NCBI RefSeq assembly: GCF_000423065.1
Contig: NZ_KE383973.1
Span: 95,141 to 159,140 of the forward strand
DNA length: 64,000 nucleotides
Direction: 5' to 3'
DNA from: Christiangramia echinicola DSM 19838
GTDB taxonomy: Bacteria > Bacteroidota > Bacteroidia > Flavobacteriales > Flavobacteriaceae
In this document: positions 1 through 64,000 of the stretch, piece after piece
Layout of the letters: the number at the start of each line of letters is the position of its first letter
How positions within the stretch are numbered: the stretch's first letter is position 1
Notes under the pieces: model-generated
Databases searched by the model: none
Told to the model about the DNA's origin: nothing
Seen by the model: only the letters and a program-made list of their open reading frames with translations
Translations under genes and position numbers: made by a program

Positions 1-1
1 T

Positions 2-1000
2 CGTTTAGGGGCAAATGAAGCTCCGCCAGCAATTATTTCGGTATTTATCGGTTCGCAGTTAACTAAGGTACTGGATGAACTTGAAAAAGTTACTGACGGA
101 AAGCTTTCTCCACAGGAAAAAACAGATCTAAAGTTAAACGTAGTTGGTAAGATACCGGAAATTCTTCGTGATAATACCGATAGAAACCGAACTTCTTCTT
201 TTGCATTTACCGGGAATAAATTTGAATTCCGTGCGGTAGGTTCGCTTGCTAACTGTGCAAATGCAATGACGGTATTAAATAGTATCGTTGCCAAACAACT
301 TAAGGACTTTAAGGTTGAGGTAGATAAGCTTATCAAGGATAAGAAGATGAAGAAAGATGATGCTATTTTCAATGTTCTTAGAGAATACATCAAAAAATCT
401 AAAAAAATTCGATTTGAAGGTGATGGTTATGGAGAAGCCTGGGAAAAAGAAGCTAAGAAACGCGGTCTAAGTAATAACAGAACCACTCCGCAGGCACTAA
501 AAGCTCAAGTTAGTAAGAAGACGATTTCTTTGTATAAAGAGCTGGAGGTAATGAATAAAACAGAGGTCGAAGCTCGTCATGAGATCGAACTTGAGGAATA
601 TGCCATGAGAATCCAGATAGAAGGACGTATTCTTGGGGATATAGCCAGAAATCATGTGATTCCAACAGCAATCCGCTACCAGAATATTCTTATTAAGAAC
701 GTTACGGGTTTAAAGGCGATCTATGGAGAAGAGTATACCAGACATGCTAAAGAACAATTAGAGATCATAGAAAGTATTTCTGCACATATTGCCAGCATTA
801 ACTCTAATGTGAATGCGATGATTGAGGCCAGAAAAATCGCTAATAAAATTGAGGATGTAGAGAAAAAAGCTTTTGCTTATTGTGATGACATCAAACCTTA
901 TTTTGAAGAAATAAGATACCATTGTGATAAACTGGAGTTATTAGTGGACGATGAACTTTGGCCATTGACAAAATACAGAGAAATGTTGTTTACTAAATAA
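2..1000 (+). CDS. glnN: Glutamine synthetase type III, C-terminal part (5' end outside window)
   Basis: The frame is open from the first bases, so this is the last 332 residues of a protein whose family is about 725 residues long. GSIII makes glutamine from glutamate, ammonia and ATP in the cytoplasm. The segment NRTSSFAFTGNKFEFR near residues 61-76 of the fragment is the conserved active-site region of GSIII, and the remaining long helical C-terminus (GDGYGEAWEKEA onward) is specific to type III enzymes. An internal ATG at 266 is not the start because the conserved catalytic region lies before it. The gene ends in front of a strong terminator. Ammonium-uptake genes (amtB, glnB) lie about 18 kb away. 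Confidence 0.93.
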   Translation, partial: RLGANEAPPAIISVFIGSQLTKVLDELEKVTDGKLSPQEKTDLKLNVVGKIPEILRDNTDRNRTSSFAFTGNKFEFRAVGSLANCANAMTVLNSIVAKQLKDFKVEVDKLIKDKKMKKDDAIFNVLREYIKKSKKIRFEGDGYGEAWEKEAKKRGLSNNRTTPQALKAQVSKKTISLYKELEVMNKTEVEARHEIELEEYAMRIQIEGRILGDIARNHVIPTAIRYQNILIKNVTGLKAIYGEEYTRHAKEQLEIIESISAHIASINSNVNAMIEARKIANKIEDVEKKAFAYCDDIKPYFEEIRYHCDKLELLVDDELWPLTKYREMLFTK

Positions 1001-1021
1001 GTTGATGTTAAACTGAAATTT

Positions 1022-1052
1022 AAAAAGCCACGCCCCTAAAGCGTGGCTTTTT
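1022..1052 (+). terminator. Rho-independent terminator of glnN
   Basis: An 11-12 bp stem (AAAAAGCCACGC / GCGTGGCTTTTT) with the loop CCCTAAA is followed by TTATTTT, 20 bases after the stop codon. The A-rich left arm could let it work in both directions. Confidence 0.85.
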
Positions 1053-1096
1053 ATTTTAAATTATCCCGATTATTTACTAGAACTGTTTAAACTAAT

Positions 1097-1104
1097 TATC
1101 TTTG
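1097..1104 (+). promoter_or_regulatory. Possible -7 element for purM
   Basis: TATCTTTG matches the Bacteroidota -7 consensus TAnnTTTG, 20 bases before the ATG at 1124. No TTG at -33 is visible at the expected distance, so the assignment is weak. Confidence 0.3.
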
Positions 1105-1123
1105 AAACCTCTAAGAAAAAGTC

Positions 1124-2305
1124 ATGAGTAAAGAAGTAAGTAAACGATATTCAGGAAGAGGTGTTTCAGCTGGAAAAGAAGATGTGCATAATGCAATCAA
1201 AAATGTTGATAAAGGATTGTTCCCAAAGGCTTTCTGTAAGATCGTTCCAGATCATTTAACCGGTAGTGAAGATCATTGTTTGATCATGCATGCCGATGGT
1301 GCGGGTACAAAATCTTCTCTTGCATATATGTACTGGAAGGAAACCGGAGATATTTCGGTTTGGAAGGGAATAGCCCAGGATGCTTTGATCATGAATATAG
1401 ATGATCTGCTTTGCGTAGGAGCTACTGATAATATTTTACTTTCTTCTACAATTGGCCGGAATAAGAATTTGATTCCGGGGGAGGTAATTTCAGCAATAAT
1501 TAATGGTACAGAAGAATTGATCTCAGAGTTGAAAGATTTTGGAGTTGAAATTCACTCAACCGGAGGTGAAACTGCAGATGTTGGTGACCTGGTAAGGACT
1601 ATAATTGTAGATTCTACGGTAACCGCCAGAATGCCGAAAGCTAAGGTGATAGATAATGCTAATATCAAGCCCGGGAATGTGATCGTGGGACTTTCTTCTT
1701 TTGGTCAGGCTTCTTATGAAAAGGAATATAACGGCGGAATGGGGAGCAATGGTCTTACTTCTGCGCGTCATGATGTTTTCTCAAAAGTATTAGCAGAAAA
1801 ATTTCCTGAAAGTTTCGATAGTTCGATTCCAGAAGAATTGGTTTATTCCGGGACAAAAAAACTTACAGATGCTGTGGAAAATAGTCCTATTGATGCCGGG
1901 AAATTAGTGTTGTCACCAACTAGAACATACGCTCCTATAATTAAGAAGATCCTTAAGGATATTGGAAATGAAAAGATAGATGGAATGGTGCATTGCAGTG
2001 GTGGTGCGCAAACCAAGATCCTTCATTTCATAGATGAAAATCATATTATAAAGGATGATCTTTTTGATACTCCTCCGCTTTTTAAGTTGATCCAGCAGGA
2101 AAGCAAAACCGACTGGAAAGAAATGTATCAGGTTTTTAATATGGGGCACCGTATGGAGCTATACGTTGATGAGAATGTCGCTGAAGAGATAATTGAGATC
2201 TCCAGATCTTTTAATGTAGATGCGAAAATTATAGGTAGAGTAGAAGCTTCAGATTCTAAAAAGCTAACTATCAAAAGCGCTCAAGGGATATTTGAATATA
2301 ATTAG
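1124..2305 (+). CDS. purM: Phosphoribosylformylglycinamidine cyclo-ligase (AIR synthetase)
   Basis: This cytoplasmic enzyme uses ATP to close FGAM to aminoimidazole ribotide in purine synthesis. The 393-residue protein carries the PurM signatures YSGRGVSAGKEDV near the N-terminus, DGAGTKSS around residue 58 (ATP/substrate loop) and STGGETADVGD around residues 145-155. It is about 45 residues longer than the E. coli enzyme, as is usual for the Bacteroidota form. It stands alone between the glnN terminator and a 165-bp gap. purU, which supplies formate for purine synthesis, lies 6 kb downstream on the other strand. Confidence 0.93.
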   Translation: MSKEVSKRYSGRGVSAGKEDVHNAIKNVDKGLFPKAFCKIVPDHLTGSEDHCLIMHADGAGTKSSLAYMYWKETGDISVWKGIAQDALIMNIDDLLCVGATDNILLSSTIGRNKNLIPGEVISAIINGTEELISELKDFGVEIHSTGGETADVGDLVRTIIVDSTVTARMPKAKVIDNANIKPGNVIVGLSSFGQASYEKEYNGGMGSNGLTSARHDVFSKVLAEKFPESFDSSIPEELVYSGTKKLTDAVENSPIDAGKLVLSPTRTYAPIIKKILKDIGNEKIDGMVHCSGGAQTKILHFIDENHIIKDDLFDTPPLFKLIQQESKTDWKEMYQVFNMGHRMELYVDENVAEEIIEISRSFNVDAKIIGRVEASDSKKLTIKSAQGIFEYN

Positions 2306-2470
2306 GGAATTTTTTTACCCTCTTAAGATTTCTTTCCAACTTTTTCCTGATCTCATTTAATCCAGTCGTGGTTGCGGAGAATTAAAGAATGAAGATCAGT
2401 CTTTAGATTAGGTTGGTAATGACTTTTATTGTCTGGAGATAATGTTTTTTAAATTGAAACCTAGAATTAT

Positions 2471-3466
2471 ATGGCGTTAACCCATCTTCAGATCTTTGAA
2501 AACTATATTAAACCCTACAGTAAAGGGTCTAGTATGCATTATTCCATACTTCAGCCTGAAATGCGATATTTTCAACATGAATATGGCTTAGTCTCTTATA
2601 TCAAAAAGCATGGCTGTCATTTTGTATTGGCAGATCCTATTTATAGATCTCAGGACAGAGAATTTCAGGTGAAATTGATTGCAGATTTCCTGAATCAATA
2701 TAAAAGAGTTTCTTTTGTTCAGGTTTCCAGAAAATTTGCAGAATTATTACATGAGGAATTTAATTTTTACTCAACGCAAATTGGAAATGAAAGGTTGATA
2801 GACCTTCAACAATGGAAAATTAGCGGGAAAAGAAAACAGGTTATTAGAACAGCCTGCAACCAGGCGGCCAAACAGGGTATTGAAATTATTGAAAATCCAC
2901 TCGAGGACAATTTTGACTCCATTTCCTCGAAATGGTTAAGTACAAGGCAGGTTAAAGAACGTGAAATAAAATTTCTCGTTAGAACATATCCATATTTTGA
3001 AAAGGAAACAAGAACATTTTGTGCTTACAATGCTGAAGGTAATCTCCTGGCTTATATAATATTCAGTCCTATTTTTGAAAATGGAAAATGCGCCGGGTAT
3101 GTTCCCGATATTTCAAGGTCAAGCCCCGAATTTAAACAAGGTATTTATTATGCAATTATGGTGGAAGCCATAAAACAATTTAAAAACGAAGGTTTATCAT
3201 ATTTAAACCTGGGTTTGTCTCCTCTTATTATAACTGAAGATGCAGAATCTTACGAGTCACAAAAATTACGCTCAGTTTTTAAATTTATAAGGAAGTATGC
3301 TGGTACCCTGTATAATTATAACGGAATTAATTATACAAAATCAAGGTTTATCCATGACTCTGCGCAATCGAATGACGGGTTTACTATACCAACCTTTTTG
3401 TGTCACAAATCTTCTTTGCCATTATTTAAAATCACTGCCATCTTCAGAGCTGCGAATGTTATATAG
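2471..3466 (+). CDS. DUF2156 / MprF C-terminal-like acyltransferase domain protein
   Basis: This 331-residue soluble protein resembles the C-terminal lysyl-transferase domain of MprF (phosphatidylglycerol lysyltransferase; a double GNAT-like fold), without the membrane flippase part. Visible family features are the N-terminal YLK-like segment, the basic KRKQVIRTACNQA helix near residue 120, and a C-terminal YYAIMVEAIKQFKNEG...LNLGLSPL stretch near residues 225-255 that matches the MprF NLGMAPL motif. The substrate is unknown; aminoacyl transfer to a lipid is an inference from the family. The neighbour downstream is a multi-pass membrane protein, possibly co-transcribed (94-bp gap). Confidence 0.7.
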   Translation: MALTHLQIFENYIKPYSKGSSMHYSILQPEMRYFQHEYGLVSYIKKHGCHFVLADPIYRSQDREFQVKLIADFLNQYKRVSFVQVSRKFAELLHEEFNFYSTQIGNERLIDLQQWKISGKRKQVIRTACNQAAKQGIEIIENPLEDNFDSISSKWLSTRQVKEREIKFLVRTYPYFEKETRTFCAYNAEGNLLAYIIFSPIFENGKCAGYVPDISRSSPEFKQGIYYAIMVEAIKQFKNEGLSYLNLGLSPLIITEDAESYESQKLRSVFKFIRKYAGTLYNYNGINYTKSRFIHDSAQSNDGFTIPTFLCHKSSLPLFKITAIFRAANVI

Positions 3467-3560
3467 CTACGTGAAATCTGTTCCTGAAGAGGATAATGCG
3501 AATGAGGAAACCAGTCATTTAATATTTTCGTAGTTATCACACAACCAATCAAAAATTAGA

Positions 3561-4259
3561 ATGTTATCCAAAAAACTACTACCCGCAATTACGCTGGGGT
3601 TACTTCTTGTTAATTGTTTTGTGATCTTTGAATTCGATCAGGATGCTAGCCGCTGGGCACGTCTTCTTTCTACAGGCCTTTTATTCATTGTGCTAATATG
3701 GCAGGGAGGCTTAAGTGCAAAAATAATGAGTGCCTTTTGCCTGTTCATTTGTTCTGATGTTTTATTGTTTTACTACGAAAATCCTATCGCCAGTTCCGTG
3801 ACTTTTTTAATGCGAATTTCAGCCTATTTACTATTGGCTTTTGTTGTAGTGCCTGAGCTTAAGAATCTTAAAAGCAGTTTATTTCAAAAGATCATTTTCT
3901 TCATTGTTTTTATTCTTAATCTGGGTATGTTATTTATGCTTGTAGATATGGTGCCGGCGAAATTTGTATATCCGTTCTTGAATATTCTTTTCTATGCTTA
4001 CGGAATTTCTATGATAACGCTTGTTATTGCCGCAATTTCTTATAGTAATCGGTATTCTAATACAACCTCTTTCTACTACACTGCAGCCACCCTGTGCCTG
4101 GTTTTTTCCGATATTACATCCTTCATTGCTTACTATCTGGAATTTTACGAATTTTATTTTCCCGACAGGATTTTTTATATTCTCGGTGTAGCCGGACTGG
4201 TTAAATTTGCTACATTCGCGAGAAGCCATGAGGCTGTTACAGAATTAGAAAGCCTTTAA
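3561..4259 (+). CDS. YhhN/TMEM86-like multi-pass membrane protein
   Basis: The 232-residue protein has seven or eight hydrophobic segments spread over its whole length and almost no soluble part. The segments FCLFICSDVLLF near residue 57 and CLVFSDITSFIAYY near residue 178 resemble the paired acidic S/D motifs of the YhhN (lysoplasmalogenase) family, whose members hydrolyse vinyl-ether lysolipids. The match is by pattern only and the protein may belong to a related uncharacterised family. It sits in the inner membrane between the DUF2156 protein and prfA. Confidence 0.5.
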   Translation: MLSKKLLPAITLGLLLVNCFVIFEFDQDASRWARLLSTGLLFIVLIWQGGLSAKIMSAFCLFICSDVLLFYYENPIASSVTFLMRISAYLLLAFVVVPELKNLKSSLFQKIIFFIVFILNLGMLFMLVDMVPAKFVYPFLNILFYAYGISMITLVIAAISYSNRYSNTTSFYYTAATLCLVFSDITSFIAYYLEFYEFYFPDRIFYILGVAGLVKFATFARSHEAVTELESL

Positions 4260-4290
4260 AGCTTTCTCTGAAATTTCAGGCAAATTATCG

Positions 4291-4298
4291 TAAATTTG
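4291..4298 (+). promoter_or_regulatory. Possible -7 element for prfA
   Basis: TAAATTTG is an exact match to TAnnTTTG, 24 bases before the prfA ATG. The -33 TTG is not seen. Confidence 0.35.
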
Positions 4299-4322
4299 CT
4301 ATCCTAAATTCAGTAGTAATAT

Positions 4323-5399
4323 ATGATTGAGAGACTTAATATCGTAAAACAGCGGTTCGATGAGGTGAACGATTTGATTATTCAGCCGGATGTAATATCA
4401 GACCAGAAGCGATATATTGAATTAAATAAAGAATACAAAGACCTTCGGGCCTTGATGGACGAGCGTGAGAAATATGTTAGCCTGACCGAAAATATTCAGG
4501 AAGCTGAAGAGATAATTTCAGACGGCAGCGATCCTGAAATGACCGAAATGGCAAAGCTTCAATTAGAAGAGGCTAAAGGGCAACTTCCCGAGCTTGAGGA
4601 TAAGATTAGAATGATGCTTATACCTAAAGATCCGGAAGACGGTAAGAATGTGGTGATGGAAATTAGAGCCGGAACCGGAGGTGATGAGGCAAGTATCTTT
4701 GCAGGTGACCTTTATCGTATGTATACCAAGTATGTTGAGAGTAGAGGCTGGAGTCATAACATTGTTGACTTTAGTGAAGGAACAAGTGGAGGTTTCAAAG
4801 AAATGATCTTTGAAGTTTCAGGCGAGGATGTATACGGAACCATGAAATTTGAAGCTGGAGTTCACCGTGTTCAGCGTGTACCTCAAACAGAAACTCAGGG
4901 ACGTGTACATACTTCCGCAGCTACCGTTATGGTCTTGCCAGAAGCTGAGGAATTTGATGTGCAGATAGATCCTAAGGACGTAAGAATAGATTATTTCTGT
5001 TCTTCAGGACCTGGTGGTCAGTCGGTGAATACAACCTATTCAGCAGTAAGACTTACCCACGAACCAACAGGTTTAGTAGCTCAGTGTCAGGATCAGAAAT
5101 CACAGCATAAGAACAAGGAAAAAGCTTTCCGTGTACTTCGTTCAAGACTTTACGAAATGGAGCTTGCGAAGAAAATGGAAGCCGATGCTGCCAAAAGGAA
5201 CTCTATGGTTTCTAGTGGTGACCGTAGTGCAAAGATCCGAACTTATAACTATGCGCAGAGTAGAGTTACAGATCACAGGATAAACCTGACTCTTTACGAT
5301 CTTTCTAACATCATTAACGGTGATATTCAAAAGATTATAGACGAGTTACAACTGGCAGAAAACACAGAAAAGCTTAAGGAGAACTCTGATATCCTATAA
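4323..5399 (+). CDS. prfA: Peptide chain release factor 1
   Basis: RF1 recognises UAA and UAG in the ribosomal A site and triggers peptide release. The 358-residue protein is of normal length. The catalytic GGQ is at residues 231-233 ([10 protein letters not shown]). The stop-codon reading tripeptide PxT is PQT at 187-189, where E. coli has PAT; this identifies RF1 rather than RF2, which has SPF. The N-terminal third is the usual coiled domain. pyrF follows after 20 bases and is probably in the same transcript. Confidence 0.96.
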
Positions 5400-5419
5400 A
5401 TCAAAAGCTATAATATTTT

Positions 5420-6238
5420 ATGACTTCACAGGAGCTTACTCAGCAAATATTTAAGAAGAAATCATTCTTATGTGTTGGTTTAGATACCGATCTTGAGAGG
5501 ATTCCAACCTATTTACTTTCTGAGAAAGATCCTGTGTTCAGTTTTAATAAAGCCATTATAGATGCAACCCACGAATTTTGTGTTGCCTACAAACCTAATA
5601 TTGCTTTTTATGAAGCAATGGGTGTTGATGGTTGGAAGGCTTTAGGAAAGACCATCAATTATCTTCATTCTGAATATCCCGATCTTTATACCATAGCCGA
5701 TGCTAAGCGAGGAGATATTGGAAACACTTCCAGAATGTATGCTAAAGCATTTTTTGACGATCTTGGTTTTGATTCGGTTACCGTAGCGCCTTATATGGGA
5801 AAAGATTCAGTAGAGCCTTTTCTTGAATTTGAAAATAAACATACTATTTTACTGGCCCTTACTTCAAATGAAGGTGCTTTCGATTTTCAAACTTTAAAAA
5901 CGGGTGACGAGGATCTTTATAAAAAAGTGATTAGAACATCAAAAGAATGGAATAATTCTGAGAACCTTATGTACGTTGTAGGCGCAACAAAAGCTGAATA
6001 CCTTGCTGATATAAGAAAGATAATTCCAGAAAACTTTTTACTGGTACCTGGAGTTGGAGCCCAGGGAGGTAGCCTTGAAGAAGTTTGTAAATACGGGATT
6101 ACTAAAAATGTAGGCCTTCTGGTAAATTCTTCCCGAAAGATTATTTATGCCTCAGATTCTTCAAATTTTGATGAGATAGCCGGTGCTAAAGCTGAAGCTA
6201 TGCAAAATCAGATGGCGCTGGAATTAGAAAAATTATAA
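5420..6238 (+). CDS. pyrF: Orotidine 5'-phosphate decarboxylase, type 2
   Basis: This enzyme decarboxylates OMP to UMP, the last step of UMP synthesis. At 272 residues it is of the longer type-2 class. [11 protein letters not shown] starts at residue 94, giving the catalytic D94, K96 and D99. LCVGLDTD near the N-terminus and [15 protein letters not shown] near residue 210 are the substrate and phosphate loops. It lies 20 bases after prfA and 9 bases before the next gene, so the three are probably one operon. Confidence 0.95.
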
Positions 6239-6247
6239 AGCTAGTCT

Positions 6248-7021
6248 ATGAAAATTCAGGATCAATTACATAGAAAAATTGAACTGAAAGCCACTCCCGA
6301 AAGAATAGTTTCTCTTGTCCCCAGCCAGACAGAACTTCTTGTTGATCTTGGTCTGGAAAATTCTATAGTGGGAATCACGCATTTTTGTGTGCATCCGGCA
6401 CACCTATTAAAAGTGAAAACCAGGGTTGGTGGCACAAAAAAGGTTAATCTTCGTAAAGTAAAAGAGCTTAAACCAGATATTATTCTTTGTAATAAGGAAG
6501 AAAATACAAAAGAAATGGTGGAAGAGCTGGAAAAAATAGCTCCGGTACACGTTTCAGATGTTGCTACTCTGGAGGATGCTTACAGTCTAATGCGTGATTA
6601 TGGCCAGATATTCAATTGTATAGAGTTGGCTACCACGATGGTTGATTCAGTCCGGAAGAAAGAAGAAAGTTTAAGAAAACTGGTTCAAAACTCTAATGAA
6701 AGACGGGTAGCTTATTTCATTTGGAATAAACCTTTGATGGTAGCGGGACAGGGCACATTTATTAATGAAATGCTCAAATTAAATAAATTTCGGAATGTAT
6801 TTGAGGTTGATAGATATCCTGAGACAAATTTAAGTGAAGTAGAAGATCTAAAGTTAGACCTTTGTATGTTGTCATCTGAACCATTTCCTTTTAAAGAAGA
6901 ACACATCTCTCTATTTGATGAATTTGTCCAGGAAGTTGAAATTGTAAATGGAGAATATTTCAGTTGGTATGGTAGCCGACTCTTAGAAGCGATGGATTAT
7001 TTTAAGCAGTTTCACCTTTAG
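6248..7021 (+). CDS. Helical-backbone metal receptor / BtuF-like binding protein without signal peptide
   Basis: The 257-residue protein has the class III periplasmic binding fold pattern: PERIVSLVPSQTELLVDLG near residues 18-36, then GGTKKVNLRKVKELKPDIILCN near 60-80, as in BtuF/FhuD-type cobalamin or siderophore receptors. There is no signal peptide or lipobox, so it should stay in the cytoplasm. Solo cytoplasmic members like this are common in Flavobacteriia and have no assigned ligand. It follows pyrF after 9 bases. Its last 20 bases overlap the 3' end of the convergent small gene. Confidence 0.75.
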   Translation: MKIQDQLHRKIELKATPERIVSLVPSQTELLVDLGLENSIVGITHFCVHPAHLLKVKTRVGGTKKVNLRKVKELKPDIILCNKEENTKEMVEELEKIAPVHVSDVATLEDAYSLMRDYGQIFNCIELATTMVDSVRKKEESLRKLVQNSNERRVAYFIWNKPLMVAGQGTFINEMLKLNKFRNVFEVDRYPETNLSEVEDLKLDLCMLSSEPFPFKEEHISLFDEFVQEVEIVNGEYFSWYGSRLLEAMDYFKQFHL

Positions 7022-7199
7022 GTTCGATTAAATTGCAATTCATTCTTCTTAACTCGGCCATAATTTTTTTCGCTCTTGAATTTAATCTATCACTTTTTTC
7101 TTTGTCAAAAAGGGCAATTTTATAAGCGCGTTGCATTAACCTTGAGTATTTTTCACAAAGGCGCTCTTCACGTGTTTTATTTTCGAAAATTCTAAACAT
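7002..7199 (-). CDS. Lacal_2735-type small conserved protein
   Basis: This short, highly charged, helical protein of 65 residues begins MFRIFENKTREERLCEKYSR. The pattern MF-x-x-F-K/R followed by an amphipathic helix and ...KSDRLNSRAKKIM matches the small flavobacterial Lacal_2735 family of unknown function. The frame extends ten codons upstream to an ATG at 7229, but family members begin at the MF, so the start at 7199 is preferred. It converges with, and overlaps by 20 bases, the binding-protein gene. Confidence 0.6.
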   Translation of the reverse strand: MFRIFENKTREERLCEKYSRLMQRAYKIALFDKEKSDRLNSRAKKIMAELRRMNCNLIEPKGETA

Positions 7200-7362
7200 A
7201 TTAAATTTTAATCTATCATTCTTCATCACTCATTTCTACAGTGCACAAAGCTAAGGCGCTTGGCCTATAGAGAATAATAACATCTAGTTAAGGTTGTTTT
7301 AAAAAAGTGATGCTATAGACTGGAAAGTGTTAAAATATTATGGTATGTAAGAAAATAGCATG

Positions 7363-8064
7363 TTAATCCTGCACGGCGAAGACTTTTCTTAGAAGATTTG
7401 TGGTTCTTGCTGATAGAGTGTTTCTTATATCTTTCTCCTCTTTGGCTATCATAACAAAAACTCCTTCTAATGCCTCATTAGTTACATAATCTGGAAGGTC
7501 TGGATTTACATTATTCGTTATTGGAAGAGAATTGTATTTCTGAATTATATTTTTCCAAACTTGAGTCGCACCAACTTTATCCAGGGAATTACTAATTATA
7601 GGATTGAATCTGGTATAAAGTTCCTGTTCCGTTTTAGCTGAAAGATATACTGTGGCAGCATTGTCTGCTCCCAATAAAATGTTTCGGGCATCTGCAAAGG
7701 TGATTCCTTTTACCGCACTGGCGAATACTGGAATTGCTTCTCCTACGGCATCTTCTGCAGCCCGGTTTAGGACCTTTAAGCCTTCATCTGCTAATGCATC
7801 CAACCCAACGTCTCTTAGGGTTTTATCTACTTTCTTAAGTTCAGGGGGTAAGCCAATTCTTACCAGTTCATTCGTAAAAAAGCCATCTTCCTTGGCCAGG
7901 TTACTAACCTCTTTGTCTATCCCGAATTCAAGAGCCTGCTTTAAGCCCGAACTAATTTCGGCGTCGGTTACTCCGTATTCCTGGGGTAGTTGCGAGGCAA
8001 TACTCTGTAATTCGGCACATGAGGTTAATATCAAAATGGATGCGAAGGCGAGGATCTTTTTCAT
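7363..8064 (-). CDS. DUF4197 lipoprotein
   Basis: The 233-residue precursor starts MKKILAFASILILTSCAEL, a short lipoprotein signal with a lipobox ending at Cys17. The ATG at 8064 is chosen over an upstream TTG at 8082 because it gives the clean signal. The body (QALEFGIDKEVSNLAKEDGF, then a long helical region with RFNPIISNSLDKV and EGVFVMIAKEEKDIR) matches DUF4197, a conserved family of unknown role. It should be membrane-anchored on the periplasmic side. TATATTTG 16 bases upstream on the minus strand (8080-8087) may be its -7 element. Confidence 0.75.
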   Translation of the reverse strand: MKKILAFASILILTSCAELQSIASQLPQEYGVTDAEISSGLKQALEFGIDKEVSNLAKEDGFFTNELVRIGLPPELKKVDKTLRDVGLDALADEGLKVLNRAAEDAVGEAIPVFASAVKGITFADARNILLGADNAATVYLSAKTEQELYTRFNPIISNSLDKVGATQVWKNIIQKYNSLPITNNVNPDLPDYVTNEALEGVFVMIAKEEKDIRNTLSARTTNLLRKVFAVQD

Positions 8065-8172
8065 AAGTAGTAATTTTTTCAAATATAAGCAGAGTAGTAT
8101 TAAATAGATTTTTACAAAAGTTATTTAAAACCTAAATAGATTTATGATTGAATTTCAGTCTTAAAAAATTGT

Positions 8173-9024
8173 CTATATAAAAACAATGGTTTTATTATTA
8201 TAAACCAGTGTTTTTCGCTCCAGATGCAGTTTTATACCCCTGGCTAGAACGATCTTTTCCAGATCTCTACCTTTTAAAATAAGGTCTTTAACTGAGTGAC
8301 TATGTGAAATTCTGCTGATATCCTGTTCAATGATTGGGCCGGCATCAAGTTCACCAGTCACATAATGGCAGGTGGCTCCAATTATTTTAACTCCACTTTT
8401 ATATGCAAAATGATAGGGTCTTGCTCCCGCAAAAGCCGGGAGAAAGGAGTGATGAATATTAATGATTTGATTAGGGTATGCAGAAATTAAATTTTCTGAA
8501 ACGATCTGCATGTAGCGCGCCAGAACTATAAAGTCTATATGCTCTTTTTGCAGCAATTCCAATTGTCTGGATTCTGCTTCAGCTTTTTTATTCTTTTTTA
8601 CAGGAATATGATAAAAAGGAATATCAAAACTTTCAGCGATAGGACGAAGCTCATCATGATTGCTTATGATCATTGGAAGTTCTATGTTCAATTCTCCAGA
8701 TTTATACCTACCCAGGATATCATATAAACAATGGTCATATTTAGAAACGAAAAGCGCCATTCGTAGTTTAGACCCACTTGTAAAAATTTCCCAGTGCATA
8801 TTATAAGGGGTTCCCAGTTCTCGATTGAATTCATCCCGGAAATCTTCAATTGCTAAATCATGTTCAAATTCACTTTCCAGCCGCATAAAAAAGATCTTAT
8901 TCTCTACATCCACATATTGATCTATATAGATAATATTACCTTCCTTTTCATAAAAGAAAGATGTGACGGCAGAGATAATTCCAGAAGTGTCGGGACAGTG
9001 AATAAGCAGCGTAACTTTAGACAT
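8173..9024 (-). CDS. purU: Formyltetrahydrofolate deformylase
   Basis: PurU hydrolyses 10-formyl-THF to formate and THF, balancing the one-carbon pool and supplying formate to purine synthesis. The 283-residue protein has an N-terminal ACT domain (VTLLIHCPDTSGIISAVTSF, residues 4-23) and a formyltransferase-type catalytic domain with INIHHSFLPAF and GELDAGPIIEQD, which provide the Asn, His and Asp of the active site. Length and domain order are as in E. coli PurU. It is transcribed divergently from icmF across a 141-bp gap. Confidence 0.93.
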   Translation of the reverse strand: MSKVTLLIHCPDTSGIISAVTSFFYEKEGNIIYIDQYVDVENKIFFMRLESEFEHDLAIEDFRDEFNRELGTPYNMHWEIFTSGSKLRMALFVSKYDHCLYDILGRYKSGELNIELPMIISNHDELRPIAESFDIPFYHIPVKKNKKAEAESRQLELLQKEHIDFIVLARYMQIVSENLISAYPNQIINIHHSFLPAFAGARPYHFAYKSGVKIIGATCHYVTGELDAGPIIEQDISRISHSHSVKDLILKGRDLEKIVLARGIKLHLERKTLVYNNKTIVFI

Positions 9025-9165
9025 TTAGAGTATTTGATCTTTTAAATTTAAACTTTTTCAGCTATTTAATTTTCCGGGAATTTATTATTATTCAATTCTT
9101 AAAGAAGCCTGCTAACTTTTACAATTTTCGTAAATTGCTGCTCCAAATAATACTTTGAATTAGAA

Positions 9166-12100
9166 ATGGAACAACAAAATCCCTATAAACCTAAAAATAA
9201 AATAAGAATTGTAACTGCCGCTTCGCTTTTTGACGGGCATGATGCAGCGATCAATATAATGCGTCGAATCATTCAGGCAACCGGAGTTGAGGTAATTCAT
9301 CTTGGCCATGATCGTAGTGTTGAAGAAGTCGTGAATTGCGCGATTCAGGAAGATGCACAGGCTATAGCCATGACCTCTTATCAAGGTGGGCATACAGAAT
9401 ACTTCAAATATATGTATGATCTGCTAAATGAAAAAGGTGCAGCACATATCAAGATCTTTGGAGGTGGAGGAGGAGTGATCCTTCCTGAAGAGATCAAGGA
9501 ATTGATGGATTACGGGATAGACAGGATCTACTCGCCAGATGATGGTAGGGAAATGGGTCTGCAGGGGATGATCAATGATATGATCAAACGAGTAGACAAT
9601 GAGGTTCCAGATCTTAAAAATTCAGATAAGGTTTCTGAGAACCTGAAGAAAAAAGATGTAAATACTATTTCCAGGCTAATATCACTTGCCGAAAACAGAC
9701 ATGAAGAGTTTGATAAATTCTTTGATAAAGGATCTTTTGAAACTGCGACTACCCCAGTTCTTGGGATTACTGGTACTGGAGGTTCAGGAAAATCAAGTTT
9801 AGTTGATGAGCTAGTCCGCAGATTTCTAATGGATTTTCCAGATAAGCATATTGGGATTATTTCTGTAGATCCATCTAAAAAGAAAACAGGTGGAGCACTT
9901 CTTGGAGATAGAATTAGAATGAATTCTATTAACCATGAACGCGTTTATATGCGTTCACTGGCAACGAGACAGGCGAACCTTGCACTTTCTAAATATGTGG
10001 CTGAGGCAGTAGATGTCCTTAAAGCTTCAGGTTATGATCTTATTATTCTGGAAACTTCTGGAATTGGTCAAAGTGATACTGAGATATTAGATCATTCTGA
10101 TGTTTCACTTTACGTGATGACGCCGGAATTTGGTGCCGCTACTCAGTTGGAAAAGATCGATATGCTTGATTTTGCAGATCTTGTAGCGATCAACAAATTT
10201 GATAAACGAGGAGCACAGGATGCACTAAGGGACGTTAAAAAACAATACCAGCGTAATCACCAGTTATGGCATTCAGATGCTGAAACACTTCCTGTTTTTG
10301 GAACCATCGCATCTCAATTCAACGATCCGGGAATGAATACTTTATATAAAAGTATCATGGATGAGGTTGAAGAAAAGACCAGGTCCGGACTTTCCTCAAC
10401 TTTCGAAATTTCGAAAGAAATGAGCGAGAAGATCTTTGTGATCCCTCCAAAACGTACCCGTTACCTTTCTGAAATTGCTGAAAATAATAGGGGTTATGAT
10501 GAAAAAGCGAATTCCCAGGTTGATGTGGCGCAAAGACTTTATGGTATTTTCAAAACCATTGAAACTGTTGCCGGCATCAAAACTGAATTCGGACAGGATC
10601 AACATAAATATTTAAGCAAGAATGGAATAGATCAAGATGAGATCTATGAAGTAGCTGAGGATTCTCAGTCTGACTTTCTAAAGTTGCTTTTTGCTGAATT
10701 CGACAAGATCAAAATGGATCTTGATCCTTATAACTGGGAAATGATCCTGGCCTGGAACGATAAAGTAACAAAGTACAGGGATCCTGTTTATAGCTTTAAA
10801 GTTCGCGATAAAGAAATTAAAATAGACACTCATAGTGAGTCTTTATCCCATACTCAAATTCCTAAGGTGGCCTTACCTAAATATAAGGCTTGGGGAGATA
10901 TTCTATTATGGTGTCTTCAGGAGAATGTTCCTGGTGAATTTCCATATACCGCAGGATTATATCCTTTTAAAAGAACTGGAGAAGATCCAACAAGGATGTT
11001 TGCTGGTGAAGGTGGACCAGAAAGAACAAATAGAAGGTTCCATTACGTAAGTGCTGGACTTCCAGCAAAACGTCTTTCTACAGCGTTCGATTCGGTTACA
11101 CTTTATGGTAACGATCCAGATCACCGTCCAGATATCTATGGTAAAATTGGTAATTCAGGAGTATCTATTTGCTGTCTGGATGATGCCAAGAAATTATATT
11201 CTGGTTTTGATCTGGCAGATGCGATGACTTCGGTTTCCATGACCATAAACGGTCCTGCGCCTATGTTGCTTGGGTTTTTTATGAATGCGGCGATAGACCA
11301 GAACTGTGAAAAATATATCAAGGAAAACGGACTCGAAGATAAAGTAGAAGCTAAGCTGAAAGAACTTTATGATGATAATGATATAGATCGTCCCTCTTAT
11401 AAAGGTGATCTTCCGGAAGGGAACAATGGTCTGGGATTAATGTTATTAGGATTAACCGGAGATCAAATATTGCCAAAGGATGTTTATGAAAAGATAAAGG
11501 CTGAAACTATCAGCGTGGTTCGTGGAACGGTTCAGGCAGATATTCTTAAAGAAGATCAGGCCCAAAATACCTGTATTTTCTCTACTGAATTTGCTCTAAG
11601 ATTAATGGGTGATGTTCAGGAATATTTCATCGAAGAGAAGGTAAGAAACTTCTATTCCGTTTCCATTTCAGGATACCATATCGCTGAAGCGGGAGCAAAT
11701 CCAATTACGCAGCTGGCTTTTACCCTGGCAAACGGATTCACTTACGTGGAATACTACTTAAGCCGTGGAATGGATATCAATAAATTCGGGCCGAATTTAT
11801 CTTTCTTCTTTTCTAACGGGGTAGATCCGGAATATGCTGTAATTGGCCGTGTAGCCAGAAGGATCTGGTCTAAAGCACTTAAACATAAATATGGTGCGAA
11901 TTCTCGTGCTCAAATGTTGAAGTATCATATCCAGACTTCAGGTAGATCATTACATGCTCAGGAGATAGATTTTAATGATATTAGAACTACGCTTCAGGCA
12001 CTTTATGCGATCTACGACAATTGTAATTCACTGCATACAAATGCTTATGATGAGGCCATTACAACTCCTACAGAGGCTTCAGTAAGAAGAGCAATGGCAA

Positions 12101-12621
12101 TTCAGCTGATCATAAATAAGGAATTAGGTCTAACCAAAAATGAAAATCCTATCCAGGGATCATTTATTATTGAAGAACTTACAGATCTTGTGGAAGAAGC
12201 AGTACTTACTGAATTTGATAGAATTACCGAAAGAGGTGGAGTTTTAGGAGCTATGGAAACCATGTATCAACGTGGTAAGATTCAGGAAGAAAGCCTTTAC
12301 TACGAAACATTAAAGCATAATGGAGATTATCCTATCATTGGGGTGAATACTTTCCTAAGTTCTACAGGTTCTCCAACGGTTACTCCTGGAGAAGTGATTA
12401 GAGCTACAGAAGATGAAAAGGAAGCTCAGATTAAAACTTTAGAAACCTTGCATAAAGCAAAAGAATCTAAAGCCGATGAAACTCTTGAGAGAATTCAGAA
12501 AGCTGCGGTGAATAATGATAATCTTTTTGAAGAACTCATGGAGGCTACCAAGGTTTGTTCTTTAGGACAGATCACACATGCCCTGTTCGAAGTAGGAGGA
12601 CAGTATAGAAGAAATATGTAA
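9166..12621 (+). CDS. icmF: Fused isobutyryl-CoA mutase (B12 domain - GTPase chaperone - mutase)
   Basis: This adenosylcobalamin radical enzyme interconverts isobutyryl-CoA and n-butyryl-CoA or related acyl-CoAs. The 1151 residues contain, in order, a B12-binding domain with DGHDAA (D23-x-H25), a MeaI-type G-protein chaperone with a P-loop GTGGSGKS near 203-210, a linker, and the mutase barrel from about residue 580. Phe612 (RMFAGEG) occupies the place of the substrate Tyr in methylmalonyl-CoA mutase (RQYAG), favouring isobutyryl-type specificity. The end [18 protein letters not shown] is the usual IcmF C-terminus. Such proteins are often annotated simply as methylmalonyl-CoA mutase. The ATG follows a 141-bp gap with no clear cobalamin riboswitch. 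Confidence 0.92.
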
Positions 12622-12632
12622 ACAGAGAGCCA

Positions 12633-12654
12633 GCTTTCACTTTTGTGAAAGCTG
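12633..12654 (+). other. Small hairpin after icmF
   Basis: CAGCTTTCAC and GTGAAAGCTG form a 10-bp perfect stem with a TTTT loop, just after the icmF stop codon. There is no T-tract, so it is more likely an mRNA 3' end stabiliser than a terminator. Confidence 0.5.
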
Positions 12655-12712
12655 TGCGAATCACATATCCCGATACGAAGCGAGATCTGGATTCAATAAG
12701 ATTTACAGGCAT

Positions 12713-12744
12713 AAAAAAACCCGGATTCAAAATCCGGGTTTTTT
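12713..12744. terminator. Bidirectional terminator between icmF and the convergent gene
   Basis: AAAAAACCCGGATT and AATCCGGGTTTTTT form a strong stem with a short CA-type loop. The A-tract on one side and the T-tract on the other allow it to serve both icmF (+) and the 134-aa gene (-). Confidence 0.85.
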
Positions 12745-12759
12745 ATTTATATAATTTAT

Positions 12760-13164
12760 CTACAATGAAAGTCTCCAGACTCTTTGCAGCTTCCTAAATC
12801 TTTGGATCTCTTTTCTTAGAACGACTAAAAAATCACGACCGTTGCTACTCACATATTCAAGCCTTTCGCAACTTTTATAAAGCCTTTCAGTAAGCCTGCT
12901 TACACTGGCAACATACTGCATCCTGGAATCCTGAAAAAACTCTGTTTCGGCCTTATTGATATTTAAAATAAGAGAATGCGAGTTTCTAATAATATCTCCT
13001 GTAAAATATATGCTTTGATCTTCTGTTCCGCTTTCATTTAAAACAGCCATATCGGGTACGAGATAGTCTGAAATGCGCCGGGAAATCTGCATGATCTCCT
13101 GGGCTTTAAAATACAAAGCTGAATTTCCTCCTTCTTTATTTCCTGAAAAATATTTCACCTGCAA
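12760..13164 (-). CDS. Hypothetical helical protein
   Basis: No family was recognised for this 134-residue protein. It looks all-helical and soluble, with long amphipathic stretches (YFKAQEIMQISRRISDYL, SRLTERLYKSCERLEYVSS, VVLRKEIQRFRKLQRVWR) that could form a helical bundle, and a very basic C-terminus. It has no signal peptide. It lies convergent to icmF and divergent from the Lrp regulator, with an AT-rich 110-bp promoter region between. Confidence 0.55.
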   Translation of the reverse strand: MQVKYFSGNKEGGNSALYFKAQEIMQISRRISDYLVPDMAVLNESGTEDQSIYFTGDIIRNSHSLILNINKAETEFFQDSRMQYVASVSRLTERLYKSCERLEYVSSNGRDFLVVLRKEIQRFRKLQRVWRLSL

Positions 13165-13274
13165 ATTTTACTCTAATTTACTAAGCTAAATATTCATCTT
13201 GCTTTGTATTTTAAATTCAATTTAATAATTATATTTAAAAATTAAATTAATTAGGATTTTAAACTTTAAATATA

Positions 13275-13715
13275 TTGGATAAATTAAATTGGGCAATTCT
13301 GCAGGAACTACAAAAAAATGCCAGGATTTCGTTCTCGGAAGTGGGAAGGAAAGTTGGTTTAACATCTCCAGCGGTTGCTGAGAGAGTAAGGAAAATGGAA
13401 GATAATGGCGTCATAGAATCTTACAAGGTGAATCTAGCTCATCAAAAAACAGGATATCAATTACGTGCCATAATTACCCTGAGGGCATTTACTGGGAGAT
13501 TAAAAGCTTTTCTGGAAACCGTGAAAACATATAAGGAAGTTGTGAATTGCTATAGAATAACAGGAAATGAAAATATCATTATGGAGGTGATATTAAAGGA
13601 TCAGGTACATCTGGAAAAACTTATTGATAAATTAATTACTTACGGTGAAACCCGTACTCACATAGTTTTATCTGATGTGATAAAAGACGCACCAATAGTT
13701 TCTAATGTTGAATAA
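13275..13715 (+). CDS. Lrp/AsnC family transcriptional regulator
   Basis: The 146-residue protein has an N-terminal winged helix-turn-helix (LDKLNWAILQELQKNARISFSEVGRKVGLTSPAVAERVRKMEDNGVI, quoted here in parts: ISFSEVGRKVGLTSPAVAER) and a C-terminal RAM/ligand domain with YRITGNENIIMEV. Lrp-type proteins bind amino acids and regulate amino-acid or nitrogen genes as octamers or dimers. Translation appears to start at TTG (13275), because no ATG precedes the HTH in frame. The target is unknown; the upstream 110-bp AT-rich gap and the 211-bp gap downstream are the nearest candidates. Confidence 0.88.
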   Translation: MDKLNWAILQELQKNARISFSEVGRKVGLTSPAVAERVRKMEDNGVIESYKVNLAHQKTGYQLRAIITLRAFTGRLKAFLETVKTYKEVVNCYRITGNENIIMEVILKDQVHLEKLIDKLITYGETRTHIVLSDVIKDAPIVSNVE

Positions 13716-13794
13716 AACAGTAGTTTTAACCCCTGATATTCTTAAAATAATGTGATTACACTCAATTAGGCAATTGTTAAAATGGCCAATTTAG

Positions 13795-13811
13795 GGTGTA
13801 ATATTAACACC
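13795..13811. promoter_or_regulatory. Short palindrome between lrp-like gene and DUF1328 gene
   Basis: GGTGT and ACACC flank AATATTA, forming a 5-bp inverted repeat with an AT-rich centre, about 80 bases after the regulator. The shape is that of an Lrp-type binding site, but a site this short can arise by chance. Confidence 0.25.
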
Positions 13812-13890
13812 TGATTATCAACCTATTTTTCTTTTAGTTAAATTGGAATTAATTGTAATTTCATTATGATTAATACGTCTTATCTGTACC

Positions 13891-13898
13891 TAAATTTG
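13891..13898 (+). promoter_or_regulatory. Possible -7 element for the DUF1328-like gene
   Basis: TAAATTTG matches TAnnTTTG, 28 bases before the ATG at 13927. A -33 TTG was not found at normal spacing. Confidence 0.35.
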
Positions 13899-13926
13899 TT
13901 TTAAAATTGGAAGTAAAAATCAAGAT

Positions 13927-14124
13927 ATGAAAAAGAAGGCGTTATTATTTTTAGTGTTAGCACTAATAACTGGATTAGTTGGATTTACCGGTTTGTCGTT
14001 TTCGGGAATAGAGGTGATAAGAGTGATGTTCCTGATTTTTGCAGATCTGCTTATAATTTCCTTAATGGCAAAATTATTTTTTCCAGATAAGCCAAAAATG
14101 AAATACCAGCCAGTTAAGAAATAG
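13927..14124 (+). CDS. DUF1328-like two-helix membrane protein
   Basis: This 65-residue protein has two hydrophobic helices: ALLFLVLALITGLVGFTGLSF (residues about 4-24, quoted in part ALLFLVLALITGLVGF) and VIRVMFLIFADLLIISLMA, followed by a short basic tail. The GLVGFTGLS turn and FLIF stretch resemble the DUF1328/YtjA family, small stress-linked inner-membrane proteins of unknown mechanism. It stands alone between a promoter-like gap and a terminator. Confidence 0.6.
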   Translation: MKKKALLFLVLALITGLVGFTGLSFSGIEVIRVMFLIFADLLIISLMAKLFFPDKPKMKYQPVKK

Positions 14125-14151
14125 AATATTTATTAGTTTTATTATAGCATA

Positions 14152-14180
14152 GACCCGCAAATTATATTTGTGGGTTTTTT
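14152..14180 (+). terminator. Terminator after the DUF1328-like gene
   Basis: ACCCGCAAAT and ATTTGTGGGT pair (one G-T) around TAT and are followed by TTTTTTT, 27 bases after the stop codon. Confidence 0.8.
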
Positions 14181-14231
14181 TATGGAATAATTAATGATGC
14201 AATTCATATATTTAAATCTATTTCTCTATTT

Positions 14232-15638
14232 ATGAAAAAAATTTTATTAGGGTTTATGGCTGTTTTTGCCATGGTCAATTTAAATGCACAGGAATACAGA
14301 ATCACCAAAGGAGGAGTTACAGATTCTCTGCCTATACCCGGTGAACCAGATGAAACCTACGCACTGTATACCCCACGGGATTACACTCCAGATAAAGAAT
14401 GGCCAATAATTTTCACTTTTGATCCGTTAGGGCGTGGGAATAAAACTGCCAGCTTATTCAGGCTAGGGGCAGAAAATCAGAAATATTTAATAGCTTCTTC
14501 TAATATTGATCTAAAGGCTAAACCTATTGATAGTATCATAAAAATCGCTACCGCTATGATGAATGGAGTTTTACAGACATTGCCGGTAGATGCGGGTCAG
14601 GTTTATACCGCAGGTATGGGAGAAGGTGCTCAGGTAAGTTCAGTATTGGCACATATTTACAGGAATACGGCCGGGATAATGGCTATCGGAAATTCCTTTA
14701 TTAATCAAGCATATATAGATAAGAACAATCCATATATGTTCATTGGTCTGGCCGGAAAAAAGGATTATATGATCTATGAAATTGAAGATTATGTGAGGTT
14801 TTACGACGATATGGATTTTCCTACGGATGTTTATTATTTTGATGGTAAAGAGAATGAGTGGCCTAGTGCCCAGATTGTTTCTAATGCTATGACCGGTTTT
14901 ACTTTAGAAGCCATCAATTCTGGTAAACGTAAGAGTGAGCCTGTTTTTATTCAGAATCTTTTTGAAAATGAAATGACGTACGCAGAAACTCTTAGAAGAA
15001 CCCGTAAATATTATGAGGCCTATGAAAAACTGGATAGGATGGGAGAGAAGTATAAAGATTTCGGATTTGAAGATGTAATTGATGATAAGAAGAAGGAGGT
15101 CAAAGGAAGTTCTGGATACCGTTCTCAAAGAAATGATTTTAAAAAAGCAACCAGTTTCGAAAAAGAGCTACTGTCTGAATATGCTTATTTACTTATGGAA
15201 GATATCAGGACAGCAAACTTCCAGAATATAGGCTGGTGGGCATATCAGGTTGATGAGTTTGATAAACTTAAGGAAAGTTCAAATGATGCTAAGTCGAATA
15301 TGGCCTATCGCCTTCTGGGTTATCTAGATTTTAAAACAAAGAGGAGGTTTGATTATATCGTAAATTCAAATGAGCCAATAGATATAAAAATCTTTGTAAG
15401 CGTTCTTCGCACCGCGATAAATAAAAATGATCCGAAGGCTTATTTAAAGATCATCTCGCTGGCCTCAGCCGATGGTGATCAGGAAACTGCACTTTTATAT
15501 CTGGAAGATCTTTTAAAAACGGGTTTCACAGATATGGATGCGCTTTATAACATTGAAGGAGCATTGGACCTTGTGTTTACACGTGAGTATAACGAACTTA
15601 TTAAGAAATATCTTGGAGAGTCTAAGTTCTTTAATTAG
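14232..15638 (+). CDS. Secreted esterase-like protein with degenerate nucleophile elbow
   Basis: The 468-residue protein has a signal peptide (MKKILLGFMAVFAMVNLNAQ). The first 230 residues look like an alpha/beta hydrolase of the dienelactone/feruloyl-esterase kind: YTPRDYTPDKEWPIIFTFDPLG and the elbow region AGMGEGAQ at 127-134. In an active enzyme this would be GxSxG; here it is G128-M-G130-E-G132, so the nucleophile is missing. The second half is helical, rich in Lys/Glu and TPR-like in look. A non-catalytic binding role is therefore inferred. Its 3' end overlaps the convergent MFS gene by 8 bases. Confidence 0.6.
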   Translation: MKKILLGFMAVFAMVNLNAQEYRITKGGVTDSLPIPGEPDETYALYTPRDYTPDKEWPIIFTFDPLGRGNKTASLFRLGAENQKYLIASSNIDLKAKPIDSIIKIATAMMNGVLQTLPVDAGQVYTAGMGEGAQVSSVLAHIYRNTAGIMAIGNSFINQAYIDKNNPYMFIGLAGKKDYMIYEIEDYVRFYDDMDFPTDVYYFDGKENEWPSAQIVSNAMTGFTLEAINSGKRKSEPVFIQNLFENEMTYAETLRRTRKYYEAYEKLDRMGEKYKDFGFEDVIDDKKKEVKGSSGYRSQRNDFKKATSFEKELLSEYAYLLMEDIRTANFQNIGWWAYQVDEFDKLKESSNDAKSNMAYRLLGYLDFKTKRRFDYIVNSNEPIDIKIFVSVLRTAINKNDPKAYLKIISLASADGDQETALLYLEDLLKTGFTDMDALYNIEGALDLVFTREYNELIKKYLGESKFFN

Positions 15639-16851
15639 AATGAACACCAGAAGATTCTTTCTTCAGCAAACTATTTAGAATTAATAATAGCGTACAGGCA
15701 AACAAAGCCAAACCAAACATGGTGTACCAGGTAATCTCAAACCCGAAACTATCTATTAGTTGCATACCAGAATTGTGACCGAAAATATGGCTCACAGAAA
15801 AAGCGATACTGTAAAGAGCCATATAAGAACCTCTTTTTTTACCATCTGAACGGTTTAAGGCAAAGCTATTTGAAAATGGAAAAGCTATCATTTCTCCCAG
15901 GGTTACTAGTAACATTCCTACCATTAATATACCCACCCAATCTGTTAAATTTATTACGAGGAAACTAAGTCCCGAGAGTAAAGTACCCAGGATCACATAA
16001 CCTGTTGCGGTATGTTTTCTGTTTTCCATGAATTTAATGAGAGGCATTTCAAAAAGGAAAATAGCTAAACCATTAAGACCAAGTAAAAGGCCGATTTCAA
16101 GCTCAGTTAACTGATGACTTTCAGCATAATAAAGGGGCATCGTTGAAAAATACTGGATAAATATGAATCCAAATATCATCATCGCAAAAATAAAAACAAG
16201 GTAGAGCCTGTCGCTAATTGCTGTTTTTGCATCTACAATGATCTCTTCAGGTTCAGGAATAGATCGCTTGGGATGTAAAAGCTTTAATAAAAGTATTCCT
16301 GCAGCTAAACAAGTTAGGCCATCTACCCAAAAAAGGCCACTGTATCCACCGGTAGCGATAATTATTCCTCCGAGTGCCGGTCCCGCTGAAAATCCAAGAT
16401 TAATGGCAAGCCTAATTAAAGTTACAGACCTGGTTCTGTTCTGCGGTTTACTGTAAGCGCTAATAGCTACAAATACTGCTGGTCTAAAGATATCTGCCAC
16501 CGTCATGACCAGGTAAATTCCCAGGCAAATGGTCCAGAAAGAGTCAGGGAATTGTAAAAGAACAAAAAGAAACGATGAACCAATTAAGCTTATCGCCATG
16601 GTTCGATAATGCCCAATTTTATCGGTCATTTTTCCTCCAAGCCATGAACCAGTCACCGAACCCAAGCCAAAAAAAGTAAGGATCCAGCCTACTTCCTCCA
16701 GAGAGAAACCCCTGCTCTTAGTTAGGTATAACGACAGGAATGGGATTACCATAGTCCCCGCTCTGTTAATAAGGGTAATTACCGATAAAAGCCAGATTTC
16801 CTTTCGTAAGCCACCAAAGGATTCAAAGTAAGACCTAAATAAATTCTTCAT
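15631..16851 (-). CDS. MFS transporter (DHA1-like)
   Basis: The 406-residue protein has about 12 hydrophobic segments. The family motif A appears between helices 2 and 3 as GSWLGGKMTDKIGHYR near residues 62-77, and NLGFSAGPALGG near 150 is the motif C antiporter pattern. It most likely exports small molecules or drugs across the inner membrane by proton antiport; the substrate is not predictable. It is transcribed divergently from the DUF1684 gene (78-bp gap). Confidence 0.85.
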   Translation of the reverse strand: MKNLFRSYFESFGGLRKEIWLLSVITLINRAGTMVIPFLSLYLTKSRGFSLEEVGWILTFFGLGSVTGSWLGGKMTDKIGHYRTMAISLIGSSFLFVLLQFPDSFWTICLGIYLVMTVADIFRPAVFVAISAYSKPQNRTRSVTLIRLAINLGFSAGPALGGIIIATGGYSGLFWVDGLTCLAAGILLLKLLHPKRSIPEPEEIIVDAKTAISDRLYLVFIFAMMIFGFIFIQYFSTMPLYYAESHQLTELEIGLLLGLNGLAIFLFEMPLIKFMENRKHTATGYVILGTLLSGLSFLVINLTDWVGILMVGMLLVTLGEMIAFPFSNSFALNRSDGKKRGSYMALYSIAFSVSHIFGHNSGMQLIDSFGFEITWYTMFGLALFACTLLLILNSLLKKESSGVHSN

Positions 16852-16929
16852 GGTTAATGATGAGAGCTCAAAATTAAATTAATTTTAGATGGTATTATTA
16901 TTAATTTTATTGGCTGCAAAATAAATGAC

Positions 16930-17547
16930 ATGAAATTCTACTTTTATATCCTTAATTTAATTTTGATCATCATTTTTCAGGGTACACTGATCGCTCAGGA
17001 ACCTGAACTTATCAAAAGTTCAAGAGAGTTTCAGAAAGAGTTGGACCATGAATATGCAGATCCTAAAGAATCTCCCTTAGAAGCAAAAGACCTGAAAGAA
17101 TTCAAAGGTCTCGACTTTTTTGAGGTTGATGCAAGCTATATCGTGAAAGCTGAATTTGTTAGAACTCCATCAGAGCCCCCGTTTGCGATGAAAACCAGTA
17201 CAGAAAGATTACCGATATATGTGAAATATGGAGAACTGTATTTTAGTTTAAATGGAAAAGATCTTAAACTGAATGTTTACCAGAACCAGGATTTAGTACA
17301 GGATCCGGAATATTTTGATTATCTCTTTCTGCCTTTTACAGATCTAACCAATGGTGATTCTACTTATGCTGGAGGAAGATATATAGATCTAAGGATACCA
17401 GAGTCTAATGAAGTGCTAATAGATTTTAATAAGGCTTATAATCCTTACTGTGCTTATAGTGGCAAATATTCCTGTCCCGTACCACCCGAAGAGAATGATC
17501 TGGAAGTTGAAATATTTGCCGGGGTAAAATCATTTGATAAATATTAG
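16930..17547 (+). CDS. DUF1684 protein, exported
   Basis: The 205-residue precursor starts with a hydrophobic signal (MKFYFYILNLILIIIFQGTLIAQ). The mature part carries the DUF1684 hallmarks: SPLEAKDLKEFKGLDFF, then a C-terminal DFNKAYNPYCAYSG...SCPVPPEEN with two conserved Cys. The function of the family is not established; it is widespread in environmental Bacteroidota. Its stop codon abuts the convergent porin gene with no spacing. Confidence 0.8.
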   Translation: MKFYFYILNLILIIIFQGTLIAQEPELIKSSREFQKELDHEYADPKESPLEAKDLKEFKGLDFFEVDASYIVKAEFVRTPSEPPFAMKTSTERLPIYVKYGELYFSLNGKDLKLNVYQNQDLVQDPEYFDYLFLPFTDLTNGDSTYAGGRYIDLRIPESNEVLIDFNKAYNPYCAYSGKYSCPVPPEENDLEVEIFAGVKSFDKY

Positions 17548-18636
17548 TTAGAAGGCATAGATGGCAGCTAATATAAAAGAAGCAAGATTATCTGTTGTAG
17601 CAAGATCTCTATCTAAGAATACTTCTTCAGAAATACTATCCAGTCTAAATTCTGGTTTGATTATAAGTCCACCCAAAGTGTAGCTTCCAGTTAGGGTAAA
17701 GTCTAAAGAGCGTACATCGGCTCCATAAACCGGTCCGCCGTCTTCAAGTTCTTTAAAGTATTCTGCCCGAAGTCCTAATCCAAAATTTTCTGATAATGCT
17801 AACTGTGGATATAAGGCTGCTCCATAGAATCCAACTCCATCAGTGGATTGATAAGTGCTATTCAAACCAAGATAAAAAGTATCAGTAAGATCCCATCCAG
17901 TGGTTAGATCTAGCTGAAATAAGGCATCATCAGTTAAGGATTGCTCACCATAGATAAGATTGAGAAAGGCACTGCCTACGGCATTAGAATAACCTAGCTG
18001 GCCACCAAATGTATATTTTCCTATAGGATTATATTCAGTATAATCTGTTGGATTCATTACGGCCAGCATTCCTGTCCAGTTATCATTTAAACTGAAATCT
18101 ACTTTGAATCCTGTATGAGAAAAAGGTCCATATGAAAACATATAGGAGGTAGAGTAATTGAAATTTCCTGCTGGAGAGATCACTTCATAACCTAAAAAAG
18201 TATTCCAGTTACCTAGGGTAAACTTTAAGCCGTCATTCACTTTATAATAAGCATAAAGCTGATTCACAATATTTGCTGAGGGAGAAGACAGGAAAACTGC
18301 ATCTTCACCACGCGGTCCAATTACAAGGTCGGCTACAAAACCAACTTTATCCCCTTCATAACCAAGGATCACATTGGCCATTCCTATGGCAAAACCCGGG
18401 TCATTGGCAAAAGATGTTGCGGGTGCAGCCGGGGTAAGATCTACTGGATCTCCTCCAATGATTTCTTCAGATTTATTTAATCCATTAAAATTTGTTCTAA
18501 AATAGGCGTCTACGCTACCGCTAATTGAAAATTTTGAAGTTTCTTCCTCTTCCTGAGAAAAAAGTATAGAAGTGGTAAAGGCAAACGGTAGTAAAAAGAG
18601 AATTTTTACTAATTTTGATGTGGTAATTGCTTTCAT
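17548..18636 (-). CDS. Outer-membrane beta-barrel porin (BBP2/OmpL-like)
   Basis: The 362-residue precursor has a signal peptide ending near residue 28 (FTTSILFSQ) and a body of alternating beta strands ending in the aromatic residue F (ILAAIYAF), the usual outer-membrane barrel signature. SISGSVDAYFRTNFNG at the mature N-terminus, and repeats such as LKFTLGNWNTFLGYEVISPAGN, match the beta-barrel porin-2 family. It follows amtB in the same direction, but a terminator lies between, so it can be controlled separately. A role in letting nitrogen compounds through the outer membrane is an inference from position. Confidence 0.75.
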   Translation of the reverse strand: MKAITTSKLVKILFLLPFAFTTSILFSQEEEETSKFSISGSVDAYFRTNFNGLNKSEEIIGGDPVDLTPAAPATSFANDPGFAIGMANVILGYEGDKVGFVADLVIGPRGEDAVFLSSPSANIVNQLYAYYKVNDGLKFTLGNWNTFLGYEVISPAGNFNYSTSYMFSYGPFSHTGFKVDFSLNDNWTGMLAVMNPTDYTEYNPIGKYTFGGQLGYSNAVGSAFLNLIYGEQSLTDDALFQLDLTTGWDLTDTFYLGLNSTYQSTDGVGFYGAALYPQLALSENFGLGLRAEYFKELEDGGPVYGADVRSLDFTLTGSYTLGGLIIKPEFRLDSISEEVFLDRDLATTDNLASFILAAIYAF

Positions 18637-18725
18637 AATAAAAACGATTAATAGTTTGATTTAACTAATAGTTTAGCGACTGTGTGGATCTTGCGATGAT
18701 CGATTATTATAAGGTGTTACTTTAT

Positions 18726-18756
18726 ACGGAGCGTTCTGCAAAACGCTCCGTTTTTT
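18726..18756 (-). terminator. Terminator between amtB and porin
   Basis: ACGGAGCG and CGCTCCGT form an 8-bp G+C-rich stem around TTCTGCAAAA. It lies 20 bases beyond the amtB stop codon in the direction of transcription; a T-tract is present on the plus side and an AT-rich run on the minus side. Confidence 0.7.
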
Positions 18757-18775
18757 AATTTAACAGGCCTTATGT

Positions 18776-20002
18776 TTAGTGCTGCTTAATTCCAAAATCT
18801 GGATAGGCATCCATTCCATGTTCGTGGATATCCAGGCCTTCAGTTTCTTCTTTTGCTGAAACCCTTATTCCCAGTGTGACCTTAAGTATATAGAAAATAA
18901 GAAAAGATCCAGCTATACAAATTGCTGCATAGCAGGCAACTCCAATGAACTGAGTGAGAAACTGGTCAAATCCAGCTAGGTTTCCAAAGATCCCTACAGC
19001 CAGTGTGCCCCAGATCCCACAAATTAAATGCACCGCTACCGCTCCTACAGGATCATCAAGTCTAATTTTATCAATAAGAGCTACACCAAATACAATAATA
19101 ACACCTGCGATCGCTCCAATTAAAATTGCATCTGTCGGAGACATTTGATCAGCTCCAGCTGTGATACCTACCAGCCCGCCCAATATTCCGTTAAGGAACA
19201 TGGTGATATCATAATTTTTATATCGCAATGAGGAGAATATAAAGGAGGATACTCCTCCGGCCGCAGCAGCAAGACAGGTTGTTACTAAAGTAAGTGAAGT
19301 AAGCTCCGGATCTGCAGATAATACAGAACCACCATTAAATCCAAACCATCCTAACCATAAGATTATTACCCCGGCAGTGGCGAATGGCATACTGTGACCT
19401 GGAAATGCTCCTATTTTACCGTCTTTAAATTTGCCAATTCTTGAGCCTAGTAGCCAGATAGCAACAAGCGCTGCCCATCCACCAACAGAATGTACTAATG
19501 TTGATCCCGCAAAGTCATAGAATCCCATTTCATCCAGGAATCCACCACCCCATTTCCAGGATCCTGCAATGGGATAAACCAGACCAATATAAAGTACTAC
19601 GAAGATCATAAAGCTATTCAGTTTAATACGTTCCGCTACTGCACCCGAAACTATAGTAGCGGCAGTTGCAGCGAACATTCCCTGAAATAGAAAATCTGTC
19701 CAGTAAGTGTAGCCTTCATTGTAAGTTAGGTCCAGTGATCCATCAACTAGTGGGCTGTTTAGGCCAAATCCGGCAAAACCGAAAAAACCATTAAACTCTC
19801 CCGGATACATAAGGTTGAATCCTAATAAGCAATAAAGGAGTAATCCTGCGGTGATTATAAATAAGTTTTTAAATAATATGTTGATTGTATTTTTTTGTCT
19901 TGTTAAACCGATCTCCAGAAATGCGAACCCAAGGTGCATAAAGAATACCAGTGCTGTACAGATCATCATCCATACATTATTTACTGTAAGTAATCCATCC
20001 AT
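18776..20002 (-). CDS. amtB: Ammonium transporter
   Basis: The 408-residue inner-membrane protein has 11 hydrophobic helices. It conducts ammonium/ammonia into the cell as a trimer. The pore twin histidines are visible in GSTLVHSVGGWAAL (near residue 168) and GAVAVHLICGIWGTLAVG (near residue 322), and FNGGSVLSADPE is the family signature. It has no cleaved signal peptide. It follows glnB after 30 bases, the classic glnB/glnK-amtB pairing in which PII plugs the channel when nitrogen is plentiful. Confidence 0.96.
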   Translation of the reverse strand: MDGLLTVNNVWMMICTALVFFMHLGFAFLEIGLTRQKNTINILFKNLFIITAGLLLYCLLGFNLMYPGEFNGFFGFAGFGLNSPLVDGSLDLTYNEGYTYWTDFLFQGMFAATAATIVSGAVAERIKLNSFMIFVVLYIGLVYPIAGSWKWGGGFLDEMGFYDFAGSTLVHSVGGWAALVAIWLLGSRIGKFKDGKIGAFPGHSMPFATAGVIILWLGWFGFNGGSVLSADPELTSLTLVTTCLAAAAGGVSSFIFSSLRYKNYDITMFLNGILGGLVGITAGADQMSPTDAILIGAIAGVIIVFGVALIDKIRLDDPVGAVAVHLICGIWGTLAVGIFGNLAGFDQFLTQFIGVACYAAICIAGSFLIFYILKVTLGIRVSAKEETEGLDIHEHGMDAYPDFGIKQH

Positions 20003-20032
20003 AATTTCATTCTTTTGTTGATTCTTATAATT

Positions 20033-20371
20033 TTATTTCAGAGATTCTGCTCCTTTTTCTTTGGTTCTAATCCTATAAGCTTCCTCTATAGAGGAAACAA
20101 AGATCTTCCCGTCACCTACTTTTCCTGTATAGGCAGTTTCTAAAAGAGTTTCGATCGTTTTTTCAAGGAATGATTCAGTTACTACGATAGACAGGTACCT
20201 CCTCTGAATATCTGCGGTGCTATAACTTACCCCTCGGTAAACATGACCTACTTTTTCATTGCCTATCCCGGTAACATCCCAGTAACTAAAAAAGGTTACA
20301 CCAATTGCATGAAGAGCTTCCTTGGTTGCATCGAATTCTGATTTTCGAATGATTGCTTCAATTTTTTTCAT
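20033..20371 (-). CDS. glnB: PII nitrogen regulatory protein
   Basis: The 112-residue trimeric sensor binds ATP/ADP and 2-oxoglutarate. MKKIEAIIRKSEFDATKEAL is the PII start. The T-loop holds YRGVSYS with Tyr50 at the usual uridylylation position, although the following residues (STADIQRRY) differ from the enterobacterial loop. VGDGKIFVSSIEEAYRIRT contains the ATP-binding B-loop and C-loop. Position before amtB makes it GlnK-like in function. The 167-bp upstream region contains a perfect palindrome. Confidence 0.95.
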   Translation of the reverse strand: MKKIEAIIRKSEFDATKEALHAIGVTFFSYWDVTGIGNEKVGHVYRGVSYSTADIQRRYLSIVVTESFLEKTIETLLETAYTGKVGDGKIFVSSIEEAYRIRTKEKGAESLK

Positions 20372-20460
20372 AATTAATTATTAAGAATTGGTTAAATTTA
20401 TAAAATCAAATGATGTTACCCTCCAAAATATAGGGGTGTCTTATAACTTTTATCAAATAA

Positions 20461-20498
20461 AAATTAAACACCCCTAAAAATTTAGGGGTGTTTAATTT
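20461..20498. terminator. 18-bp perfect palindrome: terminator of the crcB operon or operator of glnB
   Basis: AAATTAAACACCCCTAAA and its exact reverse complement are separated by AA. The arm motif TAGGGGTGT occurs again at 20431-20439. It lies 41 bases beyond the crcB stop codon and 90 bases upstream of glnB. A terminator is the simplest reading; a regulatory palindrome for the nitrogen operon is possible. Confidence 0.65.
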
Positions 20499-20538
20499 AA
20501 AATGATAAAATTAAGAATGTGTGATTCTAATATCTTGA

Positions 20539-20910
20539 TTAGAACAGTTTCGAAATAAGGATTCCAACCAGAATTGCTAAAATTCCTAAAATAAGGCTTC
20601 CGAAGAAGTAAACAGAAAAACTTAGATAATCTCCGCTTTTAATTAAAGAATAATTCTCGAAAGAGAAAGTAGAGAAAGTAGTAAAACCACCACAGAAACC
20701 TACACCTAACAATATATTAGCAGGTGAGGTTAGTGAATTGGTTTTTAGAGCCCATCCTAGAATCATACCCAGTAATAGGCTTCCAATTATATTAACTAGA
20801 AAAGTTCCATAAGGAAGCAGATGATCTGAGTTAAGATATTTACTAATAATAAACCTAAGGCTACTACCCAGGCCACCACCAATAAATACCAATATCAGAT
20901 TTTTAATCAT
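20539..20910 (-). CDS. crcB: Fluoride efflux channel CrcB/Fluc
   Basis: The 123-residue protein has four membrane helices and works as a dual-topology dimeric fluoride channel. Signatures are GGGLGSSLRFIIS near residue 11, PYGTFLVNIIGSLLLG near 33 and the central GFCGGFTTFSTFSFE near 71-85, which contains the pore Phe and Thr residues. Its start codon directly abuts the stop of the SRPBCC gene, so the two are one transcript. No fluoride riboswitch was recognised upstream. Confidence 0.92.
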   Translation of the reverse strand: MIKNLILVFIGGGLGSSLRFIISKYLNSDHLLPYGTFLVNIIGSLLLGMILGWALKTNSLTSPANILLGVGFCGGFTTFSTFSFENYSLIKSGDYLSFSVYFFGSLILGILAILVGILISKLF

Positions 20911-21963
20911 TTAATTTTCTGTATCTGTCACCGTCTTAAGTGGGATGTAAATATTGGTGATCCATTTTGCAGGATTAGCATTATCCTTAGGGCCGGTAAT
21001 ATAAACTTCAAATGGTTGGGCCTCACTATCTGCTGCTAATCCATTTTCCTCGATATAAGAATATGAAGAATCCCACGCTTCTTTTAAATTGTCGTGATCA
21101 CCTTTCAAGGTAGTCTTCAAAGTTCGCTGATTTGGCATATAACCATTAAGAACTGTACTCTCAGCTGGAGTTATAACTTCGCTGGGTGTGAATATTGCAG
21201 CAGAATAAATTGCTGTACCGGCATCTTCATTCCATTGATTATATAAGATGAAAGGATTCCCAACCTTTTCAATGTTATTTTCGGTCGTATAATTCTGGAC
21301 TTCGCTGATCATCTTGCTCATTCTCTCTGAAACCTGGCTAATTTTACTGGCGGTAGTAACATACATGTAGTATCCACCTCCGTGTTGTGTTACCCCATCA
21401 ATATTTACGGAATACGTTTCCATCTTTTCTTTGATTACCCTCTGAAGATTATCAAGACCTTTAACGAACATAGGTTGCATCATATCATTAAGGCTTTCCT
21501 CCTGAAATACGAAAGCTGCTTTTTCCATGAAACTTTGCTCACCTTTCATTCCCCAGGTTACCATCGTACTGTCTCCCTGCTTAATAAACTCCCAGTAAAT
21601 TTCGCTGGTGGATTCTCCAAAAGGTGTTTTGAAAGTAATCTTCTGGTCTATGCTAGTATGTGGGTTAGATTTAAGCGTTTCAATCTCACCTTCACCCATT
21701 TCTTCACTGCTCCACGAATAAGAAGCTCCTTCACCGCTTGTTTTTTCACCATAATTAATGATCATGTCATCGGCTTCCTGAGACCATGGTTCCCAATTCT
21801 TCCATGTAGTAAAATCATTTACCTCATTAAACACTACTTCTTGTGGTGCAAGGATCATTTCTTTTTGTTCCACCTGGAACTTACCATCTTTAGTCGCTAT
21901 ATAAATAGATGCGCCAATAATAAAAATGAGTAGAAGAAATAAAAGGTATTTAAAGATTTTCAT
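20911..21963 (-). CDS. SRPBCC (START-like) plus GyrI-like domain protein, membrane-anchored
   Basis: The 350-residue protein starts with one hydrophobic helix (YLLFLLLIFIIGASIYIA, residues 6-23) that anchors or exports it. Residues 35-185 look like a polyketide-cyclase/SRPBCC ligand pocket (ILAPQEVVFNEVNDFTTWKNW). Residues 195-350 resemble a GyrI/AraC-effector binding domain (VTPAESTVLNGYMPNQ-like, ENGLAADSEAQPFEVYITGP). Both domains bind small hydrophobic ligands in other proteins; the ligand here is unknown. It is translationally coupled to crcB. Confidence 0.7.
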   Translation of the reverse strand: MKIFKYLLFLLLIFIIGASIYIATKDGKFQVEQKEMILAPQEVVFNEVNDFTTWKNWEPWSQEADDMIINYGEKTSGEGASYSWSSEEMGEGEIETLKSNPHTSIDQKITFKTPFGESTSEIYWEFIKQGDSTMVTWGMKGEQSFMEKAAFVFQEESLNDMMQPMFVKGLDNLQRVIKEKMETYSVNIDGVTQHGGGYYMYVTTASKISQVSERMSKMISEVQNYTTENNIEKVGNPFILYNQWNEDAGTAIYSAAIFTPSEVITPAESTVLNGYMPNQRTLKTTLKGDHDNLKEAWDSSYSYIEENGLAADSEAQPFEVYITGPKDNANPAKWITNIYIPLKTVTDTEN

Positions 21964-22033
21964 GTTTGGTTTCGATTAGGTAGTGCTAATATAATTAAAT
22001 TAGGAAACTGGACGTAAGTTAATTCCTATGAAA

Positions 22034-22222
22034 CTAATGATTGAGCCTGGTTTTTAAAAAGAAAAGTATTAGGATAAAAACTATAAATCCTATCAAAACA
22101 TAGATACTCCCTTTATAATATTTTTTGTGCAGGCGAATATCTTTTCTGTAGCTAAAGATCATAACGATAATAAATGCGATTAGAAAAAGACCTGCAAAGA
22201 TCAGCTGTCCGGTAGAAAACAT
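22034..22222 (-). CDS. Small two-helix membrane protein
   Basis: This 62-residue protein has two hydrophobic helices (LIFAGLFLIAFIIVMIFSY and YVLIGFIVFILILFFL) separated by a basic loop RKDIRLHKKYYKGS. No function is known; proteins of this size and layout are common in Flavobacteriaceae, so it is probably genuine. It is divergent from the MazG-like gene (46-bp gap) and upstream of the SRPBCC-crcB pair. Confidence 0.6.
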   Translation of the reverse strand: MFSTGQLIFAGLFLIAFIIVMIFSYRKDIRLHKKYYKGSIYVLIGFIVFILILFFLKTRLNH

Positions 22223-22268
22223 TTTAGTTATTTTTATGCAAAGTTAACTTTTTAAAGCTTTAAATAAT

Positions 22269-22655
22269 ATGAAGAAAAGAATTGCCGCTGTAAAAGAATT
22301 CCATTCAGCTTTCGGGCTGGGTATCAAAGAGCAACCGGTTGCCAACCTTGGAAAGGCGAAGAATTTACTCCGATTCAATTTAATGAAAGAGGAAAATGAA
22401 GAATATCTGGAAGCTGCAGATAGTAATGATCTTACTGAAGTGGCCGATGCCCTTGGTGATATGCTTTATATTCTTTGTGGAACCATCATTGAGCATGGAA
22501 TGCAACATAAGATCGAAGAGGTTTTTGATGAAATTCAGTCCAGTAATATGAGCAAACTTGGAGCAGATGGTAAGCCAATCTTCAGAGAAGATGGAAAGGT
22601 TTTAAAAGGGCCAAATTATTTTAAGCCGGATATAGAGAAGGTACTAGGTGAATAG
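22269..22655 (+). CDS. MazG-like nucleoside triphosphate pyrophosphohydrolase
   Basis: The 128-residue all-alpha protein carries the metal-binding pattern EENEEYLEA (residues about 42-50) and EVADALGDMLYILCG (about 58-72), i.e. the ExxE...ExxD signature of the MazG/PRA-PH superfamily. Such proteins hydrolyse (d)NTPs or phosphoribosyl-ATP to the monophosphate and pyrophosphate. The C-terminal LGADGKPIFREDGKVLKGPNY is typical of the phage/bacterial PRA-PH-like subgroup, not of HisE. A housekeeping nucleotide-pool role is inferred. Confidence 0.8.
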   Translation: MKKRIAAVKEFHSAFGLGIKEQPVANLGKAKNLLRFNLMKEENEEYLEAADSNDLTEVADALGDMLYILCGTIIEHGMQHKIEEVFDEIQSSNMSKLGADGKPIFREDGKVLKGPNYFKPDIEKVLGE

Positions 22656-22680
22656 ATCTTAATTAATTAAAAAAAGACAC

Positions 22681-23136
22681 ATGAAATTTATTATCGCTTT
22701 GATTCTATTAAGTTTGAATATTTCCTGCAGGGATCAAAATAAAGATCCTGTAGCATCAGAAGAAAAAATGGAGCAGAAACCTCTAATTGAAATAGAAAGA
22801 CCAGAAAAATCTGATGCTATTGAGGTTACAGCCCCTCTATTTGATGAGGAAGTTACATCTCCGCTCGAAATAAAAGGCAGAGCCAGGGGAAATTGGTTTT
22901 TTGAAGCAGATTCACCAGTTGAGATCCAGGATAGGGATTCTAATAAGATAGCAGAAAGCTATATAAAAGCTGAAGGTGAATGGATGACAACAGAATTCGT
23001 AGAATTCAGTGGTACAATAGAATTCGATATGGCAGATGGTGAGAGAGGATTTCTAGTATTAAAAAAAGCGAACCCATCTGATCTAAAGGAAAATGATAGC
23101 GAATTCCGTATTCCTATTATATTTTCTACAAAATAA
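22681..23136 (+). CDS. Gmad2 immunoglobulin-like domain lipoprotein
   Basis: The 151-residue precursor begins MKFIIALILLSLNISC, with a lipobox Cys16. The mature domain has the Gmad2 signature: SPLEIKGRARGNWFFEADSP, then EGEWMTTEFVEFSG and a final LVLKKANPSDLKENDSEFRIPI. Gmad2 is a bacterial Ig-like fold often linked to cell-surface or spore-germination proteins. It should be membrane-anchored. It follows the MazG-like gene by 25 bases and ends at a terminator shared with ilvE. Confidence 0.8.
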   Translation: MKFIIALILLSLNISCRDQNKDPVASEEKMEQKPLIEIERPEKSDAIEVTAPLFDEEVTSPLEIKGRARGNWFFEADSPVEIQDRDSNKIAESYIKAEGEWMTTEFVEFSGTIEFDMADGERGFLVLKKANPSDLKENDSEFRIPIIFSTK

Positions 23137-23138
23137 GA

Positions 23139-23160
23139 AATCCCGGTCTGGCCGGGATTT
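23139..23160. terminator. Hairpin between Gmad2 and ilvE (convergent)
   Basis: AAATCCCGG and CCGGGATTT form a stem with the loop TCTGG, right after the Gmad2 stop codon and 20 bases from the ilvE stop, so it can serve both strands. Confidence 0.75.
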
Positions 23161-23179
23161 AAAAACTTGATAATATCTT

Positions 23180-24247
23180 TTATTTTACTTCGTATCTCCA
23201 CCCAAATTTATCTTCGGCTTCATTATACTGTATCTTCATCAATTTATCTTTAAAGAATTTAGCATAAGAATCTTCGAGTTTAGGTAAGTCAAATTTTTTG
23301 TCCTTATGTCCAAATCCAACGATAGGATTTATAACGGTTGCAGTTCCAGAACCAAACATTTCTTTTAATTCTCCGTTTTCTGCAGCTTCGATAATTTCCT
23401 TTACGCTTACTCTTCTAACTTCAGTTTCAATATTAAATTCTTCGGCCAGGGTTAAAACACTCTTTCTGGTAACTCCGTCTAGGATCCTGTCATTTGTAGG
23501 TGCGGTAACCAGTTTATCACCAATTCTAAAGAAAATATTCATGGTTCCTGCTTCCTCAAGGTAATCGTGTGTATTCGCATCTGTCCAGATGATCTGCTGG
23601 AAACCTTCTTCCTTAGCAAGATTTGTTGGGTAGAATTGAGCACCATAATTACCGGCAGCTTTTGCGAATCCTACACCGCCATCTGCAGCACGACTGAATT
23701 TTTCTGAAAACTTTACTCTAACCTCTCCGCTGTAGTATGCCTGCGCCGGAGAGCAAATGATCATGAACTTATATTCCTTTGCTGCTGAAGCGGAAACTCC
23801 CGCTTCTGTAGCTATTACAAAAGGTCTTATATATAAACTGTTACCAAAACCTTTCTTGATCCAGTCTTTATCCAGTTTAAGTAATTCTTCAAGAGCATTA
23901 AAAAAATACTCTTTTGGAAATTCAGGTATTGCCAGACGTACGCTAGACTTGTTTATTCTTTCAAAATTTTGATCAGGTCTAAATAACCAAACCTTATCTT
24001 CGGCATCCTTAAATGCTTTCATCCCTTCAAATACAGCCTGGCCATAATGAAAGACTCTGGCAGAAGGTTCTAGAGAAAGAGGACCATATGGTTTAATAAC
24101 AGGTGTCTGCCATTCTCCATCTTTAAAATCACACTCCATCATATGATCTGTAAAAACCTGCCCGAATACAAGATTGTCAAAATTAGTATTGCTTATTTTA
24201 GAATTGGGAGATCTTTGTATGTCTATCATTGAAGTGAGATTTTTCAT
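23180..24247 (-). CDS. ilvE: Branched-chain amino acid aminotransferase
   Basis: This PLP enzyme (355 residues, the longer eukaryotic-like BCAT type) transfers the amino group between glutamate and Leu, Ile or Val keto acids. The PLP lysine is K196 in FAKAAGNYGAQ. YGQAVFEGMKAFK near residue 68 and FGSGTATVINPI near 290 are family motifs. Its activity could feed isobutyryl-CoA-type intermediates (from valine) to IcmF; this is an inference. It is transcribed divergently from the DUF4920 gene. Confidence 0.95.
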   Translation of the reverse strand: MKNLTSMIDIQRSPNSKISNTNFDNLVFGQVFTDHMMECDFKDGEWQTPVIKPYGPLSLEPSARVFHYGQAVFEGMKAFKDAEDKVWLFRPDQNFERINKSSVRLAIPEFPKEYFFNALEELLKLDKDWIKKGFGNSLYIRPFVIATEAGVSASAAKEYKFMIICSPAQAYYSGEVRVKFSEKFSRAADGGVGFAKAAGNYGAQFYPTNLAKEEGFQQIIWTDANTHDYLEEAGTMNIFFRIGDKLVTAPTNDRILDGVTRKSVLTLAEEFNIETEVRRVSVKEIIEAAENGELKEMFGSGTATVINPIVGFGHKDKKFDLPKLEDSYAKFFKDKLMKIQYNEAEDKFGWRYEVK

Positions 24248-24264
24248 AAAATTAAGATTAGCTA

Positions 24265-24293
24265 CAAATTTACCTAATTAATAGCAGAATCAA
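24265..24293 (-). promoter_or_regulatory. ilvE promoter (Bacteroidota consensus)
   Basis: Reading the minus strand, TTG (24291-24293) is followed by 18 bases and then TAAATTTG (24265-24272), matching the TTG-N(17-23)-TAnnTTTG promoter of Bacteroidota. It ends 17 bases before the ilvE ATG. Confidence 0.6.
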
Positions 24294-24308
24294 AATCTAA
24301 AGTTTTGG

Positions 24309-24316
24309 TAAATTTG
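24309..24316 (+). promoter_or_regulatory. Possible -7 element for the DUF4920 gene
   Basis: TAAATTTG, 30 bases before the ATG at 24346, repeats on the plus strand the element used by divergent ilvE. A -33 TTG is not seen. Confidence 0.35.
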
Positions 24317-24345
24317 AAGCTTAAAGGCTTATACAATCTATAACT

Positions 24346-24858
24346 ATGAAAAACTTCCTAATTATTTTTGCTTTTGTTTTCAGCATTGTTTCATGTAAAC
24401 AGAATAAAACAGATAAAAACCCAGACCTGGCTCAGTTGGAAGAAACTCAAGAACAATATAAGAGTTTTGGTAAAGAGATGACGACCGAAAATAGTTTGAC
24501 CGCTGAGGAGATGAAAGAAAAATTTGCTTCGCTGAAGGTTGGAGATACTATTGCAGCAAAATTTACTACCAGTGTAAACAGCGTTTGCAAGATGAAAGGT
24601 TGCTGGATGACTCTTGATCTGCCAGAAACAGACGAGGACCCAATGGTAAAGTTTAAAGATTATGGATTCTTTGTTCCTAAAGATATTGAAGGGAATAAAG
24701 TGATCGTTGAAGGTCTTGCCTTTATTGAGGAAACAACTGTAGAAGACCAGAAGCATTATGCCAAAGATGCAGGCAAAACTGAAGAAGAGATCGAAGCTAT
24801 ATCTCAGCCTAGTAAAAGTTATGGATTTTTAGCTGATGGTGTTCTTCTAAAACAATAA
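24346..24858 (+). CDS. DUF4920 lipoprotein
   Basis: The 170-residue precursor begins MKNFLIIFAFVFSIVSC (lipobox Cys17). The mature protein has the DUF4920 pattern: GDTIAAKFTTSVNSVCKMKGCWMTL with two close Cys, then VKFKDYGFFVPKD and a C-terminal YGFLADGVLLKQ. The family is a small beta protein of unknown role, periplasmic and lipid-anchored here. The next gene, mnmD, begins one base after the stop codon, so they are co-transcribed. Confidence 0.8.
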   Translation: MKNFLIIFAFVFSIVSCKQNKTDKNPDLAQLEETQEQYKSFGKEMTTENSLTAEEMKEKFASLKVGDTIAAKFTTSVNSVCKMKGCWMTLDLPETDEDPMVKFKDYGFFVPKDIEGNKVIVEGLAFIEETTVEDQKHYAKDAGKTEEEIEAISQPSKSYGFLADGVLLKQ

Positions 24859-24859
24859 A

Positions 24860-25549
24860 TTGGAAAGAAAGATCATAAAGACCAACGATGGTTCGGTGAC
24901 CATCCACCTGCCAGAATGGAATGAGCAATATCATTCCAAGCATGGGGCAGTTCAGGAGGCACGTCATGTTTTTCTGAAAATGGGACTTCATTTTTATTTA
25001 GAAAATTTTCAGACTGAAGAAATTTCTATTTTAGAAATAGGTTTTGGAACGGGTCTAAATGCTTTTCTCACCTTTCTTGAATCTGAAAGATTATCAAAAA
25101 AAATCAGGTATACCGGAGTAGAAGCTTACCCAGTATCTTCAGAAGAGGTTTTGCAATTAAATTATCCGGAAGCTTCGCAGGCCACAAACAAGGAAGCGAT
25201 TTTTCAAAAGATCCATACGGTACCATGGGAAACTATTTCTCAGATTTCAGAATTTTTCAGTCTTGAAAAACAGCAAAAGAAGTTTGATGAAATAGAAGAT
25301 ATAACCACCTTTGATATAATCTATTTTGATGCTTTTGGTGCCAGGGTTCAACCAGAACTCTGGACAGAAGATATATTCTCTATTATGTACAGGGCGCTTA
25401 AAATTAATGGAGTATTAGTTACTTACGCAGCAAAAGGTAGTGTGAGGAGAGCAATGATTGCAACAGGTTTTCAGGTTGAAAAACTTCCCGGCCCACCGGG
25501 CAAGCGAGAAATGTTAAGGGCTGTTAAAAAACAGGCTCAAACCAGTTAA
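24860..25549 (+). CDS. mnmD: tRNA (mnm5s2U34) methyltransferase MnmD
   Basis: This SAM-dependent enzyme performs the last methylation of mnm5s2U34 in tRNA wobble positions. The 229 residues equal the MnmC N-terminal domain, without the FAD oxidase part. LEIGFGTGLNAFL near residues 55-67 is the SAM loop, and YFDAFGARVQPELWTED near 155 with YAAKGSVRRAM near 190 match MnmD. It starts at TTG one base after the DUF4920 stop codon; no in-frame ATG precedes the conserved region. Confidence 0.87.
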   Translation: MERKIIKTNDGSVTIHLPEWNEQYHSKHGAVQEARHVFLKMGLHFYLENFQTEEISILEIGFGTGLNAFLTFLESERLSKKIRYTGVEAYPVSSEEVLQLNYPEASQATNKEAIFQKIHTVPWETISQISEFFSLEKQQKKFDEIEDITTFDIIYFDAFGARVQPELWTEDIFSIMYRALKINGVLVTYAAKGSVRRAMIATGFQVEKLPGPPGKREMLRAVKKQAQTS

Positions 25550-25606
25550 ACCTCTAATAAAATACAGCGCACCCGTAATGTCTTATGTATCTTAACAGGA
25601 AAAAAT

Positions 25607-26509
25607 ATGCGGGTATTAATCACAGGTGCAACGGGACTTATCGGCTCCAAACTGAGTCAGTTATGTCGTGATAAGGGAATCAAGGTTAATTATCTTACAA
25701 CCAGTAAATCCAAGATCAAAAAGGAAGATGATTACCAGGGATTTTACTGGGACCCTAAAACTCAGGAAATTGAAAAAGGCTGTATTGAAGGAGTGAAAAT
25801 CATCATTCACCTTGCCGGGGCCAGTATCGCAGAACCCTGGTCTGAATCCTACAAACGTAAAATAATTAAAAGTCGAACCGAGACTGCAGCTCTCCTTTAC
25901 AAAACTTTAGAGGCTAACATGAATCAGGTTGAAAATTTCATTTCGGCCAGCGCCATTGGAGTTTACCCTAGTTCTCTGGAGAAGTTATACTTCGAAGATA
26001 ATAATGAGAAAGCAGATAATTTTGTTGGTGAGGTTGTTAGAAAATGGGAGGCATCTGCAGATAAATTTGAAGGCCTTGGTCTTGATGTTGCTAAAATTAG
26101 GGTCGGTTTGGTTCTGGCAGAAAATGGCGGAATGCTTGAAAAGATCAAAAAACCTATTTCTCTGAACATGGGAGCTGCCTTAGGGAGCGGAAAACAATGG
26201 CAATCCTGGATACATATTAATGATCTCGCCGGAATTTTCCTTTATGCCATTGAAAATGAACTAACCGGGGTTTTTAATGCCGTAGCTCCAAATCCTGTTA
26301 CTAATAAAGAATTAACTAACGAACTGGCAAAAAAAATGGGTAAAACCGTTTGGCTTCCAAATGTTCCGAAATTTGCACTTAAAGCTCTGTTGGGAGAAAT
26401 GTCACAAATAGTACTTTCAAGTCAGCTTGTGAGTAGTAAAAAAATAGAAGAGGTCGGCTATAATTTTGAATATACTAATTTAGCCCGTGCCCTCGGAGAT
26501 CTAACTTAA
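25607..26509 (+). CDS. TIGR01777 family NAD(P)-binding epimerase-like protein
   Basis: The 300-residue protein has an N-terminal Rossmann fold MRVLITGATGLIGSKLSQLC, with HLAGASIAEPWSESYKRKI near residue 70 as the TIGR01777 hallmark and SASAIGVYPS near 122 in place of the extended-SDR catalytic region. The C-terminal DUF1731-like part has NAVAPNPVTNKELTNELA. YfcH and SulA-like homologues are poorly characterised. It ends at a strong terminator shared with yceI. Confidence 0.87.
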   Translation: MRVLITGATGLIGSKLSQLCRDKGIKVNYLTTSKSKIKKEDDYQGFYWDPKTQEIEKGCIEGVKIIIHLAGASIAEPWSESYKRKIIKSRTETAALLYKTLEANMNQVENFISASAIGVYPSSLEKLYFEDNNEKADNFVGEVVRKWEASADKFEGLGLDVAKIRVGLVLAENGGMLEKIKKPISLNMGAALGSGKQWQSWIHINDLAGIFLYAIENELTGVFNAVAPNPVTNKELTNELAKKMGKTVWLPNVPKFALKALLGEMSQIVLSSQLVSSKKIEEVGYNFEYTNLARALGDLT

Positions 26510-26517
26510 AGACATAA

Positions 26518-26546
26518 AAAAAGACTGCCAATTGGCAGTCTTTTTT
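26518..26546. terminator. Terminator between the epimerase gene and yceI
   Basis: AAGACTGCCA and TGGCAGTCTT are directly adjacent (ATT in the centre), preceded by A7 and followed by T6. This suits both convergent genes. Confidence 0.85.
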
Positions 26547-26565
26547 CTTTGATTCAAATTATAAA

Positions 26566-27234
26566 CTAAGCTTTTTTAGCTTTCAGGTTTATCTTTAAAG
26601 CAATATCATCATTGATGAATTTGTCACCAAGACCATCAAATACAGATTTAGAACCGTAGTTCACATTCCATTTTGTACGATCAATTGTAAATTCTTCACT
26701 AGTTATCTGCAGGCTCTCACCGTCTTTAGAAATACTTACTGGAAAAGCGATATTCTTAGTTTCTTCTTTTATAGTAAGATTTCCCTGTAGCATTGCCTGA
26801 CCTTCTTCTTCAGTAATACCAGTTACTTCGAAAGTAGCTTTTGGAAATTCAGTAACATTAAAAAAGTCACCTTCTTTACCTTCTACTGTTCCTTTTAAGT
26901 GAGCTTCAAGGTTTTGTTTTTGATCCCCTTCAAGATCTGTAACTTCAATAGATTGCATATCGATCACGAAAGTTCCGCTTTCAATAATGCTATCGTTCGC
27001 TTTAAAAGATCCGTTGGCAACTTTGATCACACCAGTGTGAGTTCCTGTTGGTTTTTCACCTTGCCATTCAATTATAGATTCAGCTGTATCTACCGTGAAT
27101 TCCATAGTTTCAGCCTGAGCCATAGCTGCCTCTTTTTCTTCAGATACTTCAGCTTCGTTATTGTTGTTCTTACATCCGGTTACTGCAAGTCCCAGACCTG
27201 CAATTACAAATGCATTTAGAAAAATTCTTTTCAT
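26566..27234 (-). CDS. YceI family lipoprotein
   Basis: The 222-residue precursor starts MKRIFLNAFVIAGLGLAVTGC (lipobox). The same frame is open 78 codons further upstream, but that part lacks any family features and would bury the signal peptide, so the ATG at 27234 is used. The domain has VDTAESIIEWQGEKPTGTHTG, FVIDMQSIEV and TIDRTKWNVNYGS, all YceI features. The lipocalin-like barrel binds polyisoprenoids or amphiphiles in the periplasm. Confidence 0.88.
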   Translation of the reverse strand: MKRIFLNAFVIAGLGLAVTGCKNNNNEAEVSEEKEAAMAQAETMEFTVDTAESIIEWQGEKPTGTHTGVIKVANGSFKANDSIIESGTFVIDMQSIEVTDLEGDQKQNLEAHLKGTVEGKEGDFFNVTEFPKATFEVTGITEEEGQAMLQGNLTIKEETKNIAFPVSISKDGESLQITSEEFTIDRTKWNVNYGSKSVFDGLGDKFINDDIALKINLKAKKA

Positions 27235-27388
27235 TAGATTAATGATTTTAAAAGTTTCGGCAAAAGTAACAGGATTTCTGTTCGTCAATTCATAAACTTT
27301 TACTAAAAATAATCTTGTGACATTTTGACATTTTAAATGAATTGGCAGTGAATTTGACCAGAAGTGCGTGTAAGTAAATTTAAAAGAA

Positions 27389-27982
27389 ATGAGTCGAAAA
27401 GAAGATAAAGCTAAAGACGATAATAAAGATATTAAAGACCAGGTAGAAGAGGTTATGGATAATGCCATCGATGAAGTAGATGAAAAAGGTGAAAATGCAG
27501 ATGAGCAAGTAGATACGAAAGCACAGGAGCTTACTGAAGAGGAACTTATAAAGGAAGATCTTCAGAAAGAAAAAGATAAGTTTCTGAGACTTTTTGCTGA
27601 GTTTGAAAATTATAAGAGACGTACTTCTAAAGAACGACTGGAGTTGTTTAAAACTGCCAATCAGGAAGTAATGACAGCCATGCTGCCTATTCTGGATGAT
27701 TTTGACAGAGCAATGAATGAGTTGAATAAATCTGGTGATGAAAATCTACTTAAAGGGATTGCATTAATCCATAATAAATTCAAGGAAACTCTTAAGGCTA
27801 AAGGTTTAGAGAGAATGGAAGTGGAGCAGGGAAGTGATTTTGATTCAGAGATACATGAAGCAATTACTCAGGTGCCCGCACCTTCAGATGATCTTAAAGG
27901 CAAGATAGTTGATGTGGTGGAACCTGGATATAAGCTAGGTGAAAGAATCATTAGATATCCTAAAGTAGTTACCGGAAAATAA
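27389..27982 (+). CDS. grpE: Nucleotide exchange factor GrpE
   Basis: GrpE releases ADP from DnaK. The 197-residue protein has a long, acidic, disordered N-terminus (about 60 residues rich in K, D and E), then a coiled coil with RLFAEFENYKRRTSKER and a beta domain ending VVEPGYKLGERIIRYPKVVTG, the conserved GrpE tail. dnaJ starts 34 bases later on the same strand, so they form an operon. dnaK is not in the window. Confidence 0.95.
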   Translation: MSRKEDKAKDDNKDIKDQVEEVMDNAIDEVDEKGENADEQVDTKAQELTEEELIKEDLQKEKDKFLRLFAEFENYKRRTSKERLELFKTANQEVMTAMLPILDDFDRAMNELNKSGDENLLKGIALIHNKFKETLKAKGLERMEVEQGSDFDSEIHEAITQVPAPSDDLKGKIVDVVEPGYKLGERIIRYPKVVTGK

Positions 27983-28015
27983 GAATCGCTTTTACAAAAT
28001 TTGTAAAAACCCAAC

Positions 28016-29137
28016 ATGAAAGAAGATTATTACGAAATATTAGGCGTAAGTAAGGACGCTTCAGCAGCAGAGATAAAGAAGGCTTATAGAAAAATGGCCT
28101 TAAAGCATCACCCAGATAAAAATCCAGGTGATTCTAAGTCTGAGGATTTGTTTAAGAAATCTGCTGAAGCTTATGAAGTTTTAGGAAATCAGGAAAAAAG
28201 AGCCAAATATGATCGTTTTGGTCACCAGGCCTTTGATGGCGGTGGCTTCGGCGGCGGAGGTGGTATGAATATGGATGACATATTCAGCCAGTTCGGTGAT
28301 ATCTTTGGTGGTGGCGGCTTTGGCGGCGGCGGATTCTCCGGTTTTGGAGGCTTTGGTGGCGGTCAGCGACGTGCCAAGGGTAGTAATTTAAGAATACGAG
28401 TAAGTCTTAATCTTGAAGAGATCGCCAATGGTTGCGAGAAAAAGATAAAGGTTAAACGTAAGCTACAGGCTTCAGGGACTACTTACAAGACTTGTAGTAC
28501 ATGTAATGGTACGGGACAGGTAACCAGAGTTACTAATACCATTCTTGGTAGGATGCAAACAGCATCTCCATGTACAACCTGTGGTGGTAGTGGCCAGATG
28601 ATAGATCAAAAACCTGAAGGATCAGATGCTCAAGGTCTGGTAATGAAAGAGGAGACTGTTTCGATTAAAATACCTGCAGGTGTTGAAGATGGTATGCAGT
28701 TAAAGGTTTCTGGAAAAGGTAATGATGCTCCAGGCAATGGAATTCCCGGAGATCTTCTTGTAGCTATAGAGGAAAAAGAACATCCAAGCCTGCAAAGAGA
28801 AGGTGATAATTTACATTATGACCTATATATAAGTTATTCTGAAGCCGCACTGGGAGCTTCCAGAGAAATAGACACTGTAACTGGCAAGGTTCGTATCAAG
28901 ATCGAAGAAGGTGTGCAGTCTGGTAAAATTTTAAGACTTAGAGGTAAGGGGATAAGCAGTATCAATGGATACGGTAAAGGAGACCTTTTAGTCCATGTGA
29001 ATGTATGGACTCCTAAAACGCTGTCTCGAGAGCAAAAAGAGTTTTTTGAAAGGATGGCCGAGGATGAAAATTTCCAGCCAAATCCCGAAAAAAGCGATAA
29101 GTCATTCTTTGAAAAAGTTAAAGATATGTTTTCTTAG
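28016..29137 (+). CDS. dnaJ: Chaperone DnaJ with half of the zinc-binding region
   Basis: The DnaK co-chaperone has a J domain (HHPDKNPG near residue 32), a Gly/Phe-rich linker (about 70-115) and two C-terminal substrate domains. Only two CxxCxGxG motifs are present, CSTCNGTG at 160-167 and CTTCGGSG at 186-193. These correspond to motifs II and III (zinc site 2). Motifs I and IV (zinc site 1) are replaced by Cys-free sequence. The loss looks old, because the remaining spacing is regular. Zinc site 2 is the one needed for work with DnaK, so the protein should be active. Confidence 0.95.
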
Positions 29138-29222
29138 AAACCCAATTTTAAGAAAAAATTTATATATTTGAGAATCACTAAGTCTTTTAGTGATAATTTT
29201 TCTTTTTCATAGCAATTTTTTT

Positions 29223-29259
29223 CCCATCCTTAATTTAATTAAGGGTGGGTTTTGTTTTT
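29223..29259 (+). terminator. Terminator after grpE-dnaJ
   Basis: CCCATCCTTAA and TTAAGGGTGGG pair across a TTTAA centre and are followed by TTTTGTTTTTT. The hairpin lies 86 bases after dnaJ. Confidence 0.75.
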
Positions 29260-29346
29260 TAGGATATTTTGTAAATAATAAAATCTTCTTAATCGACTTT
29301 AACTCTCTTCGTATTTCTATATCTTTAACACTTCTCAAATGACTAT

Positions 29347-30276
29347 ATGGAAAATCTTTTGGTTGCGGAGAATATCTACAAGCGCTTCGGAAATTTTACT
29401 GCACTCAACAATGTCTCAATAAATATTCCCAAAGAAAGTATTTTTGGACTTCTAGGCCCCAATGGAGCCGGGAAGACCACACTTCTTCGTATAATTAATC
29501 AAATTACCATGCCAGATGAGGGTACGGTTTATCTTGATGGTAAACCGCTGCACCCAAATGATATTGCTCATATTGGATATCTGCCTGAAGAAAGAGGCTT
29601 ATATAAGTCCATGAAAGTTGGTGAGCAGGCTTTATACCTGGCCAGGCTTAAGGGATTAACTAAGGCGGAAGCTAAAGAACGATTAAGTTACTGGTTCAAA
29701 AGATTGGATATAGAGGAATGGTGGGATAAAAAGATCCAGGAACTTTCTAAAGGTATGGCTCAAAAGGTACAATTTGTCATTACCGTTTTACACCGGCCTA
29801 AACTTTTAATATTTGATGAACCTTTTAGCGGATTTGATCCGGTAAATGCCAATCTAATCAAAGATGAAATCCTTCAGTTAAGAGATGAAGGTGCAACCAT
29901 ATTATTTTCGACGCACAGAATGGAAAGTGTAGAGGAATTATGTGATTATATTGCTCTTATTCATAAGTCGAATAAATTGCTGGATGGAAAAGTTTCTGAG
30001 ATCAAAAAGGAATATAAGTCCAATACCTATGAAGTAGGAATAAATGCTGCAGATGAATTGGCCCTATTGAATGAATTGGAAGATAAGTTTCAAACCGGAC
30101 CCGCCAGGTTCAAAAGCATTCAGGAAGACCTTAAGCTAACGATAAAATTGAGGGAAAATGAAGACTCGAACGACCTGATACAATTTCTGCTGTCCAGGGC
30201 TAGGATCAACCATTTTGTAGAGGTGATCCCTTCAGTAAACGATATTTTTATAAAAACAGTCACTCAAAATGCGTAA
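29347..30276 (+). CDS. ABC transporter ATPase (NatA-like)
   Basis: The 309-residue ATPase has Walker A GPNGAGKTT (near residue 40), signature LSKGMAQKVQF (near 138), Walker B LLIFDEPFSGFDP and the H-loop STHRM. The C-terminal 90 residues form the extra domain of DUF4162-type NatA proteins. With the following permease it probably forms an exporter for sodium, lipids or antibiotics; the substrate is unknown. It overlaps the permease gene by 8 bases. Confidence 0.9.
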   Translation: MENLLVAENIYKRFGNFTALNNVSINIPKESIFGLLGPNGAGKTTLLRIINQITMPDEGTVYLDGKPLHPNDIAHIGYLPEERGLYKSMKVGEQALYLARLKGLTKAEAKERLSYWFKRLDIEEWWDKKIQELSKGMAQKVQFVITVLHRPKLLIFDEPFSGFDPVNANLIKDEILQLRDEGATILFSTHRMESVEELCDYIALIHKSNKLLDGKVSEIKKEYKSNTYEVGINAADELALLNELEDKFQTGPARFKSIQEDLKLTIKLRENEDSNDLIQFLLSRARINHFVEVIPSVNDIFIKTVTQNA

Positions 30277-31564
30277 CCTCCGGCTAATAATAAACAGAGA
30301 ATACCTGGCAAGGGTTAGAAACAAGACTTTTATAGTCATGACCTTTTTGAGCCCGCTTATTTTCGTTGGGATGATCCTTTTGATTGCTTATTTGAGCATG
30401 CTCAACAGTACGGAGCAAAAGATCATAGGTATACATGACGAAAGCGGAATGTTCGCCGCAGAATTTAAAGATGGGGAGCAGGTTCAATATCTGGATTATT
30501 CAGATAAATCATTAGTATCTGCCAGGCAGGAAGTATTAGAGAATGAGTATTTCGGTCTTATTCATATATCAGAAATAAATTCTCAATTTGGAAAACCAGA
30601 TGTGGAGTTCTTTGGAAAGGATACGCCAGGCTTTGGAACTATAGAAAACATTGAAAAAACCATTTCAGATAAATTAACCCGGGAGCAGCTTATAGCTAAA
30701 GGTATTGATGTCTCAGAAATTGATAAAGCGAGAGCAGATGTGAGTGTCGCCATTCAGAATTTCGCCGGGGAACAGAGTTCAAAAATGTCTAATTATATCA
30801 AGATGTTTTTTGGGGGTGCAGCCGGTTATCTTCTTATGATGTTTATTATTATTTATGGTAATATGGTGATGCGAAGTGTAATCGAAGAAAAAACAAACAG
30901 GATCATTGAGATTATCGTTTCTTCAGTTAAACCTTTTCAATTATTATTAGGTAAGGTGCTTGGAACTTCACTGGCTGGTATTACCCAGTTTACTGTATGG
31001 GTGATCCTGGGAACAGTACTTCTAATTGGGGTCTCTTCATTTTTAGGTATAGATCCTACGAATGTTCAAACACCGGCTTCGTCTGCTATTAACGGTGCCG
31101 CACAACCCGAAATTAATCAACTGGTAATTGATATTCTTAAATTACCTTATGGAAGTTTACTTGGGTTCTTTTTAATTTACTTTATAGGCGGATATTTTCT
31201 TTATAGCGCCATTTACGCGGCAATTGGTGCTGCCGTAGATAGTGAAACAGATACCCAGCAATTTATGTTTCCTATTATCTTACCCTTGATTTTAGGAATT
31301 TATGTAGGATTCTTTTCGGTAGTCGAAAATCCACATGGTACTGTATCGACTATATTCTCAATTATTCCCCTTACTTCGCCAATTGTAATGTTAATGCGTA
31401 TTCCGTTTGGAGTGCCATGGTGGGAGATCGCTATTTCAATAAGCGTATTAATAGCTACTAATTTTGGAGTATTATGGTTATCGGCAAAGATCTATAGAGT
31501 CGGAATTTTGATGTATGGTAAGAAACCAACTTATAAAGAACTGTATAAATGGCTTAAATATTAG
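30269..31564 (+). CDS. ABC-2 type permease (NatB-like)
   Basis: The 431-residue inner-membrane protein has one N-terminal helix (TFIVMTFLSPLIFVGMILLI), a 150-residue extracytoplasmic domain, and five or six C-terminal helices. EEKTNRIIEIIVSSVKPFQLLLGK near residue 210 is the family coupling motif. It pairs with the overlapping ATPase. The mechanosensitive channel begins 3 bases after its stop codon. Confidence 0.88.
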   Translation: MRNLRLIINREYLARVRNKTFIVMTFLSPLIFVGMILLIAYLSMLNSTEQKIIGIHDESGMFAAEFKDGEQVQYLDYSDKSLVSARQEVLENEYFGLIHISEINSQFGKPDVEFFGKDTPGFGTIENIEKTISDKLTREQLIAKGIDVSEIDKARADVSVAIQNFAGEQSSKMSNYIKMFFGGAAGYLLMMFIIIYGNMVMRSVIEEKTNRIIEIIVSSVKPFQLLLGKVLGTSLAGITQFTVWVILGTVLLIGVSSFLGIDPTNVQTPASSAINGAAQPEINQLVIDILKLPYGSLLGFFLIYFIGGYFLYSAIYAAIGAAVDSETDTQQFMFPIILPLILGIYVGFFSVVENPHGTVSTIFSIIPLTSPIVMLMRIPFGVPWWEIAISISVLIATNFGVLWLSAKIYRVGILMYGKKPTYKELYKWLKY

Positions 31565-31566
31565 GA

Positions 31567-32502
31567 ATGCAGGACGATCAATCAACTAAAGAGAAAGTTA
31601 CAGAGGTAATTGAGCAGGACATTTGGGGGCTAATTCAAGATATTTGGAATGCTGGATTTAGTTACAACATAGGTAGTGAAGAAATAAAAATAACAGTTGG
31701 TCTCATTGTTATCATTGTACTGGCCTTTTTAGTAACAAGTGTAGTACTTAGGATCGTTAGATCTTTTATCACTTCAAAACTGATGGAAGAAGACAAAATG
31801 AAATTCATTAGTGTCTTTAAATTCATCAAATACTTCGTCTATGTGGTAGTGATCCTTATCACCTTAAGTTCTACCGGCGTAGATGTTACTATTTTATTAA
31901 CCGCTTCTGCGGCACTATTCGTAGGTCTTGGATTAGCATTACAGGAACTCTTCCAGGATGTAATTGGTGGCATATTTATTATTCTTGATAAATCACTACT
32001 AGTGGGTGACGTTATAGAAATGGATGGTCGGGTAGCTAGAGTATTTGAAATAAAATTAAGAACAACTCGTGCGTTGACCAGGGATGATAAAGTAATGATT
32101 ATTCCTAATCATAAATTCATAAGCGATACCGTTTTTAATTATACTCAGAATCATAAAACTACGCGAGAAGTGGTTAAGGTTGGAGTTTCTTATGGGAGCG
32201 ATGTAGAAAGAGTAAGGGAGGTGCTGTTAGAATGCGCAAGGGAACAGAAAGGAATTCTTAAAAAACCTGAACCATTTGTATTATTTGAAGATTTTGGTGA
32301 TTCGGCATTGCTTTTTGGTCTTCATTTTTATGTGTCAGACAGTTTTGTGGATCCTAAGGTGAAAAGTGAACTAAGGTTTAAGATCAATAATAAATTCAGG
32401 TTGAACAATATTACTATTCCTTTCCCACAAAGAGATGTACATATGTTCTATCCTAATAATGCTCAGAATTCAGACGATTTTGAAAATGAAGATAATGCGT
32501 AA
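31567..32502 (+). CDS. MscS-family mechanosensitive channel
   Basis: The 311-residue protein has an amphipathic N-terminus, three membrane helices (IKITVGLIVIIVLAFLVTSV; YFVYVVVILITLSSTGV; ILLTASAALFVGLGLALQE) and a cytoplasmic beta/alpha domain. The third helix with the AAALFVGLGLALQELFQDVIGG-like pore pattern, and DVIEMDGRVARVFEIKLRTT, identify MscS. It relieves osmotic shock. It is packed in an operon with the exporter before it and overlaps the next gene by 8 bases. Confidence 0.9.
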   Translation: MQDDQSTKEKVTEVIEQDIWGLIQDIWNAGFSYNIGSEEIKITVGLIVIIVLAFLVTSVVLRIVRSFITSKLMEEDKMKFISVFKFIKYFVYVVVILITLSSTGVDVTILLTASAALFVGLGLALQELFQDVIGGIFIILDKSLLVGDVIEMDGRVARVFEIKLRTTRALTRDDKVMIIPNHKFISDTVFNYTQNHKTTREVVKVGVSYGSDVERVREVLLECAREQKGILKKPEPFVLFEDFGDSALLFGLHFYVSDSFVDPKVKSELRFKINNKFRLNNITIPFPQRDVHMFYPNNAQNSDDFENEDNA

Positions 32503-33391
32503 TCTTATAATCCTTGGCCTGTTAACATTTATTGGGTGGAGTACCGCTGCCCAGTCTACAGACCTGGCCAGGTTAGAGTACACATATTTTCCTCAGAAAA
32601 ATTCAGATAATTCATTTAGAAGATTAAGGGCTTTCGCAGCGCTTCCCGTAAGGTTGAAAAAAGAAGGGTCTTACCTGGTTCCAAGTTTAGAATACAGGAA
32701 TGTTCATTTTAAATATGAAGATCCCGAAGCTTTTGATACTAGTGATCTCGATAGATTCCAATCGTTCACAGCTACGCTGGGTTATACTTTTAAGTTCGGA
32801 AACGACTGGAGGTTTGCTACCAATGGTGGCGTGAAGATCGCATCGAATTTTTCTGAAGGCTATATAGATAATGATGATCTTATATATACAGGATCTGTAA
32901 TTTTTATAAAATCGAAGGAGGATGAGGTTAATGATGATGCCTGGCGACTAATCCTTGGATTGCAATATTCCACTACCACTGGATTTCCTTTTCCTTTACC
33001 TATTATAAATTATTACAAAAGATGGGATGAAAAATGGTCTTATGCTGTAGGAACACCGAAATCTAATTTAAAATATTACCTTAACGATAAACATGAATTT
33101 CAGCTCTTTGTAACTCTGGATGGTTTTTTTGCCAATGTTCAGAATAATTTTGATGCCACTCCGTCTAATACCAGGAATGATAATATCGTAGATAATATCT
33201 CAATGACAATAGTATTAAGTGGTATAGGCTACGAGTATAGTATTACAGATCACTTAAAATTCTATGTGTACGGTGGGCACACGATTAGAAATGATATCAG
33301 GCTAAGAGACAGAAATCAGGATGATGTTTATAAAATAAATGAAACCAATACGTTTTACGGTAGAAGCGGATTAAAATTTACAATATTCTAA
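32495..33391 (+). CDS. DUF6268-type outer-membrane beta-barrel protein
   Basis: With the start at ATG 32495 the 298-residue precursor has a good signal peptide (MRNLIILGLLTFIGWSTAAQ). ATG 32486 is a close alternative, while an earlier in-frame ATG at 32435 lies inside mscS and spoils the signal. The body is alternating beta strands ending in an aromatic residue (RSGLKFTIF), typical of an outer-membrane barrel and similar to DUF6268. The stop codon overlaps the start of the regulator gene (TAATG). Confidence 0.7.
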   Translation: MRNLIILGLLTFIGWSTAAQSTDLARLEYTYFPQKNSDNSFRRLRAFAALPVRLKKEGSYLVPSLEYRNVHFKYEDPEAFDTSDLDRFQSFTATLGYTFKFGNDWRFATNGGVKIASNFSEGYIDNDDLIYTGSVIFIKSKEDEVNDDAWRLILGLQYSTTTGFPFPLPIINYYKRWDEKWSYAVGTPKSNLKYYLNDKHEFQLFVTLDGFFANVQNNFDATPSNTRNDNIVDNISMTIVLSGIGYEYSITDHLKFYVYGGHTIRNDIRLRDRNQDDVYKINETNTFYGRSGLKFTIF

Positions 33392-34557
33392 TGGCAAAAA
33401 TATTATTGATAGAAGACGAGGCCTCCATAAGGAGAGTGCTAAATAAAATACTTTCAGAAGAAAGTAAGGATTATGAAGTAACCGAAGCCGAAGATGGTCT
33501 CGCCGGAATGGAACTGGTGAAAAACGAAGATTTTGACCTCATCCTTTGTGATATCAAAATGCCGAAAATGGACGGTGTTGAGGTATTGGAGGCGGTTAAG
33601 AAGATAAAACCGGAAATCCCCGTGGTAATGATCTCAGGTCATGGTGATCTTGATACAGCCGTGAACACTATGAAAATTGGCGCCTTTGATTATATCTCAA
33701 AACCACCAGATCTAAACAGGCTACTTAATACAGTTAGAAACGCTTTAGATCGTAAAGAGTTAGTGGTAGAAAATACCAGGCTGAAGAAGAAAGTAGGTAA
33801 GAATTACGAGATGATCGGTGAATCTGAAGCTATCCATACTATCAAGGATATGATAGAAAAAGTAGCTCATACAGATGCCCGTGTGTTAATTACTGGCCCA
33901 AACGGTACGGGAAAGGAGTTAGTAGCCCACTGGTTACATCAAAAGAGTGACAGGTCTAAAGGGCCAATGATTGAAGTAAACTGTGCTGCAATCCCTTCAG
34001 AATTGATTGAGAGTGAATTATTTGGTCATGTAAAGGGCGCCTTTACTTCAGCCAACAAAGATAGAGCCGGGAAATTTGAAGCTGCCAATAAGGGTACGAT
34101 CTTCCTTGACGAAATTGGAGATATGAGTCTTTCTGCACAGGCAAAAGTGCTGCGCGCTCTTCAGGAAAACAAGATATCCAGGGTTGGTAGTGATAAGGAT
34201 ATAAAAGTGGATGTTAGAGTAGTAGCTGCTACCAATAAGAATCTCAAAAAGGAGATTGAAGAAAATAACTTCAGAGAAGACCTTTACCACAGGTTGGCAG
34301 TTATTCTTATAGAGGTTCCTGCATTGAAAGATAGGAAAGATGATATTCCGTTACTCGTAGATTATTTCAGTGAAAAGATTGCCAGTGAACAGGGTACAAA
34401 TAAAAAGGAGTTCACCCAGGACGCAATAAACGTACTTAAAGAAAGCGAATGGAGAGGTAATGTTCGTGAACTACGAAATGTAGTGGAACGCCTTTTCATA
34501 CTTGGAGGTAAAGAAATCACTGAAGATGATGTAAAACTCTTCGGAAGCAGATTTTAA
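33391..34557 (+). CDS. Sigma-54-type response regulator lacking a DNA-binding domain
   Basis: This 388-residue NtrC-family protein has an N-terminal receiver domain (phospho-acceptor D54 in LCDIKMPKMDG) and a AAA+ domain with Walker A GPNGTGKE near 169, GAFTSA near 216-221 (sigma-54 contact loop) and Walker B FLDEIGDM. It stops 20 residues after the AAA+ domain (DDVKLFGSRF), where NtrC would carry a Fis-type HTH. It could activate sigma-54 polymerase from solution, as reported for FlgR of Helicobacter. No histidine kinase gene is adjacent. It is coupled by TAATG to the barrel gene. Confidence 0.9.
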   Translation: MAKILLIEDEASIRRVLNKILSEESKDYEVTEAEDGLAGMELVKNEDFDLILCDIKMPKMDGVEVLEAVKKIKPEIPVVMISGHGDLDTAVNTMKIGAFDYISKPPDLNRLLNTVRNALDRKELVVENTRLKKKVGKNYEMIGESEAIHTIKDMIEKVAHTDARVLITGPNGTGKELVAHWLHQKSDRSKGPMIEVNCAAIPSELIESELFGHVKGAFTSANKDRAGKFEAANKGTIFLDEIGDMSLSAQAKVLRALQENKISRVGSDKDIKVDVRVVAATNKNLKKEIEENNFREDLYHRLAVILIEVPALKDRKDDIPLLVDYFSEKIASEQGTNKKEFTQDAINVLKESEWRGNVRELRNVVERLFILGGKEITEDDVKLFGSRF

Positions 34558-35159
34558 GGCCTGTAATTTCTAGGGTTTTTAGGATCATACTTTAAAAAAT
34601 ACATAGTGTCACCACTAGGATGATCCCATTCGTGGAAAAGTTCAAAACCAACCCGTTGGTAAACGACAGCATTCGTTCTACCGCGGGTTTCTGCATATAG
34701 TTCCAGCCCGGTGTCATGTGCAGTTCTAAAGAAAACATCTTTCATTTCTTTTCCTACCTGCGTATCTGCACCGCGATATTCCTTAAGAATTCCCCAGAAC
34801 CAGCAGTATAAGTATTCACCTTCCTGTGGGCGTTGATTCTTAATATATTTCTGAGTTTTCAAGATGTCAAGAGCATTCTTGATCCCGGTAACATTTGCTA
34901 CGAGTTTAAGCTGAGCCCAGAGATCCTTCCAGATATTATCGTCTTTCTTACTGGTTTTGAATAAAATGGCAATTCCCTGGCCATTTTCAGAGACGATAAG
35001 CGCATCTTTTTCAATAGCCTTGTCCACCATATGATTAGCAAGATATCTAAACCTGGCGTCGCGATTCCCTCCTTTTTTTACAATATCCATAGAAGACGGA
35101 ATCTCCTTTAGAAGCGTTGTTACCTTATCGACGATATCTTTTTTCTCTAGTTTGTCCAA
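34554..35159 (-). CDS. GNAT-like N-acetyltransferase
   Basis: The 201-residue soluble protein looks like a GNAT fold: FWGILKEYRGADTQVGKEMKDVFFR near residues 120-145 in the acetyl-CoA binding region, followed by LELYAETRGRTNAVVYQRVGFELFHEW, where the YQRVGF stretch is typical of the C-terminal GNAT strand-helix. The substrate is unknown. It converges on, and overlaps by 4 bases, the response regulator gene. Confidence 0.75.
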   Translation of the reverse strand: MDKLEKKDIVDKVTTLLKEIPSSMDIVKKGGNRDARFRYLANHMVDKAIEKDALIVSENGQGIAILFKTSKKDDNIWKDLWAQLKLVANVTGIKNALDILKTQKYIKNQRPQEGEYLYCWFWGILKEYRGADTQVGKEMKDVFFRTAHDTGLELYAETRGRTNAVVYQRVGFELFHEWDHPSGDTMYFLKYDPKNPRNYRP

Positions 35160-35236
35160 GCTGATTGTATTTATCGCGAAGATAAAAAAAATTAACTTTT
35201 ATAAAGATTGTATATTTAGTGTTAGAAAATCAAATC

Positions 35237-36121
35237 ATGAAGCAAATAGATCTCTCACAATTTAAAGTCACTTCCAGAATTGAACTCTCCAAAGCTAAAA
35301 CCAGAATAGACCTTGAGGCATCTGAAGATGAGATCAAGGATAAGATGAAGGAGGTAAGAAAGGACCTTGGTGACTGGCAGGATACATTGTATGCCTTCGG
35401 GAAATATGCAGTTTTGATCTGTCTTCAGGGTATGGATACGGCAGGGAAAGACAGTCTTATTCGGGAAGTTTTTAAAGACTTTAATAGTAGGGGAGTAGTT
35501 GTGCACAGTTTCAAGGTTCCCTCTGAAAAGGAATTGAAACATGACTTTTTATGGAGACACTATATAGCCTTGCCAGAGCGGGGTAAATTTGGAGTATTTA
35601 ATCGAACTCATTATGAAAATGTTCTGGTTACCCGGGTTCATCCTGAATATTTGTTAAATGAAAATCTACCGGGAATAGATAAGGTAGAGGATGTAGATGA
35701 AAATTTCTGGAAACAGCGATTTGAGAATATACGAGAATTTGAAGATCATATTGCCGATAACGGAATGATCATTTTTAAATTCTTTCTTCATCTTTCAAAA
35801 GAAGAACAGCGACAACGATTATTACGACGGCTTGATAAACCAAGTAAGAACTGGAAGTTCTCGCCAGGTGATCTAAAGGAGAGAAAACTTTGGGGTGAAT
35901 ATCAAAAATGCTACCAGGAAGCCATCAATAAAACTTCTACCAACAAAGCTCCATGGTATATAATCCCGGCAGACGATAAAGATACAGCCAGGCATTTGGT
36001 GGCTACTATATTATTTGAAGAGTTGACTAAATATAAGGAAGTGAAAGAGCCTGAATTAGATCCTGCCATCAAAAAGAATATTGCCGAATATAGAGAGCAA
36101 CTAAAGCAGGAGAAGAATTAA
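35237..36121 (+). CDS. ppk2: Polyphosphate kinase 2 family protein
   Basis: PPK2 enzymes transfer phosphate between polyphosphate and nucleotides. The 294-residue protein has Walker A LQGMDTAGKDSLIRE near residue 70, the lid region FNRTHYENVLVTRVHP near 125, and FLHLSKEEQRQRLLRRL with KPSKNWKFSPGDL near 200-220. Length and motifs fit one-domain PPK2 of the ADP/AMP-phosphorylating classes; the class cannot be fixed by eye. ATG 35237 is chosen over GTG 35219. It stands alone. Confidence 0.9.
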   Translation: MKQIDLSQFKVTSRIELSKAKTRIDLEASEDEIKDKMKEVRKDLGDWQDTLYAFGKYAVLICLQGMDTAGKDSLIREVFKDFNSRGVVVHSFKVPSEKELKHDFLWRHYIALPERGKFGVFNRTHYENVLVTRVHPEYLLNENLPGIDKVEDVDENFWKQRFENIREFEDHIADNGMIIFKFFLHLSKEEQRQRLLRRLDKPSKNWKFSPGDLKERKLWGEYQKCYQEAINKTSTNKAPWYIIPADDKDTARHLVATILFEELTKYKEVKEPELDPAIKKNIAEYREQLKQEKN

Positions 36122-36179
36122 AAATCTAATTCGCATAACTAAAAAAAAACCTGTTATTTAGCAGCAAAAAGAAATTTTA

Positions 36180-37601
36180 ATGAGATCATTTTTTATAGCC
36201 ATTATTCTGCTTTTTTCTGGAATATCTATTTCTGCACAAACCAATTCAATTGACGATTCTCTAAATATTAGAAAGATCTATGACATGTCTTTACTAAATG
36301 GTAAAAGCTATGCCTGGTTAGATCATTTATCAAATGAAATTGGTGGTCGACTTTCAGGATCCCATGGAGCTGAACAGGCCGTGGAATATACAAAGGCAGA
36401 ATTGGAAAATCTAGGACTGGATAAGGTTTGGTTGCAACCGGTCATGGTTCCTAAATGGACTCGTGGAGAAAGAGAATTTGCTTATGTACAAACTGCTCCA
36501 GGAGAAACAAGAAATTTAAACATCACGGCTTTAGGTGGATCTATCGCGACATCTGCCGGAGGTACAAAAGCCAAAGTGATCGAGGTTCAGGGGATTGAAC
36601 AGCTAAAGGAATATGGACGTGAGAATATTGAAGGAAAGATCGTTTTTTATAACAGGCCAATGCGTGCGGATCATATCCAGACTTTTGAAGCTTATGGTGG
36701 CTGCGTTGATCAGAGATATTCTGGTGCCGAAGAAGCAGCAAAATACGGTGCAGTAGGCGTGATCGTGAGGTCAATGAATTTAAGAATGGACGATTTACCT
36801 CACACTGGTGCGATGAGCTATGGAGATTTACCAAATGATCAAAGAATTCCAGCAGCAGCAGTATCAACTAACGATGCTCAATATCTAAGTGGAATGTTGA
36901 AGATTCAAAATGACCTGGATCTATATTTTAAAATGAGTTGTGAAATACACGAGGATGTTCAGTCTTATAATGTGATTGGAGAGATCACTGGTTCAAAATA
37001 CCCTAATGAGATCATGATCGTAGGAGGTCATCTCGATTCCTGGGATCTAGGAGATGGGTCTCATGATGACGGAGCAGGTGTGGTTCAGTCTATGGAAGTA
37101 TTAAGATTATTAAAGGAAACGGGGTATGAACCTAAAAGAAGTATTAGAGTAGTACTTTTTATGAATGAGGAAAATGGACTAAGAGGAGGTAACAAATATG
37201 CTGAAGTTGCTAAGTTAAAATCTGAAGACCATGTATTTGCTTTAGAAAGTGATGCCGGTGGATTTACACCAAGAGGTTTTGGCATAACAGCAAATGATAC
37301 TCAATTTAAAAAGATCCTGTCCTGGAAAAGGCTTTTTAAGCCTTACCTGATCCATTATTTTGAAAGAGGCGGTGGTGGAGCAGATATTAATCCTTTAAAA
37401 GGTGGAAACATGGTTCTTGCCGGTTTAAGACCAGATTCTCAGCGATACTTTGATTATCATCATGCGGCTAATGATACGTTTGACAAGGTGAATAAAAGGG
37501 AACTTGAATTAGGTGCTGCCACGATGACTTCCCTGATATATCTGGTAGATAAGTACGGTCTGGATAATATCAATAATGAAACGGTAGAGATGCCCGACTA
37601 G
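36180..37601 (+). CDS. M28 family zinc metallopeptidase, exported
   Basis: The 473-residue precursor starts with a signal peptide (MRSFFIAIILLFSGISISAQ). It contains a PA-like insert (about residues 115-245) and the M28 catalytic domain with metal ligands in GGHLDSWDLGDGSHDDGAG (His and Asp), the NEENG Glu pair, ESDAGG and a final YHHAANDTFD His. It resembles carboxypeptidase Q and aminopeptidases acting on dipeptides in the periplasm. It is monocistronic and lies between PPK2 and the MATE exporter. Confidence 0.9.
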   Translation: MRSFFIAIILLFSGISISAQTNSIDDSLNIRKIYDMSLLNGKSYAWLDHLSNEIGGRLSGSHGAEQAVEYTKAELENLGLDKVWLQPVMVPKWTRGEREFAYVQTAPGETRNLNITALGGSIATSAGGTKAKVIEVQGIEQLKEYGRENIEGKIVFYNRPMRADHIQTFEAYGGCVDQRYSGAEEAAKYGAVGVIVRSMNLRMDDLPHTGAMSYGDLPNDQRIPAAAVSTNDAQYLSGMLKIQNDLDLYFKMSCEIHEDVQSYNVIGEITGSKYPNEIMIVGGHLDSWDLGDGSHDDGAGVVQSMEVLRLLKETGYEPKRSIRVVLFMNEENGLRGGNKYAEVAKLKSEDHVFALESDAGGFTPRGFGITANDTQFKKILSWKRLFKPYLIHYFERGGGGADINPLKGGNMVLAGLRPDSQRYFDYHHAANDTFDKVNKRELELGAATMTSLIYLVDKYGLDNINNETVEMPD

Positions 37602-37659
37602 ACTATTTCATCTCTTAAAGAATTTATAGTTTATCGCTTTCAAAGAAATCTAAAGAGGC

Positions 37660-37667
37660 TACCTTTG
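37660..37667 (+). promoter_or_regulatory. Possible -7 element for the MATE gene
   Basis: TACCTTTG fits TAnnTTTG, 19 bases before the TTG start of the MATE gene. No -33 match is evident. Confidence 0.3.
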
Positions 37668-37685
37668 CAGACTTAAAATTTAGTT

Positions 37686-39047
37686 TTGCAATTTTCGGCA
37701 TATACCAAAGAATTCGGAAAAAATCTTAATATCGCATATCCTGTAATGCTTGGCCAGTTGGGTCATGTCATGGTAGGATTGGTAGATAATTTAATGATTG
37801 GGCAGTTAGGAGCTGCTCCTCTTGCCGCAGTTTCTCTGGGTAATGCTTTGGTGTTTATCGCCATGTCTATGGGAATAGGTTTCTCATTCGCTATCACTCC
37901 ATTAATTGCTGAAGCCGATGGTGCCGATGATCTTGAGGGCGGGAGAAGTTACTTTCATCATGGGCTTATTCTAAGCACTATTAATGGATTGTTGCTGTTC
38001 ATTTTGTTATTAATTGCGAAACCGCTTCTGTATTATTTGGATCAGCCGGCTGAGGTGGTTGAACTAGCTGTTCCCTATCTTAATATTGTTGCTCTTTCTA
38101 TGTTACCCTTAATGGCATTTCAGGCATTTAAGCAATTCGCAGATGGGCTGTCTCAAACTCGCTACGCCATGTATGCAACCTTACTGGCAAATATTGTAAA
38201 TGTAGTATTCAATTATTTACTCATCTACGGGATATGGGTTTTTCCAAGACTGGAACTTGAAGGAGCCGCCTGGGGAACTTTGATCTCCAGATTCTTTATG
38301 CTATGGTTCATTTGGGAGATCTTAAGAAGGAAATCCAAATTTGTGGAATATTTCAAATGGTCTAAAAAGGAAATGCTGAAATGGTCAATTTTTAAGCGAA
38401 TCCTATCACTTGGTTTTCCAACTGCTTTACAAATGCTTTTTGAAGTGGCCATTTTTACGGCAACCGTATTTTTAGCCGGAAATCTAGGGACGAATCCGCA
38501 GGCAGCGAATCAAATAGCCTTAAACCTCGCCTCCATGACCTTTATGATCGCGGTTGGTCTTGGTGTTACTGCAACCATTAGAGTAGGAAATCAGGTGGGA
38601 TTAAGAGCCTATAGAGAGTTAAGAAGAATAAGTTTTTCGATCTTTTTACTGGTCTTTCTTATAATGGCTGTTTTTGCTCTATTGTTTATTTTGCTAAAAG
38701 ATATTTTGCCAGCGTTTTATATAGACAATTTTGAGGTAGTAAGCCTGGCCGCGCAGCTATTGATCATTGCAGCGATATTTCAACTAAGTGACGGAATGCA
38801 GGTAGTGATACTTGGCGCATTAAGAGGTTTACAGGATGTTAAGATCCCTACGGTGATCTGTTTCATTGCTTACTGGATCATTGGTTTCCCGGTAAGTTAC
38901 TATTTTGGACAGGCAGAAAGATTGGGAAGTATGGGTATATGGCTTGGTTTACTGGCAGGCTTGACATCCTCTGCAATATTACTATATTTCCGTTTTAATT
39001 ATTTGACCAGAAAACTAATTCGAACCAAAGAAACATTAATAGCATAA
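37686..39047 (+). CDS. MATE family multidrug exporter
   Basis: The 453-residue inner-membrane protein has 12 helices. PVMLGQLGHVMVGLVDNLMIGQLG near residues 22-45 is the classic NorM N-terminal repeat, and the second half repeats it (LGFPTALQMLFEVAIFTAT). It exports cationic drugs or metabolites by proton or sodium antiport. The start is TTG (37686); the next Met is at residue 22 inside helix 1, so TTG is needed. The downstream 76-aa gene starts 11 bases later, suggesting a three-gene operon with PAP2. Confidence 0.9.
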   Translation: MQFSAYTKEFGKNLNIAYPVMLGQLGHVMVGLVDNLMIGQLGAAPLAAVSLGNALVFIAMSMGIGFSFAITPLIAEADGADDLEGGRSYFHHGLILSTINGLLLFILLLIAKPLLYYLDQPAEVVELAVPYLNIVALSMLPLMAFQAFKQFADGLSQTRYAMYATLLANIVNVVFNYLLIYGIWVFPRLELEGAAWGTLISRFFMLWFIWEILRRKSKFVEYFKWSKKEMLKWSIFKRILSLGFPTALQMLFEVAIFTATVFLAGNLGTNPQAANQIALNLASMTFMIAVGLGVTATIRVGNQVGLRAYRELRRISFSIFLLVFLIMAVFALLFILLKDILPAFYIDNFEVVSLAAQLLIIAAIFQLSDGMQVVILGALRGLQDVKIPTVICFIAYWIIGFPVSYYFGQAERLGSMGIWLGLLAGLTSSAILLYFRFNYLTRKLIRTKETLIA

Positions 39048-39057
39048 TAACATATAT

Positions 39058-39288
39058 ATGGAACTTCCAAAGTTTATACTAGGCGATAATACAGATTTTC
39101 CGGAATCTATTTTCGTGATTCATACAGAATTCCCTCGTTTTATTATTGACCTGAAAGATGATGAGGTAGAGTGGCTCGAAGATTTCGATAAAGAAGACGA
39201 GAAAGAATTATCCAGCGAGACTGAAGGTTTGATCATTCAGGCGAGTGAGTTTTACGATCGTGAGGTAAACCGATACGAAGACGACTAA
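39058..39288 (+). CDS. Small acidic conserved protein
   Basis: This 76-residue, strongly acidic protein starts MELPKFILGDNTDFPESIFVIHTEFPRF. The middle contains DDEVEWLEDFDKEDEKEL. Function unknown; the tight packing (11 bases after MATE, PAP2 starting at the very next base) and the folded N-terminal look argue it is a real gene. Proteins of this kind occur beside PAP2 genes in other flavobacteria as far as I recall, which is not verified here. Confidence 0.7.
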   Translation: MELPKFILGDNTDFPESIFVIHTEFPRFIIDLKDDEVEWLEDFDKEDEKELSSETEGLIIQASEFYDREVNRYEDD

Positions 39289-39873
39289 ATGGAAAAATTA
39301 GCCGAATTAGACAGGGAACTTTTTTTATTTCTGAATAATCTTGGTTCAGAGCCATGGGACTGGTTATGGGTCGCAATAAGCGATAAATGGATGGCCATCC
39401 CACTTTATGCATTATTGCTCTATCTGATATTCAGAAAATTTGGATGGAAACCAACTTTGATCACCATGGTAGTGGTGACTTTATTGATCACAGCAACAGA
39501 TCAGCTTGCAAATTTATTCAAGCACGGTTTTGAAAGACCAAGGCCATGCCGGCAGGAAGGAGTTATGGAATATGCCAGGTTCGTAGCTGAAAGATGTGGT
39601 AGATTTGGTTATTTCTCAGCTCATGCTGCCAACTCAACAGGAGTTGCAGTATTCCTGAGCTTGTTATTTAAAAAGCATTATCCCAAACTTTTCGTATTTC
39701 TACTAATTTGGGCGGTAGTAGTCTCTTATAGCAGAATATACCTTGGAGTGCATTACCCAGGAGATGTGATCACTGGAATATTTATAGGTGCAATTTTTGG
39801 ATACCTGTTTCATTTACTTAGAAAGTATCTCACAGAGAAAATCCTGAAGAAAGACCTAGGCCAGGCTCAGTAA
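39289..39873 (+). CDS. PAP2 family lipid phosphatase
   Basis: The 194-residue membrane protein has about five helices and the three phosphatase motifs: KHGFERPRP (K-x6-RP) near residue 81, FSAHAANS near 105 in place of the usual PSGH, and SRIYLGVHYPGD (SR-x5-H-x3-D) near 146. The catalytic His residues of motifs 2 and 3 are kept. It probably dephosphorylates undecaprenyl diphosphate or phosphatidic acid on the periplasmic side. It overlaps the convergent meaB gene by 18 bases. Confidence 0.88.
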   Translation: MEKLAELDRELFLFLNNLGSEPWDWLWVAISDKWMAIPLYALLLYLIFRKFGWKPTLITMVVVTLLITATDQLANLFKHGFERPRPCRQEGVMEYARFVAERCGRFGYFSAHAANSTGVAVFLSLLFKKHYPKLFVFLLIWAVVVSYSRIYLGVHYPGDVITGIFIGAIFGYLFHLLRKYLTEKILKKDLGQAQ

Positions 39874-40932
39874 ATGCTTCGCAGCAGCGAAGGCGGTAGT
39901 CTTATTATTTTCGATCAAATCAAGCTGCTCATTTAAAGCAGTTTTGATCTTAGGATCCTCATAAAACCTGCTTTTCAAGTAGTCATTGATAGTTTGATAC
40001 ATCCAGAATTTGTTCTGCTCCAGCCTATTATGTTGAAAATATCCATTTTCGTCTACCTTCTTTTTAAACGTGGAGATCATCTGCCAGATATCAGAAACAC
40101 CTTCATTATAAAGTGCGCTGCAGAGTTTTACCTCGGGCTTCCACTCACTTTCTTTTGGAGGATATAAATGTAGGGCTCTATTGAATTCAAGTTTTGCCTC
40201 CCGGGCAGGTTTTTGATTATCACCATCGGCTTTATTGATCACAATGGCATCTGCCATTTCAACAATTCCACGTTTAATACCCTGTAGTTCATCTCCGGCT
40301 CCGGCTAGTTTTAATAATAGAAAAAAATCGGTCATACTATGCACCGTGGTCTCACTTTGGCCCACACCAACAGTTTCGATAAGGATCACATCAAATCCGG
40401 CAGCTTCGCAAAGCAGAATGCTCTCCCTGGTCTTTCTTGCAACACCACCCAAAGAGTCTCCGCTAGGTGAAGGCCTGATAAATGCATTTTGCCTGGTAAC
40501 CAGGTTTTCCATTCTGGTCTTGTCTCCCAGTATACTTCCGTGAGAAACAGAACTACTAGGGTCTACGGCAAGTACAGCCACCTTTTTACCCTTGTCTATA
40601 AGGTAGGATCCAAAACTTTCTATAAAAGTACTTTTTCCAACGCCCGGCACTCCTGTTATCCCTATTCTAATAGACTTATGCGCGTGCGGTAAAGCACCTT
40701 CAATTAGAAATTCAGCCTGTTTTTGATGAGATTTTTGATTGCTTTCTACTAATGTGATTCCTCTTCCTAAAGCTGTTTTATTACCCTTTAGCAGGTCTTT
40801 CAGTAGATCCTGCTCAGAGGATCTATTCTTTCTGAAATTCCTGATCTTTTTAGCAGATTCCGGATTTACATTACCTGAAGTAGGTTTACTTTCAGACTCG
40901 CTCAAGGCCGATTTTTGCTGTTCTTTACTCAA
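39856..40932 (-). CDS. meaB: Methylmalonyl-CoA mutase-associated GTPase MeaB
   Basis: MeaB gates cobalamin loading into, and protects, methylmalonyl-CoA mutase. The 358-residue protein has a lysine-rich N-terminal extension, P-loop GVPGVGKST at 94-102, AVDPSSSVSHGSILGDKTRM (switch/base region), ETVGVGQSE (switch 2) and VINKADGD as the guanine-specific NKxD. IcmF carries its own G domain, so a stand-alone MeaB implies that a separate methylmalonyl-CoA mutase exists elsewhere in the genome. It converges on PAP2. Confidence 0.93.
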   Translation of the reverse strand: MSKEQQKSALSESESKPTSGNVNPESAKKIRNFRKNRSSEQDLLKDLLKGNKTALGRGITLVESNQKSHQKQAEFLIEGALPHAHKSIRIGITGVPGVGKSTFIESFGSYLIDKGKKVAVLAVDPSSSVSHGSILGDKTRMENLVTRQNAFIRPSPSGDSLGGVARKTRESILLCEAAGFDVILIETVGVGQSETTVHSMTDFFLLLKLAGAGDELQGIKRGIVEMADAIVINKADGDNQKPAREAKLEFNRALHLYPPKESEWKPEVKLCSALYNEGVSDIWQMISTFKKKVDENGYFQHNRLEQNKFWMYQTINDYLKSRFYEDPKIKTALNEQLDLIENNKTTAFAAAKHLLSLA

Positions 40933-41035
40933 AATAGGGTGGAATATTTATGACAAATTTATGAATTGCTGTTTCAGGCATCATTAAATGCTTGGTATAT
41001 TGAAACAAACTAAATTACTTAAATTATTTTACGCA

Positions 41036-41461
41036 ATGAAGAATTTATATAAAACTAAAGTAACTACACATGGTGGTCGTAACGGTCGCACACGTAGTGA
41101 AGATGGTATAATAGATATGGAACTTAAAATGCCTAAGAGTATGGGCGGTGAAGGTGGAGATTACTCCAATCCTGAGCAACTCTTCGGGGCTGGTTACTCT
41201 TCATGTTATGGAAGTGCTTTAGAAGTTGTTGCTAAAAAGCATAAAGTAGACCTTGGAGATTATAGCGTTACTGCGGTAGTTAAGCTTGGGCAAACCGAAT
41301 CTGGTAACCTTCAACTTTCAGTAACCCTGGATTCATATATTCCAGGAGTAGATGTAGAGACTGGTGAGAAACTGGTAAACGAAGCTCACGAGATCTGTCC
41401 TTATTCAAGGGCAACAAGAGACAATATAGACGTTACTTTAAACTTACTTCTAGACGAGTAA
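41036..41461 (+). CDS. Ohr/OsmC family peroxidase
   Basis: The 141-residue protein reduces organic hydroperoxides through two cysteines: GYSSCYGSAL (Cys near residue 61) and HEICPYSRAT (Cys near residue 125), the Ohr pattern. The start at ATG 41036 (MKNLYKTKVTTHGGRNG) fits the family; the frame also opens 16 codons earlier but that part has no family match. meaB is divergent; the downstream convergent gene is DUF2911. Confidence 0.88.
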   Translation: MKNLYKTKVTTHGGRNGRTRSEDGIIDMELKMPKSMGGEGGDYSNPEQLFGAGYSSCYGSALEVVAKKHKVDLGDYSVTAVVKLGQTESGNLQLSVTLDSYIPGVDVETGEKLVNEAHEICPYSRATRDNIDVTLNLLLDE

Positions 41462-41472
41462 TTTTATTCAAA

Positions 41473-42060
41473 TTATTGATCTGGAGAGGTGCTAATTTGC
41501 GCCTCTTCTTTTTTTATAGGTACTCTAACACTGGTGTTATCCCAGGCGAGTATCATACTTACAAATTCACCTTTTTCCTCAAATAGAATGGTGAATTGTT
41601 CCAGGCTTGTATCAATTTCCTCTACTGGTCTTTCCAGTACCAGAGAATCAAACCGGGGATCACGGTAAGCTTCTTCATCCAGGTTTATTCCCCACGGATA
41701 CATTTTAGAATTGAAAATAACTTTCCAGCTATCTGCCATTGGTATCGTCCACAATGTGTATTTTCCCGCTTTTAATTCACTGCCATCAACGAGTATATCC
41801 TTATTGGTTTCAAAAGTTGTTGCTTCGTTGGCTCCCGTTCTCCACACTTCATTATAAGGGACAAGATTCCCGAATATTTCGCGCTCCTTTTTATAGGGAC
41901 GATTATAAAAAACTTCAAGTTCCAATCCCTTTTTCTGGTAGGTTAAAGTATCTTCAGGACTGTGAGCTTTTGTAGTATATCTTAAGACAAAACCTACCAG
42001 CAGACCAATAAAGATTATGGCTCCACCAATTTTCAGTATAAGCTTTGTATTTCGGCTCAT
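41473..42060 (-). CDS. DUF2911 protein, membrane-anchored
   Basis: The 195-residue protein has an N-terminal membrane helix (LILKIGGAIIFIGLLVGFVL) and a periplasmic DUF2911 domain: PYNEVWRTGANEATTFETNKD, then LKAGKYTLWTIPMADSWKVIFN, where the RTGANE and GKYTLWTIP stretches are highly conserved in the family. Its function is unknown. Its C-terminal codons overlap a terminator-like hairpin of the convergent ohr gene. Confidence 0.82.
   Translation of the reverse strand: MSRNTKLILKIGGAIIFIGLLVGFVLRYTTKAHSPEDTLTYQKKGLELEVFYNRPYKKEREIFGNLVPYNEVWRTGANEATTFETNKDILVDGSELKAGKYTLWTIPMADSWKVIFNSKMYPWGINLDEEAYRDPRFDSLVLERPVEEIDTSLEQFTILFEEKGEFVSMILAWDNTSVRVPIKKEEAQISTSPDQ
41484..41516 (+). terminator. 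Possible terminator of the Ohr gene inside the DUF2911 3' end
   Basis: AGAGGTGC and GCGCCTCT pair (one G-T) around TAATTT and are followed by TCTTTTTTT. The hairpin lies 23 bases past the ohr stop codon, within the last codons of DUF2911. Confidence 0.5.
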
Positions 42061-42228
42061 GTTTTTTGAATTAGCTTTTCAAATACCCGGCCAGAACGAA
42101 ATGATCAGCCGATTATTGTCATTAAATGTATGAATATGTATTGAATCTGAAATTTTTTTCGGAATTTCTGCAACGCGAGACTTTTCGTTTCGTCTTTAAA
42201 GTGAACTAACCCATCAAAAACTAAAAAA

Positions 42229-42774
42229 TTGATACAGCATAAGCTAATAGAAGCTTGTAAGCAGAACAGCCGGAGGGCTCAACTAAAGCTGTACAACAAA
42301 TATTGTGACGGGATGTATTATGTCGCCTTAAGATTCATGAAAGATTCTATGGAGGCAGAGGATGCAATGCAGGAAGCATTTATTAAGGCATTCGCAAAAT
42401 TACATCAATTTAATGGCGAGGTTACCTTCGGGGCCTGGTTAAAAAGGATCGTCATCAATAAGTGTTTAGATAAGTTGAAAGCTAAGAAACTGGAACTGGT
42501 TGCAATTAACGAACAAACGCTGGGAACGGAGGAAGATGAGAATAACTGGCAGGTTGAAGACGGAATTGGTGTGGAAGAGGTTAAAGAAAAAATGGAAAAT
42601 CTACCCGAGAAGTATAAGTATCCTTTGATGCTTTATCTGGTAGAAGGTTATGATCATGAGGAAATTAGTGAAATATTGAATATAACACAGGTAGCCTCGC
42701 GCACATTAGTACATAGAGGAAAGAAAAAACTACAGGAAGAACTTAAAACATTAAGCAATGGGACAGGATATTAG
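42229..42774 (+). CDS. ECF-type RNA polymerase sigma factor
   Basis: The 181-residue protein has sigma region 2 (YYVALRFMKDSMEAEDAMQEAFIKAF and TFGAWLKRIVINKCLDKLK) and region 4 (LPEKYKYPLMLYLVEGYDHEEIS with an HTH). It lacks region 3, as in ECF sigmas. The start appears to be TTG (42229), since the first ATG falls inside region 2. It overlaps the next gene by 17 bases. Upstream is a 168-bp gap after the divergent DUF2911 gene. Confidence 0.88.
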   Translation: MIQHKLIEACKQNSRRAQLKLYNKYCDGMYYVALRFMKDSMEAEDAMQEAFIKAFAKLHQFNGEVTFGAWLKRIVINKCLDKLKAKKLELVAINEQTLGTEEDENNWQVEDGIGVEEVKEKMENLPEKYKYPLMLYLVEGYDHEEISEILNITQVASRTLVHRGKKKLQEELKTLSNGTGY

Positions 42775-43372
42775 AGAAATGTTTCGAAATGAGGAGCATG
42801 TGGGAAAAGAAAAGCTTAGCAGGGGGCATCAAAAAAGGTTTGAAGCTAAATTGAATGAAGCTTTACCGGTTAAGCGCAAGAAAAGGAATTTAAGCAGTTT
42901 CCTTCAAATAGCTGCTGTAATTGTTGTAGCCCTGGGAATTGGTGCATTTTTCCTGTTCAATAATGGAGATAACCCGATTCAGAATACAAATCAGATAGTT
43001 GAAACTCCAACTGAAGAACCTGTGAACGAAGCGAATGTTCCAATTAATGAATACAGGTTGAGCGATGTTTCTCCTGAATTTAAAAAGATAGAAGACTATT
43101 ATATGGCAAGTGTAAATATTCAACTTGCTAAACTGGATATGACCCCAGAGAACAAAGAACTTATAGATGCATTTATGAAGAAGCTGGAAACCCTGAATCA
43201 AGAATATATCGCATTGAATGCGGAAATTCAGGATACCGGTATTAATGAAGAAACTGTTGAGGCTATGATCGCGAACTTACAGCTGAGACTGGATCTTCTT
43301 AAAAAATTGAAAACGAAATTAAACGAAATTGAACAATCAAAAGACAATAGACATGAGAACTATCAAGCTTAA
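42758..43372 (+). CDS. Putative anti-sigma factor, single-pass membrane protein
   Basis: The 204-residue protein has a cytoplasmic N-terminus of about 45 basic residues, one membrane helix (FLQIAAVIVVALGIGAFFLF) and a periplasmic helical part of 135 residues with coiled-coil character. Gene order, 17-base overlap with the sigma gene, and topology argue for an anti-sigma that holds the sigma at the membrane. No zinc (ZAS) motif is visible, so the sigma-binding mode is unknown. Confidence 0.7.
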   Translation: MGQDIREMFRNEEHVGKEKLSRGHQKRFEAKLNEALPVKRKKRNLSSFLQIAAVIVVALGIGAFFLFNNGDNPIQNTNQIVETPTEEPVNEANVPINEYRLSDVSPEFKKIEDYYMASVNIQLAKLDMTPENKELIDAFMKKLETLNQEYIALNAEIQDTGINEETVEAMIANLQLRLDLLKKLKTKLNEIEQSKDNRHENYQA

Positions 43373-44750
43373 ATATGTGATGTTATCACTGCTTTTTATC
43401 ACTGCGGGTAGTTTTGCTCAGACTAAGAAGTTGAGTAAAACCTATAAAACCTCTGCTAATGTGAATGTAGAACTCGATTCCCGTCATACCAATATCATCA
43501 TCGAAAACTGGGATAGGAACGAGGTACAAATAGAAGCTTATCTCGAAGGGGATACAGGTGATAAAGAGAATACTAAGAAATTACTCGACTACTGGAAGCT
43601 CAAAACTTCATCATCTAACGATCGTGTAAGAATTGAATCTGGTGGTGGCACCTATAATATGGACATGGATTTGAATATAGACATGGCCGCACTTGAAGGA
43701 TCTTTATCAGAATTGCCAGATATGTTAGGGCCTTTAATGGAAAATCTGGTTGGGCCTATTCTGAATAATATTGCTGAAAACCCGCTTCCTCCTGGTTTTG
43801 CAGAAGATATGAAGGGTATGAAATTCGATTACGAAGCTTATAAAAAGGATGGCGATAAATACCTGGAAAAATGGGAAGCAGATTTTGAAAAGAAATTCGG
43901 AAAGGAATATGAAGTGAAAATGGAGAAATGGGCTGAAAAAATGGAGAAGAACTCTGAAAAATGGGAGAAAGAATATGAAGTAAAGATGGAAGCTTGGGGT
44001 AAAGATTTTGAAAAAGATATGGAGGCCTGGGGTGAAGAGTTCGGTAAGAAAATGGAAGCCTGGGGTGAGCAATTTGGAAAACAATTTGAAGCTCAGATGG
44101 AAAGTGGAGAAAACCGCGTCTTTATAATGGAAGATGGAAAAGGAGTTAAATCTAAAAAGACAATTAAACTTAAGATCCCAAAAGATGCTAAACTGGAACT
44201 TAATGTTCGCCATGGAGAGCTTAAACTTGGGAGTAATATAAAGAACCTGAAGGCCGACCTTTCTCACAGTCGGCTTTCAGCTAACCGAATCTCTGGAAAA
44301 AACACGAATATAAAAGCGGCTTATACTCCGGTGAAGGTAGCATACTGGGACTACGGTGTGCTTTCTACTGATTTCGTTAAGAATTGTAATCTGGATAAAG
44401 TAGTTAGCATCAAACTGGAATCTAATTCCAGTGACGTTGTGATCAATGAACTTCAGAAAACTGGAGTTCTTGCAGGGTCCTTCGGAAAACTTGATATCAA
44501 AAATCTTGGTTCTGGGTTTGAAACTCTAAATATAAGTCTGGAGAACAGTGATCTGGAGCTGAATGTACCAGATACGGCCTTTAATTTCAATTTTAATGGA
44601 ATGCAAAGTTCAATTAAACATCCTTCAGGTTTGAAATTAAAATCTACCAAGTCTTATGATAATGAGATCCTTAATGGGTACAATAAATCCAGGGAAGGGA
44701 ATTCTAATATCACTATAAAAGCAAATTTTAGTGATGTATTGATAAATTAA
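43353..44750 (+). CDS. Exported adhesin-like protein (DUF4097-like) with 11-residue repeats
   Basis: The 465-residue precursor starts MRTIKLKYVMLSLLFITAGSFAQ (signal peptide). The start at 43353 overlaps the end of the anti-sigma gene. Residues 30-90 and 270-450 look like the beta-helical repeats of DUF4097 (VELDSRHTNIIIENW; NVRHGELKLGSN; ESNSSDVVINEL). Between, residues about 165-250 are a very charged helical stretch with Trp and Phe every 11 residues. The operon with sigma/anti-sigma suggests it is an envelope-stress target or sensor; this is an inference. Confidence 0.7.
   Translation: MRTIKLKYVMLSLLFITAGSFAQTKKLSKTYKTSANVNVELDSRHTNIIIENWDRNEVQIEAYLEGDTGDKENTKKLLDYWKLKTSSSNDRVRIESGGGTYNMDMDLNIDMAALEGSLSELPDMLGPLMENLVGPILNNIAENPLPPGFAEDMKGMKFDYEAYKKDGDKYLEKWEADFEKKFGKEYEVKMEKWAEKMEKNSEKWEKEYEVKMEAWGKDFEKDMEAWGEEFGKKMEAWGEQFGKQFEAQMESGENRVFIMEDGKGVKSKKTIKLKIPKDAKLELNVRHGELKLGSNIKNLKADLSHSRLSANRISGKNTNIKAAYTPVKVAYWDYGVLSTDFVKNCNLDKVVSIKLESNSSDVVINELQKTGVLAGSFGKLDIKNLGSGFETLNISLENSDLELNVPDTAFNFNFNGMQSSIKHPSGLKLKSTKSYDNEILNGYNKSREGNSNITIKANFSDVLIN
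43986..44084 (+). repeat. Three tandem 33-bp coding repeats in the DUF4097-like gene
   Basis: Units start at 43986, 44019 and 44052. Each encodes MEAWG-x2-F-x-K-x (for example MEAWGEEFGKK). Degenerate earlier units (KMEKWAEKMEK) precede it. The 11-residue period suggests a hendecad coiled coil. Confidence 0.85.
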
Positions 44751-44788
44751 AACTTAGCCATTACATTTGGCTCCTTAAGCTGAATGAC

Positions 44789-45466
44789 ATGCAAAGTTTT
44801 TCTGATTTTATTAATGAATTGACGATAGGCTTCACGCCGGTAATAGGAGGGGAGTATAAGAATGAGGATTACGCTTATATAGATCTTTCAGAAAATAATA
44901 GAGATCTACTAAGATTAGAGGTTGCTTCTTCGGAAGCATTTTCCATATTCATAGGGGAGTTCCTGAAGAATAGAAAGGCGAAAGCTGCCTATGGAGGATA
45001 TAATGAACTACGCACCCTTTACAACCGGAGCGAATTATTCAATAATACTGAAGCTAATCGTAATATACATATAGGCCTTGATGTCTGGGTTCCTGCCTTT
45101 TCTGATATTATAAGTCCGTTGTCGGGTACAATCCATAGCTTCAGGGATAACGATAATTTTGGCGATTACGGGCCAACCATCATCCTGGAACATTTAGAAA
45201 AAGGGAGAACTTTTTTTACGCTTTATGGACATCTCTCGCGCAATTCACTAGTAGATCTAAACGAAGGTGACGAAGTGAAAGCGGGTGAAAAGATAGCCGA
45301 GCTTGGAGATTTTGATGAAAATGGTGATTATGCACCACACTTACATTTTCAGATCATGGAAAATATGAAAGGTATTACGGGTGATTTTCCCGGAGTGGTA
45401 AAAAAAGAAGATCTGGACAATTATTTAAAGAACTGTCCAGATCCTAATTTGTTACTGAAGATTTAA
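44789..45466 (+). CDS. M23 peptidase family protein without signal peptide
   Basis: The 225-residue protein ends in a LytM/M23 metallopeptidase domain: H94-x3-D98 (HIGLD), YGH148 and H184-L-H186 (PHLHF), all zinc and catalytic residues present. The first 85 residues are unlike the usual M23 partners. There is no signal peptide or membrane helix, so either it stays inside the cell or leaves by another route; cytoplasmic M23-like domains exist in Bacteroidota beside other enzymes. It follows the sigma operon by 38 bases. Confidence 0.78.
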   Translation: MQSFSDFINELTIGFTPVIGGEYKNEDYAYIDLSENNRDLLRLEVASSEAFSIFIGEFLKNRKAKAAYGGYNELRTLYNRSELFNNTEANRNIHIGLDVWVPAFSDIISPLSGTIHSFRDNDNFGDYGPTIILEHLEKGRTFFTLYGHLSRNSLVDLNEGDEVKAGEKIAELGDFDENGDYAPHLHFQIMENMKGITGDFPGVVKKEDLDNYLKNCPDPNLLLKI

Positions 45467-45744
45467 AGATTATTAAGTCAGGTTTCAACGTCACCCTGAA
45501 TTTATTTCAGGGTCTTTATGTAGAGATGCTGAAACAAGTTCAGCATGACGTGTTTAAGATGAGATTCTTGATTACGAAACTTTTGTCATTTCGAAGAAGC
45601 AAAGCGACTGAGAAATCTCTTAGGAGTTTTACTGTATATTATTTAAAATTCTTTCACATCAGATTTCTCCCGATGGTCGAAATGACCTAAGTGGTGTAAA
45701 AAGTACTGTCATTTCGAAGAAGCAAAGCGACTGAGAAATCTACC
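45467..45744. repeat. Palindromic repeats on one side of the GIY-YIG gene (elements A and B)
   Basis: Element A (45489-45629) contains a three-way-junction-like unit: outer arms CGTCA/TGACG (45489-45550) enclosing hairpins ACCCTGAA/TTCAGGGT and TGCTGAA/TTCAGCA, then GTCATTTCGA...GAGAAATCTC. Element B (45661-45741) is AGATTTCTC and TCGAAATGAC paired with GTCATTTCGA and GAGAAATCT. B ends 3 bases before the GIY-YIG stop codon. Confidence 0.85.
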
Positions 45745-46041
45745 TTATAAAATGTCTCTTTCTAAAAACTGCCACTCAGGATTAAAGTCCCCGATCAAAT
45801 TTAATTTCTTTTCTCTTCTCCACTTCTTAATCGTTTTTTCTCTGATTATAGCTTCAGATGCATTGTTGAACTTTTCGAAATATATGAGATGATAACAATT
45901 GTACTTACCTGCAAAAGAAAGTTTTGAATGGACGCTATCCCTGTAATGTTGATCTAGCCGAATGTTTAGGTTATTTGTAATTCCTATATATAGAACTGAC
46001 CTTTTTTCATTAGTGACGATATAAACAAAATAATCTTGCAT
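45745..46041 (-). CDS. Solo GIY-YIG endonuclease domain protein
   Basis: The 98-residue protein consists only of a GIY-YIG nuclease domain of the YhbQ/UPF0213 type. The core is VYI (residues 6-8) and YIG (18-20), followed by NIRLDQH with the catalytic Arg, and REKTIKKW with the metal-binding Glu; all are intact. The gene has no core-gene partner. It is bracketed by two near-identical 80-bp palindromes lying within 3 bases of its start and stop codons, suggesting gene and repeats move or duplicate together. Confidence 0.85.
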   Translation of the reverse strand: MQDYFVYIVTNEKRSVLYIGITNNLNIRLDQHYRDSVHSKLSFAGKYNCYHLIYFEKFNNASEAIIREKTIKKWRREKKLNLIGDFNPEWQFLERDIL

Positions 46042-46410
46042 ATCAGATTTCTCCCGTTGGTCGAAATGACCTCATTAATTAAAGTACTGTCATTTCGAAG
46101 AAGCAAAGCGACTGAGAAGTCTCCTGGGTTTTACTTTTAAATCTTTCAAAATTTTTAGGTAACGTTGAATTTATTTCAGGGTCTATATGTAGAGATGCTG
46201 AAACAAGTTCAGCATGACGTGTTGAAGATGAGATTCTTGATTACGAAACTTTTGTCATTTCGAAGAAGCAAAGCGACTGAGAAATCTCTTAGGAGTTTAT
46301 ATTAAATTCTGAAAAAGCTTAATTTTAGTTTTAGTCGTCACCCTGAATTTATTTCAGGGTCTCACATTTGAACTACTGAATCCAGTTTAGCATGACGAAC
46401 TTCATATGTT
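46042..46410. repeat. Palindromic repeats on the other side of the GIY-YIG gene (B', A' and a third unit)
   Basis: B' (46045-46122) copies B, differing at few positions outside the stems. A' (46161-46298) copies A in the same orientation, including non-palindromic spacer (GATTCTTGATTACGAAACTT). A further CGTCA...TGACG unit is at 46336-46397. No gene is seen in this stretch. Confidence 0.85.
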
Positions 46411-46887
46411 TTATTTTTTCTTCACAAAATATGCAACTATAGCCGAGGTAACAACACCAACCACAAGAGCAAAGAAAAAAGACTGGATTACATAAGAAGT
46501 TAGATTAAAATATTCTTCTGCTGCTTCCTGGGTCATAGCACCACTTTCAACTGAATAAGCTATCACATTGTCAAAATAATCTGGCGTGATAAATTCATGA
46601 GTTACATATTGAGCCAGGGGTGATAAAATAGCTACTACAATGCTTATCACAATCCCCGAAATGAATCCCTGAGTCCAGGTCATTGTTCCGTTAAAATAAT
46701 TCTTACGTTTATCCAGTAACGCCAGGACATACAGTGCAATAGCAATTATTGCAAAGAAATTGGTATAAATTGCGTGTTGGGCTATGTTCTCATCATGCCA
46801 TCCCAGGCCTTTTTCCAGGAACATCCAAACAAGAGATACAAGGCTGAAGATGATCCCCCATTTAATTTCAATAGAATACTTTTTCAT
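46411..46887 (-). CDS. DUF4199 membrane protein
   Basis: The 158-residue protein has four membrane helices. KWGIIFSLVSLVWMFLEK at the start, WTQGFISGIVISIVVAILSPLAQYVTHEFITPDYF near residue 75 (quoted in part: GFISGIVISIVVAILSP) and a final FFFALVVGVVTSAIVAYFVKKK are typical of DUF4199, an uncharacterised inner-membrane family of Bacteroidota. It lies between the repeat cluster and the DUF6249-like gene. Confidence 0.82.
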   Translation of the reverse strand: MKKYSIEIKWGIIFSLVSLVWMFLEKGLGWHDENIAQHAIYTNFFAIIAIALYVLALLDKRKNYFNGTMTWTQGFISGIVISIVVAILSPLAQYVTHEFITPDYFDNVIAYSVESGAMTQEAAEEYFNLTSYVIQSFFFALVVGVVTSAIVAYFVKKK

Positions 46888-46952
46888 TGGTTTGATTGAT
46901 TGGTTTGAATGTTAAAATTAGCAAAATAAGTTTATAGCGTATTAAAAAATAA

Positions 46953-46986
46953 AAAAGACCGTCTGAAAAAGTTTTTCAAACGGTCC
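46953..46986 (-). terminator. Terminator after the DUF6249-like gene
   Basis: On the minus strand GACCGTTTGAAAAA pairs imperfectly with TTTTTCAGACGGTC and is followed by TTTTTTATTTTTTAA, 27 bases past the stop codon of the gene at 47012. Confidence 0.8.
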
Positions 46987-47011
46987 TGTGATGAAATTCC
47001 TAAAAAGTAGA

Positions 47012-47362
47012 TTATGCGTCTTCGTTCAATTTTTTTGTGGCGAAGAACCCGGCGAATAATCCCAGACCTGCTAAAAGAAAAATCGTTCCCGGGTATGCTA
47101 CCTCATCATCTACACCCATATTCATTACGAGTAAATTGGCAATAAAAATCCCAATACCTATTCCAGCAAGTAATAAAGCCAGATTTAAAACAATAACTTT
47201 CCAGATGGGAGTTACATGTTTCTTTTTGCTATAAAAAATACTTGCGTCTGCTCCTTTATCTATAAGAGCAAGACGTTCCCGATTCCTAGCGGAAATGTAT
47301 AGATAAAATATTCCGAAAATTGTTCCGAAAATGATTGGTAATACAATGACTTCTGATCCCAT
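47012..47362 (-). CDS. DUF6249-like small membrane protein
   Basis: The 116-residue protein has three hydrophobic segments (VIVLPIIFGTIFGIFYLYIS; VIVLNLALLLAGIGIGIFIA; GTIFLLAGLGLFAGFFAT), with a basic loop containing RNRERLALIDKGAD between the first two. That RxRLALIEKG-type loop is the mark of DUF6249-like proteins. It is transcribed divergently from a sigma-factor gene across 138 bases and may be linked to its regulon. Confidence 0.7.
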   Translation of the reverse strand: MGSEVIVLPIIFGTIFGIFYLYISARNRERLALIDKGADASIFYSKKKHVTPIWKVIVLNLALLLAGIGIGIFIANLLVMNMGVDDEVAYPGTIFLLAGLGLFAGFFATKKLNEDA

Positions 47363-47500
47363 GATTTCTTAGTTTTTAATGTGAAAATAATGTTCGTTTG
47401 CTATTAGGACGCCACGAGTACCAGACCGGTTACAAAAAAGCGTAAATTTATTTTGAAACTTTTTGTAACCGACCATCGATTAGTGTCGTCACAGTACATA

Positions 47501-48088
47501 ATGATCAAAAACTCTGACCAATATTTAATAGATAAAACTCTGGAAGGAGATACCAGCGCCTTTGGAGAGCTGGTAGATAGGTATCAGAATTTTGTGTACA
47601 CCATTGCGATCAGGATTTTAAAGGTTAGTGAGGAAGCTGAAGAGGTTGCACAGGATAGTTTTATAAAGGCTTATGATTCTTTGAAAACATTTAGAGGAGA
47701 TGCGAAGTTTAGCACCTGGTTATACAGGATCGTTTACCATAAGAGTTTAGACAGGGTTAAGATGAATAAACGTCATAGAGCGTATGAGATTAATGAAGAG
47801 ATCACAGATGATAGTTTAAATCATATTGAGAATGGACTGGAATTCATGCTAAGTGAAGAAAGGACCGGGATTATTAAAAGATGCATTTCAGAATTACCTG
47901 CAGAGGATGCAGTGATCATTACCTTATTTTATTTTGAAGAACAATCTGTGAAAGAGATCTCAAAAGTGACAGATCTTACAGAAGACAATATTAAAATTAA
48001 ATTGTATCGTAGCAGGAAGAAGCTATTTTCGTTATTAGAAAGCTACATCAAACCAGAAATATCAGACAGAAATGGAAAAGCAATTTAA
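47501..48088 (+). CDS. ECF-type RNA polymerase sigma factor
   Basis: The 195-residue protein carries sigma region 2 (FGELVDRYQNFVYTIAIRIL, VAQDSFIKAYDSLKTF, KFSTWLYRIVYHKSLDRVK) and region 4 (LPAEDAVIITLFYFEEQSVKEIS plus HTH). ATG 47501 gives the usual N-terminus; an in-frame TTG at 47453 adds 16 residues with no family support. The start of the following anti-sigma-like gene overlaps by 17 bases, copying the design of the other sigma operon at 42.2 kb. Confidence 0.9.
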   Translation: MIKNSDQYLIDKTLEGDTSAFGELVDRYQNFVYTIAIRILKVSEEAEEVAQDSFIKAYDSLKTFRGDAKFSTWLYRIVYHKSLDRVKMNKRHRAYEINEEITDDSLNHIENGLEFMLSEERTGIIKRCISELPAEDAVIITLFYFEEQSVKEISKVTDLTEDNIKIKLYRSRKKLFSLLESYIKPEISDRNGKAI

Positions 48089-48467
48089 CAAGGAAGACCG
48101 GCTGATGAAAAGCTTGCTGAATGAAGCAGGAACTGAAAAGCCGTCAGGAGACTTTAAAAGTCGAATAATGATGAAGGTGGAGGCTAGAAATGCGGAGATC
48201 AAACCTTATAAGCCTCTTATTTCAAAATCTGTCTGGTGGACCATAGCGGCAGTATTTGCTATTACCAATATAGGAGTATTTTATATGAATTCAGACATTT
48301 CTTTTGCTGGTTTTACCAGTTACCTGGATTTCGAATTTCCGCATCTTTTTGATATGCCTAAGATCAATCTTTCCAGAACTATGCAATATGCAATTGCCTT
48401 TGTAGCGCTGTTCTTTTTACAGGTTCCTTTTTTGAAAAGGTTTATGGACAGGGAGTATAGGTTGTAA
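48072..48467 (+). CDS. Putative anti-sigma factor, membrane protein
   Basis: This 131-residue protein has about 55 cytoplasmic residues (MKSLLNEAGTEKPSGDFKSR is a motif seen at the start of small flavobacterial anti-sigma-like proteins) and two membrane helices (SVWWTIAAVFAITNIGVFYM and MQYAIAFVALFFLQVPFL). The overlap with the sigma gene supports an anti-sigma role; no direct evidence for binding is visible. Confidence 0.65.
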   Translation: MEKQFNKEDRLMKSLLNEAGTEKPSGDFKSRIMMKVEARNAEIKPYKPLISKSVWWTIAAVFAITNIGVFYMNSDISFAGFTSYLDFEFPHLFDMPKINLSRTMQYAIAFVALFFLQVPFLKRFMDREYRL

Positions 48468-48520
48468 GGAATTAACCGAAGATTAGTACGATAATCAAAT
48501 TGTGATTAAATTTTTTTTAA

Positions 48521-48578
48521 TGTCACCCTGAACTTAATTCAGGGTCTCGAAATAGATGCTGAACCAAGTTCAGGTTGG
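48521..48578. repeat. CCCTGAA hairpin unit before the first tandem GIY-YIG copy
   Basis: TGTCACCCTGAA...TTCAGGGTCTC followed by a TGCTGAA...GTTCAGG arm. It is a diverged form of the 62-bp CGTCA...TGACG unit. Confidence 0.75.
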
Positions 48579-48598
48579 TAAAAAGAGGAAGTTGTAGC

Positions 48599-48615
48599 AC
48601 TGAGCCTGTCGAAGT
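48599..48615 (+). repeat. Left 17-bp inverted repeat of GIY-YIG copy 1
   Basis: ACTGAGCCTGTCGAAGT lies 19 bases before the GIY-YIG ATG. It is the exact reverse complement of 48951-48967. With its flanks (GC...GC) it also forms its own hairpin GCACT/AGTGC. Confidence 0.9.
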
Positions 48616-48634
48616 GCATTATTGACGGATAATT

Positions 48635-48937
48635 ATGAAATTCTATTTCGTTTATATTCTTAAGTGCAGTGATGCTTCTTACTATGTAGAGATGACTTCT
48701 AATTTGGGAGAGAGAATGAATCAGCATAATGCCGGGGAATTTCCGGAAGCGTATACATATAAAAGAAGACCAGTGAAGATGTGGATAGAACAATTTACAG
48801 ATCCTAAATTAGCATTAGATCAGGAAAAACAAATCAAAGGTTGGAGCAGAAGAAAGAAAGAAGCTTTAATAAAAGAGGATTGGGAAAAATTTAAAGAGTA
48901 TTCTAGAGATTATACTCAATTCGGCAAACCAGATTGA
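48635..48937 (+). CDS. GIY-YIG nuclease copy 1, with altered YIG motif
   Basis: The 100-residue protein is about 90 percent identical by eye to the copy at 49241. The GIY motif is VYI (6-8). The YIG motif, YVG in copy 2, is YVE here: Gly19 is changed to Glu. The catalytic Arg (GERMNQHN) and metal Glu (DQEKQIKGW) remain. One Leu codon is missing near residue 48 (VKMWIEQ against VKLMWIEQ), so the frame is kept. The gene lies between perfect 17-bp inverted repeats. It may be catalytically impaired. Confidence 0.8.
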   Translation: MKFYFVYILKCSDASYYVEMTSNLGERMNQHNAGEFPEAYTYKRRPVKMWIEQFTDPKLALDQEKQIKGWSRRKKEALIKEDWEKFKEYSRDYTQFGKPD

Positions 48938-49240
48938 AAATTCAAACCGGACTTCGACAGGCTCAGTCCTGCATTTAGTTTGAGAAAAACACTCTATATC
49001 AATACTTAACTAAGGACCGATTTAATTATTTAAATTAATTTTAGGAGAATAACCTCACCCTGAACTTGATTGAGGGTCTTATGATAGATGCTGAATCAAG
49101 TTCAGCATGACGGTTTATGATCAACCTCACCCTCAATTTATTTAAAGATCTCTATATGTGATGCTTATTTAAGTTCAGGATGGTAAAAAAGAGGAATTTG
49201 TAGCACTGAGCCTGTCGAAGTGCTTAGTTGACGGATTATT
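48938..49240. repeat. Repeat-filled spacer between the two GIY-YIG copies
   Basis: It contains the right 17-bp inverted repeat of copy 1 (48951-48967), a CGTCA-type unit (49053-49112), a degenerate unit (49123-49184), and the left 17-bp repeat of copy 2 (49205-49221). The unit from one GIY-YIG gene to the next is 606 bp. No other gene is seen. Confidence 0.85.
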
Positions 49241-49546
49241 ATGAAATTGTATACGGTTTATATTCTTAAGTGCAGTGATGCTTCTTACTATGTAGGGATG
49301 ACTTCAGATTTGGGAGAGAGAATGAATCAGCATAATTCGGGTGAATTTCCGGAAGCGTATACATATAAAAGAAGACCAGTGAAGTTGATGTGGATAGAAC
49401 AATTTACAGATCCTAAATTAGCATTAGATCTGGAAAAACGAATCAAAGGTTGGAGCAGAAAAAAGAAGGAGGCTCTTATAAAAAAGGATTGGGAAAAACT
49501 GAAAGAGTATTCTAGAAATTATACTCAGTTCGGCAAACCAGATTGA
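49241..49546 (+). CDS. GIY-YIG nuclease copy 2, intact motifs
   Basis: The 101-residue protein has VYI (6-8), YVG (17-19), GERMNQHN with the catalytic Arg, EAYTYKRRPVKLMW and DLEKRIKGW with the metal-binding Glu, all expected of UPF0213-type solo GIY-YIG nucleases. It is the intact member of a tandem duplication with the gene at 48635. Perfect 17-bp inverted repeats lie 19 bases before the start and 13 bases after the stop. Confidence 0.87.
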   Translation: MKLYTVYILKCSDASYYVGMTSDLGERMNQHNSGEFPEAYTYKRRPVKLMWIEQFTDPKLALDLEKRIKGWSRKKKEALIKKDWEKLKEYSRNYTQFGKPD

Positions 49547-49760
49547 ACATTCAAATCGGACTTCGACAGGCTCAGTCCTGCATTTAGTTTGAGAAAAACA
49601 CTCTATATCAATACTATCAATACTTAGTTTAGTACCGATTTATTTATCGGCTTTAATTTTAGGAGAATAACGTCACCCTGAACTTGATTCAGGGTCTTAC
49701 GAAAGATGCTGAATCAAGTTCAGCATGACGGTTTTAATATGATTTCATTTAGACGGAATA
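49547..49760. repeat. Repeats after GIY-YIG copy 2
   Basis: The right 17-bp repeat ACTTCGACAGGCTCAGT is at 49560-49576, followed by spacer copied from after gene copy 1 and a full CGTCA...TGACG unit at 49671-49730. Confidence 0.85.
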
Positions 49761-49763
49761 AAG

Positions 49764-49796
49764 AAAGTCCTGAAGCTATGAACTTCAGGACTTTTT
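49764..49796. terminator. secA terminator
   Basis: AAAGTCCTGAAG and CTTCAGGACTTT form a 12-bp perfect stem with a 7-base loop, 25 bases after the secA stop codon. T-rich runs are on both sides. Confidence 0.85.
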
Positions 49797-49818
49797 AATT
49801 TTATAATATATCTAATGT

Positions 49819-52800
49819 CTATTCATCTACAAGTACCCAATCTCCTTTGTCCAGAAGTGGAATAGCCTGTTTGAATTTCATGGTCTTGTTTTCACCACTC
49901 ATCACATTCTTGACGGTCACTTTATCGTTTCTACCAATCTTTGGTCGGTCTCTTACGATTGTTTCCGTGATCTCAGGTTGCTGGCGCTGAGTGTTCCCCG
50001 CAGCCCTGCTTTGAGCAGCTCTTTCGTCAAGATTAGGTATATCTTCCTTAGTGGTTTCTACTTTTTCTTTTTGTTTCGTCTGGCGGGCTTCATGAATACT
50101 TGGTGCTCCGCTTGACGGAATTTCTCCTTTGAAAAGGAAAGACATCACATCACGATTCACATTTTCAAGCATAGCTTTAAATAATTCAAAAGCCTCAAAC
50201 TTATAGATCAATAAAGGATCTTTTTGCTCATGCACGGCCAGCTGAACACTCTGTTTCAACTCATCCATTTTTCTTAGGTGAGTTTTCCAGGCGTCATCAA
50301 TAATAGCCAAAGTAATATTCTTTTCGAAATCCTTGATAAGTTGCTTACCTTCTGTCTCGTAGGCCTTTTGAAGATTTGTAACAACCTGAAGCGTTTTAGT
50401 GCCATCGGTAAATGGAACTGAGATTCTCTCGAAATTGTTTCTCTCATCTTCATGAACCTGCTTGATAACCGGGAAGGCACGCTCAGCATTATGAGACATT
50501 TTCTCATCATAATGCTTATAGGCAGCTTTATAAACCTCACCAGCTAGCTTCTGAGCATTCATTTTTTTGAATTCTTCTTCTGAAACAGGAGAACTCATAG
50601 AGAAATTCCTGATCAGCTCAAATTCAAAATTTTTGTAGTCATCTGCAGCTTTGTTCGTTTCTGCAATAGATTCTGAAATATCAAAGATCATATTAGCAAG
50701 ATCCACACGCAGTCTTTCTCCGAATAATGCATGGTAACGACGTTTGTAGATCACCTCACGCTGCGCGTTCATCACATCATCATACTCCAGCAACCTCTTA
50801 CGAACACCAAAGTTATTTTCCTCAACTTTCTTCTGCGCTCTCTCGATAGATTTTGAGATCATCGAGTGCTGAATAACTTCACCTTCCTCAAGACCCATAC
50901 GGTCCATAAGTTTAGCGATTCTTTCAGAACCAAAGAGACGCATCAGGTTGTCTTCCAGCGACACATAGAACTGAGAGCTACCTGGGTCTCCCTGACGACC
51001 TGCACGACCACGTAACTGGCGGTCTACACGTCTGGAGTCGTGACGCTCTGTACCAACGATCGCAAGACCACCGGCTTCCTTCACTTCTTTGCTTAGCTTA
51101 ATATCGGTACCACGACCTGCCATGTTCGTAGCGATCGTTACAATACCAGATACACCAGCTTCGGCAACAATATCAGCCTCTTTTTTATGCATTTTCGCAT
51201 TCAGAACATTGTGAGGTACATTCCTAAGTTTCAGCATACGACTCAGTAATTCTGAGATCTCTACTGAAGTTGTACCAATAAGTACCGGTCTTCCCTTGCT
51301 GGAAAGGTCGGATACATGATCTATAACTGCGTTATATTTTTCTCTTTTGGTCTTATAAACCAAATCTTCCTTGTCATTTCTTGCAATAGGTCTGTTCGTT
51401 GGAATTTCTACAACATCCAGCTCGTAGATCTCCCAGAATTCACCTGCTTCGGTAACCGCAGTACCCGTCATACCGGATAGTTTGCGATACATTCTGAAGT
51501 AATTCTGAAGGGTTACTGTAGCAAAAGTTTGGGTAGCATCCTCGATCTTTACATTTTCCTTTGCCTCAATCGCCTGGTGAAGTCCGTCACTGTAACGACG
51601 ACCTTCCATGATACGACCGGTTTGCTCATCGACAATTTTTACTTTATTGTCCATCACCACATACTCGGTATCCTTTTCGAATAGAGTATAAGATTTAAGC
51701 AATTGTCGTAAAGTGTGAATACGCTCACTCTTAACGCTATATTCCCTGAAAAGTTCTTCTTTCTTTTCCGCCTCCTGTTCAGGTTCAAGGCCTTCGTTCT
51801 CGATCTTGGAAATTTCCATTCCAATTTCAGGCATTACGAAGAAATCCGGATCATCTTTACCAGAAAGGAATTCAATCCCTTTATCGGTAAGATCTATCTG
51901 GTTGCTTTTCTCTTCAATAGTAAAATACAATTCGGCATCAACCTTTGGCATTTCACGGTTGTTGTCCTGCATGTAATGATTTTCGGTTTTCTGAAGCAAT
52001 TGCTTTACACCTTCCTCACTCAGAAATTTAATAAGGGCCTTGTTTTTAGGCAAACCTCGATAAACTCTCAATAACTGAAAACCACCTTCTTTAGTGTCAC
52101 CTTCTTTAATAAGCTTTTTGGCATCTGCAAGAACCTTAACAAGGTATTTACGCTGCACTTCTACGATATTTGCTATCGCAGGTTTAAGCTCCATAAATTC
52201 GTGAGTATCACCTTTCGGCACAGGTCCGGAAATGATCAAGGGCGTACGAGCATCATCAATAAGTACAGAATCGACCTCATCGACGATGGCATAATTATGC
52301 GGTCTCTGTACCAGATCATCTGGTGCGTGAGACATATTATCCCTAAGGTAATCGAAACCAAACTCGTTGTTGGTACCGTAAGTAATATCGGCATTATAAG
52401 CCTTTCTACGTGCCGCAGAATTAGGACGGTGATAATCTATACAGTCTACACTTAAACCATGAAACTGGAAAATTGGTGCCATCCATGCGCTATCACGTTT
52501 TGCAAGGTAGTCGTTAACTGTTACCAGGTGAACCCCATTTCCTGTTAGTGCATTAAGATACATAGGCAAGGTAGCTACAAGGGTTTTACCTTCCCCAGTT
52601 TGCATTTCGGCAATTTTACCCTGATGCATGGCAACACCACCAATTAACTGAACATCATAATGTATCATATCCCAGGTCACCGGCTTTCCTGCGGCATCCC
52701 AGGAATTACTCCATATGGCGTAATCATCTTCTAAAGTAACATAATCTTTCTCTGCCGAGATCTCACGGTCAAAAGTTGAAGCTTTTACTTTAAGTTCAGT

Positions 52801-53178
52801 GTTATTTACGAATCTTTTTGCGGTCTCTTTTACTGTAGCGAAGGCCTCTGGAAGGATCTCATTTAGAACAGCTTCAGAGATCTCGTAAGATTTATCTTTT
52901 AGAGCATCAACTTCAGCATAGATATCTTCCTTTCGGGTGATATCATCAGTTTCATCTGCCTCTATATTTAAAGAAGCTATCTTTTCTTTTACTTCTTTGG
53001 TTGCTTCAGCGATCTTTGCTTTGAATTCAGAAGTCTTAGCTCTAAGTTCATCAATGCTAAGCGCTTCAAATTCAGACTCAAGAGCCTTGATTTTATTTAC
53101 TATGGGTTGTATTTCTTTAACATCTTTCTTCGACTTGTCGCCGACGAAAGCTTTTAATACAGAATCTAAAAAACTCAT
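49819..53178 (-). CDS. secA: Preprotein translocase ATPase SecA
   Basis: SecA drives unfolded proteins through SecYEG. The 1119-residue protein is longer than the E. coli enzyme (901) because of inserts between the helicase domains, a usual trait of Bacteroidota SecA. Walker [15 protein letters not shown] lies near residue 195, the DEAD-like [16 protein letters not shown] near 300, and [12 protein letters not shown] with [13 protein letters not shown] near 700-740. The C-terminus lacks the Cys-rich zinc tail used by E. coli to bind SecB and ends in a short acidic-basic SH3-like strand pattern. It is monocistronic. Confidence 0.96.
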
Positions 53179-53203
53179 ATTGGTTTTTTTATTTAAAGGG
53201 GTT

Positions 53204-53211
53204 CAAATTTA
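53204..53211 (-). promoter_or_regulatory. Possible -7 element for secA
   Basis: On the minus strand TAAATTTG fits TAnnTTTG, 25 bases before the secA ATG. No -33 TTG is present at normal spacing. Confidence 0.3.
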
Positions 53212-53216
53212 AGCAA

Positions 53217-53245
53217 AAAAAAAGCCTCATGAATGAGACTTTTCC
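53217..53245 (-). terminator. Terminator after the DUF2795 gene
   Basis: On the minus strand AGTCTCAT and ATGAGGCT pair (one T-G) around TC and are followed by nine T, 22 bases beyond the stop codon. Confidence 0.75.
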
Positions 53246-53267
53246 CTATTTTTTGCGTGTTGTCAAT

Positions 53268-53489
53268 TTAATATTCGTCCTCATTCCAGAGGTAGTCATC
53301 ATCTGTTGGATAATCTGGCCAGATCTCTTCAATAGAATCATAAGAGTCGCCCTCATCCTCTATAGCCTGAAGATTTTCCACAACCTCTAGCGGAGCTCCG
53401 GTTCTGATTGCGTAGTCTATTAACTCATCTTTTGTTGCCGGCCATGGGGCATCACTTAAATAGGATGCTAATTCTAAAGTCCAATACAT
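53268..53489 (-). CDS. DUF2795 small acidic protein
   Basis: The 73-residue protein starts MYWTLELASYLSDAPWPATKDELIDYAIRTGAP, which is the DUF2795 pattern (a short helical domain with LxxAPWPATKxELxDYAxRxGxP). The remainder is very acidic with a WPDYPTDDDYLWNEDEY tail. The function is unknown. It is located upstream of secA on the same strand but separated by a terminator. Confidence 0.8.
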   Translation of the reverse strand: MYWTLELASYLSDAPWPATKDELIDYAIRTGAPLEVVENLQAIEDEGDSYDSIEEIWPDYPTDDDYLWNEDEY

Positions 53490-53641
53490 TGATTAATCGG
53501 GTTTTAAATTTTGGCAAAAATAATTTTTTTACCGTAATAGCCAAGAAAAAAATCTATTATTTGTGCAATAATAATAAGAACATAACAATTAACCGAATTT
53601 TTTGCTGATTTCGCAAGTATAATTTCAGAATTGAGAAGGAT

Positions 53642-54214
53642 TCAGGATTTTTTTGGGATCCATTGAATTTCTTCAGCTTGTAATTGTTTAGACAACATCC
53701 GTGCCAGCACAAAGAGGTAGTCTGAAAGTCGGTTTAAATAGATTAGAACTCTATCGTCAAAAGCTTCAATGTCATATAAAGCGCTGGAAAGTCTTTCGGC
53801 CCTGCGGCATACACAGCGTGCTATGTGACAGAATGACACGCTTTGATGGCCTCCTGGTAGAATGAAGTGCGTCATTTCCGGTAGTTCTTCATTCATTTTA
53901 TCCATGGCTTTTTCAAGCTTTTCCACATCTTCATTAGAAATCTTCGGAATATCAAGGCGGTCCTTACCATTCTTTAATTTCTCTTTTTCCGGATCTGTGG
54001 CTAAAACTGCCCCGATCGTAAAAAGCCGATCCTGGATTTCAACCAACAACTCCCTGGTGCTTTTATCGGTATCCTGATCTCGTAACAGGCCTATATATGA
54101 ATTAAGTTCATCTACCGTTCCGTAGCTTTCAATTCTAATATGATGTTTCGGGACGCGGGTACCACCAAACAATGAAGTAGTGCCTTTATCGCCTGTCTTT
54201 GTATATATTTTCAT
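53642..54214 (-). CDS. Cob(I)alamin adenosyltransferase, PduO type
   Basis: This enzyme attaches the adenosyl group of ATP to cob(I)alamin, giving the cofactor used by IcmF and methylmalonyl-CoA mutase. The 190-residue protein has the PduO N-terminus IYTKTGDKGTTSLFGGTRVPK (ATP binding), SYGTVDELNSYIGLLRD near residue 30, and HIARCVCRRAERLSSAL near 132 with the conserved Arg and Glu. It is monocistronic and 41 kb from icmF. Confidence 0.93.
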   Translation of the reverse strand: MKIYTKTGDKGTTSLFGGTRVPKHHIRIESYGTVDELNSYIGLLRDQDTDKSTRELLVEIQDRLFTIGAVLATDPEKEKLKNGKDRLDIPKISNEDVEKLEKAMDKMNEELPEMTHFILPGGHQSVSFCHIARCVCRRAERLSSALYDIEAFDDRVLIYLNRLSDYLFVLARMLSKQLQAEEIQWIPKKS

Positions 54215-54383
54215 CTGTTGTATTTAATTCTTTTTATTGGTAAGCTGAAATTTGCAACAATTATCCCGATCGATTTCGAGAACTGCTAATAGCTAATTCC
54301 ATTTATTTTTTTAGTAGCCTAAAGTTACAAAGAATAGATAGGCCAGAAAAGATTTCTGCCTATTAGGAGGGTAGAAAAAAGAA

Positions 54384-54563
54384 TTATTTTATGAGAGAAT
54401 CAGATTCGTTCTCCTTTTTTCTCTGATGATACCTTTTTCTAAAGTTCCTGTTTTTACGTTGCTTTTTAATTTTTCTGGCTCTTCCAGAATTCCAGATAAA
54501 ATATGCAAGAAATACAGCGATTATGGTAAGATAAATCCAGGTTTCCTGGTCCAGATCGATCAT
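54384..54563 (-). CDS. Small single-pass membrane protein with basic tail
   Basis: This 59-residue frame starts MIDLDQETWIYLTIIAVFL, with one membrane helix (about residues 9-24), and continues into a very basic segment (ARKIKKQRKNRNFRKRYHQRKK). Starting in an open region between the adenosyltransferase and the LolD-like gene, it has a typical small-membrane-protein composition. It is probably genuine but no family is known to me. Confidence 0.55.
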   Translation of the reverse strand: MIDLDQETWIYLTIIAVFLAYFIWNSGRARKIKKQRKNRNFRKRYHQRKKENESDSLIK

Positions 54564-54629
54564 TATGATTTGTTTATATGATCTAATATAAGAAAAATGA
54601 AGAAAATAACCGAAGGGTTAAGTTTCTGA

Positions 54630-55331
54630 TTAAGAATGTTCAACCATCTTCTTTTTCTCATCACTCTCAACCATTCCATCTTTAAGGCGGATAATTCTAT
54701 GTGCATGCTCGGCAATATCTTCTTCGTGGGTTACTAGGATCACCGTATTACCTGCTTTATGGATATCATCAAAAAGGTTCATGATCTCTACCGAAGTTTT
54801 CGAGTCAAGGTTACCTGTTGGCTCATCTGCAAGGATGATAGAAGGTTTATTTACCAATGCACGCCCAACAGCAACACGCTGTCTTTGCCCCCCAGAAAGC
54901 TGGTTAGGCTTGTGATCCATTCGATCTGCAAGACCTACACTTCTAAGAACTTCTTCTGCACGTTCCACACGCTCAGATTTAGAAGCGCCAGCATAGATCA
55001 TGGGTAAGGCTACATTATCAAGAGCGGTAGTTCTTGGTAATAAGTTGAATGTTTGAAAAACAAAACCGATCTCTTTATTTCTAATTTCGGCAAGCTCATC
55101 GTCACTCATTTTACTGGCATCCTTTCCGTTTAAAATATAAGATCCGGAAGTTGGAGTGTCCAGACAGCCTAAAAGATTCATTAAAGTAGATTTTCCGGAG
55201 CCAGAAGGCCCCATAAATGCGACATATTCACCACGCTCTATATCCAGGTCTATACCTTTTAAAACTTTAACTACTTCCTGTCCCAGCGGAAAATCTCTGG
55301 TGATATTACGAATCTCTATTACTTTACTCAT
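54630..55331 (-). CDS. ABC transporter ATPase, LolD/MacB type
   Basis: The 233-residue ATPase has Walker [19 protein letters not shown] near residue 41, signature [16 protein letters not shown] near 143, Walker [14 protein letters not shown] and the H-loop [14 protein letters not shown]. These are the class features of LolD, MacB and FtsE-like ATPases, which power lipoprotein release or macrolide/peptide export with FtsX-type permeases. No permease is adjacent, so the partner is elsewhere. Confidence 0.9.
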
Positions 55332-55410
55332 GAAGACTGAATTTTCAATGGTATGACGTGAATTTAGGTTTTTTGTTACACAAATTTGGTAATTGAGTGT
55401 TTCAGTTCAT

Positions 55411-55572
55411 TTTTTCCATTGATGAAAAAACGAACCAAAAAAATCTAGGCTTACGAAAATTGAGCTGAATTTATTGTTTAGCACCTAAATTTTAGGAACT
55501 CGCTCTGCTCAGACAGCCTAAAATTTTAAGGTGCTTTCACTTCAAATTCTATGCTGAATTTTCGATAGGCCG
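55411..55572. repeat. Dispersed hairpin element, copy 1
   Basis: Starts with TTTTTCCATTGATGAAAAAA, continues with AGGCTTACGAAAA, then a long stem GCACCTAAATTTTAGG / CCTAAAATTTTAAGGTGC around a short loop, then TTTCGATA. A second copy with the same order lies at 62529-62716. This gap between the LolD-like gene and the methyltransferase has no gene. Confidence 0.8.
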
Positions 55573-55619
55573 CCAATTATCGGTATCGAAAGGAGTTCAG
55601 AATTCAATACTGAAAATAT

Positions 55620-56432
55620 TTAAACTCTGATTGTAAAATGCTGTTTTACCTGTTCTTTTCTGAAAAACACCAATCCCCATTGAAAGGTATCTATAGTAAC
55701 CTGAACTTTAGGATTAGATTTAATCTCTTCCCAGGCTTCTTCCATTTCGGGTGACCAATGGATATCATCAAAAATAAAGACAGAATTATTGTGAGCGGTT
55801 GGAAGCAGTTTAGAGAAATAATCTAGAGTAGCTTGTTTTTGATGGTTGCCATCGAAATAAATAAGGTCGAATTTTTCTGAGGTTTGAGGTTTATTGTTTG
55901 TGGTTTGTTGTTCTATATTGGAGCTTAGCTGAGAAATAGCGGTTTCAAACTGGACCTTTATCAGCTGAATATTATTGAGGTCATATTTTTTGATCTGCTG
56001 CCTTGCAATTCGGGCTGATTCTTCACATCCTTCGACGGTAATAAGCTGGGTGGCTCTGTTTGAAGCGATTGCCGAGGAGGCAATTCCCAATGAAGTTCCC
56101 AATTCTAAAGCGTTTTTGATATTGAGATAATTGGTGAGTCTATAAAGTAATTTCGCCCGGTGCAATGTGATACCCGCATTTTTAGCAATAGAAAATACAG
56201 GTCTTTGATTTGATTTAAATACCCTGCTTCCTGCGCCAAAATCTTTCACCTCAATTTGATCCTTATTGCTTAATAGGTCATTCCGGTAGTTTTTAATGAG
56301 TTTATATTCTTTATAATCTGATCTATCATAAAAACATTTCGTTACCATATCATAAACAAAAGGGGAGTGGATTCCGTGTTGGTTCTGGGACCTGAAAAGG
56401 AAGATTAGGTAGGATTTGAGTTGGAAGTACAT
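55620..56432 (-). CDS. Class I SAM-dependent methyltransferase
   Basis: The 270-residue protein has a SAM-binding fold of the O-methyltransferase kind: ALELGTSLGIASSAIASN near residue 113 (motif I) and ITVEGCEESARIARQQ (motif II acid), then KFDLIYFDGNHQKQ. The beginning FLFRSQNQHGIHSPFVYDMV is typical of a flavobacterial clade of unknown substrate. Around residues 171-185 there is a low-complexity insertion (NIEQQTTNNKPQTS) whose DNA matches the intergenic repeats at 59.3 kb and elsewhere. Confidence 0.8.
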   Translation of the reverse strand: MYFQLKSYLIFLFRSQNQHGIHSPFVYDMVTKCFYDRSDYKEYKLIKNYRNDLLSNKDQIEVKDFGAGSRVFKSNQRPVFSIAKNAGITLHRAKLLYRLTNYLNIKNALELGTSLGIASSAIASNRATQLITVEGCEESARIARQQIKKYDLNNIQLIKVQFETAISQLSSNIEQQTTNNKPQTSEKFDLIYFDGNHQKQATLDYFSKLLPTAHNNSVFIFDDIHWSPEMEEAWEEIKSNPKVQVTIDTFQWGLVFFRKEQVKQHFTIRV

Positions 56433-56450
56433 TATTGTTATCTGGCAAAT

Positions 56451-56470
56451 TAGTGGAAAGTGGAAAGAGG
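56451..56470 (+). repeat. Left inverted repeat of the four-helix-bundle gene
   Basis: TAGTGGAAAG-TGGAAAGAGG matches the reverse complement of 56911-56930 at 19 of 20 positions and lies 11 bases before the gene stop codon (minus strand). Confidence 0.8.
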
Positions 56471-56481
56471 ATAGAAGGATT

Positions 56482-56856
56482 TTAATTGGATCTTTTACTT
56501 TTCAAGTAATATTGCAGACTTCTAATCATTTTTAGAAGTTCCAGTAATATGTTGCGTGCTTTAAAGTTTTCTTCCTGGGTGATATAATTTCTGCGATTGG
56601 CTATGGTTGCGCAGGTAACACATTCCCTGACGGAGCCTTCAGCAATTTGAAGGTAGCGATGAAACTGGGCATCAGAATCACCTGATCCTTCCGCTGTGTT
56701 CAGGGCTATTGACACGGCCGACCTGGTAAACTGAGAACTTAATCCATACTTTTCCTTATCTGGAAAATTAGAAGTAATTAGGTATACAAGGTCAACAAAA
56801 TCTAATGCTTTCTGGTAAACCTTTAAATCTTCAAAATTAAATTTTACCTCTTCCAT
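56482..56856 (-). CDS. Four-helix-bundle protein of the S23 / 23S-rRNA intervening-sequence family
   Basis: The 124-residue protein has the family landmarks FEDLKVYQKALDFVDLVY at the start, FPDKEKYGLSSQFTRSAVSIALNTAEGSG in the middle (the SQFTRSAVSI and AEGSG stretches are highly conserved) and RRNYITQEE near the end. Free-standing members are abundant in Bacteroidota; the role is unknown. An imperfect 20-bp inverted repeat surrounds it (56451-56470 and 56911-56930), so it looks like a cassette between core genes. Confidence 0.9.
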   Translation of the reverse strand: MEEVKFNFEDLKVYQKALDFVDLVYLITSNFPDKEKYGLSSQFTRSAVSIALNTAEGSGDSDAQFHRYLQIAEGSVRECVTCATIANRRNYITQEENFKARNILLELLKMIRSLQYYLKSKRSN

Positions 56857-56910
56857 TTGAATAAAATTTAAACTATTTATTTTTTCTCATTTTCTTCTAC
56901 ATTCCTTTTT

Positions 56911-56930
56911 CCTCTTTCCCCTTTCCACTA
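56911..56930 (+). repeat. Right inverted repeat of the four-helix-bundle gene
   Basis: CCTCTTTCCC-CTTTCCACTA is the partner of 56451-56470; pairing continues loosely into the interior for about 12 more bases. Confidence 0.8.
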
Positions 56931-56959
56931 TTCCCCAACGCACAACGCACAACTTTCAA

Positions 56960-58834
56960 CTACGATTCCAACTTTTCCAGCAGCTCAAACCACCGCTCTG
57001 TTTTGCTTTCAATATCATTTTCGATCTCCTTTAATTTCATTGAGTTTTTAGCAATTTCATCACTATCCATTTCTTCCAGAAATCTTTTCTGAATGTCTTC
57101 TTTTTTCTTTTCTAGTTTGGCGATCTCTCTTTCCAGTTTGCTGTATTCCTTTTTCTCGTTATAACTTAAAGAGGGGCCAGAACTGTTAGATTTGAATTCC
57201 TTTTTCTCTTTTTTAGATTGAGAATTATCCGAAACTGATTTTTCGGCCTTTGGCTTTGAGGCCTCGTATTCTCTATAGTCGGTATAATTGCCCGGGAAAT
57301 CTGTGATCTCTCCTTTTCCTTTAAAAACAAAAAGGTGATCGGTGATCTTATCCATAAAATATCTGTCGTGAGAAACCACGATGATACAACCTGGAAAATC
57401 CATCAGGAAGTTCTCGAGTACATTCAGGGTAAGTACATCAAGATCGTTCGTAGGCTCATCAAGAATTAAGAAGTTTGGATTCTGAATAAGGACGGTACAC
57501 AAATACAGTCTTTTCTTTTCCCCACCACTGAGTTTTTCAACAAAATCGTATTGTTTTTTTCTGGTAAATAGAAAACGTTCAAGAAGTTGTTCGGCAGAGA
57601 TATGTTTTCCTTTTTTAAGTGGAATGTAATCTCCAAATTCCTTGATAACCTCAATAACCTTTTGTCCGGGTTTTATTTTGATACCCTTCTGAGTGTAGTA
57701 TCCAAATTTCACCGTTTCCCCAATCACTATCTTCCCGGTATCCGGTGTCATATTACCGGTAAGCATGTTCAGGAATGTTGATTTTCCAGTTCCATTCTTA
57801 CCTATAATTCCCAGGCGTTCGCCCTTTTGAAAAGTATAGTTGAAACCTTTGATAAGTTCCTTTCCACCTAATTCTTTAGAGATATTATGAATCTCTACGA
57901 TCTTACTTCCCAGGCGTTCCATATTTAGTTCCAGCTGAACTTTATGGTCTAATCTTCTTTGGCTGGCTCTGTGCTTTATTTCATGAAAATCCTCAATACG
58001 GGATTTAGATTTTGTAGTACGGGCTTTGGGTTGGCGACGCATCCAATCCAGTTCTTTTTTATATAATTGCTGAGCTTTATCTGTATTGGTAGCTTCAAGC
58101 TGATGCCTCTCTTCTTTCTTATCCAGATAATAGGAGTAGTTACCTTTATAAGTGTACAGCTTCCCGTCTTCTAATTCTATGATCTCATTACAAACTCTTT
58201 CCAGGAAATATCTGTCGTGAGTCACCATGAATATTGTGAAATCCTGTTTTTTGAAGTATTCTTCCAGCCACTCGATCATATCCAGATCAAGGTGGTTGGT
58301 AGGCTCATCCAGGATGATGAAATCCGGTTTTTTCAATAGCATTCTGGCAAGTGCCAAGCGTTTTTTCTGCCCTCCGGAAAGGTTTTTAACAACAGCCTGC
58401 AGGTCTTCCAGGTTTAGTTTAAATAGAATTTGTTTGAATTCAGTTTCGAAATCCCAGGCATTATTTGCCTCCATAGCATCCATGGCTTTTTGAAGCGCAT
58501 CAGCATCCTCAGGATTTTGCAGAGCTTTCTCATATTGCGCCACCACCTTAAGCGTTGGGTTCTCGCTGGAAAAAATACTTTGCTCGATGGTGAGTTCTGG
58601 ATCCAGATCTGGTTCCTGAGAAAGAAAAGCTGCGCGAATATCATTCCGGTAGATCACCTGACCTTCATCGGGAGAATCGGTTCCGGCCAGAATATTCAAC
58701 AGGCTGGTCTTCCCGGTTCCGTTTTTAGCGACAAAACCAACTTTCTGATCTTTGTTGATTCCGAAGCTTATATTTTCAAAAAGCCCGCGTTCGCCGTAGG
58801 ATTTGGCTATATTTTCTACTGAGAGGTAATTCAT
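56960..58834 (-). CDS. ABC-F family ATPase (Uup-like)
   Basis: The 624-residue cytoplasmic protein has two ABC domains and no membrane helix. The first has Walker A VAKNGTGKTSLLN, signature LSGGQKKRLALARMLL and Walker B ILDEPTNHLDLD; the second has IGKNGTGKSTFLN, LSGGEKKRLYLCTVL and ILDEPTNDLDV. The interdomain linker region (RQPKARTTKSKSRIEDFHEI) and a C-terminal coiled coil (YSKLEREIAKLEKKKEDI) are typical of Uup. ABC-F proteins act on ribosomes; Uup also affects transposon excision, which may matter in this repeat-rich region only as a curiosity. Confidence 0.93.
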   Translation of the reverse strand: MNYLSVENIAKSYGERGLFENISFGINKDQKVGFVAKNGTGKTSLLNILAGTDSPDEGQVIYRNDIRAAFLSQEPDLDPELTIEQSIFSSENPTLKVVAQYEKALQNPEDADALQKAMDAMEANNAWDFETEFKQILFKLNLEDLQAVVKNLSGGQKKRLALARMLLKKPDFIILDEPTNHLDLDMIEWLEEYFKKQDFTIFMVTHDRYFLERVCNEIIELEDGKLYTYKGNYSYYLDKKEERHQLEATNTDKAQQLYKKELDWMRRQPKARTTKSKSRIEDFHEIKHRASQRRLDHKVQLELNMERLGSKIVEIHNISKELGGKELIKGFNYTFQKGERLGIIGKNGTGKSTFLNMLTGNMTPDTGKIVIGETVKFGYYTQKGIKIKPGQKVIEVIKEFGDYIPLKKGKHISAEQLLERFLFTRKKQYDFVEKLSGGEKKRLYLCTVLIQNPNFLILDEPTNDLDVLTLNVLENFLMDFPGCIIVVSHDRYFMDKITDHLFVFKGKGEITDFPGNYTDYREYEASKPKAEKSVSDNSQSKKEKKEFKSNSSGPSLSYNEKKEYSKLEREIAKLEKKKEDIQKRFLEEMDSDEIAKNSMKLKEIENDIESKTERWFELLEKLES

Positions 58835-60246
58835 GTTTTGTAGTGTCGGTTATGTGTTATCCGTTCCAGGGTCAAAAGTACGAACTAAGAATTATCAATT
58901 GATAATTGAAAATGGATAATTGTGCAGGAGTTATTGGCTTTTAGGTTAATGTGATTTCGACCACTTCGACTCCGCTTAGTGAAGGCGCCGTAAGAAATCT
59001 CAATGGAGTGAGCAAAATTATTGAGATTTCTCAGTCGCTGTGCTCCTTCGAAATGACAGTTACAATGAAGAATTAGCAATTGTGGGTGGTGTGTTTTCCG
59101 TTGTTGGTTATAGATAAGTTGAGAGGCTGAAACGAGTTCAGCATGACGTTTAAGTGGTGCGTCACCCTGATTTTATTTCAGGGTCTCTTTTTGGTTCTGA
59201 TTAGAGATGAGATTTCTCACTTCGCTACGCTTCGTTCGAAATGACAACAGCAATTGGCATTTATCAATCAACAATGATCAGTTTAGGTTGTTTGGTGTTT
59301 GTTGTTTGTGGTTTGGATGACAGGATGAGATTTCTCAGTCGCTGTGCTCCTTCAAAATGACAGTTACAATGAAGAATTAGCAATTGTGGGTGGTGTGTTT
59401 TCCGTTGTTGGTTGTAGATAAGTTGAGATGCTGAAACGAGTTCAGCATGACGTTAAAGTGGTGCGTCACCCTGAATTCATTTCAGGGTTTCTTTTTGGTT
59501 CTGATTAGAGATGAGATTTTTCACTTCGCTATGCTCCGTTCGAAATGACAGCAGCAATTTTTATATAACAATAAACAATGATCCGTTCAGGTGGTTTGGT
59601 GTTTGTTGTTTGTGGTTTGGATGACAGGATGAGATTTCTCAGTCGCTGTGCTCCTTCGAAATGACAATTACAATGAAGAATTAGCAATTTGGGGTTATAC
59701 CTTCTCAATTGTCTGTTATGGGTTTTGATTCTTTATGCTGAATCTGTGGATGAATGTTAGTTGTCACTCTGAGTGCAACGAAGAGTCTCTTAATAAACGG
59801 CGTTTATTTCTTTTTGATTTTTCAATTGATCACTATTCGGTTGTTTGTATGAGATTTCTCAGTCGCTCTGCTCCTTCGAAATGATAGTTACAATGAAGAG
59901 TTAGCAATTGTGGGTGGTGTGTTCTCCGTTGTGGGTTATAGATAAGTTGAGATGCTGAAAAGGTTCAGCATGACGATTAAATATGAACGTCACCCTGAAT
60001 TTATTTCAGGGTCTCTTTTTGGTTCTGATTAGAAAAGAGATTTCTCACTGCGCTTCGCTTCCTTCGAAATGACAATTCCACTGAGTAATAATCATTAATC
60101 AATTATCAGTTTAGGTTTTCTGTTTTGTGTTTCGGGTGCATTGGTTATTTTTTTAAATGGGATGCAGGACTATGGATAAATATTTATTAATCCTTAGATG
60201 TATTAAGAGTTAGGGAAATAGAGTACCGGTTTGTTTCAGGAGGAAA
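58835..60246. repeat. Repeat-dense intergenic region
   Basis: About 1.4 kb hold no credible gene. At 58993-59004 and 59020-59031 there is a 12-bp perfect inverted repeat AGAAATCTCAAT / ATTGAGATTTCT. From 59023 a composite unit of 304 bp repeats (59023, 59327, and partly 59631), built from GAGATTTCTC...CGAAATGAC, TGCTGAA...TTCAGCATGACG, CGTCACCCTGAA...TTCAGGGTCTC and a G/T-rich stretch (TTGTTTGTGGTTTGG). Another diverged unit runs from 59851 to about 60110. Confidence 0.85.
59023..59693 (+). repeat. 304-bp composite tandem repeat (two units plus part)
   Basis: Units begin at 59023, 59327 and 59631 with GAGATTTCTCAGTCGCTGTG and keep the same internal order over the whole unit. The first two differ at scattered positions only. 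Related, more diverged units occur at 59851, about 62955 and 63396. Confidence 0.85.
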
Positions 60247-60435
60247 TTATTTAAATATTTCCTCTATTTCTGAAGTGGATAGTCCGGTATAATTACAGAA
60301 TTCCTGCAAAGATATGAACTGCCCGGGCTGCTTACGCAGATCGGTTTTTATTTTTCTCAATAAGCGTCGCGAGTAGGTTTCACTTCGGCCGGTTAGAAGA
60401 CAAACATCTGCAGGGTAAATACAAATCCTTTTCAT
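60247..60435 (-). CDS. Small conserved helical protein
   Basis: The 62-residue protein MKRICIYPADVCLLTGRSETYSRRLLRKIKTDL...FISLQEFCNYTGLSTSEIEEIFK looks like a small helical DNA-binding or regulatory domain. The order YP-x-DV-x-x-(I/L)TGRS...LL-x-KI-x-x-L...F(I/V)...EFC-x-YTG is a pattern I recall from many short Bacteroidota proteins, without a known function. It has no close gene partner and is surrounded by repeats. Confidence 0.65.
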   Translation of the reverse strand: MKRICIYPADVCLLTGRSETYSRRLLRKIKTDLRKQPGQFISLQEFCNYTGLSTSEIEEIFK

Positions 60436-61130
60436 CTTTAATAATTTAGGTTAATTACAAGAGAGGGGGTAGGGCGATATCTTGTTTAGCTAATTTATAT
60501 AAAATCAATGGATTGCAGTCAGGGGATTTTTCCGGTTTATGGTTTTTTAATAGTGTCTATTGTGTGTTTTGGGTTTTCAGTTTGTGGTTTGGGGTTTGCC
60601 TGTTAGGATGGGATTTCTCACTTCGCTGCGCTCGTTCGAAATGACAGTTTCAATGATCTATCAGCCGTTTTGGGTTATTTGTTCCCAATAGTTTGTTGTG
60701 GTTTAAGTTTTATGAGAGAATTATCAATCGCTATGCTTGTTCAAGATGACGAGTTTATCATTTGCCATACTGAGCCTGTCGAAGTATGAGCAAGAGCGAT
60801 TAGCGTTTATCAATTAACAATTATCGGTTTAGGTTGATTGTTGTTTGTGGTTTGTAGTTTGGATGGCAGGATGAGATTCCTCTCTTCGCTGTGCTTCTTC
60901 GAAATGAGGACAGCAATTAGTATAAGTGAATTAGTACTTAACAATGATCATTTATTTAGGGTTTTTCTGGTGAAAAGGGAGGGCTGATCCTTCGACAAGA
61001 TCAGGATCTTTAGACTTAGTATTTAAAATGATCCAGTGAGCATTATTGACTGGGATGGAGTTTTTATCTTAAGCTAGCGAAGGACTGAAATAGAGAGAAA
61101 GCATAGGGAAGATATAGGGAAGGTATAGAT
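60436..61130. repeat. Repeat-rich gap between the 62-aa gene and the DUF6266 gene
   Basis: No gene is seen. It holds scattered CGAAATGAC arms (for example near 60635 and 60898), G/T-rich segments (TTGTTTGTGGTTTG near 60840) and the hairpin CATACT-gagcctgtcga-AGTATG at 60766-60788. A related CTGATC...GATCAG stem is near 60984. Confidence 0.75.
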
Positions 61131-61182
61131 ATACCTGCTATGAGGTAGCGTATTTACTGATGTTTTCCGAAATGTTAGTCGG

Positions 61183-61277
61183 TCAAAATAGACAGAAACG
61201 ACCATTCTGGTACAAAACGTTCAGTAATTAACAAAATGGACTAAAACAGCCAGAATGGAGCAATTCAGCCAAAATGA
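61183..61277 (+). repeat. Five short iteron-like motifs upstream of the DUF6266 gene
   Basis: TCAAAATAG (61183), CCATTCTGG (61202, reverse orientation), ACAAAATGG (61231), CCAGAATGG (61250) and CCAAAATGA (61269) share the core CCAaAATGg. The copies at 61202 and 61250 form a perfect 9-bp inverted repeat. They may be regulator binding sites. Confidence 0.45.
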
Positions 61278-61310
61278 TAGTCAGGGTTTCCGGGAATGAA
61301 AAGAGCCATT

Positions 61311-61318
61311 TAGATTTG
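61311..61318 (+). promoter_or_regulatory. Possible -7 element for the DUF6266 gene
   Basis: TAGATTTG fits TAnnTTTG and lies 30 bases before the ATG, directly downstream of the iteron-like motifs. Confidence 0.35.
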
Positions 61319-61348
61319 AAAATTATTAATCAATTAAAACCATAAAAA

Positions 61349-62098
61349 ATGGCAAGAAACAACGGTATTTTAAAAATTGAGGGAACCCTCCAGGATCTGA
61401 CCTTTTATAAAGGGCAGGACGGTTACCTTGTGAAAACAAAGAGTGGCGTTTCGCGCAAGAGGATTCTACGGGACCCGGCATTTGCAAGAACAAGAGAGAA
61501 TTTAGCGGAGTTTACGGACAGTGCGAAAGCCGGCAAAATGCTGCGGCTGGCAATGAATGAACTTATGCAGCAAGCCAAGGACAACCGGGTTACCAGCAGG
61601 CTCATGCAAAAGATGTCCGGTATTCAGAAGCTGGACAGCGTAAATTTACGTGGAAAGCGCACGGTACAGCAGGGTCTGACCACAGAAGAAGGGAAAGCAT
61701 TGCTGGAGAACTTTAACTTTAATGAGCGTGCACCGATGGAGTCGATACTGCTGGCGCAGTATAACGTGGATGAACAAAACGGGGATATCAGTATTGCAGG
61801 ATTTATCCCGGGATTGAATCTGTACAAACCTGAGGGCGCAACCCATGTAAGCCTGAGGTCAGCTTTTATCTCGGTTAATTTCAGCACCGGAAAATTTTCG
61901 GGAGGGGTGAGTCCGGCAGAGAACCTGATCATTGATATGAGCAAGACAGATGTCTTACTTGTACCCGACAGTGTTCCCAGTGGAGCGGGAAATGTTTTTA
62001 TCCTGTTACTTGTAGAGTTCTATCAGATGGTGAACAACACGCAGTATCCTTTACGAAACGGAGCGCATAATTCGCTAAGTATACTTAGTGTAGGTTAA
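61349..62098 (+). CDS. DUF6266 family protein
   Basis: The 249-residue protein starts MARNNGILKIEGTLQDLTFYKGQDGYLVK, the DUF6266 pattern (short beta segments ending FYK...DGYLVR). It goes on with a helical stretch RENLAEFTDSAKAGKMLR and a beta-rich C-terminal half (GATHVSLRSAFISVNFSTG...). There is no signal peptide and no recognised catalytic motif; the role of the family is unknown. The coding DNA is clearly richer in G+C than the surrounding repeats. The gene is isolated, with repeats on both sides and five iteron-like motifs upstream. Confidence 0.82.
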   Translation: MARNNGILKIEGTLQDLTFYKGQDGYLVKTKSGVSRKRILRDPAFARTRENLAEFTDSAKAGKMLRLAMNELMQQAKDNRVTSRLMQKMSGIQKLDSVNLRGKRTVQQGLTTEEGKALLENFNFNERAPMESILLAQYNVDEQNGDISIAGFIPGLNLYKPEGATHVSLRSAFISVNFSTGKFSGGVSPAENLIIDMSKTDVLLVPDSVPSGAGNVFILLLVEFYQMVNNTQYPLRNGAHNSLSILSVG

Positions 62099-62445
62099 AA
62101 GATGAAGCGGGATTTTTTATTAACCCTGTCCGAAAGGATGGAGGTTTTTTGTTTATGGTTTTGTTTTATGTTGTCTGTTGTGGGTTCTGGGTTCTGGGTT
62201 CTGGGTTTCCTGTGAAGTATTTATGAATTGGAATTTAGAAGGAGATTTCTCAGGCACTCTGCTTCTTCGAAATGACAAACAAATCTGTTGTTCATTTTTA
62301 TATGACCGTTAGTTGTTACTCTTAGTGCAACGAAGAGTCTTTTAATATACGGGGTTAGCTTCTTTTGTACTCTTTTGATCACTATTCGAATGTTAGGATG
62401 AGATTGTTCACTTCGCTGCGTTTAAAATGAATATTTATTTTTTGC

Positions 62446-62468
62446 CATACTGAGCCTGTCGAAGTATG
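62446..62468. repeat. CATACT...AGTATG hairpin
   Basis: CATACT and AGTATG enclose GAGCCTGTCGA. Same element as 60766-60788; variants at 63184-63206 and 63740-63762. The GIY-YIG-flanking form has GCACT/AGTGC stems around the same loop. Confidence 0.8.
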
Positions 62469-62528
62469 AGCAAGTTCGATTAGCGTAAGGAAGATTTTCA
62501 GAGAAAGAAGATTTCTTTTTACTTTTTC

Positions 62529-62716
62529 TTTTTCCTTGATGAAAAAGAAACAAAAGATCAAGGCTTACGAAAGTTTTCCTGATTTTATAGCTTAGGATCT
62601 AAATTTTAGGAACTCGCCTTCCAATGTTCAGGATATTAAAAGCTTTCTAGTTGGCTCAAACAGCCTAAAATTTGACGATCCTCTCACTTCAAAATCTATG
62701 GAAATCTTTCGATAAG
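62529..62716. repeat. Dispersed hairpin element, copy 2
   Basis: TTTTTCCTTGATGAAAAAG, GGCTTACGAAA, then GGATCTAAATTTTAGG / CCTAAAATTTGACGATCC around a longer loop, then TTTCGATAAG. Copy 1 is at 55411-55572; its stem ends are GCACC/GGTGC, here GGATC/GATCC, so both copies keep pairing. Confidence 0.8.
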
Positions 62717-64000
62717 TTTGGATTCTTAATTATTATCTATAGAGTGTTGAGATGCTGAATCGAGTTTAGCATAAAAGTTATGTAGGGACGTCACCTTGAA
62801 TTTATTTCAGGGTCTCTTTTTGGTTCTGATTAGAAAAGAGATTTCTCAGTCGTTGTGCTCTTTCGAAATGACAGCAGCAATTTTTATATATCAATAAACA
62901 ATGATCCGTTTAGGTGGTTTGGTGTTTGTTGTTTGTGGTTTGGATGGTAGGATGAGATTTCTCAGGCGCTCTGCTCCTTCGAAAAGACAATTACAATGAA
63001 GAATAAACAATTGTGAGGTGGTGTGTATTCCGTTGTGGATTATAGATAAGTTGAGATGCTGAAACGTGTTCAGCATGACGAATAAATATGAACGTAACCC
63101 TGAATTTATTTTAGGATCTCTTTTTGGTTCTGATTAGAAAAAAGATTTCTCACTTCGTTCGAAATGACGAATTTAATATTTGCCATGCTGAGCCTGTCGA
63201 AGTATGAGCAATAAACAATGATCAATTAGCAATTTGGGGTTAACCTTCTCCTTTGTCTGTTATGGGTTCTGATTCTTTATCTTGAATCTGTGGATGAATG
63301 TTAGTTGTCACTCTGAGTGAAACGAAGAGTCTCATAATAAACGGGATTAGCTTTTTTTTAATTTTTTCAATTAATCACTATTCGGATGGCAGGATGAGAT
63401 TTCTCAGTCGCTATGCTCCTTCGAAATAACAATTACAATGAAGAATTAGCAATTGTAGGTGGTGTCTTCTCCGTTGTGGGATATAAATCTTCTGAGATGC
63501 TGAAACGAGTTCAGCATGACGTTAAAGTGGTGCGTCACCCTGAATTTATTTCAGGGTCACTTTTTGGTTCTGATTAGAGATGAGATTTCTCACTTCGCTG
63601 CGCTCCGTTCGGAATGACAACAGCAATTGGTATTTATTAATTAACAATGATCAGTTTAGGTTGTTTGTGGTTCGTAGTTTATAGGTGGTAGAATACTCAC
63701 ATCGCTACGCTTCGTTCGAAATACAAATTTACCATTTGCCATATTGAGCCTGTCCAAGTATGGGCAACAGCAATTAAACTTAGACACTTATCAATGAGCA
63801 TGGATCTAATTATCAAAAGGGGAAGGTGCTGTAATAAGTTCAGTATGAGGATTAAAAATAAAAGCCACCTGAATTTAATTCAGGGTCTTTTTAAAGAGCA
63901 CTGATATATCTTTGGAGGTCTTTTCGACCCCAGGGAGAAATCTTTGAATTAAGAAATTAGAAAAGAATTTAAAATTTATATTTCTCTTCCGGGAAAGTTC

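Follow-up and report, generated by a model that had tools for sequence, protein, structure and literature searches.

A solo gene for a GIY-YIG nuclease of clade 1 lies on the reverse strand at 45745-46041 of the window (the whole stretch of 64,000 nt analysed here, C4:95141-159140 in its genome), in an intergenic site between two convergent genes. It is the only clade-1 gene that we found in the 3.51-Mb genome. Its product of 98 amino acids has a single GIY-YIG domain (PF01541, E = 4.1e-17, residues 4-81) and no others, and neither Pfam nor NCBIfam above its cut-off revealed a second DNA-binding domain or module. Residues Y7, Y18, G20, R28, H32, E68 and K72, positions with catalytic roles in the GIY-YIG superfamily, are invariant among 70 aligned sequences. 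The AlphaFold2 model (70 sequences) has a pLDDT of 94.1 and a pTM of 0.85, and a fold search with it against the PDB gave 1zg2 (UPF0213, E = 4.3e-4) as the top and sole match below 0.001; Slx1 entries came next at 0.004-0.05, UvrC was also among the matches and I-TevI was a weak one. A sequence search of the PDB with the same protein returned no matches. Judged from its sequence and modelled fold, the product is a minimal single-domain GIY-YIG protein of the UPF0213, or prokaryotic Slx1-like, kind, with predicted nuclease activity.

A sequence-only reading of this DNA had proposed that the gene is fitted between repeats, and this is the case: the inner elements at 45661-45741 and 46045-46122 lie 3 nt from the stop codon and 3 nt from the start codon, respectively. 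The same reading described these elements as palindromes of 80 bp. Repeats are indeed present on both sides, but they are not simple palindromes; each is a head-to-head dimer of two non-identical hairpin repeats of 34 nt (long) and 26 nt (short), of the form GTCATTTCGA..GAGAAATCT, which we call class 1. On the stop-codon side the long monomer (45708-45741) adjoins the stop and is followed by the short one (45661-45686); on the start-codon side the short monomer (46045-46070) adjoins the start and the long one (46089-46122), which deviates from the exact motif by a single base, lies outside it. Both dimers (reverse strand) read from long to short in the direction of the gene and are therefore direct repeats of each other. 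This order is kept wherever both sides of a gene are readable (the window and genomes G006, G010 and G003), so that the unit consists of the gene between two dimers in direct orientation. All 14 different class-1 dimers with the exact motif in the sequences analysed are of the long/short type (33-39 + 26 nt, 14-28 nt apart), and the tandem clade-3 genes of this genome have the same dimer-gene-dimer arrangement built from class-3 repeats. Besides head-to-head dimers, clusters of repeats in the same orientation occur.

Outside the inner dimers stands a pair of direct repeats on the forward strand (45483-45629 and 46152-46298), which at 147 nt each and 95% identity are slightly longer than the roughly 140 bp first noted. 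They are mainly of class 3, GTCACCCTGAA..TTCAGGGTCT facing GTCATGCTGAA..CAGCATCT, plus one class-1 monomer: the left copy holds a class-3 dimer (about 45490-45549) and a class-1 long monomer (45585-45618), the right copy a partly degraded class-3 dimer and a class-1 long monomer (46254-46287). An extra class-3 dimer, partly degraded, lies beyond the outer repeat at 46337-46396 (forward strand). Of the nested order A-B-gene-B-A suggested earlier, only B-gene-B is the unit; A consists mainly of repeats that go with another GIY-YIG clade present in this genome.

These repeats follow one plan, that is a GTC head, a stem opening with an A-T pair, a loop, the stem again and a tail of C followed by T or C, often in head-to-head dimers. 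In the window, the copies have C, T or G before GTC. Class 1 has two A-T pairs in a stem that is interrupted after 5 bp, and comparatively long loops; class 3 has an 8-bp stem with C-G as its second pair and a loop of 5 nt. Classes 1-7 have the GTC head; classes 1-4 and 6 end in a CT tail, and class 7 alone in CCA. When folded as single-stranded DNA and compared with shuffles, one class-1 dimer gave a z of -4.8 (0/200 as good) and the other -2.3 (5/200), the class-3 dimers of the outer repeats gave -6.7 (left) and -3.6 (right), and class-1 monomers alone folded no better than shuffles (-0.8 and +0.5). A known RNA family was rejected as an identity for these elements: the Rfam search of 45400-49800 gave no match over the gathering threshold.

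The class-1 motif (GTCATTTCGA N4-20 GAGAAATCT) occurs in 33 copies in the genome versus 0 for the reversed control. Solo GIY-YIG genes of the genome belong to clades 1, 3 (at C1:780 kb, two in tandem, one with TAG), 6 (at C5:58.4 kb) and 8 (in the window, at 48635 and 49241). A search of the window for seven repeat classes, class 5 being left out, found classes 1, 3, 6 and 8 and none of classes 2, 4 and 7; exact class-4 and class-7 motifs are absent from the whole genome. Pairs of clades 1, 3, 6 and 8 reside together in this genome, each apparently with a stem of its own. The two clade-8 genes, both on the forward strand, form a tandem duplication about 606 bp apart with blocks 92-94% identical, flanked by inverted ACTTCGACAGGCTCAGT repeats of class 8, which lack the GTC head in the window. 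In the first gene (48635-48937) Glu replaces the invariant Gly of YIG, so this copy is probably inactive; the repeats around it (48593-48615 and 48951-48973) have 23-nt arms that are 91% complementary. The second gene (49241-49546) is a copy of the first with the motif intact, between repeats at 49199-49221 and 49560-49582. The window also contains a mosaic repeat island at 59025-63557 with classes 1, 3, 6 and 8 interleaved and no GIY-YIG match; its composite units are partly tandem, and an ORF lies inside it at about 61350-62097.

That repeat and nuclease form one unit, as had been supposed from the window, finds support in its relatives, many genomes of which have such repeats beside GIY-YIG genes; the early possibility that the palindromes never accompany these genes elsewhere does not describe what we see. 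The loci comprised 30 of the genus, 80 named ones from a scan, at least 30 from 41 family genomes (one of these loci being the window's own) and 60 stretches hand-picked from the genus and family tables. They yielded 224 unique GIY-YIG ORFs, 203 of which, near full length, were kept and 21 dropped as short, and an HMM score of 75, a division of our own choice, separated 173 closer relatives from 30 members of another solo GIY-YIG class. Under a strict rule set after inspection of 30 loci (GTCA, a perfect stem of at least 5 and a T-C end), a hairpin lies within 150 bp of a gene end in 135 of the 173 closer relatives, at both ends in 87 and nowhere nearby in 38; for the second class, in the same genomes, the count is 2/30. 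Exclusion of loci L001-L040, the source of the rule, leaves 107/141, and further exclusion of L075-L154 leaves 31/60; with only the latter, clade-7-rich loci excluded, the figures are 59/92 and, for both ends, 39/92. Hairpin density is 9.7-11.5 per kb at 0-50 bp from the gene versus 0.27-0.46 at 800-1400 bp and 0.06 in shuffles, which preserve single-base composition only. The repeats are also polar, since the nearest one within 60 bp turns its tail toward the gene in 81/87 upstream and 89/98 downstream cases. As a separate observation, the second short solo class forms tandem arrays in Flavobacteriaceae, often near contig ends (L221, L203, L196, L217, L226, L227 and others), and three copies of it stand at 304-bp spacing in G049.

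The class of the repeat co-varies with the clade of the protein. Protein identity and repeat-arm distance are correlated with a Spearman coefficient of -0.66 (0/500 permutations as strong), in a test that sequence kinship inflates; related sequences are not independent, so the p-values overstate. Between genomes, the same arm (0-1 mismatch of 8) is shared by 99-100% of pairs at 70% protein identity or more, by 3-5% of those at 30-50% and by 11% of the 57 pairs below 30%. A test of 45 genes from 16 genomes, in which every named locus stood for a separate genome although a few come from the same one, asked whether a gene's repeat resembles more that of its closest relative in another genome or those of its paralogues: the foreign repeat was nearer in 35 cases and the paralogous ones in 8, with 2 ties. 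As the repeat matches its own branch of the enzyme family in many relatives, repeat and enzyme seem to function as a pair, and their cognate pairing is well supported.

Gain and loss tell a similar, if less strict, story. The convergent DUF4199/M23 site is readable in 21 of the 22 genomes with DUF4199. In eight, a clade-1 gene or pseudogene is accompanied by class-1 repeats, and in three a clade-2 gene by class-2 repeats, to which one of the three adds a single class-1 repeat; a further one (G023) has class-2 repeats and no gene, four have a clean gap of 24-32 bp, and five have other content without class-1 or class-2 match. At this site a gene mostly comes with its matching repeats, and both tend to be missing together. 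The sequence-only reading had set against its cassette idea a gene in a fixed place without the repeats; this conserved site has class-1 repeats only where it has a clade-1 or clade-2 gene or pseudogene. The presence of a clade-1 gene or pseudogene at the same site in 8 genomes of the genus marks it as an old accessory insert here and not a fresh hop. Four genomes have empty sites, but the intergenic sequence has diverged too far for exact insertion ends or a target-site duplication, the hallmarks of an insertion sequence or MITE, to be placed.

The genus is probably Gramella/Christiangramia, the protein of locus L036 (in genome G009 of this genus) having a 100% identical counterpart in Gramella jeungdoensis (L075). 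Across the genus, 17 of 24 genomes have a match to the clade-1 protein of the window (E 1e-6), and all 17 have the exact class-1 motif in 3-42 copies; among the seven others, two of which are drafts 67% and 90% complete, six lack the motif and one has 5 copies (Fisher p=5e-5). The contrast in copy number between the carriers of a clade-1 gene or pseudogene (9/24) and the rest is weak (p=0.03), some non-carriers having up to 37 copies. The class-7 motif is found in 2/24 genomes as a single copy each, beside the clade-7 gene in G009 and about 1.2 kb from a truncated one in G004. Class-4 repeats are found in genomes without a clade-4 gene by protein search, most clearly in G009 with 37 copies; together with the class-2 repeats without a gene in G023, this means that presence of gene and presence of repeat are not strictly coupled. 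Arrays of class-4 repeats with a spacing of about 93-96 bp were noted at G009:C20:4222-5896 and 9646-9960.

Homologues in other phyla are accompanied by hairpins as well. The strict hairpin lies within 300 bp in 12 of the 13 loci examined, including those of MAGs named Ignavibacteria, Dadabacteria, Cloacimonadota, Zixibacteriota, Kuenenbacteria and Elusimicrobiota. From a plasmid collection, 11 of the 33 records with a homologue were examined under a looser hairpin rule, and 10 of them have a GTC hairpin within 176 bp (N. gonorrhoeae, Planktothrix, Photobacterium, Aeromonas, Azospirillum, Rhizobium, Shinella, Novosphingobium, Spirosoma and Sphingobium); the S. meliloti homologue has no convincing GTC hairpin nearby under that rule. 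At the Neisseria, Azospirillum and Planktothrix loci, the rule that the tail faces the gene breaks down on one side or on both. In N. gonorrhoeae, a dRS3-type repeat lies 6 nt from the first base of the stop codon, with its head toward the gene, and the protein is 38% identical to the clade-1 protein of the window over 93 columns and 48% identical to the clade-7 protein of G009. We take this homologue beside dRS3-type repeats to be Ssn, a widespread GIY-YIG family that reportedly cuts single-stranded DNA at the NTS repeats of Neisseria.

Some of these records deserve a remark of their own. The Planktothrix plasmid homologue (L245) is located between a type IIL restriction-modification gene and the DISARM gene drmA, and so in a defence island. 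Two entries classed as plasmids (L244 and L247), one of 2.2 Mb from Neisseria and one of 4.9 Mb from Aeromonas, are likely mislabelled in the public collection, and a contig of a 'Nitrotoga' MAG (L140), whose GIY-YIG protein is nearly equal to that of Flavobacterium paronense (L144), likely has a label error too. A phage origin was rejected, as only 2 phage records were found, at 38% identity.

We consider it quite probable that the nuclease and its flanking hairpin repeat are a cognate pair whose action is hairpin cleavage. The substrate of the GIY-YIG nuclease would be the hairpin repeat that flanks its own gene, and the enzyme would recognise its own repeat class when the strand is single and folded, be it on the lagging strand, in incoming DNA or in an extruded hairpin, and would nick the folded repeat at a fixed place. 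Judging by what is reported of the Neisseria homologue, nicking of its own repeat as a single-stranded hairpin is the likely activity. Host recombination might then act on the nicked, repeat-bounded DNA, by which the repeats and the dimer-gene-dimer unit would be copied, tandem-amplified or lost. Such nuclease-driven propagation of repeats and gene via host recombination is a tentative proposal, to which we would give somewhat less than an even chance.

The nuclease might instead serve the host, cutting incoming or exposed single-stranded DNA at the repeats and so tuning natural transformation and recombination near repeat-marked genes, with the repeats spreading in some other way. Cognate specificity fits this reading equally well as propagation, and what is reported of Ssn and NTS in Neisseria speaks for it. 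So does the N. gonorrhoeae homologue beside its dRS3-type repeat, dRS3 being equated with CGTC-1 in PMC3733652. The repeated loss, visible in the 4 clean empty sites, and the pseudogenes of G001 and G004 suggest no essential host role, and the coexistence of several parallel pairs in a genome is more readily understood if they are selfish lineages; neither point is decisive, and we regard a host-serving modulator as possible, if rather doubtful.

A homing-type selfish gene, with the nuclease cutting gene-free repeat sites and repair copying the gene in, seems improbable to us. The 33 exact class-1 monomers of the genome go with one clade-1 gene, so copying into empty sites must be rare, if it happens at all; the cognate repeats abut both ends of the gene and are not split by it, and the second DNA-binding domain is missing from the searches, the ground on which a homing endonuclease was rejected. 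It is true that GIY-YIG is a homing-endonuclease fold, of which I-TevI is the weak match mentioned above, that empty sites exist, and that the gene lies between two direct-orientation dimers of its own target class as if inserted into or next to a dimer. Very improbable is mere coincidence, with intergenic repeats serving to terminate transcription or stabilise mRNA and GIY-YIG genes just happening to sit in repeat-rich spots: the position between convergent genes would suit it, REPs being mostly downstream of genes according to PMC3733652, but it leaves unexplained the match of protein clade and stem (on which chance or terminator hairpins were rejected), the start-side repeats of fixed polarity and the rarity of repeats around the other solo GIY-YIG class.

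The preferred reading, a cognate nuclease-repeat pair, invites comparison with the REP/RAYT systems (REPtrons), in which GTAG REPs are coupled to a Y1 transposase, and the comparison already drawn from the window alone is apt. Repeat dimers flanking a small nuclease gene, dispersed genomic copies and the matching of enzyme and repeat type are common to both. The enzyme here is a GIY-YIG protein, not an HUH/Y1 one, and the head is GTC, not GTAG. A profile search of the genome for Y1_Tnp (PF01797) gave 0 matches, and a RAYT as hidden partner was rejected on this basis. We read the present system as one that may work like REP/RAYT with an unrelated enzyme.

A second comparison is with the CGTC class of REPs, which Di Nocera et al. 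(2013, PMC3733652) describe as apparently without a dedicated transposase, with hosts that include Bacteroidetes and G. forsetii and with the dRS3 of Neisseria as a member. Their description there is of an unpaired CGTC (or TGTC, CCTC) head, a stem of 8-9 bp whose first two pairs are A-T, a loop of 4-5, a CCA tail and a predominance of head-to-head dimers. Our repeats are alike in the GTC head, the A-T pair that opens the hairpin, the tail starting with C and the head-to-head dimers; class 1 differs in its CT tail, in the interruption that follows its 5-bp stem and in its longer loops. By these features our repeats fall within the CGTC REPs or close to their edge. In the passages of PMC3733652 consulted we found no mention of GIY-YIG, and among the open-licence papers listed none links GIY-YIG nucleases to REPs. 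Our data point to one enzyme family as the partner of a REP class that in 2013 seemed to have none.

On the enzyme side, Dunin-Horkawicz et al. (2006, PMC1564403) cite UPF0213, or prokaryotic Slx1-like, proteins as predicted DNA-repair enzymes, and their main text, so far as covered, does not contain 'palindrom'. The clade-1 protein resembles them as a stand-alone minimal domain with 1zg2 and then Slx1 as top fold matches, and differs in the role suggested for it here. From homing endonucleases it is set apart by an intergenic gene that is not in an intron, an intein or a host gene and by the lack of a DNA-binding module in our searches. A wider proposal, to which we give an even chance, is that the whole CGTC REP superfamily has its missing dedicated enzymes in the UPF0213-type GIY-YIG nucleases. 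Each clade, across phyla, would recognise and propagate its own stem, with several independent pairs per genome; the pairs would have arisen in parallel to RAYT/GTAG REPs from an unrelated fold, and the mobile unit would be an asymmetric dimer, the gene and another asymmetric dimer in direct orientation, open to tandem amplification. The match of protein clade and hairpin stem is code-like, and the parallel pairs of one genome are natural sets for tests of specificity. Should cleavage of single-stranded hairpins prove to be clade-specific, these enzymes would also provide sequence-specific cutters of single strands.

The nearest known relative is the Ssn/NTS system of Neisseria. It has in common with the present locus a small GIY-YIG protein, adjoining GTC-headed hairpins and repeats in many genomic copies. 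The stems are different; in the present genome four nuclease clades go with four repeat classes and the gene lies between two direct-orientation dimers. The clade-1 pair is probably a Bacteroidota branch of the Ssn/NTS kind. The general idea was probably already opened by the work reported on Ssn in Neisseria; what the present data add is the co-variation of enzyme and repeat, the polarity of the repeats, their gain and loss jointly with the gene among Bacteroidota, and a connection with the CGTC class.
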